From: Myxococcales bacterium
GTDB taxonomy: Bacteria; Myxococcota; B64-G9
Assembly (NCBI GenBank): GCA_012798435.1
Contig: JAAZNF010000032.1
Location: 1 to 33,523 of the forward strand
Direction: 5' to 3'
DNA length: 33,523 nt
Of this stretch, positions 1-33,523 are shown piece by piece (within the stretch, counting starts at the first letter, position 1; every line of letters starts with the position of its first letter). The notes under the pieces are model-generated. The model was given only the letters and a program-made list of their open reading frames with translations, searched no databases and had not been told where the DNA came from. The position numbers were made by a program, and so were the translations under genes.

Positions 1-18
1 GTTTCGGAGACCCTACGC

Positions 19-1689
19 TCAGTGGACCTCCCCCTCGCCGAACACGAGCGCGGTAAAGCGCATGATCTTGGCGCCCGAGGCCTTCCAGCAGCCGCGCTCG
101 TACACCCCGGCCTTCTGGCACAGGTGGTCGAGGTACTCTTCCACCGTGGTCCAGCCCTGCTCCACCGGCACCTGGGGCAAGAACACCCCGCGCGCCATGC
201 CGAGCTCCAGCCACACCCCGTCGCGCCCGATCACGATCTCGCGCCGTGGATCCTTGACTGGGATGCGCGGCGACAGCACCGAGATCTCGATGTGGATGTC
301 GGGGATCTCGGATGGCGTCACCGGACGGAAGCGCGGATCGTGGACGGCGGCGTCGATGGCCCGGTCGCGTACCATGCGCCACAGCGGGTCGGTCGGCTCC
401 ATGTGCCCGATGCAGCCGCGCAGCTCGCCGCTCTTGGTGAGCGTGACGAAGGCCGCGCCGGGCTCGAGCAGTTTCTCGTCCCGGACCTCGAAGTCCTTCA
501 CCTGCTTGTCCCGCACGTAGCTCTCGAAGGCCTGGCGGGCGATCTCGAGCAGGCGCTTCTTCTGCGAATCATTCAAGAAGTCGCCGGTGGAGCCGACGTG
601 CGCTCCCGCCTTCTTGCCGGCGGCCGGCCCGCCGCCCTCCGGCCGGGGCTTCGCCAGGGTGAAGGCCACCGTGGCGTACCCCACGATGCGGCTCTTCTTG
701 TCGCCCACGATGTCGCCGGAGTTGCGCCGGTCCAGCACCGTGGCGGAGGCGTCGCCGAAGAGCCGCGCCAGCTCCACCAAGGTCAGCACCGGACCCATGC
801 CGCAGAACTGGGTGCAGTCCGGCTCGGGCTTGCCGCCCGCGAGTTGGATGCGGGGCTCGGCGCGCTCGAAAGCCTGGTAGGCCTTCCACAGGCCCTCCGC
901 GTCCAGGCCCTTTAGGTAGCGCAGGCCATTCTCATCGAGCGCCACCGCCAGCTCGTACGGGTAGTCGTGGGACATGTCGGTGCTGGCGACGACCAGGGTG
1001 TCCTTGTCGGGAAAGACCTTCCGGATGGCCTCGGCCAGTCGGCGAGCGCTGTCCGGCGAGGCCTGGCTCAACATGACGGGGACGAGGGAAAAGTCGCCCA
1101 GCGCCACCTGGAGGAAGGGAAGCTCCACCTCCAGGGCGTGCTCGTTGTAGAAGCGCCCCGGGTCGATCTTGGCCGCCCCCGTGGCGGCCAGCGCGGCCAC
1201 GCCCTCCCGATCGATGGGGATGTCGCCCAGCGGAGTGCGGTAGGCCGGGGCGTCCAGCAGCGCGGGCTGCGCGAAGAGCTGCCGGTGGGCCGGGCCCAGC
1301 ACCACCACGCGCCGGTACGGCCCCGCCGCCTTGGCCGCCTGGAAGCCGAAGGCCGCCACCGGGCCCGAGTAGGGGTATCCCGCGTGCGGCACGATGATGC
1401 CCAGAAGGTCGCCCGGCGCGGCGCGGCCGGCCTTCTGGGCCTCGTCGAGGTAGCGCTGGATCTGCTTGCGCAGCGCCTCCGCCTCGGCGGGGTAGAAGGC
1501 CCCCGCCACCTGGGGTTCGAACACCGGTTCCTTCTTGGCCTTGGTCACGTCATCCTCCTTGGGCGGCGCCTCGCTCGCCGCCGCGGCCGCGGCCGGCGCT
1601 TCTCGGCGGCAAGCCGAGACAAACAAGATCAGCGCAGCGCCGACGAGCAGATGCGCGCCGGGCGACAACCAGCGAGGCGTACCGTTCAT
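19..1689 (-). CDS. Lipoprotein with fused AmmeMemoRadiSam B (Memo-like) and A (AMMECR1) domains
   Basis: A 556-residue protein. The first 27 residues form a lipoprotein signal: positive residues, a hydrophobic core and a Val-Ser-Ala-Cys lipobox with Cys27 as the lipidated residue. A low-complexity Ala/Pro/Lys linker follows. Residues about 57-345 match the Memo/AmmeMemoRadiSam B family: PHAGY (101-105), LGPAH (131-135), EHALEVELPFL (183-193), STDMSH (236-241) and CGMGP (296-300), which carry the putative metal-site His/Cys residues. Residues about 372-552 match AMMECR1, with its hallmark LRGCIG (423-428). In the usual system A, B and a radical SAM protein are separate cytoplasmic proteins; here A and B are fused and apparently exported. 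The ATG at 1689 was chosen because it follows a GGGAGG ribosome site and begins the signal peptide; upstream in-frame codons give Arg/Pro-rich noncoding-like sequence. No radical SAM partner lies in the window. Substrate unknown. Confidence 0.9.
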   Translation of the reverse strand: MNGTPRWLSPGAHLLVGAALILFVSACRREAPAAAAAASEAPPKEDDVTKAKKEPVFEPQVAGAFYPAEAEALRKQIQRYLDEAQKAGRAAPGDLLGIIVPHAGYPYSGPVAAFGFQAAKAAGPYRRVVVLGPAHRQLFAQPALLDAPAYRTPLGDIPIDREGVAALAATGAAKIDPGRFYNEHALEVELPFLQVALGDFSLVPVMLSQASPDSARRLAEAIRKVFPDKDTLVVASTDMSHDYPYELAVALDENGLRYLKGLDAEGLWKAYQAFERAEPRIQLAGGKPEPDCTQFCGMGPVLTLVELARLFGDASATVLDRRNSGDIVGDKKSRIVGYATVAFTLAKPRPEGGGPAAGKKAGAHVGSTGDFLNDSQKKRLLEIARQAFESYVRDKQVKDFEVRDEKLLEPGAAFVTLTKSGELRGCIGHMEPTDPLWRMVRDRAIDAAVHDPRFRPVTPSEIPDIHIEISVLSPRIPVKDPRREIVIGRDGVWLELGMARGVFLPQVPVEQGWTTVEEYLDHLCQKAGVYERGCWKASGAKIMRFTALVFGEGEVH

Positions 1690-1719
1690 GCGAGCCTCCC
1701 GGGACGGTCGAGCGAGGCC

Positions 1720-1748
1720 ATTGTAGGGGAGCCTGCCGCGCCGATCAA
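1720..1748 (-). promoter_or_regulatory. Putative sigma-70 promoter of the Memo/AMMECR1 lipoprotein gene
   Basis: Reading the minus strand, TTGATC (1748..1743) is followed after 17 bases by TACAAT (1725..1720), a good match to the -35/-10 consensus. Transcription would start near 1713, leaving a leader of about 24 bases that contains the GGGAGG ribosome site. It lies between the ankyrin gene and the lipoprotein gene, so the latter need not depend on the hutU transcript. Confidence 0.5.
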
Positions 1749-1753
1749 TCACC

Positions 1754-3087
1754 TCAGCGTGCCCCACCCGCCCAGCGGGAGAGCATGCCGGCCAGGTCCC
1801 GGTAGCCGGTCTCCCGGGCCAGCTCGGCCGGGGTCTTGCCCGCGCGCGTCCGCTCGCGGGCGTCGGCGCCGCGCTCCAACAGAAGGCGCGCGGCGTCCTC
1901 CTGGCCGGCGGCGGCGGCGGCGTGCAGCGGCGTAAAACCGAATTCGTCCGTCGCTCCGAGCGGGCCTCCACGCTCGATGAGCAAGCGCAGCACGGTCACC
2001 CGGCCGAGCTGCGCCGCCCGGTGCAGCGGCGTCTGGCCGGCCACGTCCCGCACGTCGGGACGGACGCCGGCCTCGAGCAGCAGCTCCACCATCTCGGGCC
2101 GTCCCGCCAGGGCCGCGGCGTGCAGGGCGGTGCCCTCGATGCGGGGAATGTCCGGGGTGTGCAACACTCGCCGGGGGTCCGCGCCCACCTCGAGGAGGGA
2201 CCGGGCCACCTCCACGCGGCCAGCCAAGGCGGCCAGCGACAGCGCCGCCGCCGCCAGGAACTCGTCCCGGGTGCACACCGGCGCGGGCAGGATGGCCGGC
2301 GCGGCGGCGGACGTCTTCTCGAGCGACTCGCCGAGATCGCGCATGCAGGTCAGGGCAGCGAAGCGCCGCGGGGTCTGGCCGAAGGCGTCCTCGGCAACAG
2401 GGTTCGCGCCGTACGTGAGCAGCAGGCGCGTCATCTCCCGGTCGCGGCGCCGCGCCGAAAGGTGCAGCGCGGTGCGGCCGAAGCGATCGACACGGTGCAG
2501 GTCGGCGCCTCGCTGAATCAAAAGCAACGCCGCCGGGACCTTGCCGCGCACCACCGCCCGGAGCAGGGGGGTGCGCCCGAGCCGATCGACCGCCTCGAGG
2601 TCCGCCCCCTGGGAGAGCAACACCTCGATCACGTCGGTCATCCCCCGCTCCGCCGAAAGGTGCAGCGCCGTGCGCCCGCGTGCATCCTTGAGGTCGGCGT
2701 CCGCCCCGTGCCGCAACAGCAGCGCCACGTGTTGCGCCTCGAGCTTCCAGTTGGTGCGCATGAACAGGTTGTGCAGGGGCGCACGACCCTCGCTGTCTTT
2801 CACGTTGGGGTTCGCCTTTTTCGAAAGCAGCGCCTCGATGGCGCCGAGGTGGCCCAACCGGCAGGCTTCCCCCAGGGCGGTGTGCCCGGTCCCGTCCCGG
2901 GCGTCCGGGCTCAAGCCGTCGTCCAATAGCGCTATCAGGCGGGGAGTATCGCCATCGGCGGCGGCGTGGACCACCACGAACTCGGGGATGCCCCCTTTCC
3001 CGCCGCCGTCCGCTCTGGCGGCCGGTGGCGTGGGTTCGCTGCGACACCCGGCAAGCAGCAAGAGCGGGAGCAGCGCCCGGGATGGCT

Positions 3088-3091
<4 letters not shown>
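1754..3091 (-). CDS. Ankyrin-repeat lipoprotein
   Basis: A 445-residue protein starting at a GTG (3091..3089) that overlaps the hutU stop codon in a GTGA tetranucleotide, so translation is probably coupled to hutU. The N-terminus is a short lipoprotein signal with a Leu-Ala-Gly-Cys lipobox (Cys16), and the mature protein starts with a Pro/Ala/Gly linker. From about residue 38 to the end it is built of ankyrin repeats of about 33 residues, with recurring TALH/TPLH, a helix and LLL..GAD. I count about ten or eleven units, interrupted near residues 265-290 by a less regular Ala/Pro/Cys-containing stretch. Ankyrin arrays bind proteins; the lipobox puts this one in the periplasm or on the outer membrane. 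Its partner cannot be told from the sequence, and the coupling to a catabolic enzyme gene gives no obvious functional clue. Confidence 0.88.
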
Positions 3092-5112
<2,021 letters not shown>

Positions 5113-5136
5113 GGGCGCTCCTTTTTCGCTCCTTTT
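5113..5136 (-). promoter_or_regulatory. Duplicated Shine-Dalgarno in front of hutU
   Basis: On the minus strand the ten bases AAAAGGAGCG occur twice with an 11-base period (5136..5127 and 5125..5116). The copy nearer the ATG is correctly spaced as a ribosome site. A perfect TTGACA lies further upstream (5175..5170), but I see no convincing -10 at the expected spacing. Confidence 0.5.
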
Positions 5137-5194
5137 CTCTGGCCCAAAAGAACCCCTCCCGCCCCTTTCTGTCAAGCACGCGGCGGAGAAGCAA

Positions 5195-5223
5195 TTGACA
5201 CCACGGGCCACCCCGCCCACAAT
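5195..5223 (+). promoter_or_regulatory. Putative promoter of the PAP2 gene (leaderless geometry)
   Basis: A perfect TTGACA (5195..5200), 17 bases, then CACAAT (5218..5223). Six bases separate the -10 from the ATG at 5230, so transcription would start at or next to the start codon. There is no Shine-Dalgarno sequence in front of this gene, which agrees with a leaderless mRNA. It lies back-to-back with the hutU upstream region. Confidence 0.5.
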
Positions 5224-5229
5224 CCGCCC

Positions 5230-6486
5230 ATGTCCGGGCCCTCCCCCATCGAATCATCCGGGACGAGCGACAACGGGCCACCGTTCTCGTGGCGCTGGTT
5301 CCTTCCGCGTCCCGCGGAATGGGTCGTGCTGGGCTTCTGGGGGTACGTGACCGTGCGACTGGCCGTCCACGGCGACCTGGAAAGCTCCATCGAGCTTGTC
5401 GTCTTTCGGCCCGAGATCTTCGGCGCGTTGCTCTTGGTGCTGCTGGTGTTGTCCCTGCGGGACTTCGTGCGCCGGCCCTGGCCCGAGGGACGAACCCGTT
5501 TTCAAAAATGGCACCGCTTGTCGCTTCTTGTCGCCGGCCTTCCCCTGATGCTCTCGCTGCTGGCCTACCTGACCAGCTTGCCGCGAGCGATACGCGCGCA
5601 CGACCCGCTCACCGCGGAAGAGATCTCGGTGATGCTCTATTCCATCACCGCGCTGACGCTGGTGGTGCTGGCGGGCGGCTTGCCGCTGTTGCTGTGGGCG
5701 GCCGTGGGCCAAAACGGCAAGCAGGCCTCCATCGATCCACCGGGCCGCTTCGCCCGTCGCCAGGCCTTTCGCGCCATCGATGCCCTCCGGGACTGGCTGC
5801 CGCCGGCGCTCTTGGTGTTCGGCTACAGCGTGATGCAACAGGTGCTGGACATCCCCCTGTGGCGCGACCTGGATCCGGAGATGGCCGCCATCGATCGCTT
5901 CCTGTTCTTCGGCCACGATCCGGTGCGGGCCTTGCAGGCCATCATCTGGGCGCCGCTCTCGGAGTGGCTCGCCTTCTGCTATGCGTTCTATGCCGCGCTG
6001 TTTCCACTGGTGTTCGGTATCGTGCGCGCAACCGGGGGCGTACGGGCGCTGCGGGAGCTCGCCCTGGCCATCACCCTGTGCATGGGGATTGGGCTCATCA
6101 CCTACAGCCTGGTGCCGGTGGTGGGGCCGATGTTCTTCACCCCGTTCGAGGTGCCCATCGACGCCCATTACGTGCAGAGCCTCAAGGAAGCCCTGATGGA
6201 CCGCACCCGCATCCCGCGCGACTGCTTCCCCAGCCTGCACACGGCCAACACCCTGCTGCTGTGCTGGGCCGTCTTCCGCTACAGCCGGCGCTGGTTCTGG
6301 CTGCTCTTGCCGTTCGCCGCCTCGATCCCCTTCGCCTGCGTGTACTTACGCTACCACTACGTCATCGACGTGCTGGCCGGCGCCGCCCTGGCCGCCGGCG
6401 TGGTGGCCCTGGTGAAGCGGATCCTCAGGCCCGCACCCGGCGCTGCGCCGCCGCTCACGGGCACCGGCGCAAACGGTAAACCGTGA
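5230..6486 (+). CDS. PAP2-superfamily membrane protein (PAP2_3 / inositolphosphotransferase-like)
   Basis: A 418-residue polytopic membrane protein with about nine hydrophobic segments. The C-terminal half carries the two best conserved PAP2 motifs: CFPSLHT with His337 (the PSxH motif) and YHYVIDVLAG with His376 and Asp380 (the H-x3-D motif). The C-F-P-S-L-H-T form and the overall layout recall the PAP2_3 branch, which includes inositolphosphorylceramide synthase and related lipid phosphotransferases, rather than plain phosphatidic-acid phosphatases. A role in lipid head-group transfer or lipid-phosphate hydrolysis is an inference. The ATG at 5230 has no ribosome site but a well-placed promoter. 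Its 3' end overlaps the convergent gene at 6455..7816 by 32 bases. A long open frame extends upstream through the hutU region but is an antisense shadow. Confidence 0.88.
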   Translation: MSGPSPIESSGTSDNGPPFSWRWFLPRPAEWVVLGFWGYVTVRLAVHGDLESSIELVVFRPEIFGALLLVLLVLSLRDFVRRPWPEGRTRFQKWHRLSLLVAGLPLMLSLLAYLTSLPRAIRAHDPLTAEEISVMLYSITALTLVVLAGGLPLLLWAAVGQNGKQASIDPPGRFARRQAFRAIDALRDWLPPALLVFGYSVMQQVLDIPLWRDLDPEMAAIDRFLFFGHDPVRALQAIIWAPLSEWLAFCYAFYAALFPLVFGIVRATGGVRALRELALAITLCMGIGLITYSLVPVVGPMFFTPFEVPIDAHYVQSLKEALMDRTRIPRDCFPSLHTANTLLLCWAVFRYSRRWFWLLLPFAASIPFACVYLRYHYVIDVLAGAALAAGVVALVKRILRPAPGAAPPLTGTGANGKP

Positions 6487-7816
6487 GTTCCGACCCCGAA
6501 CCGTAGGCCCACCCCACGTCGCCGTTCGAAAAAGATGCAAAATCCGTCTGCCGGTTGAACGACAGCGCAAGCGGCTCGGGCCCGATCAGCAAGCTTCCCG
6601 ACCCGTCCACCAGGGCGCCCAGCCTCTGCCCCCCCGCCTCCCAGGCGGCGAAGAGCGCGGGCCCGTACGGCGCGAGGTGGACGCTTTGCTCCTCCACGCC
6701 GGCGGTGTCGGTCAGCCAGCGCACTTCGCCTTTTTGATACGAGTTCGACACCTGCAAAAGCGCCACGTCGTGGGAGGCGCGCCCCTCCGCCGAGACGAAG
6801 GAGACGAAGAAGCCGCCCGCCGTCGGGACCAGCCCGCCCAGCTCGGCGTTGCTGCTCCCGGCGCAGTTGCCCGAGGGCTCCGGGTGGAGTTCGAGTCCGC
6901 GGTGGTCGAACCAGATGGCCTTGCTCGGGTAGCAATCGGAGAGGCACACCGGCCCCAGCAGGCTCCCGTTCCAAGCCAGGCGGACGTCGAGGGAGTGGCT
7001 GCATCCCCAGTCCCAGTTTCCGCCGACCTTGTTCCCGCTGGCATCGTAGAACCACAGCAGGTCGCCCTGGTGCTCCCCCTGCGCGCCCCAGTTCATGGTG
7101 TGGCCGAAGTACACCGCGTATTTTCCCTCGAAGGAGATTAGACGGCCGTTGTCGCCCCACTCGCGCCGGATCCACTTGTCGCCCTCGCTGGCGTGATCGT
7201 TGTTGCCGACGACGATGACGTCGAAGACCCGGCTCCCCGCCCCGTCGAAGCCCACCAGGGCCATCTGGTCCTCATTGCGCTGGACCAGCACCGCAAACCC
7301 CTGGCCCAGAGTGGCGAACCCGCGCAGCTCGTTCGACTCCACCAGGAGGTCTGGCCCGGCGCGCTCATCCGAAGCGCCGAGCGGGGTGACGTGGACGCGG
7401 CCGGAAACATCCTGCCAGGCCACACGGGCGCCCGAGGCGCCGTCCGTCAGGATGGGCGGCGTGTCGGGCGAGTACCAGCCGCCGGCCGAGGGGTTCACGC
7501 CATCCGGGGCCACCGAGATGGTGGTCGCGCGCAGGCGGGCGGCCAGGGTCGCCGGACAGGGCCCCGGGTCCGCACCGCCGCCGTCGTCGCCGGAGTTTGT
7601 GTCCGGGCCGACGTCGGGATCCCCGGGGCGGTCATACGGCTCGCCTGGATCGCCGTCCGCAGACAAGCCATCGTCGCCCGTGGCGTTCCCGTCCCACCCG
7701 GCGTCGATTCCGTCCGCCGTCCCGGCGTCCTCCAGGATGATGCGCCCGGTGCAACCAGCGCCCAGAACCGCCTCGCACCATCCAGCAACGACGAATGCAA
7801 TCATCCACGCGCGCAT
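6455..7816 (-). CDS. Hypothetical Asp/Gly-rich lipoprotein, probably beta-propeller-like
   Basis: A 453-residue protein of unknown function. A signal peptide ends in Gly-Ala-Gly-Cys (lipobox, Cys near residue 22). A long acidic, low-complexity linker rich in Asp, Gly and Pro follows (about residues 30-85), as is common in myxobacterial surface lipoproteins. The rest (about 90-453) is a series of beta-strand-rich units with recurring short motifs such as GSRVFDVIV, GFFVSFVS, LFAAWEAGG and VGWAYGSGSELTVYRL, suggesting a propeller-like repeat fold. I recognise no catalytic motif. The ATG at 7816 was preferred to a GTG two codons upstream because AGGA is correctly spaced for it. It converges on the PAP2 gene with a 32-base overlap. 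Confidence 0.8.
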   Translation of the reverse strand: MRAWMIAFVVAGWCEAVLGAGCTGRIILEDAGTADGIDAGWDGNATGDDGLSADGDPGEPYDRPGDPDVGPDTNSGDDGGGADPGPCPATLAARLRATTISVAPDGVNPSAGGWYSPDTPPILTDGASGARVAWQDVSGRVHVTPLGASDERAGPDLLVESNELRGFATLGQGFAVLVQRNEDQMALVGFDGAGSRVFDVIVVGNNDHASEGDKWIRREWGDNGRLISFEGKYAVYFGHTMNWGAQGEHQGDLLWFYDASGNKVGGNWDWGCSHSLDVRLAWNGSLLGPVCLSDCYPSKAIWFDHRGLELHPEPSGNCAGSSNAELGGLVPTAGGFFVSFVSAEGRASHDVALLQVSNSYQKGEVRWLTDTAGVEEQSVHLAPYGPALFAAWEAGGQRLGALVDGSGSLLIGPEPLALSFNRQTDFASFSNGDVGWAYGSGSELTVYRLRRCP

Positions 7817-7822
7817 GATCAC

Positions 7823-7851
7823 ATCCTACCGCGCTCCTTGGCCGCGACCAA
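7823..7851 (-). promoter_or_regulatory. Possible promoter of the 6455..7816 lipoprotein gene
   Basis: On the minus strand TTGGTC (7851..7846), 17 bases, TAGGAT (7828..7823), then six bases to the ATG. This is a weak match to consensus. The AGGA within the -10 could instead be the ribosome-binding site, so the two readings compete. Confidence 0.25.
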
Positions 7852-7943
7852 GCCGACCGGACGTCCGCCAGTCGGAACGCGGCATTCTGCGCTCGCTCTT
7901 TCGGCATCGCGGCCAGCCGCTCGAAACCATTCATTAGATCTTC

Positions 7944-7992
7944 CTGAAATCCGAGGAGCATACCTGTATGCTCTTCCTGTCAGCGATTTCAG
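7944..7992. repeat. Nested dyad A (operator-like)
   Basis: The outer arms CTGAAATC (7944..7951) and GATTTCAG (7985..7992) are perfect reverse complements. Inside lies a strong dyad, GAGCATAC (7956..7963), a 2-base centre, GTATGCTC (7966..7973), which extends to 11 paired positions with one G.U mismatch. There is no T-run, so it is not a simple terminator. It could be an operator or a structured RNA leader. Confidence 0.7.
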
Positions 7993-8004
7993 CCGAAACC
8001 CGAC

Positions 8005-8059
8005 TGCCGTCAAGAGCGAGCGCAGCGAGCCGCGAAAAGATCGCGGACCCTTGACGGCA
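8005..8059. repeat. Nested dyad B
   Basis: The outer arms TGCCGTCAAG (8005..8014) and CTTGACGGCA (8050..8059) are a perfect 10-bp inverted repeat. Between them CCGCGA (8030..8035) and TCGCGG (8041..8046) form a second perfect stem around a 5-base loop. A transcript from either strand could fold it as a long arm topped by a GC-rich hairpin. Its neighbourhood, 13 bases after dyad A, suggests a composite element. Confidence 0.65.
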
Positions 8060-8114
8060 CAGGTCGGGCGAAGGCTATGAATTGCAAGCGAACGGGCAAG
8101 CGGTACCGCGGGCG

Positions 8115-8145
8115 AAAAAAAGCCGGCCCCGCAGGGCCGGCTTTT
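8115..8145 (-). terminator. Rho-independent terminator of the three-gene unit ending at 8173
   Basis: A perfect 8-bp stem, GCCGGCCC (8122..8129) and GGGCCGGC (8134..8141), with a 4-base loop. On the minus strand the stem is followed by seven T. Four T follow on the plus strand, so it could act weakly in that direction too. It begins 28 bases after the stop codon of the metzincin gene. Confidence 0.9.
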
Positions 8146-8172
8146 CCAGCGTCAATCAGCCGCGGCGATCAC

Positions 8173-11100
8173 TCAGGGAGGGTAGATGAAGTTCGTGCCG
8201 TTGATGTCCGAGGCCTCGAGCGTGATCTTGCTGGCGTCGCAGTAGTCCACCGCGTAGTACATGGTGGCGTCGATCTGCGCGGCGTGGTCGAGGCCGATGA
8301 AGTGCCCCTGCTCGTGAGTGGCCACGCCCTCCATGTCGAACACCTGGGTGGCGCAGGCCGCCGCCTGGGCGTTGGTGCCGAAGGGCATGCCATCGTTGAA
8401 CACGATGTCGGAGTCCACCATGCGGTTGAAGGTCACGCCGTTCGTCACCATGGTCTGACTGTCGTAGATGGGCAGCGTGGCCGCGATGGCGCCCGAGGGC
8501 ACCTCGCCGGTCGGGTCGTTGAAGGTCATGGTGTTCAGCCCGTCGTAGACGTACCCGGCCGGACCGGTCTGGCTGTCCTCGACGAAGGCGATGGTGGCCG
8601 GGGTCACGGCCTGCCAGTGGGCAAAACCGTTTCGCACCGCCACCTTGTCCTGGCCGGCGGGCATGCCCGGCTGGGTGCCCGAGGCGAAGCGGTAGTGGAC
8701 CGGGATGTTCGCCGGGAACCACTTTCGCGCCGGGTTGAGCAGCACGAAGGCGTCGTCGCCGATGGTCACCGTCGCCGGCCCGGCCACGTTGTTGTTCTCG
8801 TTCGACTCGCTGATCTGGACCAGGGTGTCGACCTGCACCCAGGACTTGTACGTCCCGGGATCGGCGCCGGGGAGCTGGAGATCGTAGGGGATGGGCGTGC
8901 CGCGCAGGATGCCCGTCGGGGTGTTGTTCCAGTCGCCGTTCACGTTGGTTCCGGGCGCGGTCTCGCGGTTGAGGTAGAAGTCCACTCGGAAGGGCGAGAA
9001 GAGATCGATGTTGCCGTTGTTGACCACCTCCCAGTGCCAGATGATGTCCGAGCCGGCCAGCGTGGCGGTGAAGTTCTGGATGCCGAGATCGACGTAGCCG
9101 CCCTGGATCACCAGCGGGAAGTAGTCGCGCCAGGTGGTGGTGCCATCGGTGATGTCGATCTGCATGATGAACTGGTAGGCGGTGGAGGTGTTCGACACCG
9201 TCACCACGAACGGGTCGGTGGCCGCCTTGGTGCCGTTGGCCGGCACGGTGCCGAAAGCGGCGCTGCCGTCGCTCACCGTGACGTCGGTGGTGGTCGAGGT
9301 CAGCGTGGCGGTGACGTTGCTGGCTGCGATGGCGCCGTCGTTGGCCACGGTCACGGTGATGTTGGCCGGGGTCCCGCGCACCACCGGCGAGGGGCTGGTG
9401 GTGTGCGAGGCGTAGCGCAGCTCGGTGGCGGCGCAGCCCTTGGGCCGGATGATCATGGAGACGTACATCGGTGACCAGGCGCCGGTGGAGGCGGGCTTCA
9501 CCACGCCGTTGTACCAGGAGGCCGGGCTGGCCTGCGAGTTGCCGTCGTCGGACAGGATGGCGAAGTACTCCAGGCCGCTCTGGTCGCTCTCAGACTGGAT
9601 GGTCGCCCAGAAGGTGTCGCCGTTCTTGAAGGTGAGCGCCGGGCTCACCGGGAAGTTGACCACGAACTGGTTGGAGCCGGACACGGTCACCCAGTTCCCG
9701 GTGTAGAGGGTCTGGTCGGGGAGCCCCGCCCGGTAGGTGTAGATCTTGAGGCGGAAACGGCGTGAGGTCGGGCTGGACACCGTCTTGTAGAAGGTCACGT
9801 CCACCGAGCGCAGGGCGAACGAGGCCGAGTCCACCACGAAGTAGTTGCCCACCTCGTCGTTGGCGGCCTGCGGGATGACGTAGGTCGGGGTGTTGTCGTC
9901 GGTCTGGAGGGTGCGGTTGTCCGCGGTGCAGCCGGTGCCCTGGACGTACACCCCGAAGCCGTCGGACCAGTTGTGCGGGCCGTCGGTGCTGTCCAGTCCC
10001 AGGCCATAAATGCCGAAGGCCGAGGAGGTGGCCTGGATGGCGAAGTTGGGGTTGTTGTTGGCGGTCGCGCCCACCGCGATGGTGCCGTAGCTCGCGCTGC
10101 CGGTGGTCATCACCACGTCCGCGTCGGGGGAGGAGAGGGTGCCGGTGACGCTGCCCGTGGCCGCGTAGCCGCGGTTGCGCAGCGGCGCCTGGATGGTGGC
10201 GGTGCCGCCTGCGGGGACGGTGGCCGGGGTCTGGGTGTGCGAGGCGAGCTTCAGCCACGGGCCGTCGGCGCAGCCCTGGGCGCGGACCATGGCGTTGACA
10301 CCGATGGAGTAGTAGTCGCGCGGGTTGCCCGAAGGCGTGAAATACGCCACCCCGCCGATGTACGGGTCGAGGATGCCGCCGTCGAACAGCGGCAGGTATT
10401 GATCGGTGCTCTCGTCGTCCTCGGAGCGCACGGCTACCCAGAAGATCTGCCCGTGGGTGAAAGACACCGGCGCACTCAGGGTGAAGGTGGCCCAGGTGAT
10501 CTGCTGCTGCTGGTCGGCGCAGGTGCCGGTCACGTTGAGCGTGGAGACGGGGCTCGAGCCTACCTCGGTCCCGGGCTTGCCGTTGTCGTCGGCGAAGATA
10601 CGCGCCGAGTAACGGCCCTGGTTGGTGCCGCTCGCGCAGGCCACGTCGAAGAAGGCCGCCTTGACCGCGAACACCTTGTAGGCCTCGGCCTCGACGAAGA
10701 AGCCGTTCAGCACCATGTCGCCGGCCGCCAGGGGAACGATGGAGTAGGCGACGTCGTTGTCGATGATGAGCTCGGCGGTGGCGTCGATGGCGGTGCAGCT
10801 CGCACAGCCCTCGTCCACGATGTCGTTGCAGTTGTCGTCGAGGGAGTTTCCGCACACCTCGGCCCGGCCCGGGTAGATCTGGGGGTTGGTGTCGTTGCAG
10901 TCGGTGCCGCCGCAGGCCCGGTCGCCAAAGGTGTCGCCGTCCTGGTCGCGCGGGCTGCCCACGCACTGGCCGCCGGTGCAGGTGTCGCCGGTGGTGCAGG
11001 CGTTGCCGTCGTCGCAGGGGCCGGTGAGGTTCTGGTACTGGCAGCCGCTCGAAGGAACGCACGAGTCCTGGGTGCACACGTTGTTGTCATTGCAGTCGCG

Positions 11101-12711
11101 CGCCGTGCTCTGGCAGGTGCCGCTCACGCAGGCGTCGTTGGTGCAGGCGTTGTTGTCGGTACAGGTATTGGTGTTGTCGTTGACGAACACGCAGCCGCTG
11201 GCGGGGTTGCACGAGTCGTCGGTGCAGGGGTTGTTGTCGTTGCAGGTGATGGCGCTGCTCTGGCAGGTGCCGCTCACGCAGGCGTCGTTGGTGCAGGCGT
11301 TGTTGTCGGTGCAGGTGTTGGTGTTGTCGTTCACGTACGTGCAGCCGCTGGTCGGGTTGCACGAGTCGTCGGTGCAGGGGTTGCTGTCGTTGCAGGTGAG
11401 CGGGGTGCCGGCGACGCATACGCTGTTTTGGCAGGTCTCGGTGCCATTGCACACGTTGTTGTCGCTGCAATCGGAGTTGTTGGTGCACTGGCGGCAAGTG
11501 GAGTCGGCGGTGTCGGTGGCACCGTCACAGTCGTTGTCGATGCTGTCGCTGCAGGTGGGGGTGCCCGACGGTCCCTCGGTCGCGCCCGGGTTCACCGCGA
11601 CGTTGTTGTCGTTGCAGTCGTTTCCGCCGCAGGAGGTGGGCACGTAGTGATCGCCGTCCTGGTCCAGCGGCACGCCGTGGCACTGGCCGCCGGCGCACAC
11701 GTCGTTCATGGTGCAGGCGTCGCCGTCGTCGCAGGTGTTGGTGTTGTTGGCGTGGGTGCAGCCGGTCTGCGGGCTGCACGAGTCGGTCGTGCAGGGGTTG
11801 TTGTCGTTGCAGTCCGGGCCGGCGCCGGGGACGCACTGGCCGCCCGAGCACTGATCGCCCACGGTGCAGGCGTTGCCGTCCTCGCAGGGGCTGGTGTTGT
11901 TCGCGTGCTGGCAGCCGCTCTGCATGTCGCAGGTGTCGTCGGTGCAGGCATTGCCGTCGTTGCAGTTCACCGCCGAGCCGCCCTTGCACACGCCGCGCTC
12001 GCAGGCGTCGTTTTCGGTGCAGGCGTTGTGGTCGTCGCACGTCGCGGTGTTGAAGGTGTGCACGCAACCCAGCGCGTCGTCGCAAGAATCGGTGGTGCAG
12101 GGGTTGTTGTCGTCGCAGTTGGTGCTGGAGTCGCCGGTGCACACGCCGTCCTGGCAGTGGTCGTTGGTCGAGCAGGCGCGGTGGTCGTCGCAGGCGACCG
12201 TGTTGTTGGTGTGGACACAGCCGCGGCCCGGATCGCAGGCGTCGTCGGTGCACAGATTGCTGTCGTCGCAATCGAGGACCTGGCCGCCGCCGCAGGCGCC
12301 GTTCTGGCAGAACTCGCCGTAGGTGCAGGCGCTCCCGTCATCGCAGGCGAGGCTGTTGTTGACGTGGGTGCAACCGGAGGTGTCCGAGCAGCCGTCGGTG
12401 GTGCAGGGGTTGCCGTCGTCGCAGTTCTGGGAGGCGCCGCCGATGCACACCCCGTCCTGGCAGTGGTCGTCGGTGGAGCAGGCCTGGCCGTCGTCGCACG
12501 GCACGCTGTTGTTGACGTGGGTGCACTTCTCGCTGACGCAGTCGTCGTTGGTGCAGGGGTTGCCGTCGTCGCACTGGCTGGCGGTGGTGCACTCGGCCAC
12601 GTGGCCATCGAAGCCGTCGTGGCCGCTGTCGGCCGGGGTGTTGGTGCCGCCGCCGCAGCCGGCGGCGATCAGCAGGAGAGCCGAGAAGATGGAAAGCAGG
12701 GTGGTTTTCAT
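8173..12711 (-). CDS. Giant Cys-rich lipoprotein with C-terminal metzincin (matrixin-like) protease domain
   Basis: A 1512-residue protein. The N-terminus is a lipoprotein signal with an Ala-Ala-Gly-Cys lipobox near residue 19. Residues about 40-640 hold ten Cys-rich units of about 50 residues each, built on C-D/N-D-x-N-x-C-T-x-D-x-C, resembling the Dictyostelium CTDC repeat. Two MopE-type metal-binding motifs, DQDGD..CGG-DCND..CDG/CND, follow units 6 and 10 (near 354 and 594). Next come beta-sandwich segments with repeated asparagine/glycine-rich strands, a CARDB-like adhesion domain (about 1205-1310) and a zinc protease domain (about 1320-1512). The protease has the full metzincin signature HEQGHFIGLDH with ligands His1466, His1470 and His1476, catalytic Glu1467 and Met-turn Met1484. 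The start at 12711 follows AAGGAG at 7 bases. It is the last gene of a tight three-gene unit. The function is inferred to be a surface-anchored, disulfide-stabilised metalloprotease; the substrate is unknown. Confidence 0.92.
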   Translation of the reverse strand: MKTTLLSIFSALLLIAAGCGGGTNTPADSGHDGFDGHVAECTTASQCDDGNPCTNDDCVSEKCTHVNNSVPCDDGQACSTDDHCQDGVCIGGASQNCDDGNPCTTDGCSDTSGCTHVNNSLACDDGSACTYGEFCQNGACGGGQVLDCDDSNLCTDDACDPGRGCVHTNNTVACDDHRACSTNDHCQDGVCTGDSSTNCDDNNPCTTDSCDDALGCVHTFNTATCDDHNACTENDACERGVCKGGSAVNCNDGNACTDDTCDMQSGCQHANNTSPCEDGNACTVGDQCSGGQCVPGAGPDCNDNNPCTTDSCSPQTGCTHANNTNTCDDGDACTMNDVCAGGQCHGVPLDQDGDHYVPTSCGGNDCNDNNVAVNPGATEGPSGTPTCSDSIDNDCDGATDTADSTCRQCTNNSDCSDNNVCNGTETCQNSVCVAGTPLTCNDSNPCTDDSCNPTSGCTYVNDNTNTCTDNNACTNDACVSGTCQSSAITCNDNNPCTDDSCNPASGCVFVNDNTNTCTDNNACTNDACVSGTCQSTARDCNDNNVCTQDSCVPSSGCQYQNLTGPCDDGNACTTGDTCTGGQCVGSPRDQDGDTFGDRACGGTDCNDTNPQIYPGRAEVCGNSLDDNCNDIVDEGCASCTAIDATAELIIDNDVAYSIVPLAAGDMVLNGFFVEAEAYKVFAVKAAFFDVACASGTNQGRYSARIFADDNGKPGTEVGSSPVSTLNVTGTCADQQQQITWATFTLSAPVSFTHGQIFWVAVRSEDDESTDQYLPLFDGGILDPYIGGVAYFTPSGNPRDYYSIGVNAMVRAQGCADGPWLKLASHTQTPATVPAGGTATIQAPLRNRGYAATGSVTGTLSSPDADVVMTTGSASYGTIAVGATANNNPNFAIQATSSAFGIYGLGLDSTDGPHNWSDGFGVYVQGTGCTADNRTLQTDDNTPTYVIPQAANDEVGNYFVVDSASFALRSVDVTFYKTVSSPTSRRFRLKIYTYRAGLPDQTLYTGNWVTVSGSNQFVVNFPVSPALTFKNGDTFWATIQSESDQSGLEYFAILSDDGNSQASPASWYNGVVKPASTGAWSPMYVSMIIRPKGCAATELRYASHTTSPSPVVRGTPANITVTVANDGAIAASNVTATLTSTTTDVTVSDGSAAFGTVPANGTKAATDPFVVTVSNTSTAYQFIMQIDITDGTTTWRDYFPLVIQGGYVDLGIQNFTATLAGSDIIWHWEVVNNGNIDLFSPFRVDFYLNRETAPGTNVNGDWNNTPTGILRGTPIPYDLQLPGADPGTYKSWVQVDTLVQISESNENNNVAGPATVTIGDDAFVLLNPARKWFPANIPVHYRFASGTQPGMPAGQDKVAVRNGFAHWQAVTPATIAFVEDSQTGPAGYVYDGLNTMTFNDPTGEVPSGAIAATLPIYDSQTMVTNGVTFNRMVDSDIVFNDGMPFGTNAQAAACATQVFDMEGVATHEQGHFIGLDHAAQIDATMYYAVDYCDASKITLEASDINGTNFIYPP
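11108..11407. repeat. 150-bp tandem duplication within the Cys-rich repeat region
   Basis: Two adjacent 150-bp copies, 11108..11257 and 11258..11407, encode units 9 and 8 of the metzincin lipoprotein. Long blocks are identical at the nucleotide level, whereas other units of the same protein agree only in the Cys and Asp pattern. This indicates a recent in-frame duplication of one complete repeat. Confidence 0.7.
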
Positions 12712-12722
12712 GGCCGGTCTCC

Positions 12723-13268
12723 TTATTTCGCGAAGAGCGCGCGCGCCTCGTCGAGGGTGCGCACGCGGTCACGGGACTTGCCGGCCGGGCCGGTGATCAC
12801 GCTCACCCCGGCCTCCGGGGCGTCGCGAAGCAGCAGCTCCTGCTTGGTGCGGGGGTCGGTGGCCACGCTGAACTTGCCCTGGTAGAAGCCCAGGGTGAGG
12901 TAGCCGTCCTTGTCCTGCCGCGGCTCGAGGAACAATAGCACCCGCTCGCCCACGGCGAAGCGGGGCGCGCCGGGGAGGTGCGCCGTCACGTCGCCGTCGC
13001 TCCCGCCCACGAACTTTACGCTGATGGTGCCCTTGACGTCGGAGCCCTTCCACACCTCGGAAGGGGTGACCAGCACGCGGGTGTGAATCCTCTTGCCGTC
13101 CGGGCTGCGCTCGCTGGCCACCTGGTTCACCTCGCCGAGGACGACGACCGGCGCGATCTGTGCCAGGTCCTCGAGCTCGAGGTTCAGCACCACCGTGGCC
13201 TGCGCCAACCCCGCCGCGCCACACACCAGCAGCGCGGCCATCGCCATCCGCAATGTTCGCCGTTTCAT
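12723..13268 (-). CDS. Small exported protein of unknown function, partner of the metzincin gene
   Basis: A 181-residue protein with an N-terminal signal peptide (Lys-Arg-Arg, a hydrophobic core, and likely cleavage after Ala-Gln-Ala near residue 24). There is no lipobox. The mature part is a compact beta-rich domain: LNLELEDLAQIAPVVVLGEV near the start, a VWKG turn, GERVLLFLEPR and GFYQGKFSV. From memory of the group, small proteins of this style often stand next to matrixin-type proteases in myxobacteria, but I know of no assigned function. It starts within the stop codon of the upstream membrane-protein gene (ATGA overlap), follows a strong GGAGG site, and ends 11 bases before the metzincin start codon, with that gene's ribosome site in the gap. 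It may be a chaperone, inhibitor or propeptide-like partner of the protease; this is inference from position only. Confidence 0.85.
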   Translation of the reverse strand: MKRRTLRMAMAALLVCGAAGLAQATVVLNLELEDLAQIAPVVVLGEVNQVASERSPDGKRIHTRVLVTPSEVWKGSDVKGTISVKFVGGSDGDVTAHLPGAPRFAVGERVLLFLEPRQDKDGYLTLGFYQGKFSVATDPRTKQELLLRDAPEAGVSVITGPAGKSRDRVRTLDEARALFAK

Positions 13269-14392
13269 GCCTTCTTCCTCCTTTGGGCATTGCCCTGGGA
13301 AAAAACCTTCACAAGGTCATCGCTCCGACGCAACAAGAACCGGGCCATTCTACGGAAGGGCGCGTTATTTTCAACCGCAATCTTCGCGGCCGGGCAGCGC
13401 TCCGTGCGGCCCTCCTGATACTGGGATTCGAACCCCACCCCCACCACCGACAGGGCCAGCACGACACCCGCAGCCAACGCCAGCGGCCGCCGCTCGCCTC
13501 GCTCCCGCCACAGGGCGAGCCCGAACGAGGCCAGGAGCAGAAGCCCCGCCCAAGGGAGCAGTCGCATGGCCACGCTCGACAAAACGGCCGCCTCGGGCGC
13601 CATCGCCGTATCCGGCAATGACGAGATGCGCGAGGCGGCGAGGAGCCCCTCGGCCAGCGCGCGGGCGCGGTTCAGGAACAAAAAGGCGAGGGTGCCCGCC
13701 AGGACGGCGAGCAGGGCCAGCAGCGCGCGGGCGGCGGCGAGCGGGGCGGTCCGGCCCGCCAGGTGTTCTCGCAAGGTGCGCCCGACCGGCCACAGCGCCG
13801 CAAACAGCGCGGGGATGGGCCACAGGGCGAGCACGGCGCGATCCATGATCGGCACGCCGCGGGGGAGATCCGGCTCCAGCAGCGCCCAGATGGAGAGCGC
13901 GGCGGTCGGCGCAGCGAGGCACAGCAGCGGCCATCGCGCCCGCCATCCCCCGCTGGCCCCGCTGAATGTTTCGAGAGACAGCAGCGCCCCGAGGCACAAC
14001 GTGGCGGTGGCGAGAAGGCCCGCCGCGCACAACCGCTGCGAGACCACGCCGGCCAAGAGAAACAGATCGCAGCGGTTCTCCGCCTGCGCCGCGTCGGGGA
14101 CCGCCCCGAGGGAGACCAGCGAGCCCAACCAGGCGAGTCCCGCGGGCAAGAGCAGCCAGGAGATTCTCGAAAGCGGGCGTTCGAACCAGCCGCGGCCGCG
14201 GGCGATGGGGAGGGCGAGCAGCAAAAGAGACGCAAACGCCACCATCCACAGGAAGAGATCCGGTGAAAACTCGAGCAGGTTCGGGTCGAGGCCGCCGCCG
14301 AGCCACAGGGCGAACGCGACCGTGGCGAGCGCCGCCGCGTGGGCGAAGAGTGCCCGCATCCGTCCGGGATCATTCGGCCTGACGTCGTTCAT
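13265..14392 (-). CDS. Polytopic membrane protein of unknown function
   Basis: A 375-residue protein with about seven or eight hydrophobic segments (near residues 14-34, 44-63, 77-98, 112-137, 152-170, 185-202, 224-243, 278-296 and 305-322), joined by short Arg-rich loops, plus a basic C-terminal tail after about 330. I recognise no family motif. The last long extracytoplasmic loop (about 246-275) is helical. It is the first gene of the unit with the small exported protein (ATGA overlap) and the metzincin lipoprotein. The start is uncertain: the ATG at 14392 has no ribosome site, and a second in-frame ATG at 14359 follows GGACGG. It begins only 7 bases after the T-run of the preceding terminator, so its promoter is unclear and read-through is possible. 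A scaffold or export partner for the two exported products is a guess from position. Confidence 0.8.
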   Translation of the reverse strand: MNDVRPNDPGRMRALFAHAAALATVAFALWLGGGLDPNLLEFSPDLFLWMVAFASLLLLALPIARGRGWFERPLSRISWLLLPAGLAWLGSLVSLGAVPDAAQAENRCDLFLLAGVVSQRLCAAGLLATATLCLGALLSLETFSGASGGWRARWPLLCLAAPTAALSIWALLEPDLPRGVPIMDRAVLALWPIPALFAALWPVGRTLREHLAGRTAPLAAARALLALLAVLAGTLAFLFLNRARALAEGLLAASRISSLPDTAMAPEAAVLSSVAMRLLPWAGLLLLASFGLALWRERGERRPLALAAGVVLALSVVGVGFESQYQEGRTERCPAAKIAVENNAPFRRMARFLLRRSDDLVKVFSQGNAQRRKKA

Positions 14393-14399
14393 GCGATGT

Positions 14400-14434
14400 A
14401 AAAAAAAACGCCGGGGCCCGAGCGGACCCCGGCG
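14400..14434 (-). terminator. Rho-independent terminator after the 14459..18187 gene
   Basis: A perfect 8-bp stem, CGCCGGGG (14409..14416) and CCCCGGCG (14427..14434), with a 10-base loop, followed on the minus strand by nine T (14408..14400). It lies 24 bases after the stop codon of the repeat lipoprotein and separates it from the three-gene unit. Confidence 0.88.
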
Positions 14435-14458
14435 CTCGTTACTGCAGGAAACGTCTTT

Positions 14459-17400
14459 CTACCAACCCCAGCCCGAGTTGAAGTAGTCGCCGTGCCACTG
14501 CGGGTAGGAGCCCGCCGCCGAGGCCGGGTCCACCGGCGCGGCAATGGCGTACAGGATGCCGTTGGGGTAGCTTGCGTTGGCCTGGACCAGGATCACCCCG
14601 CCCGGCAGCCAGGTGGGCGAGGGGTGGATCCAGGCGCTCTGGTCGTCGCCGGTGTAGGCGTACCACTCGAGGTGGCCGGCGGCGGCGAAGCCGAGGACGA
14701 ACGGCCCGGCGTGGACCGCGAACGAGCCGTCCGCGCCGAAGGCGCCCGAGGACATGGGCGTGTAGCTGAACTGGCCCATGGTGCCGGTCACGGCCGTCCC
14801 GTTGTAGCTGAGCAGGTAGAAGTTGTTGCCGTCCGAGTGCGAGGTCATCAGGATGGTATCGGCGCTGGTGCCGGGGACGGTCACTGGCGAGCAGCCCTCG
14901 ACGAGCTTTACGCTGGTGAACCCCTGGGCGATGTCCACCGGGAAGCCCGCGGCCGGGGCGCCGCTCACGGCGTCGAAGCCGTAGAGCTTGCCGTCGTCGC
15001 AGCCGACGTACACCTTGCCGAGCGAACCGACGGCCGGCGAGCTGTTGCAGCCGCCCAGCGCACCGCTGAAGCGCCACACCTCGGCGCCGGTGGCGGCGTT
15101 GAGGCACACCACCTCGCCGCTGCTCACGCCGCCCACACCGAAGTACACGTACGTCGTGCCCGAGGAGGCGGTCCACAGGGTGGGCGAGCTGTCGATCCAG
15201 GGCGCGCTGCCCGGGGTCCAGGTGGCGGCATTGTAGTTGTAGCTCTGGGTGCCGTCGGCCAGGAAGCGGTAGAAACCGCCGCCGCGCGTGCCGAAGAAGA
15301 TCGAGCCGTCGCCGCCGACCGCGGGGGTCGAGTACACGTCGTAGCCCGAGGCCACCGGGCCCCACCCGGAAACGGGGTTGCCGGTGGCGGGATCGAGCTT
15401 GTACACGCCGCCGGTGGTGCTGCTCTTGGCCGCTCCCACGTACAGGTACACCGGGTTGGTGAAGTCGTCGAACACCGCCACCGAACTTGCCAGCTTTGAA
15501 CCCGTGGGCGGGATGTAGTCTTGGTGCCCGGTGGGGTTGGTGTAGGGGGTGATGTTGAGCCAGCCGTAGCTGTCCACGGTGTAGATGTTGTTCACGGTGA
15601 AGTTGGTGTGCTCGCTGTCCACCGCCGGGGTGGAGGTGCCGCCCCAGGTGTGCTGCTGCCACAAGATCATGCCGGGGCCGGCCCAGCCGGGCGAGCAGGC
15701 CGAGGGGCCGCGCTTGAAGAAGTCGGCCAGGTTGTTGTCGCTGTCATTGTGGTTCGCGTCGCGGCTCAGGCAGAACCCGGCCGCGCCGGTAGCGCTGTTG
15801 GAGGCGTAGCCCGCGTCGAGCGACTTGTCGGTCGAGGCCGGGGCAGTCCCCTCGCCGGCCCACACGTCTCCCGAACCCCAGGAGCCGTAGCCCAGGGCGT
15901 CCACCACCACGTCCTGGCCCCACACCACCTGGATGCTGTCGGGGCCGTTCTGGTAATCAGCCTGGGCAGACACCAGATCCGCCACGTCCTTGAGGGTCTG
16001 GTCAGCGTTGCTGTGGACGATGAGGAAGTGGCCGTCCTTGCCGGTGGGCAGGGTCATGCCATCGAGGGCGATGCGGTTGAACTCGGTGCCGCCGTTGCCG
16101 TTGATGCCGCGCACCGAGAAGTTGTCGAGCGCCAGGCCCGCCGGGCCGTGCAGCTCGACGAACACCCACTCGCCGTCGGTGCTCTGGTCGTCGTAGAGGA
16201 TCTCGTTCACCACCACCTTGGTCGGCGGGGCGCTGGCGATGCAGGTGGCGTGGTAGCAGATCTGGTTCGCGGTGCAGGTGTTCAGCGTGCTCCACTCGGT
16301 GCACACGTCGGCGTCGAAGTCTCCGCAAATCTGCACATCCAGGCCGTTGCAGCGGGTGGCGCCGGCGGTGCACTCGTCGGTGCACACGGTGACGCAGGTG
16401 CCGTTCTGGCACTCCTGGCCGTATCCACAGTCGGTGCGCGAGCCGAGGTCCAGGCAGGAGTCGGCGTCGAAGTTGCCGCAGGGCCGCCAACCGATGATGC
16501 CGTCGCACACGTTGGTGCCGGCGGCGGAGCACTCGTCGCTGCAGGTGGCCACGCACTGGCCGTTGCTGCAGGCGGTGCCGCCGGTGCACACCTGGTGGTT
16601 GCCCCACTCCAGGCAGCTATCGTTGTTCCAGTTGCCGCACACGTCGTAGCCGTCGCCGGCGCACTGCAGGAGGCCGCTCTGGGCGCACTCGTTGGTGCAG
16701 TCATCCACGCAGGTGCCCGTCGTGACATCGCACTTCTTGCCCGTTCCGCAAGCGACAGGCTGGCTCCACTCCAGGCAGGGTTCCAAGTCGTGGTTGCCGC
16801 ACACGTGGTAGCTCACGTTGTCCACGCAAAGCTGCTGGCCGGAGACGCTGCACTCGTTGCTGCAGTTGATGACGCACTGGCCGTCGCTGCACACCTCCCA
16901 GCTCTGGCAGTTGGTCACGGTGGACCAGTCGAGGCAGGAGTCGCCATCGCTATTGCCGCACTGTTTCCAGCCGTTGCCGTCGCAGACGCGCTGGCCGGTC
17001 TGGCACTCGTCGGCGCAGGTGTCATTGCAGACGCCGTCGGTGCAGGATTGCCCCGCGTCGCAGTTGGTGAGCATCGGGGTCCACTCGAGGCAGGAGTCGC
17101 CGTCCCAGTTGCCGCAGGTCTGGTAGGCCGCGGTGCCCTGCGGATCGCAGCGGCGCTGGCCGCCAGTGGTGCACTCGTTCTGGCAGGATTCCACGCACAC
17201 GCCGTTCTGGCACACCTTGCCGCTGTCGCAGGCGATGTGGCCGCCCCACTCCAGACAGGGATCGGCGTTGTAGTTGCCGCACACGTCGAAGCCGTCGCCG
17301 GAGCACTGCTTGTCGCCGGTGTGGCAGGCATCGGTGCAGGCGGTGACGCAGGCGCCGTTGTCGCAAACTTCCCAGCTGGCGCAGTTGGTCACGCCCGACC

Positions 17401-18187
17401 AGTCGAGGCAGTTGTCGGCGTCATAATTTCCGCACTGGCGCCAGCCGGCGTCCTGGCAGATCTTCTGCCCGACCTGGCAGTCGTCCTGGCAGGTCGAGGA
17501 GCAGGTGCCGCCGGCCTGGCAGGTCTCGCCGGCGGGGCACAGGGTGAGCCCGCCCCACTCGCGGCAGGGATCGGCATCGTGGTTGCCGCAGATCTCGAAG
17601 CCGTTGTCGGGCGGGGCCGCGCAGCGCCGGTCGCCGGCGTTGGGGCACTCGTCGCGGCAGGTGGACTTGCACTCGCCCGCGTCGCAGGCCTCGCCGGTGC
17701 CGCAGGCGGTGGGTTGGCTCCACTCCAGGCACTCGTCGGCGTCGAAGTTGCCGCAGGTGCGCCAGCCGGTGAGGTCCTGGGTGCAGCCGCGCTGGCCGGC
17801 GTTGTCGCACTCGTCGGCGCAGGACACCCGGCACTGGCCCTGGTCGCAGATCTGGCCGCCGCTGCAGGCCTGGGCGTTGCCCCACTCCATGCAGGTGTCG
17901 CCGTCGAGGTCGGCGCACACCTGGAACTGGTTGTTGGACCCCGTGGCGCAGCGCCGCTCGCCGCTCTGGCACTCGTTGTTGCAGGCTACGCACTGGGAGG
18001 CGGAGCAGTACTGGCCCGCCAGGCAGGCGTTCCCGCAACCACCGCAGTTGGCGCGATCGGTGGTCGTGTCCACGCACACGCCGTTGCACTTCTCCTGGCC
18101 GGCGGGACAGCCGCTGCCCGAGCCGCCGCAACCGATCGCGGCCAGCGCGAGCGCACATACACATGCAGTGGTGAGACGCATCATCAT
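14459..18187 (-). CDS. Cys-rich repeat lipoprotein with lamin-tail domain and beta-propeller
   Basis: A 1242-residue protein. The lipoprotein signal ends in Ala-Ile-Gly-Cys near residue 20. A short segment with CGGCGNAC, common in myxobacterial surface proteins, precedes eleven Cys-rich units of about 50-55 residues (about 70-650). Each unit follows the plan C-x3-C, DEC, GQRxC, W/Y-x2-CGN-x-DxDxC-LEW, C-x2-G-x2-C, G-x-C. Residues about 655-810 resemble a lamin-tail domain (VVNEILYDD, EWVFVELHGP, LDNFSVRGINGNGG, GHFLIVHS). Residues about 890-1230 form PQQ-like propeller blades (VGAAKSSTTGGVYKLDPATG, SSPAVGSLGKVYVGCDDGKLYGFD). No catalytic motif is seen; an adhesive or structural surface role is likely. 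Three ATG codons stand in a row (18187..18179); the first is best spaced from AAGGAG. Confidence 0.9.
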   Translation of the reverse strand: MMMRLTTACVCALALAAIGCGGSGSGCPAGQEKCNGVCVDTTTDRANCGGCGNACLAGQYCSASQCVACNNECQSGERRCATGSNNQFQVCADLDGDTCMEWGNAQACSGGQICDQGQCRVSCADECDNAGQRGCTQDLTGWRTCGNFDADECLEWSQPTACGTGEACDAGECKSTCRDECPNAGDRRCAAPPDNGFEICGNHDADPCREWGGLTLCPAGETCQAGGTCSSTCQDDCQVGQKICQDAGWRQCGNYDADNCLDWSGVTNCASWEVCDNGACVTACTDACHTGDKQCSGDGFDVCGNYNADPCLEWGGHIACDSGKVCQNGVCVESCQNECTTGGQRRCDPQGTAAYQTCGNWDGDSCLEWTPMLTNCDAGQSCTDGVCNDTCADECQTGQRVCDGNGWKQCGNSDGDSCLDWSTVTNCQSWEVCSDGQCVINCSNECSVSGQQLCVDNVSYHVCGNHDLEPCLEWSQPVACGTGKKCDVTTGTCVDDCTNECAQSGLLQCAGDGYDVCGNWNNDSCLEWGNHQVCTGGTACSNGQCVATCSDECSAAGTNVCDGIIGWRPCGNFDADSCLDLGSRTDCGYGQECQNGTCVTVCTDECTAGATRCNGLDVQICGDFDADVCTEWSTLNTCTANQICYHATCIASAPPTKVVVNEILYDDQSTDGEWVFVELHGPAGLALDNFSVRGINGNGGTEFNRIALDGMTLPTGKDGHFLIVHSNADQTLKDVADLVSAQADYQNGPDSIQVVWGQDVVVDALGYGSWGSGDVWAGEGTAPASTDKSLDAGYASNSATGAAGFCLSRDANHNDSDNNLADFFKRGPSACSPGWAGPGMILWQQHTWGGTSTPAVDSEHTNFTVNNIYTVDSYGWLNITPYTNPTGHQDYIPPTGSKLASSVAVFDDFTNPVYLYVGAAKSSTTGGVYKLDPATGNPVSGWGPVASGYDVYSTPAVGGDGSIFFGTRGGGFYRFLADGTQSYNYNAATWTPGSAPWIDSSPTLWTASSGTTYVYFGVGGVSSGEVVCLNAATGAEVWRFSGALGGCNSSPAVGSLGKVYVGCDDGKLYGFDAVSGAPAAGFPVDIAQGFTSVKLVEGCSPVTVPGTSADTILMTSHSDGNNFYLLSYNGTAVTGTMGQFSYTPMSSGAFGADGSFAVHAGPFVLGFAAAGHLEWYAYTGDDQSAWIHPSPTWLPGGVILVQANASYPNGILYAIAAPVDPASAAGSYPQWHGDYFNSGWGW

Positions 18188-18456
18188 CGTAAAGCTCCTT
18201 CCTTCGTTAGAGGTCTGTGGGCCTGCGGACCCTAATAAAAAAAACGTCCCGGGTCAAGCGTTGCGCAAGGAGACGGAAAAAAATTCTGCTTATGCAGTGC
18301 CAAGCAAAAAAAACCCGGAAAACCAGCAGGAAAAGCGGGGGCTGTCCCCAGGTTTTTACTTTATCTGTCAGCGCCATACAAGGGCCTCTTTCTTGTCCGG
18401 GCCATCTGCGCCGCATCACCCTGGAAGGCGTGCCGGCGGCGTGGCATGATGAGCCC
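18188..18456. other. Divergent intergenic region with A-runs and a GGGG-CTGTCCCC motif
   Basis: This 269-base spacer separates the two divergent transcripts. It is strikingly A-rich for this genome (A-runs near 18237, 18285 and 18306), contains a small dyad CTGC-TTAT-GCAG around 18293, and carries at 18337..18355 GGGGGCTGTCCCCAGG followed by a T-run, similar to a motif at 21044..21066. I see no coding sequence. An open frame running through it into the downstream gene is a chance extension. Confidence 0.5.
18229..18257 (-). promoter_or_regulatory. Putative promoter of the 14459..18187 lipoprotein gene
   Basis: On the minus strand TTGACC (18257..18252), 17 bases that include an eight-T run, then TAGGGT (18234..18229). 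Predicted start near 18222 gives a leader of about 35 bases with the AAGGAG site near its end. The -35 matches five of six consensus bases, the -10 only three. Confidence 0.4.
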
Positions 18457-21204
18457 GTGCCACGCGGTTTCTTCGGCGCCGCCTATCTGCTTTCTTCCGC
18501 CTCGGCCCTGATCCTCGAGATCTGCTGGGCCCGGGCCCTCGCCCCCGCGCTGGGCGGAAGCGTCATCGCCACCTCGCTCACGCTGGCAGGCTTCCTCGGC
18601 GGACTGGGGGCCGGAGCGGCGCTCGGCGCGCGCGCCTCTCGCGTGTTCGAAAACCCATCGCTCCGTTTCGCATCCTGGCAGGTCGCCGGCGCCGGGCTGA
18701 GTTTCCTTCCTTATATATTCCGAGAGGTTGGCCCACTCCCCGGCCCCATCGCGCTCGCCGCCATCGCCATCGCCGCCACCGCCCTGGGCGCGGCCTTCCC
18801 TCTGGCGGCCCAGGTGCGGGAGCGGGACGTCACCGGCCGCGGACCGGGGTTCGGAAGCCTCTACGCGCTGGATACTTTCGGGGGCCTGCTCGGCGTAATC
18901 CTCGGAACGATCGGAATATACCTCATCGGAGTTCCCGCCTGCCTCGCAGTTGCCGCCGCCGCCAAGATGCTCGCATCGTTCGTCGCCCTGGCCCAGGCCC
19001 AAAGAGGTTCGCGCACCACCGCCCAGCCGCCCGAGCCGCTGAAAGTCGCGAACGTGCCGGCTGCCTTTCTCATCCTCGCGGGTGTCACCGGGTTCTGTCT
19101 GCTCGGCGCGGAGAACCTGTGGAGCCGGATGCTATCCTTCGTCGTGTTCCACGGCAGCAGCAGTCTCTCCTTCGCCGGGATGCTCGCCTGCGTGCTCGGG
19201 TCTTCCTCCCTGGGCGCGCTCTTCTCCCGGAGCATCCAGCCAGACCGACTCAACGCGGGAGTGATCGCGGCCCTCTGTGGAATCTCTCTTGCGCTCTCCC
19301 CTCCTCTGCTCGGGCTCCTCGGCGGGCGCGCGCCGGGCGAGCTGGGAGTCGCGGACGCGCTGGCCGTGATCCTGACCGTGGGCCCGGGAAGCTTCCTGTC
19401 CGGAATGCTCTTTTCGCTCCTGTGCTCGATGTTCCCTCACCCGCACGCCAACCGCTTCGCCGGAACCCTGCTGTGCGCCAACCTCGCCGGCGCGCTGACG
19501 GGTTCGCTCTCCGTCGGGCTGCTCGGCATCTCGGCGCTGGGCATCCACGGCGCCATGCTGACCCTCGGCTTGCTGTTGACCGGCGCCGGAGCGGCTATCC
19601 TGTTTCGGCGTTCCCGGGTTCGCTCGCTGGCGCTCGTCCTGTTCTTCGCCCTGGCCGCGGCTCTGGCATGGGCCTTTTCACCCTTGCGTCTCACCGCGCA
19701 TCTCGGAGAGGCGCTCTTCTTTCGCGAGGGCCGGGAAGCCACCGTGGCGGTGCTGGAAAACCCGCCCGGGGTGAGAAGGCTCTTCATCGACGGCGTGGCG
19801 GTGGCCGGCACCGACCTCCTCATGCAGGCCGATCAGAAGACGCTTTCGCACCTGCCGCTCCTGCTCCACCCCGGGCCACGGCGAGCGCTCACCATCGGCT
19901 TCGGCTCGGGACAGACGTCGGCCTCCATGCTCCTCCACCCGGACCTCGCGGTGGACGCGCTGGAGATCTCCCCGGAGGTCGCCGCCGCGGCGGTGCACTT
20001 CAAAGACCTCAACCGCGGCCTGCCCGGCTCGAGACCCGAGCGCTTCCACCTCCACCTCGCCGACGCCCGCATTTGGCTTCGCGAAACGAAGCAATCCTTC
20101 GACGTCATCGTGAACGACTGCACCGACCTCGCCTACAAGAGCGACGCCTCGCTCTACACCGAGGAGTTCTTCCGCCTTGTGCGCTCCCGCCTCGCCCCCG
20201 GCGGCATCGGCGCGGCCTGGCTCCCCCTGCGCGCGGACCGGCCGTTCGGGGTCACGCGCGCCGTGGTCAAGGCATTTCTCGCCGCTTTTCCCCATGGCGA
20301 GCTGTGGGTGTTCGACTCGCTGCCGCTCCACTTCGGCATCCTGGTGGGCGGCGCAGGGCCGCTGGCCCCGGACGTCGGCCGCATCGAGCGTGTCCTTCGC
20401 GACCAGAACATCGCCTCAGATCTCGCCTCCGTCGGCCTCGACGATCCTCACCGGCTTGCGGTTTCCCGGTACGCTGGCCCCAAGGCTCTACGCCGATTCT
20501 CGGAGGGCTCGCCGATCCACCGCGACAGTCACCCGGTGGCGGAGTTTCTGGCGGCCTTCGAGCGCGGCGGAGACGACAGCGCCTGTGACGTTCTCGATGA
20601 GCTTGGTTTCGATACTTCTGGATACCGGTTCGAGAAAGTATCGGAAAATTCGCTGCATTTTCTCGCCCCCAGGGCCTCGCAGCGGCCATTTTTACTGCAC
20701 GGGCACTGCGCGTACCTCAGGGGACGCATCGACCTGGCGCGCGCCTTTTTCATCCGAGCGCTACGGCTGGATCCGTCGGACGAGGTTCCCAGAACGCTTC
20801 TTGGGGCGAACCCCGGGACGAGCCCCGGGATGCATGGCACCGTGGACCGCACCGTGGACCGCACCGGGGACCTCTCCCATAGAAGGCTGGCCGTGATCCG
20901 GTTGCTGGAAGGAAAACCGGATGCGGCCATTGAACTTCTCGCAGAAGCAGAGCCTACTTCGCAACTCGATCCCAGCCGGAAAATCGGGATGGCCATGTCA
21001 TTGATATACAAAGACATGCATGATGTCTCGTGGCTGAAGCCACGGGGCCTGTCCCCAATGGTTTTTCAAGTATTACAGGGAGTTGAAAAGGGGATGGTGC
21101 CACAGGCGGAGCTCCTCTGGAGGGCCGACCTGGCCAGGTGGCTTGCTCTTCTTCCGGGCTGGCTGCGCTGGGCTGTATTATCCTTGACGTTCGCGGGGTT
21201 GTGA
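18457..21204 (+). CDS. Membrane-fused spermidine synthase-like protein with C-terminal TPR-like tail
   Basis: A 915-residue protein (GTG start at 18457). Residues about 1-400 contain many hydrophobic segments, as in the fused MFS/spermidine synthase family. Residues about 415-640 are a Rossmann-type polyamine-synthase fold: LFIDGVAVAGTD, the nucleotide-binding GFGSGQT (about 482), VDALEISPEV and VNDCTDLAYKSDASLYTEEFF (about 551), which contains the family's conserved Asp region. Residues about 740-860 look like TPR helices (GHCAYLRGRIDLARAFFIRALRLDPS). The TPR part is interrupted by a Gly/Thr/Arg/Asp-rich stretch encoded by three 12-base tandem copies. Actual polyamine activity is unproven for this family. 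The start lacks a ribosome site; a GTG at 18430 is the alternative. The best promoter-like pair (TGGAAG 18422..18427, CATGAT 18445..18450) would give a leaderless mRNA, but it is weak. It precedes grpE by 42 bases. Confidence 0.85.
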   Translation: MPRGFFGAAYLLSSASALILEICWARALAPALGGSVIATSLTLAGFLGGLGAGAALGARASRVFENPSLRFASWQVAGAGLSFLPYIFREVGPLPGPIALAAIAIAATALGAAFPLAAQVRERDVTGRGPGFGSLYALDTFGGLLGVILGTIGIYLIGVPACLAVAAAAKMLASFVALAQAQRGSRTTAQPPEPLKVANVPAAFLILAGVTGFCLLGAENLWSRMLSFVVFHGSSSLSFAGMLACVLGSSSLGALFSRSIQPDRLNAGVIAALCGISLALSPPLLGLLGGRAPGELGVADALAVILTVGPGSFLSGMLFSLLCSMFPHPHANRFAGTLLCANLAGALTGSLSVGLLGISALGIHGAMLTLGLLLTGAGAAILFRRSRVRSLALVLFFALAAALAWAFSPLRLTAHLGEALFFREGREATVAVLENPPGVRRLFIDGVAVAGTDLLMQADQKTLSHLPLLLHPGPRRALTIGFGSGQTSASMLLHPDLAVDALEISPEVAAAAVHFKDLNRGLPGSRPERFHLHLADARIWLRETKQSFDVIVNDCTDLAYKSDASLYTEEFFRLVRSRLAPGGIGAAWLPLRADRPFGVTRAVVKAFLAAFPHGELWVFDSLPLHFGILVGGAGPLAPDVGRIERVLRDQNIASDLASVGLDDPHRLAVSRYAGPKALRRFSEGSPIHRDSHPVAEFLAAFERGGDDSACDVLDELGFDTSGYRFEKVSENSLHFLAPRASQRPFLLHGHCAYLRGRIDLARAFFIRALRLDPSDEVPRTLLGANPGTSPGMHGTVDRTVDRTGDLSHRRLAVIRLLEGKPDAAIELLAEAEPTSQLDPSRKIGMAMSLIYKDMHDVSWLKPRGLSPMVFQVLQGVEKGMVPQAELLWRADLARWLALLPGWLRWAVLSLTFAGL
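20837..20872 (+). repeat. Three 12-base tandem copies inside the spermidine-synthase-like gene
   Basis: GCACCGTGGACC occurs twice and GCACCGGGGACC once, head to tail; the first base of the first copy is G rather than a full extension of the preceding sequence. It is preceded by a direct repeat CCCCGGGA-cgag-CCCCGGGA near 20812..20830. The encoded peptide, Thr-Val-Asp-Arg repeated, breaks a TPR helix. The reading frame is kept. Confidence 0.7.
21044..21066. repeat. Second GGGG-CTGTCCCC-TTTTT motif
   Basis: GGGGCCTGTCCCCAATGG followed by five T resembles GGGGGCTGTCCCCAGG followed by five T at 18337..18357. One copy lies before the spermidine-synthase-like gene and one near its 3' end. Both could be arms of a small dispersed repeat; two copies in one window do not prove this. 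Confidence 0.35.
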
Positions 21205-21246
21205 TTAATGTTGCGCTTGCCTTGGCCGAACCGTGAGGGAAACATC

Positions 21247-21834
21247 GTGGCGCAAGAAAAAGACGACAATAAGGGCTTTGTGGTCCGCGACAAGCGCTTT
21301 TGGCTCAACGACAACGACGACGACGTCCCCGCAGAAGTCCCGCGCAACGTCCCTACGTACGTCGAGCAGCTCGAGGAGCGCCTGCGGGAAAAAGAAAAAC
21401 AGCTCGCCGAATACATCTCGGCCCACAAGTCCTCCGTGTCCGACATGGGCGAGGTGCGCACAAGGCTCGAGCGCGACCTGGAGCGGCAGGTTCGGATCGA
21501 AGTGGTACGCATCGTCGAACCCCTGCTGGACACGGTGGAGAACCTGGCCCGCCTCCTCGACGCCTGCTCTCAGGAGACCGGCATCGAGGTCGTCGCCGAG
21601 GGGATCGCTGCCGTGCTCAACCAGCTCCTCCTGAACCTCCGCAAGGTGGGTGTGGTGCCGGTACCGACGGAAGGCGTGCGTTTCGACCCCAAGACCATGG
21701 AGGCCCTGGCCACCAGCGAGGCCGCGCCCGGGCAGGAGGACATGGTCATCGAGGAGCTCCGCCCCGGTTTCTTGTTCAAGGACACGCTCATCCGGCCGGC
21801 CGGGGTCCGGGTCGGCGTGGCGCCCCGGGACTGA
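21247..21834 (+). CDS. grpE: GrpE, nucleotide exchange factor for DnaK
   Basis: A 195-residue protein. After an acidic N-terminus (NDNDDDVP) comes a long coiled-coil helix (about 38-110: EQLEERLREKEKQLAEYI, RTRLERDLERQVRIEVVRIVEPLLDTVENL), then the beta-wing domain with FDPKTMEAL and GFLFKDTLIRPAGVRVG, matching the family's FDP-x3-EA and R-PA-V-V signatures. GrpE releases ADP from DnaK in the cytoplasm. The GTG at 21247 was chosen because GAGGGA lies six bases upstream and it gives a normal family length; an ATG at 21208, 3 bases after the preceding stop, has no ribosome site. dnaJ begins 3 bases after the stop codon. No dnaK is in the window, so this is a partial chaperone cluster. Confidence 0.9.
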   Translation: MAQEKDDNKGFVVRDKRFWLNDNDDDVPAEVPRNVPTYVEQLEERLREKEKQLAEYISAHKSSVSDMGEVRTRLERDLERQVRIEVVRIVEPLLDTVENLARLLDACSQETGIEVVAEGIAAVLNQLLLNLRKVGVVPVPTEGVRFDPKTMEALATSEAAPGQEDMVIEELRPGFLFKDTLIRPAGVRVGVAPRD

Positions 21835-21837
21835 CCA

Positions 21838-22938
21838 TTGTCCACCGCCAAAGAATACTACCAGGTCCTGGGCGTCGAGCGCACCGCCTCCGAGGACGAG
21901 ATCAAGCGGGCCTACAAGAAGCTCGCCTTCCAGTACCACCCCGACCGCAACCCCGACTCCCGAGAGGCGGAGGAGAAGTTCAAGGACGTCGCCGAGGCCT
22001 ACGCGGTGCTCTCCGACCCGGAGAAGCGCCGTCTGTACGACGCCTACGGCCATGAGGGCCTGCGCGGCGCGGGCATGTCACCGGGATTCTCGTCGGTGGA
22101 GGACATCTTCTCGAGTTTCGGCAGCATCTTCGAGGACCTGTTCGGCTTTGGCATGGGCGGCCGGGGCCGCCGCCGAGGCCGGGGGCGCGGGGCCGATCTC
22201 CGGCTCCAGATGGAGATCTCGCTCGCGGAGGCGGTCTCGGGCCTGGAGCGGGAGATCATGGTGCCCCGCCTCTCGACCTGCCCCGAGTGCCAGGGGGGCC
22301 GCGCCGCTCCCGGCAGCTCGCCGCGAACCTGCCCGGCTTGCCGGGGGAGTGGCCAGCAGGTGCTGCAGCACGGGTTCTTCACCATGAGCACGCCCTGCCA
22401 GCGCTGCGGCGGTTCCGGCGAGTTCCTCGACCAGCCCTGCCCGCGCTGCCGGGGCGCCGGCCGCATCGAGGAAGAGCACAAGGTAATGGTGACCATCCCG
22501 CCCGGGGTGGACGACGGCACCCGCCTGCGCCTCAGCGGCGAGGGCGAGGCGGGCCCCCCCGGCGGCACGAACGGCGATCTGTACGTGGACCTCCGCGTCT
22601 TGGAGCACCCCCGCTTCGAGCGCGACGGCGTCACCTTGCACACCGAGGCCGAGGTGGACTTCGTCAAGGCCATCCTCGGCGGCGAGATCGAGGTCGAGCT
22701 CATCGAAGGCAAAAAGACCGTCTCCGTCCCGCGCGGCACCCAGCCCGGCGACACGCTGGTGATCCCGGGCGAGGGAGTCCCCTACCTGCGCCGGCCCGGG
22801 CGCGGCGACCTCGTCGTTCACCTCAAGGTCACGCTGCCGAAAAAAATCAGCGGCGAACAGGAAGAGTTGCTGCGCCGCTACGCCGAGCTTTCCCAGGTCG
22901 CAGTCAAGAAGAAGAAGAAGGGTTTCTTCGGCGGCTGA
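21838..22938 (+). CDS. dnaJ: DnaJ-family co-chaperone
   Basis: A 366-residue type I J-protein. The J domain (5-70) has the His34-Pro35-Asp36 motif needed to stimulate DnaK ATPase. A Gly/Phe region follows (about 80-118; [17 protein letters not shown]), rich in Arg. Four zinc-binding repeats lie between 148 and 208: CPECQGGR (the first, with its final Gly replaced by Arg), [16 protein letters not shown] and CPRCRGAG. The C-terminal substrate-binding domains include [18 protein letters not shown] and a second [18 protein letters not shown]. The start is a TTG at 21838, directly after grpE, with GGGA about nine bases upstream. The last 35 bases overlap the convergent gene; the Lys-rich end ([10 protein letters not shown]) is written on the strand opposite to that gene's Ser-rich end. 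Confidence 0.93.
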
Positions 22939-24880
22939 GGCGCCGGGCCAGGGCGAGCAGGGGGAGAGCGGCCAGCCAGGGCAAAACCTCGGGCCCCGCC
23001 GGTCCCGGCCCGCAGCCGCACCCCGCGTCGGGCGTCCCGGTCTGGAGGTAGGCCGTGACCGAGAGGTTGAGATGCCGGGCGAGGGCGAGTGCGTCCGCTT
23101 CCTCCCCCTGGTAGAGCCAGAACACCCACTGGACTTCCCCGTCCGGATCGAGGGTCTCGTCCACGAAGCGCACCCGGTCGTCCAGCCGGAACGTCGCCGC
23201 CACGTGCACCGTGTCCGTCTGCTGGATCAGCCACAGCCCCTCCCGCAACCGCACCAGGCCGGCCGGGAGCGGCAGGGAGATGCGCCCCTCCTCGAACGCG
23301 AACGAACCCGCCGGGTAGCTCACCACCCGATCCTCCACCAGGCCGGGCATGAGGTCGAACCCATCGGCGTCCGTATGGGGGAACACCACCGAAAGCTGTC
23401 GCTCACCGTTCTGCGGGGGCGAGACCGTCAGGGTCAGCCGGTAGAGGTTGTCCTTGCCCCCCAGGCGCTCCCACTGCTCGTGTACCGTTCTCCCCGGGGC
23501 CTCGACCAGGTAGCCATCCGCGGCGGTGAGGAGCGCGGCCACGGCATCGCTCTGACCGAAGGGGAGGTCATCGACCGGTGCCACCGTTCCCCGCTCGGTG
23601 TCCACCTCCAGGTAGGGGCCGCCCATGCCGGGGGTGAGCTCGTCGATGATGGCCTGGGCGCAGCGCTGGGCCTCGCCGCCGTGGAACAGGCCGTACTGCA
23701 CCTCCTTGAGGAAGGGGTTGATGCCGCTGGCGTCCGACACCTGGGCCCACAAGAGGTGCCGCAGGCACTCGAACCAGCGCTCACGCAGGCTCCCGGTCTC
23801 GATGAGCTCCTGTTTTTCGGCGTGGGCGATGACCGTCTCGGCCACGCGCAACCAGTGGTGGGCCACGGTGTTCTGGGTGAGCACCTGGTTGTCGCGCTCG
23901 CAGCCGTAGGCGAGATCGAGGAGCCCGGAGGCGCCCAGCCAGCGTTTCATGCTGTCGGTGCTCTGCGGCTGCCAGGTCCCGTCCAGCATGCGGGGAAGCT
24001 CGGGGAGCGGCAGGTTCTGGGCCTCGAGGTAGCCCACAAAGTCCGTGATACCGGCGATCTCGAACCCCCGCGCCTCGGCGTCGAGCAACTCCTGCTCGTA
24101 GGCGGCGATGGCAGAATCGCTCTTCTGGAACGCCTTGCCCATGTAGGGCGCCTGGCCACCGGTGGCGAGCAGTTCGCCGTCGTCGAAGAAGTTCCACTCC
24201 ACCTCGACCTGGGGCGTGGCGAAGGAGCGGCCCAGCAGCACCACCGTGCTCTGCCCGAGGGAGAACGCCGCCGGGGCGGTGTCGAGCGCGCCGGCGTGCT
24301 GGTAGCGGAAGAGGTTCTTCGACAGGCCCAGGATGGTGCGCCCGCGCCGAGCCAAAAACTCCGCCATCCCCTCCCCGAACTGGCCCTCCTGCGCGAACAC
24401 CACCGGCCCGGGCGAGAACCCCACGCTGGCGAAGACCTCGTCCATGAGGTCGAACGACCACTCCATGCCGCGGCGCGGGTAGGCCAGCAGCAGCTGGTCC
24501 GAGTAGTGGACCGATGACAATTCCGCCCGCCCCGCGTCCACGAGCTGCTTCAGCTTGGCCAGCACGCCGGGGTGGCGCTGCTGCATCACCTCGACCATGT
24601 AGGCCTGCATCTCCAGGTTGACCTTCCAGCCGGGGTGGGCCAGGAATAGATCCAGCACCGGCTCGAAGCTCTCGGTGATGATGAGGTCCTCCACCGCCTC
24701 GTGATCGAGGTCGAAGTCGGGGTTCTGGTCGTGGCCCGAGGGGAAGCCCTGCAACCCGCCCGGGACGTACTGCAGGTTGAAGTGGAACATGGAGAGCGAG
24801 AACTTGCGGGGGGTCTGGGCCTGCACCGGGGCCGAACCGGCGAGCATCACCAGAAAGAGCGCCAAGATACGTTCTGCCAT
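22904..24880 (-). CDS. Secreted MYXO-CTERM protein with GH57/GH38-like barrel
   Basis: A 658-residue protein. A signal peptide ends at Val-Gln-Ala near residue 21. Residues about 25-330 resemble a glycoside hydrolase/deacetylase-type barrel of the GH57 or GH38 group: [12 protein letters not shown] near the start, [33 protein letters not shown] and [18 protein letters not shown], whose Glu is a candidate for the catalytic acid/nucleophile region. A beta-rich C-terminal half (about 440-610) follows. The final 41 residues are a MYXO-CTERM sorting signal: Gly-Cys-Gly-Cys, Gly/Pro, a hydrophobic stretch ([11 protein letters not shown]) and RRLSRRR. This predicts processing and surface anchoring by the myxobacterial sorting system. 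Good GGAGG ribosome site. It lies 27 bases after the ALDH homologue, probably in one operon. The exact sugar activity is unknown. Confidence 0.8.
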
Positions 24881-24907
24881 GTTTCCTCCGGGCGCAAGGG
24901 CCGAGCC

Positions 24908-26410
24908 TCAGCGAGGGAAGGGCCGCCGACGCGGCTCGCGCTCGGGGCCCGCGCCCAGGAGCAGCGAGGAGACGGGTTGGGTGCAGTTGCGCTGGCCGAA
25001 GATGCCCCCCGGCCGGTTGTTGCCGCAGCGGTTGGCGCCGCCGAGCGGCAGCCGCATCGAGATCTCGGTGGTGCCCAGGTTGTGGTTGACAAGGCCATAG
25101 CGCAGCCGCCCCGCCACTTCCTCGAAGCGCTTGCCGTCGCGGGTGAACACCGCCGCGGCGAAACCGAACCGCGTCAGGTTGGCGAGCCGCAGCGCCTCCT
25201 CGTCCGTCGCCGCCGGGAGCAGCAGCGCCTGGGGGCCGAAGAACAGGTCGTCGGGCGCAAAGCGCTCCCGCTCGGCGGTGCGCTCGAGGAGGTACACGCC
25301 CGGCGACAGGTAGTAGCCGCGCCGGGAGAGCGAAAGCGGCTCCGCCCGCAGCAGGGTCTTCACCCCCAGCGCCACCAACCGCTCCTGCATGTCCAGCGAG
25401 CGATCCCGGGCGGACTCGGAGAGCAGCGGCCCCAGAAACACCCCGGGCTCGAAGGCGTAGCCCACCTTGAGCCGGCCGACCTTCTCCACGAAGGCGTTGG
25501 CGAAGCGCTCGAACACCGATTCCAACACGATGACGAGCCGCGTCGAGCTCATGCGCTGCCCGGCGCTGAGGAAGGCCCCGCACACCGTCTCGAAGACCGC
25601 GTTGTCCAGATCGGCGTCCTCGAGCACCAGCGCGGCGTTCACCCCTCCCATCTGCAACGCCACCAACTTGTGCGGCTGGGACATGGTGGCCTCGAGGATA
25701 CGCCGGCCGGTGGGGTAGGATCCGGTGACCAGCACCCCCGCCACCTCGGGGTGCGCGGCCAGCGCCGCCCCGGCGGCGGCGTCGCCCTGGATCATGTTGA
25801 ACACCCCCGGCGGCGTCTCGATGTGCTCGAACAGGCGGGCCAGCCACTGGCCGCAGGCCGGCACCAACTTGCTGGGCTTGAACACCACGCAGTTGCCAGT
25901 GAGCAACGCCGGCAGGATGTGGGCGCACGACAGGGACAGGGGCGACACCGCCGAGCCGAGGACCGCCACCACGCCCAGCGGGCGGAAGCGGCAGGTGCCG
26001 GCCACCCCGTGGCGGATCTCGCTCACCCGGAAGGGGTTGACCATGCGCACCCCCTCGCGGATCTCGATCTCCGCCTGGGCCTCCAGCGCGGCCACCTCCT
26101 CCTCGGCCTCGAACAGGGGCCGGCCGGTCTCGGCGGCGATGACGTCGCGCAGCTCGCGCCGCCGGTTCACCACCTCGGCCGCGAACTTTCGCAGCAGGTT
26201 GGCCCGGTCCCCCGGCTCCAGCGCGGCCCAGGCCGGCTGCGCCGCCGCCGCCGCCACCACCGCTTGCGGCACGTGATCCGGGTAGGTGGGGAAGGCTCCG
26301 ATGCGGTAGCCCACGTCGCCGGGATCGCGCGAGACGATCTTGCGGCGCGCGCCGGGAGGCCGCACGAACCGGCCGTCGAGGTAATCGCCCAGGACTTTGA
26401 CCGAGATCAT
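24908..26410 (-). CDS. Aldehyde dehydrogenase homologue lacking the catalytic residues (putative pseudoenzyme)
   Basis: A 500-residue protein of the ALDH superfamily, most like succinylglutamate-semialdehyde dehydrogenase (AstD) in layout. The fold is intact: FKPSK (Lys178), TGSYPTGRRI and a C-terminal oligomerisation region. The key residues are changed. The oxyanion Asn (NFP in active enzymes) is Val155, the general-base Glu is Gln253 in LQMGGVN, and the catalytic Cys is Met287 in AGQRMSST. The spacing of 34 residues between the last two sites equals that between Glu268 and Cys302 of mammalian ALDH2, so the alignment is secure. The ExFGP motif reads LFFGP. I infer that it cannot oxidise aldehydes by the normal mechanism. 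A regulatory, binding or structural role, or an esterase-like function, remains open. GAGGAAG ribosome site; divergent from dtd. Confidence 0.9.
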   Translation of the reverse strand: MISVKVLGDYLDGRFVRPPGARRKIVSRDPGDVGYRIGAFPTYPDHVPQAVVAAAAAQPAWAALEPGDRANLLRKFAAEVVNRRRELRDVIAAETGRPLFEAEEEVAALEAQAEIEIREGVRMVNPFRVSEIRHGVAGTCRFRPLGVVAVLGSAVSPLSLSCAHILPALLTGNCVVFKPSKLVPACGQWLARLFEHIETPPGVFNMIQGDAAAGAALAAHPEVAGVLVTGSYPTGRRILEATMSQPHKLVALQMGGVNAALVLEDADLDNAVFETVCGAFLSAGQRMSSTRLVIVLESVFERFANAFVEKVGRLKVGYAFEPGVFLGPLLSESARDRSLDMQERLVALGVKTLLRAEPLSLSRRGYYLSPGVYLLERTAERERFAPDDLFFGPQALLLPAATDEEALRLANLTRFGFAAAVFTRDGKRFEEVAGRLRYGLVNHNLGTTEISMRLPLGGANRCGNNRPGGIFGQRNCTQPVSSLLLGAGPEREPRRRPFPR

Positions 26411-26420
26411 GACCGCTTCC

Positions 26421-26451
26421 TCTATACCAGAGGACCCGCTACGAGTACAAT
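26421..26451. promoter_or_regulatory. Overlapping divergent promoters for dtd and the ALDH homologue
   Basis: Plus strand: TACAAT at 26446..26451 is a good -10 for dtd, with only a weak -35 (TATACC, 26423..26428). Minus strand: TTGTAC (26450..26445), 18 bases, TATAGA (26426..26421) would serve the ALDH gene with a very short leader. A 6-bp dyad, TCCTCT-atacc-AGAGGA, covers 26419..26435. The assignment is weak. Confidence 0.3.
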
Positions 26452-26469
26452 CGGCCCGGGAGGTGGCGC

Positions 26470-26955
26470 ATGCGCGCGGTCATCCAGCGGGTGCTTCGGG
26501 CCGAGGTGGTGGTGGACGGCGGGCCGGTGGCCCGCATCGAACGGGGCCTGCTCGTGCTGCTGGGGGCGGGGCGGGGCGACACCGAGGAGCAGAGCCGCTG
26601 GATGGCCGACAAGGTGTGCCGCCTGCGCGTTTTCGAAGATCCGGGCGGCCGCATGAACCTTTCGGTCACTGAAGCCGGGGGCCAGATCCTGTGCGTGTCG
26701 CAGTTCACGCTCTATGGCGACTGCCGCAAGGGCACCCGGCCCTCCTTCACCGGCGCGCTGGAGCCCGAGGCCGCCCGCGCTCTCATCGACCGGTTCGCCG
26801 CCGAGGTGCGCGCGCGCGGCATCGCTTGCCACACCGGCGTGTTCGGGGCGCACATGCAGGTTGTGCTGGTCAACGACGGGCCGGTGACGTTGCTCCTCGA
26901 CAGCACCGTGCCGCGCCGCGACGGCAGCGGCGGCTTCGGCGAGGGCCCGGAGTAG
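26470..26955 (+). CDS. dtd: D-aminoacyl-tRNA deacylase
   Basis: A 161-residue cytoplasmic enzyme that hydrolyses D-aminoacyl-tRNA, and so keeps D-amino acids out of proteins. The N-terminus MRAVIQRVLRAEVVVDG, the SQFTLYGDCRKG motif and the C-terminal NDGPVTLLLDS (the Gly-Pro-Val-Thr cross-subunit motif) are diagnostic for the DTD family. Normal length for a DTD is about 145-150; this one ends in an extra tail (VPRRDGSGGFGEGPE). GGGAGG lies just upstream of the ATG. It is divergent from the ALDH homologue. The D-cysteine desulfhydrase-like gene at 30734 also concerns D-amino acids, but is not in the same transcript. Confidence 0.95.
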   Translation: MRAVIQRVLRAEVVVDGGPVARIERGLLVLLGAGRGDTEEQSRWMADKVCRLRVFEDPGGRMNLSVTEAGGQILCVSQFTLYGDCRKGTRPSFTGALEPEAARALIDRFAAEVRARGIACHTGVFGAHMQVVLVNDGPVTLLLDSTVPRRDGSGGFGEGPE

Positions 26956-27010
26956 CCCCCGGTCGGCTACGCGGCCGCCACCATGTTCTCAAGGCGGCGA
27001 CATCGATGAG

Positions 27011-27224
27011 CAGCCGCGCCTCCGGATACCCGTTCGCGGCGCGCCAGGCGAGTCCTCTATGTAGCGGAGCCGGCTTGGCGGCGAGCAACTAAGAGGACTC
27101 GCCGGTAGGCAGCTGCGCCTCCGGCCACCCGTTCGCGGCGCGCCAGGCGAGTCCTCTATGTAGCGGAGCCGGCTTGGCGGCGAGCAACTAAGAGGACTCG
27201 CCGGTAGGCAGCCGCGCCTCTGGC
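27011..27224. repeat. 99-bp tandem repeat with internal 12-bp inverted repeat
   Basis: Two nearly identical 99-bp copies (27011..27109 and 27110..27208) and a third partial copy (27209..27224) fill the spacer after dtd. Each full copy contains GGCGAGTCCTCT and AGAGGACTCGCC, perfect reverse complements separated by 33 bases (27047..27058 with 27092..27103; 27146..27157 with 27191..27202). The copies differ at only a few positions. The 55 bases before the array (26956..27010) hold nothing I recognise. It could be a dispersed mobile or structured repeat, or act as a terminator pair for the converging dtd and lipoprotein genes. Confidence 0.85.
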
Positions 27225-27229
27225 CCCGC

Positions 27230-28822
27230 TCAGGGCTTCGGGCAGTGGACGCCCTCTTGCAGGCCGCAGGACTGGGCCGAGACGCAGCCGCCGTAGTCCA
27301 CGCCCTCGTAGGTCACGCACTGGATGGTGGGACAGGTGGTGGTGGCGCAGGAGAGCAGGTTCACCGAGCACACCTTGCAGTCGTTGTCGTTGCCGCAGGT
27401 GAGCCGGATGCCGTTGATCGAGAGCGCGAAGCAGGTGCCGCCCAGGCAGGTGTCGGCGATGCAGGTGTTGTCCGGACAGGGGTTCTTGGTGGGGTGGCAG
27501 GGGCAGTAGCCGGTGTCGGACTCGCCCATCAGGCAGGGCAGGCCCTGCGGGCAAGTGTTCGCCGGACAGATGTCGGTGGATTTCACCGAGATGATGCTGT
27601 TGCACTCGAAGCCGTTGGGGCAGCGCTGGTTGGCCGAGCAGTCGGGGGCGCAGTACTCGGTGTAGCCGCACACGCCGGTCTGCCCGGTCTGGCACACGGT
27701 GGGGTCGGCCGCGGACTTGGGGCAGTTGCACTGCATGGGCGAGGTGCACTGCGAGTCGCGGGTGCAGGAGGTGCCGCCGGCGGTCGAGTACTCGTCGCCG
27801 GTGTACTGGTAGATGAGGCAGGTGTTCTTGCGGTCGCCGCACATGGTGAGATCGCTGTTGATGCACGGCTTGCAGTACGGCGTCTGCGTGGTGTAGGCGT
27901 CCTGGCACACGCCGCCGTTGCAGAACTGGGCGAAATCGCAAAAGCTGTCGCCCTGGCAGCCGTTCACGCAGGCGGCGTTCACGCAGCGCTGGGTAAGCGG
28001 ACAGTCCTCGTTGCCGCGGCAGCCGGCCACGCACACGTGGTTGGCGCACACCTGGCCGATTACGCACTGGCGGTCGGAGTTGCAGGTGCCGACGGGGATG
28101 CACACCTTGGTCTCGGTGTCGCAGAAGGTGTTGGGGATGTCGGCGCAGTCGCGGTTGTCGAAGCAGCCGGGCCGCGGCTGGCAGTAGCCCGAGGCGTTGC
28201 ACACCTCGGTGGAGAGGCAGCCGGTGTTGTCCTCGTGGTTGCACAGGCACTCGCCGGTCTCGACCTTGCAGGTCTTGCCCGGCGGGCAGTCCTCGTTCTT
28301 CTGGCAGGTGGCCAGCGGCTGGCAGAAGCCCTTGGGGTTGCAGAACTGCCCCTGCTCGCAGGCGGCGTCGGCCTTGCACAGGCAGCCGCCCACCTTGGTG
28401 ACCGGGTCGATGAAGCAGCGGAACAGGTTGGGATCGCCGCAGTCGCTGTCGCTGATGCAGCCGGCCTTCTTCTGGCACTGGCCGGACAGGTTGCAGAACT
28501 CGCCGGTCTGGCAGGCGTTGTCGTTCTTGCACAGGCACTGCCCGGCGCCGCCCGGCAGGATCTGGCAGCGGAAGTTGGCCGGGTCGCCGCAATCGGGATC
28601 GGTGCGGCAACCCTGGATCTTCTGGCAGTGCCCTGCCGCCGAGCAGAACTCGCCCAGGGCGCAGGCCTGGTCGTTGTCGCACAGGCACTGGTAGTCGGCG
28701 CCGCAGTGGAAGTTGGCCGGGCAGTCGCCGTCGTCCTGGCACACGCCCTGGACGTCCTTGGTGGAACAGGCCGCCGCGAAGGCCGCCGCCACCCACACCG
28801 AGAGGATGAGGTACTTGTTCAT
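27230..28822 (-). CDS. Cys-rich repeat lipoprotein
   Basis: A 530-residue protein with a lipoprotein signal (Ala-Ala-Ala-Cys, near residue 19) starting at an ATG behind GGGAGG. An ATG 12 codons further upstream lies in the previous gene and was rejected. Nearly the whole mature protein is disulfide-rich. The first half has units of about 45 residues with the plan DxDCG-x-P-x2-FRC, G-x-CLCK, AC-x2-G-x-FCN and G-x-CQ. The second half has longer, less regular units with EDCP-x2-Q-R-C, QFCNGGVC, CINSDLTMCGD and CPNGFECNS. No catalytic motif is seen. It is 13 bases downstream of the vWA lipoprotein gene and almost certainly co-transcribed with it. The stop lies next to the 99-bp repeat array. Probably a surface or periplasmic structural or binding protein. 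Confidence 0.88.
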   Translation of the reverse strand: MNKYLILSVWVAAAFAAACSTKDVQGVCQDDGDCPANFHCGADYQCLCDNDQACALGEFCSAAGHCQKIQGCRTDPDCGDPANFRCQILPGGAGQCLCKNDNACQTGEFCNLSGQCQKKAGCISDSDCGDPNLFRCFIDPVTKVGGCLCKADAACEQGQFCNPKGFCQPLATCQKNEDCPPGKTCKVETGECLCNHEDNTGCLSTEVCNASGYCQPRPGCFDNRDCADIPNTFCDTETKVCIPVGTCNSDRQCVIGQVCANHVCVAGCRGNEDCPLTQRCVNAACVNGCQGDSFCDFAQFCNGGVCQDAYTTQTPYCKPCINSDLTMCGDRKNTCLIYQYTGDEYSTAGGTSCTRDSQCTSPMQCNCPKSAADPTVCQTGQTGVCGYTEYCAPDCSANQRCPNGFECNSIISVKSTDICPANTCPQGLPCLMGESDTGYCPCHPTKNPCPDNTCIADTCLGGTCFALSINGIRLTCGNDNDCKVCSVNLLSCATTTCPTIQCVTYEGVDYGGCVSAQSCGLQEGVHCPKP

Positions 28823-28835
28823 GGCGGGCCTCCCT

Positions 28836-30635
28836 TCAAGTGCCCTGGCCGGGGACATAGGTCACGGTGATCACCGCGCCCTGGGCCGGCACGGTGGTCT
28901 TCTCGAAGGAGAGCGCGTTGGAGAGCGGCGGGGAGGTCTCGGGCGGGTAGTAGAGCCAGCCGGGGATGCCCTGGCCCTCGTCCCACTTCGGCACCCGTAA
29001 TGCGGCCTGGGGGCCGGCCCCGTCGGGGTCGAGGTCCACCTGGATGGTCGAGACGTCCGGCGGGTAGGTGAGCACGAAGAAAGTGTCCAGGTTGGAGTAC
29101 GACACCCGGATGTCGGCGCCCACCGGCGGCACGAACGAGCCCTGGAACAGCACGGCGTTGCCGCGCGAGTCGTACATCCAGCCGCCGGCGTCGTCGCGGA
29201 TGACCGCCTTGAAGCCCTGGCCGTCCTTGAAGTCCACCTCCACCATGAGCGTCTCGGGGTTCTTCACCGCCCGGGACAGCACGAAGGAGCGCATCAGGTC
29301 GGAGTAGCTCGCCTCGATGACGCTGCCGAGCGGCGGCACGTAGGTGCCGTTGAACACGACGGCGTTCTGGTTGGAGTCGTACAGGTAGTCGGTGCCCACC
29401 TGCTTCTCGACCGCGGGATTGGGGCCGGCGGCGTCGTCGTCCACCGTCACCTTGAGGGTGGTGGGATCGCCGCGCGCCGAGAGCCGGAAGGTGCGGTCCA
29501 CGTTGCCGTACTCCACATGGACCTCGGCCTCCGGGGGCGGCACGTAGTCGCCGTCGAAGTACACCGCCGGCTCCTCGGCCTTGAGCCGCCAGTTGGGCTG
29601 GCCGGGCACACCCGAATCCTGCGGCACCTCGACGAAGTCCGGCGCGTTCGGGTTGCACCAGGCGGGGACGTTGGCCGCGCCGGCGCGGGCGCAGGGCTTC
29701 ACGAAGACCTTGACCGTGGAGGCGTCGGGGATCTTGCTCAGGATGAACTTGTGCGAGAGCCCCGCCACGGTGATGCCGAGCTGGTCCAGGGTGGGGCCGA
29801 AGTCGGCGGCGCAGATGGAGTCGGAGGTCCCACCGAGCGCCTGCACCAGCGAGAGGTAGCGCTCGCCGTACTCGGCCACGCCGTTCGCGCCCGAGCAGCC
29901 GCCGTCCGGCCGCTGGGCGGTCGGGGCGTCGCCCACCAGGGCGGCGATCATCACGTTGCGCTCGTTGCCGGGGCCTTTGAGCAGCGCAAAGAAGCGCGTG
30001 TAGTAGCCCACCAGGCCCATGCTCTTGTCGTTCTCGTCGCTGACGAACACGATGGCCAGCGAGGCGTCGGGCCGCAAGAAGCCGGCGTTGGCGGTGGAGA
30101 GCAGCGGCTCGGAGAGGGCCTGGGTGGCGGCGTACAGGCCCATCTCGTGCCCGCCGCCGGTGATGCCCACCTGGATGTTCTGGCGGAACTGGTTGGCGGC
30201 GTCCGGGCCGCGCACGATGACCTTGGGGTTGCCGAGGAGCTTTCCCTGGTGCGCCGGGTCGTCCATGTCGGTGGAGATCACCCCGATGTGGTAGTCGATC
30301 ATGCTCTGGTCGATGTAGGCGATGAAACGGGTGAAGTTGTTGCCCAGGTTGGTCTGCTCCTGGGCCATGGAGGGCGAGTTGTCCACCACCCACAGGATGT
30401 CCACCTTGGCCGCCGCCCGCTGCACGAAGGCGTCCACCTGGTGGAAGCCGTTCTGCACGAAGGTGTCCACCTTGGACACCCCGCCCTGGGTGAAGAGATC
30501 CACCACCGCCTCGCCGGTCTGGGTGAAGACGTCCACCTGCTTCTTCACCCCCACGAAGCGGGTCTCGTCGCAGCCGCCGAGCGCCGCCGCCAGCCAGCCG
30601 ATCGCAAGCCATCCGACGCGGATCGTACGGGACAT
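28836..30635 (-). CDS. vWA-domain lipoprotein with 11-residue N-terminal repeats
   Basis: A 599-residue protein. The lipoprotein signal ends in Leu-Gly-Gly-Cys (Cys22). Residues 34-77 are four exact 11-residue repeats of the form Val-Asp-x-Phe-x-Gln. They lead into a von Willebrand A domain (78-about 330) with the metal-binding D-x-S-x-S motif at Asp85-Ser87-Ser89 (VVDNSPSM) and further motifs VGVISTDMDD and AIVFVSDEND. The C-terminal half has three or four beta-rich units of about 60-70 residues with matching phrases (YLYDSNQNAVVFNGTYVPPLGS, WMYDSRGNAVLFQGSFVPPVGA), so an adhesive or matrix-binding role is likely. The ATG at 30635 follows GGAGG. It leads the two-gene unit with the Cys-rich lipoprotein. 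The spacer to the divergent gene at 30734 contains an inverted repeat. Confidence 0.9.
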   Translation of the reverse strand: MSRTIRVGWLAIGWLAAALGGCDETRFVGVKKQVDVFTQTGEAVVDLFTQGGVSKVDTFVQNGFHQVDAFVQRAAAKVDILWVVDNSPSMAQEQTNLGNNFTRFIAYIDQSMIDYHIGVISTDMDDPAHQGKLLGNPKVIVRGPDAANQFRQNIQVGITGGGHEMGLYAATQALSEPLLSTANAGFLRPDASLAIVFVSDENDKSMGLVGYYTRFFALLKGPGNERNVMIAALVGDAPTAQRPDGGCSGANGVAEYGERYLSLVQALGGTSDSICAADFGPTLDQLGITVAGLSHKFILSKIPDASTVKVFVKPCARAGAANVPAWCNPNAPDFVEVPQDSGVPGQPNWRLKAEEPAVYFDGDYVPPPEAEVHVEYGNVDRTFRLSARGDPTTLKVTVDDDAAGPNPAVEKQVGTDYLYDSNQNAVVFNGTYVPPLGSVIEASYSDLMRSFVLSRAVKNPETLMVEVDFKDGQGFKAVIRDDAGGWMYDSRGNAVLFQGSFVPPVGADIRVSYSNLDTFFVLTYPPDVSTIQVDLDPDGAGPQAALRVPKWDEGQGIPGWLYYPPETSPPLSNALSFEKTTVPAQGAVITVTYVPGQGT

Positions 30636-30658
30636 GAAGACCTCCATGCCGTTTCGGG

Positions 30659-30708
30659 TTCCTGTCATTCCTAACAGACGGGCCAGAAAAAAAGCAAGAT
30701 GACAGGAA
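30659..30708. repeat. 10-bp perfect inverted repeat in a divergent promoter region
   Basis: TTCCTGTCAT (30659..30668) and ATGACAGGAA (30699..30708) are perfect reverse complements separated by 30 bases. The region sits between the vWA lipoprotein gene and the divergent PLP-enzyme gene, and the right arm overlaps the putative -35 of the latter. It fits a pair of operator half-sites for one regulator controlling both directions. Confidence 0.65.
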
Positions 30709-30727
30709 ATTCTTTTTCCCATATACC
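30699..30727 (+). promoter_or_regulatory. Putative promoter of the PLP-enzyme/PhzF-like operon (leaderless geometry)
   Basis: ATGACA (30699..30704), 17 bases, TATACC (30722..30727), then six bases to the ATG at 30734. The predicted transcription start therefore falls at the start codon, and no Shine-Dalgarno is present. The -35 box is part of the right arm of the inverted repeat at 30659..30708. Confidence 0.45.
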
Positions 30728-30733
30728 TCGGGC

Positions 30734-31804
30734 ATGCTGGACGCGATGCGGCAATGGCAGGGAGCGCTGGGTGCGCGCTTCCCGCTCCTCGTCGAGCGCC
30801 TGCGGCCCATCCGCCGGGCCGACCTGCCGACCCCGGTGGCGCACCTCGAACGGCTCGGCCGCGCGCTGGGGCACGAGCGGCTGTACGTCAAGCGCGACGA
30901 TCTCACCTCGCCGCTGTACGGGGGCAACAAGCCGCGCAAGCTCGAGTTTTTGCTGGCCGAGGCCCTGCGGCGCGGGGCCCGCACCGTCGTCACCATGGGC
31001 GCGCTCGGCTCCAACCACCTGCTGGCCACCGCCATCCACGGGCGCGAGGTGGGGTTGCGCACGGTGGGCGTGGTGTTCCCGCAGCCCCTGACCGAACACG
31101 TGCAACACAACCTGTGGGCCGACCGGGCGGTGGGCGCCGAGCTGGTCCGCACCCGCTCCAAGTACCTGCTCCCCGTGGCGGTGGCCCGGACACTGCTGCG
31201 CCTGCGGCTCGCCGAGGGCCGCGCCCCCGCGCTCGTCCCGGGCGGCGGCTCGAGCGCGCTGGGCTCACTGGGCTTCGTGAACGCCGGCCTGGAGCTCGCG
31301 GCGCAGGTGGCCGCGGGCGAGCTCCCCGAGCCCGAGGCGATCTTCGTGGCGCTGGGGACGGGCGGGACGGCGGCGGGATTGGCGCTGGGCCTGCGCCTCG
31401 GCGGGTTGCGCTCGCGGGTGGTGGCGGTGCGAGTCATCGACGCGCTGCTCGCGAACCGCCCCCGCCTGCTCCACCGCCTGGGCGAGATCGCCCGCCTGTG
31501 CCATTCCCGCGATGGCCGGCCGCCGCCGGCCCGGCTGGGCGACAACCTGGAGATCGAGCACGGCTTCATCGGCGGCGGCTACGGCGCGCCCACCCCGCAA
31601 GGCGAGGCGGCCATGCGGCTCTTTTCCGGCGAGGAGGGCCTGCGCCTGGAGCCGACCTACACGGCCAAGACCGCGGCGGCCTTCCTGGCGCACGCGCGGC
31701 GGACGCGCGGCCCGCTCCTCTACTGGCACACGCTGTCCTCGGCCGACCTCAATGACCTCGTGCGCGCCGGCCGCGCCCTCGACGAAAGGCGAAAGATCCC
31801 ATGA
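30734..31804 (+). CDS. PLP-dependent D-cysteine desulfhydrase / ACC deaminase family protein
   Basis: A 356-residue fold-type II PLP enzyme. Seen motifs: the PLP-lysine segment YGGNKPRKLEFLL, the GALGSNH loop that binds the substrate carboxylate, a glycine-rich phosphate loop GTGGTAAGLALGL, and LEPTYTAKTAAAFLAHA, matching the family's C-terminal Tyr-Thr-x-Lys motif. Members act on D-cysteine (to pyruvate, sulfide and ammonia) or on 1-aminocyclopropane-1-carboxylate. I cannot choose between these from sequence alone, and the D-cysteine side is only slightly favoured. The ATG at 30734 lacks a ribosome site, but the promoter is placed for a leaderless mRNA. Its stop codon overlaps the start of the PhzF-like gene (ATGA), so the two are translationally coupled. 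Confidence 0.88.
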   Translation: MLDAMRQWQGALGARFPLLVERLRPIRRADLPTPVAHLERLGRALGHERLYVKRDDLTSPLYGGNKPRKLEFLLAEALRRGARTVVTMGALGSNHLLATAIHGREVGLRTVGVVFPQPLTEHVQHNLWADRAVGAELVRTRSKYLLPVAVARTLLRLRLAEGRAPALVPGGGSSALGSLGFVNAGLELAAQVAAGELPEPEAIFVALGTGGTAAGLALGLRLGGLRSRVVAVRVIDALLANRPRLLHRLGEIARLCHSRDGRPPPARLGDNLEIEHGFIGGGYGAPTPQGEAAMRLFSGEEGLRLEPTYTAKTAAAFLAHARRTRGPLLYWHTLSSADLNDLVRAGRALDERRKIP

Positions 31805-32700
31805 GCGACACCATCCCCTGCTGCCTGTACGACGTGTTCGCCGAACGGCCGTTCTCGGGCGAGCGGGTGGCCGTGTTCAGCGAGGCCACCCGGCTCGCGC
31901 CGGAGGAGATGGAGCACCTCGCCCGCGAGCTGGGCGCGCCGGCGACGGCCTTCGTGACGAACTGCGCCGCGAGCCGCCTGGACGCGCGCTTCTTCGGCCC
32001 TTTGGGCGAGCTGGAGTTCTCGGCCGGCGCGGCGCTTTCGGCGGTGGCGGAGCTGGCCCGGCAAGGAAAACTGACCCTCGCCGATGGGAAGGGCACGACC
32101 CGGCTCTTCTGCCGCGCCGGGGAGTTCTCGCTCTCGGTGGAGCTCCACCCGGTGGCCGAGACGCGGGTCTCCATCGAATTTTCCGGCATCCGCTTCGCGC
32201 CCTACCGCCACCGGCGCGAGCTCCTGGCTGGCTGCCTGGGGCTGGAGGCGACACAGCTCCCGCCCGGCTGGCCGCTGGCCATGGCCTGCGCCGGGCGCTG
32301 GGCCCTGGTGGTGCCGGTGGACAGCCGCGCCACCCTGGAGGCGGCCCGGCCGGACTTCGCCTCGCTCGCCGAGCTCAACCGCAAGATCGGGGTGAGCCTC
32401 ACCCAGCTCTATACGTTCAGCGGCCCGTCGGCCTTCCACGGCCGGGCCCTGTCCCCCGCCAGCGGGGTCTTCGAGTGCGCGGCGTCCGGCGCGGGGTTCG
32501 CCGCCTGCGCCGCGCTGCTCGCCCGCGAGAACTCGCTGCGCCTCACCCCGCCGCTCTCGATCGTCGAGGCCAGCGCGGGCGCGGCGGAGGGGCGACCGGC
32601 GGCGGCCCGCCTCGAAGTGCGGCACGGCAGCGGCGTCGAGTCGGTGCGGCTCTTTGCCACCGTCGTGCGCATGGGCGAGGGCTCCCTGCGCCCGAGCTGA
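31801..32700 (+). CDS. PhzF-family homologue lacking all catalytic residues (putative pseudoenzyme)
   Basis: A 299-residue protein with the two-domain PhzF / diaminopimelate-epimerase-like fold: an N-terminal VFAERPFSG-ERVAVF, ATAFV, RFFGPLGELEF and a second-domain RALSPASGVFECAASGAG. In active PhzF the conserved residues are a Glu before TxF, the GH pair in CGHATLA, and Asp and Ser of EDPxTGSA. Here these positions are Ala48, Gly76 (in FSAGAAL), Cys226 (in ECAASGAG) and Ala231. The flanking residues align well, so this is not a misplacement. The isomerase mechanism is probably lost. It overlaps the PLP-enzyme gene by the ATGA tetranucleotide and probably shares its transcript. It ends 7 bases before a convergent gene's stop codon. 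Confidence 0.88.
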   Translation: MSDTIPCCLYDVFAERPFSGERVAVFSEATRLAPEEMEHLARELGAPATAFVTNCAASRLDARFFGPLGELEFSAGAALSAVAELARQGKLTLADGKGTTRLFCRAGEFSLSVELHPVAETRVSIEFSGIRFAPYRHRRELLAGCLGLEATQLPPGWPLAMACAGRWALVVPVDSRATLEAARPDFASLAELNRKIGVSLTQLYTFSGPSAFHGRALSPASGVFECAASGAGFAACAALLARENSLRLTPPLSIVEASAGAAEGRPAAARLEVRHGSGVESVRLFATVVRMGEGSLRPS

Positions 32701-32707
32701 TCCGGCA

Positions 32708-33523
32708 TCATCCGAGCTGGCGGCAGGTTCCGTCGATGCAGCGGAAGCCCTGCGGGCAGTCGCGGCCGGTCTGACAAGGGATGGGCGGCAGGCACTGGTT
32801 CCACATGCACACCGCGCCGGCCGGGCAGTCGGTGTCGCTCTGGCAGAACAGGGCCACGCACTGTCCCGCCTGGCAAGAGTACCCCGGGCCGCAGTCCCCG
32901 TCGGAGTAGCACTCCGGGGCGTACACGCACTGACCGTTCTCGCAGTAGCTCGCGGGCGGGCAGGAGACGTTGGCGCAGGGGTCGAAGACGCAGGTGTTGT
33001 CCTGGCACTGGTAGCCGGCGGGGCACTGTGAGCTGTCCAGGCACAGCTGCACGCACATGCCGAAGATGCACCACTGGCCGACCGGGCACTGCGAGCTGTC
33101 CTGGCAGGTCTGGCCCTGGCACACGCCCATGACGCAGATCTGGCCGGCGGGGCAATCGGCGTAGGTGGCGCAGCCGTCGTGGGCGCACTGGCCGTTCTCG
33201 CAGTGGTAGCCCGCGGGACAGCTCACCCCGGCGCAGGGATCCCGATAGACGCACACGCCGTTCAGGCAGCGGTAGTAGCTGCCCGGGCAATCCTGGTCGA
33301 CGCGGCACTGCGGGCTGTAGATGCACTGGCCGGCCTGGCACACGAAGCCCGGCGGGCAGCTCACCCCGGCGCAGGGGTCCTGGTACACGCACACGCCGTT
33401 CTGGCAGGTGTACCCGGCCGGGCAGTCGCGATCTGTGCTGCACTCGGGCGTATAGACGCACTGGCCGTTGACGCAGCGGTATCCCGGCGGGCAGTCGCGA
33501 TCGCTCTGGCACTGCGGCGAGGA
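32708..33523 (-). CDS. Cys-rich tandem-repeat protein, 3' part (5' end outside the window)
   Basis: The open frame reaches the right edge of the window without a start, so 271 residues are visible and the N-terminus is missing; the GTG at 33394 is an internal Val. It consists of repeating units of about 25-30 residues with the plan C-x2-D-x-DCP-x-GY-x-C-x-NGxCVY and the linker DPCAGVSCPPGF/Y. The cysteine spacing suggests stacked disulfide knots. It ends in FRCIDGTCRQLG. The style resembles the Cys-rich lipoproteins at 8173..12711 and 27230..28822, but the unit is different. The visible part has no catalytic motif. Its convergent neighbour, the PhzF-like gene, ends at 32700. Confidence 0.82.
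   Translation of the reverse strand, partial: SSPQCQSDRDCPPGYRCVNGQCVYTPECSTDRDCPAGYTCQNGVCVYQDPCAGVSCPPGFVCQAGQCIYSPQCRVDQDCPGSYYRCLNGVCVYRDPCAGVSCPAGYHCENGQCAHDGCATYADCPAGQICVMGVCQGQTCQDSSQCPVGQWCIFGMCVQLCLDSSQCPAGYQCQDNTCVFDPCANVSCPPASYCENGQCVYAPECYSDGDCGPGYSCQAGQCVALFCQSDTDCPAGAVCMWNQCLPPIPCQTGRDCPQGFRCIDGTCRQLG

Follow-up and report, generated by a model that had tools for sequence, protein, structure and literature searches.

An AstD-derived aldehyde dehydrogenase-fold protein without its catalytic residues is conserved across a Myxococcota lineage

Background

The arginine succinyltransferase pathway starts with AstA. AstD, N-succinylglutamate 5-semialdehyde dehydrogenase (succinylglutamate-semialdehyde dehydrogenase), is represented by E. 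coli AstD and by the structures PDB 3ju8 and 4kna.

Two members of the aldehyde dehydrogenase (ALDH) fold have been described that lack catalytic residues. Human ALDH16A1 is missing its whole catalytic triad and has been proposed to be a binding protein (PMC10650815; PMC8160307). In GRM1 microcompartment loci, a second ALDH has its catalytic Cys mutated to Ser or Pro and has been suggested to serve as a scaffold or regulator (PMC4207490).

Here we describe a 500-residue ALDH-fold protein, pseudo-AstD, encoded in the window, that is, the whole stretch of 33,523 nucleotides of Myxococcales DNA that was analysed. The features discussed are collected in Table 1.

Table 1. Coordinates in the window of pseudo-AstD, its neighbors and the residues and motif discussed in the text
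Feature	Coordinates	Strand	Basis
pseudo-AstD, 500-aa ALDH-fold protein without catalytic Cys, Glu, Asn	24908..26410	-	ORF, PF00171, AstD models, AlphaFold2 model
DPGDxGYRIGxF, residues 29-40, lineage-specific invariant motif, N-terminal beta hairpin	26291..26326	-	Invariant alignment columns
Val155, oxyanion Asn169 position	25946..25948	-	N in 43/43 active relatives; V/I/A/S in lineage
Lys178, equivalent to ALDH2 Lys192 (cofactor ribose contact), retained	25877..25879	-	Invariant in lineage and active relatives
Lys181, ALDH2 Glu195 position (adenosine ribose contact)	25868..25870	-	K in 8/8 lineage; E or D in 43/43 active relatives
Gln253, general-base Glu268 position	25652..25654	-	E in 43/43 active relatives; Q/T/H/A in lineage
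Met287, nucleophile Cys302 position	25550..25552	-	C in 43/43 active relatives; Y/M/L/A in lineage
Leu389, Glu399 position (nicotinamide ribose contact)	25244..25246	-	E in 43/43 active relatives; L/Q/M/I in lineage
658-aa protein, signal-peptide-like N-terminus, C-terminal hydrophobic/Arg tail	22904..24880	-	Downstream neighbor, not conserved partner
Divergent intergenic region, 59 bp	26411..26469	.	Contains promoter-like extended -10 TGGTATAG
D-aminoacyl-tRNA deacylase (DTD), divergent neighbor	26470..26955	+	TIGR00256, 167 bits (cut-off 101.5); synteny

Results and discussion

Fold and family placement

The reading frame of pseudo-AstD is intact from its ATG start, with the coordinates and strand given in the initial annotation, which had been made from the sequence alone. 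Its membership in the ALDH superfamily follows from both its fold and its profile score, residues 45-478 matching PF00171 with 319.4 bits (cut-off 23) in a profile search. The best curated models in NCBIfam are two AstD families, TIGR03240 (304.5, cut-off 579.3) and PRK09457 (318.9, cut-off 514), and the protein stays below the cut-off of each. This shortfall alone is not decisive, because a triad-bearing relative from Bdellovibrionota also fails to reach the two cut-offs (452 and 465). The closest solved structures by sequence are the AstD-type entries 3ju8, 4kna and 5u0l. An AlphaFold2 model computed with an alignment of 22 sequences (mean pLDDT 88.7, pTM 0.89) gave, in a Foldseek comparison, top hits that were all ALDHs, with AstD 4kna and 3ju8 as the top PDB matches at a TM score of about 0.9.

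When 87 ALDHs are placed in a maximum-likelihood tree, the triad-less proteins described below, eight in number, form a single clade (SH-aLRT 100) on a stem of 0.93 changes per column. This clade is nested within an AstD-type clade (SH-aLRT 100) that includes E. coli AstD, as expected of AstD descent. The window protein is an AstD descendant, yet not AstD by function.

Catalytic and cofactor residues

With the ALDH2 numbering carried over by motif anchors rather than by structural superposition, the alignment bears out the initial assignment of Val155, Gln253 and Met287 to the columns of Asn169, Glu268 and Cys302, together with the spacing of 34 residues between the latter two window positions. 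The cofactor-site Lys (Lys178) and the TGS-x2-TG loop, here TGSYPTG at 229-235, are kept, as had also been noticed at the outset. Beyond what was recognized then, Glu399 is lost (Leu389), the charge at the Glu195 position is reversed (Lys181), and Pro153 and the aromatic residue at 154 are gone from the window protein as well.

In our genome set, the family, order and class of the window organism consist of the same nine genomes, each its own genus, and we refer to these as the lineage. All nine carry an orthologue (50-59% identity), one of which ends at a contig end before the catalytic region, leaving eight, the window protein included, that cover the sites. The Asn, Glu and Cys of an active enzyme, replaced by V, Q and M in the window protein, are all lost in 8/8 of these orthologues; they are intact, together with Glu399, in 43/43 active-type relatives, a tally of AstD-type sequences drawn from other Myxococcota and from Bdellovibrionota. 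Because the loss is seen in every orthologue that covers the sites and in none of the active-type relatives (0/43), chance is excluded. An orthologue with normal Cys, Glu and Asn was sought inside the lineage, and none was found among the eight. The loss is therefore universal in the lineage, though the replacement residues vary: the Cys position holds Y (five proteins), M, L or A, the Glu position Q (five), T, H or A, and the Asn position I (three), A (two), S (two) or V. With the triad lost and the protein still conserved, the lineage proteins fit the description of pseudoenzymes, and the original suggestion of a conserved non-catalytic protein rather than one in decay gains support from the breadth of this loss.

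Across the phylum (195 Myxococcota genomes), matches at E<=1e-55 occur in 62 further genomes, and the weaker ones among them are ordinary ALDHs outside the AstD clade. One AstD-type protein outside the tally of 43, from the Myxococcales MAG JAEUJZ01 (L030:5920-7521), has kept the catalytic Cys, and Met and His replace its Asn and Glu; it is possibly a separate, partial degeneration, independent of the lineage.

The cofactor site has been altered unevenly. Among the adenine-side contacts, the equivalents of K192, P193, G225, G245 and G250 are invariant in the lineage, and that of S246 is kept in 7/8. The adenine half of the site is kept, with a Glu-to-Lys change at the Glu195 position in 8/8, and the nicotinamide half is dismantled. 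In ALDHs, Glu195 hydrogen-bonds the adenine ribose, and active ALDHs with no acidic residue there and with basic residues nearby favor NADP (PMC8160307).

Redistribution of sequence conservation

Synonymous and non-synonymous changes (NG86) gave dN/dS below 1 in every pair, at 0.13-0.71 where finite, but these values are only indicative, as several pairs are saturated at synonymous sites, GC3 is biased and codon bias lowers apparent dS. Because of this saturation and codon bias, we relied on column conservation instead. There are 74 positions that are at least 95% conserved in the active relatives, and 53 of the 74 persist in 85% or more of the triad-less clade. Seven of the 74 are absent from the whole clade, namely the columns of N155, N162, E253, K257, C287, S291 and E389 in window numbering. 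All four of N169, E268, C302 and E399 in ALDH2 numbering are contained in these seven columns, for which our own arithmetic gives a chance of 3e-5.

At matched divergence (mean column identity 0.557 versus 0.552), the segments 141-160, 221-300 and 441-480 around the catalytic cleft are relaxed relative to the active sets. Residues 1-40, 61-80, 101-120 and 321-340 are tightened, most strongly in 1-40; the conservation of segment 21-40 is 0.73 in the lineage versus 0.40 in active relatives of equal divergence. The N-terminal 140 residues differ from the rest with Mann-Whitney P values of 6e-9 to 2e-4 across four comparator sets, to be read as indicative since alignment columns are not independent, and 2 to 7 of 484 circular shifts were as extreme. 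Within this region, the lineage members share an invariant 12-residue stretch, DPGDxGYRIGxF, which is not invariant among the active relatives. No opposite-strand gene in the window overlaps the stretch, the DTD gene beginning only at 26470, so overlap does not explain the N-terminal conservation. These alignments show that conservation has shifted away from the catalytic cleft and towards the N-terminal region. Oligomer contacts, rather than a new partner, could account for the N-terminal tightening.

Loss of the ancestral pathway

In Bdellovibrionota and several Myxococcota families, the genes of the active relatives immediately follow AstA, in many cases with an M20 peptidase and, for Bdellovibrionota, with a class-III aminotransferase upstream; these loci are ast-like clusters. 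AstA (PF04958) is present in 148/195 Myxococcota genomes and was found in 0/9 lineage genomes, six of the nine reaching 90% completeness or more with contamination of 5% or less. With AstA absent, the window lineage does not have the Ast pathway, and we therefore conclude that the pathway was lost and an orphan AstD descendant was kept.

Neighboring genes and promoter

The initial annotation had named as likely operon partner a MYXO-CTERM barrel protein, the product of the 658-aa gene 27 bp downstream. That partnership is not supported, as its 51-57%-identical orthologues lie on a different contig in six other lineage genomes, and the two genes are adjacent only in the window. The 658-aa protein has no Pfam or NCBIfam match. 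In another genome (G001), its orthologue (C110:6397-8319) adjoins two unrelated ALDH genes (C110:8366-9760 and 9916-11016), which is probably a coincidence.

On the other side, the divergent DTD gene is found at 7/8 lineage loci and is absent from this spot in G008. It is the sole conserved neighbor found adjoining pseudo-AstD in the window. Several genomes have DTD within a longer conserved block. In the window and in G006, the pair of pseudo-AstD and DTD is present, and the remaining block was not found beside it. Much of the synteny common to these loci is a matter of inherited block structure, and DTD as a functional partner of pseudo-AstD is a lead only.

Within the intergenic region, the extended -10-like element TGGTATAG lies at 26422-26429 on the minus strand. 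A TGNTATA-like element is seen near the start in most orthologue loci when the upstream sequences are compared by eye, an observation made post hoc; a consensus promoter scan of these sequences gave no sigma-70 match. The shared element suggests that transcription may have been maintained. The good ribosome site claimed initially is present as GAGGAA upstream of the ATG, but it may not be on the transcript: TGGTATAG is so close to the ATG (12-19 bp) that the leader could be very short.

Other features of the window and its genome were recorded. Positions 27010-27207 hold two tandem copies of a 99-nt unit, and in each copy a 19-nt loop is enclosed by a 19-nt inverted repeat (GGCGAGTCCTCTATGTAGC / GCAACTAAGAGGACTCGCC). 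The unit has 44 matches dispersed through the genome (77-100% identity), some of them paired about 99 bp or 290 bp apart, and is a REP-like or mobile hairpin element. At 8173-12711 on the minus strand, a 1512-aa protein carries eight Dictyostelium CTDC cysteine-rich repeats, a CARDB domain and a C-terminal matrixin (M10) protease-like domain. On contig C100 of the same genome, a PduP/EutE-type CoA-acylating gene (L003:973-2445, 634 bits) is the sole other ALDH-fold gene found, and may belong to a bacterial microcompartment locus.

Competing explanations

That the lineage conserves a protein without ALDH activity is, on the alignments, very probable. Recent mutation, decay, mis-assembly or sequencing error could also cause a loss of catalytic residues, but such an origin is barely conceivable and is ruled out by the orthologue set: the frames are open in independent assemblies from eight genera, with 50-71% identity, 53 of the 74 deep invariants are kept, new invariant positions have been gained, and a promoter-like element recurs at most orthologue loci. 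Only marginally more credible, and still highly improbable, is a dehydrogenase that remains active by way of other residues, for example a migrated thiol. The fold and the cofactor Lys are retained, but the lineage columns contain no newly invariant Cys, and Asn169, Glu268 and Glu399 are missing besides the Cys. It is very unlikely that the protein serves an active ALDH as a regulatory or structural subunit within a hetero-oligomer. In favor of such a role, it retains the fold and many structural invariants, and an inactive ALDH2 variant subunit does affect heterotetramers (PMC10211241); however, there is no common ALDH partner across the lineage, because the window genome has one other ALDH-fold locus only, of the PduP/EutE type, and no other ALDH was found in G008.

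A neofunctionalized enzyme, in which the cleft runs another reaction without Cys302 and Glu268 (such as an isomerase-, hydratase- or transfer-type reaction on a dicarboxylate or CoA-like ligand), is unlikely, although it would account for the newly invariant polar residues K181, Y35, R36, N82, R84, E114, R237, Y318, D340 and Q473, and for the retention of much of the AstD C-terminal GNxRP motif, R466 included. If the cleft housed a new active site, tight conservation would be expected there, whereas segments 141-160, 221-300 and 441-480 are relaxed, and the residues in the active-site columns differ from genus to genus (Y/M/L/A; Q/T/H/A; V/I/A/S). A bolder proposal, which we rate as slightly more doubtful, is that the cleft was rebuilt, either as an NADP-/CoA-type nucleotide sensor coupled to translation proofreading via DTD or as an enzyme with a chemistry unknown for the ALDH fold.

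We lean moderately towards an AstD-derived pseudoenzyme that combines a non-catalytic role with an adenine-nucleotide ligand and an N-terminal partner face. Such a pseudoenzyme would have arisen once, in the common ancestor of this Myxococcota lineage, from a dehydrogenase of the AstD type; the same lineage lost the arginine succinyltransferase pathway, and the gene would have been kept since for its non-catalytic role. The old cleft may bind a phosphorylated adenine nucleotide (NADP(H) or similar), a ligand we propose because a Lys sits at the 2'-OH side; Lys181 could instead fill the pocket rather than bind phosphate. The newly constrained N-terminal face would contact a partner, and the protein would act as a ligand-gated scaffold or sensor. 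We give this specific ligand-plus-scaffold mechanism an even chance of being right.

Comparison with known systems

Bacterial pseudoenzymes are rarely seen with a clear before and after state. Here, sister lineages still hold the ancestral type in active form, together with its operon and pathway; in the window lineage the pathway is gone, the orphan persists and constraint has moved. The lineage kept a gutted pathway enzyme for a new, probably non-enzymatic job, and with a defined orthologue set the purpose of a dead metabolic enzyme becomes testable. The case is also a warning for annotation: such genes score as confident ALDHs, and would be miscounted as an arginine-catabolic or aldehyde-detoxifying capacity that the organism lacks.

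AstD is the best match to the window protein in sequence and structure, belongs to the same clade and shares much of the C-terminal GNxRP motif. Unlike AstD, the window protein lacks the Cys, Glu, Asn and Glu399, has a Lys in place of Glu/Asp at the adenosine-ribose site, lies outside any ast cluster and scores below the NCBIfam cut-offs. Human ALDH16A1 is likewise an ALDH fold without the whole triad, but ALDH16 is described in the literature as having an extra C-terminal non-functional cofactor-binding domain, whereas the window protein is a bacterial, single-domain AstD derivative. The two would thus have independent origins. The second ALDH of GRM1 loci is, like the window protein, a bacterial ALDH with a mutated catalytic Cys. 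In that ALDH the change is Cys to Ser or Pro, and an active ALDH accompanies it in the microcompartment locus, whereas the window protein has lost four catalytic or cofactor positions and has no such context: its neighbors are DTD and the 658-aa protein, and no microcompartment genes were recognized among the neighbors scanned. We found no report, in the open-access literature, of a pseudoenzyme that descends from AstD and is fixed throughout a lineage following the loss of its pathway. Dead ALDHs are already a known kind of protein, and within that literature a lineage-wide case derived from AstD after loss of its pathway appears to be new.
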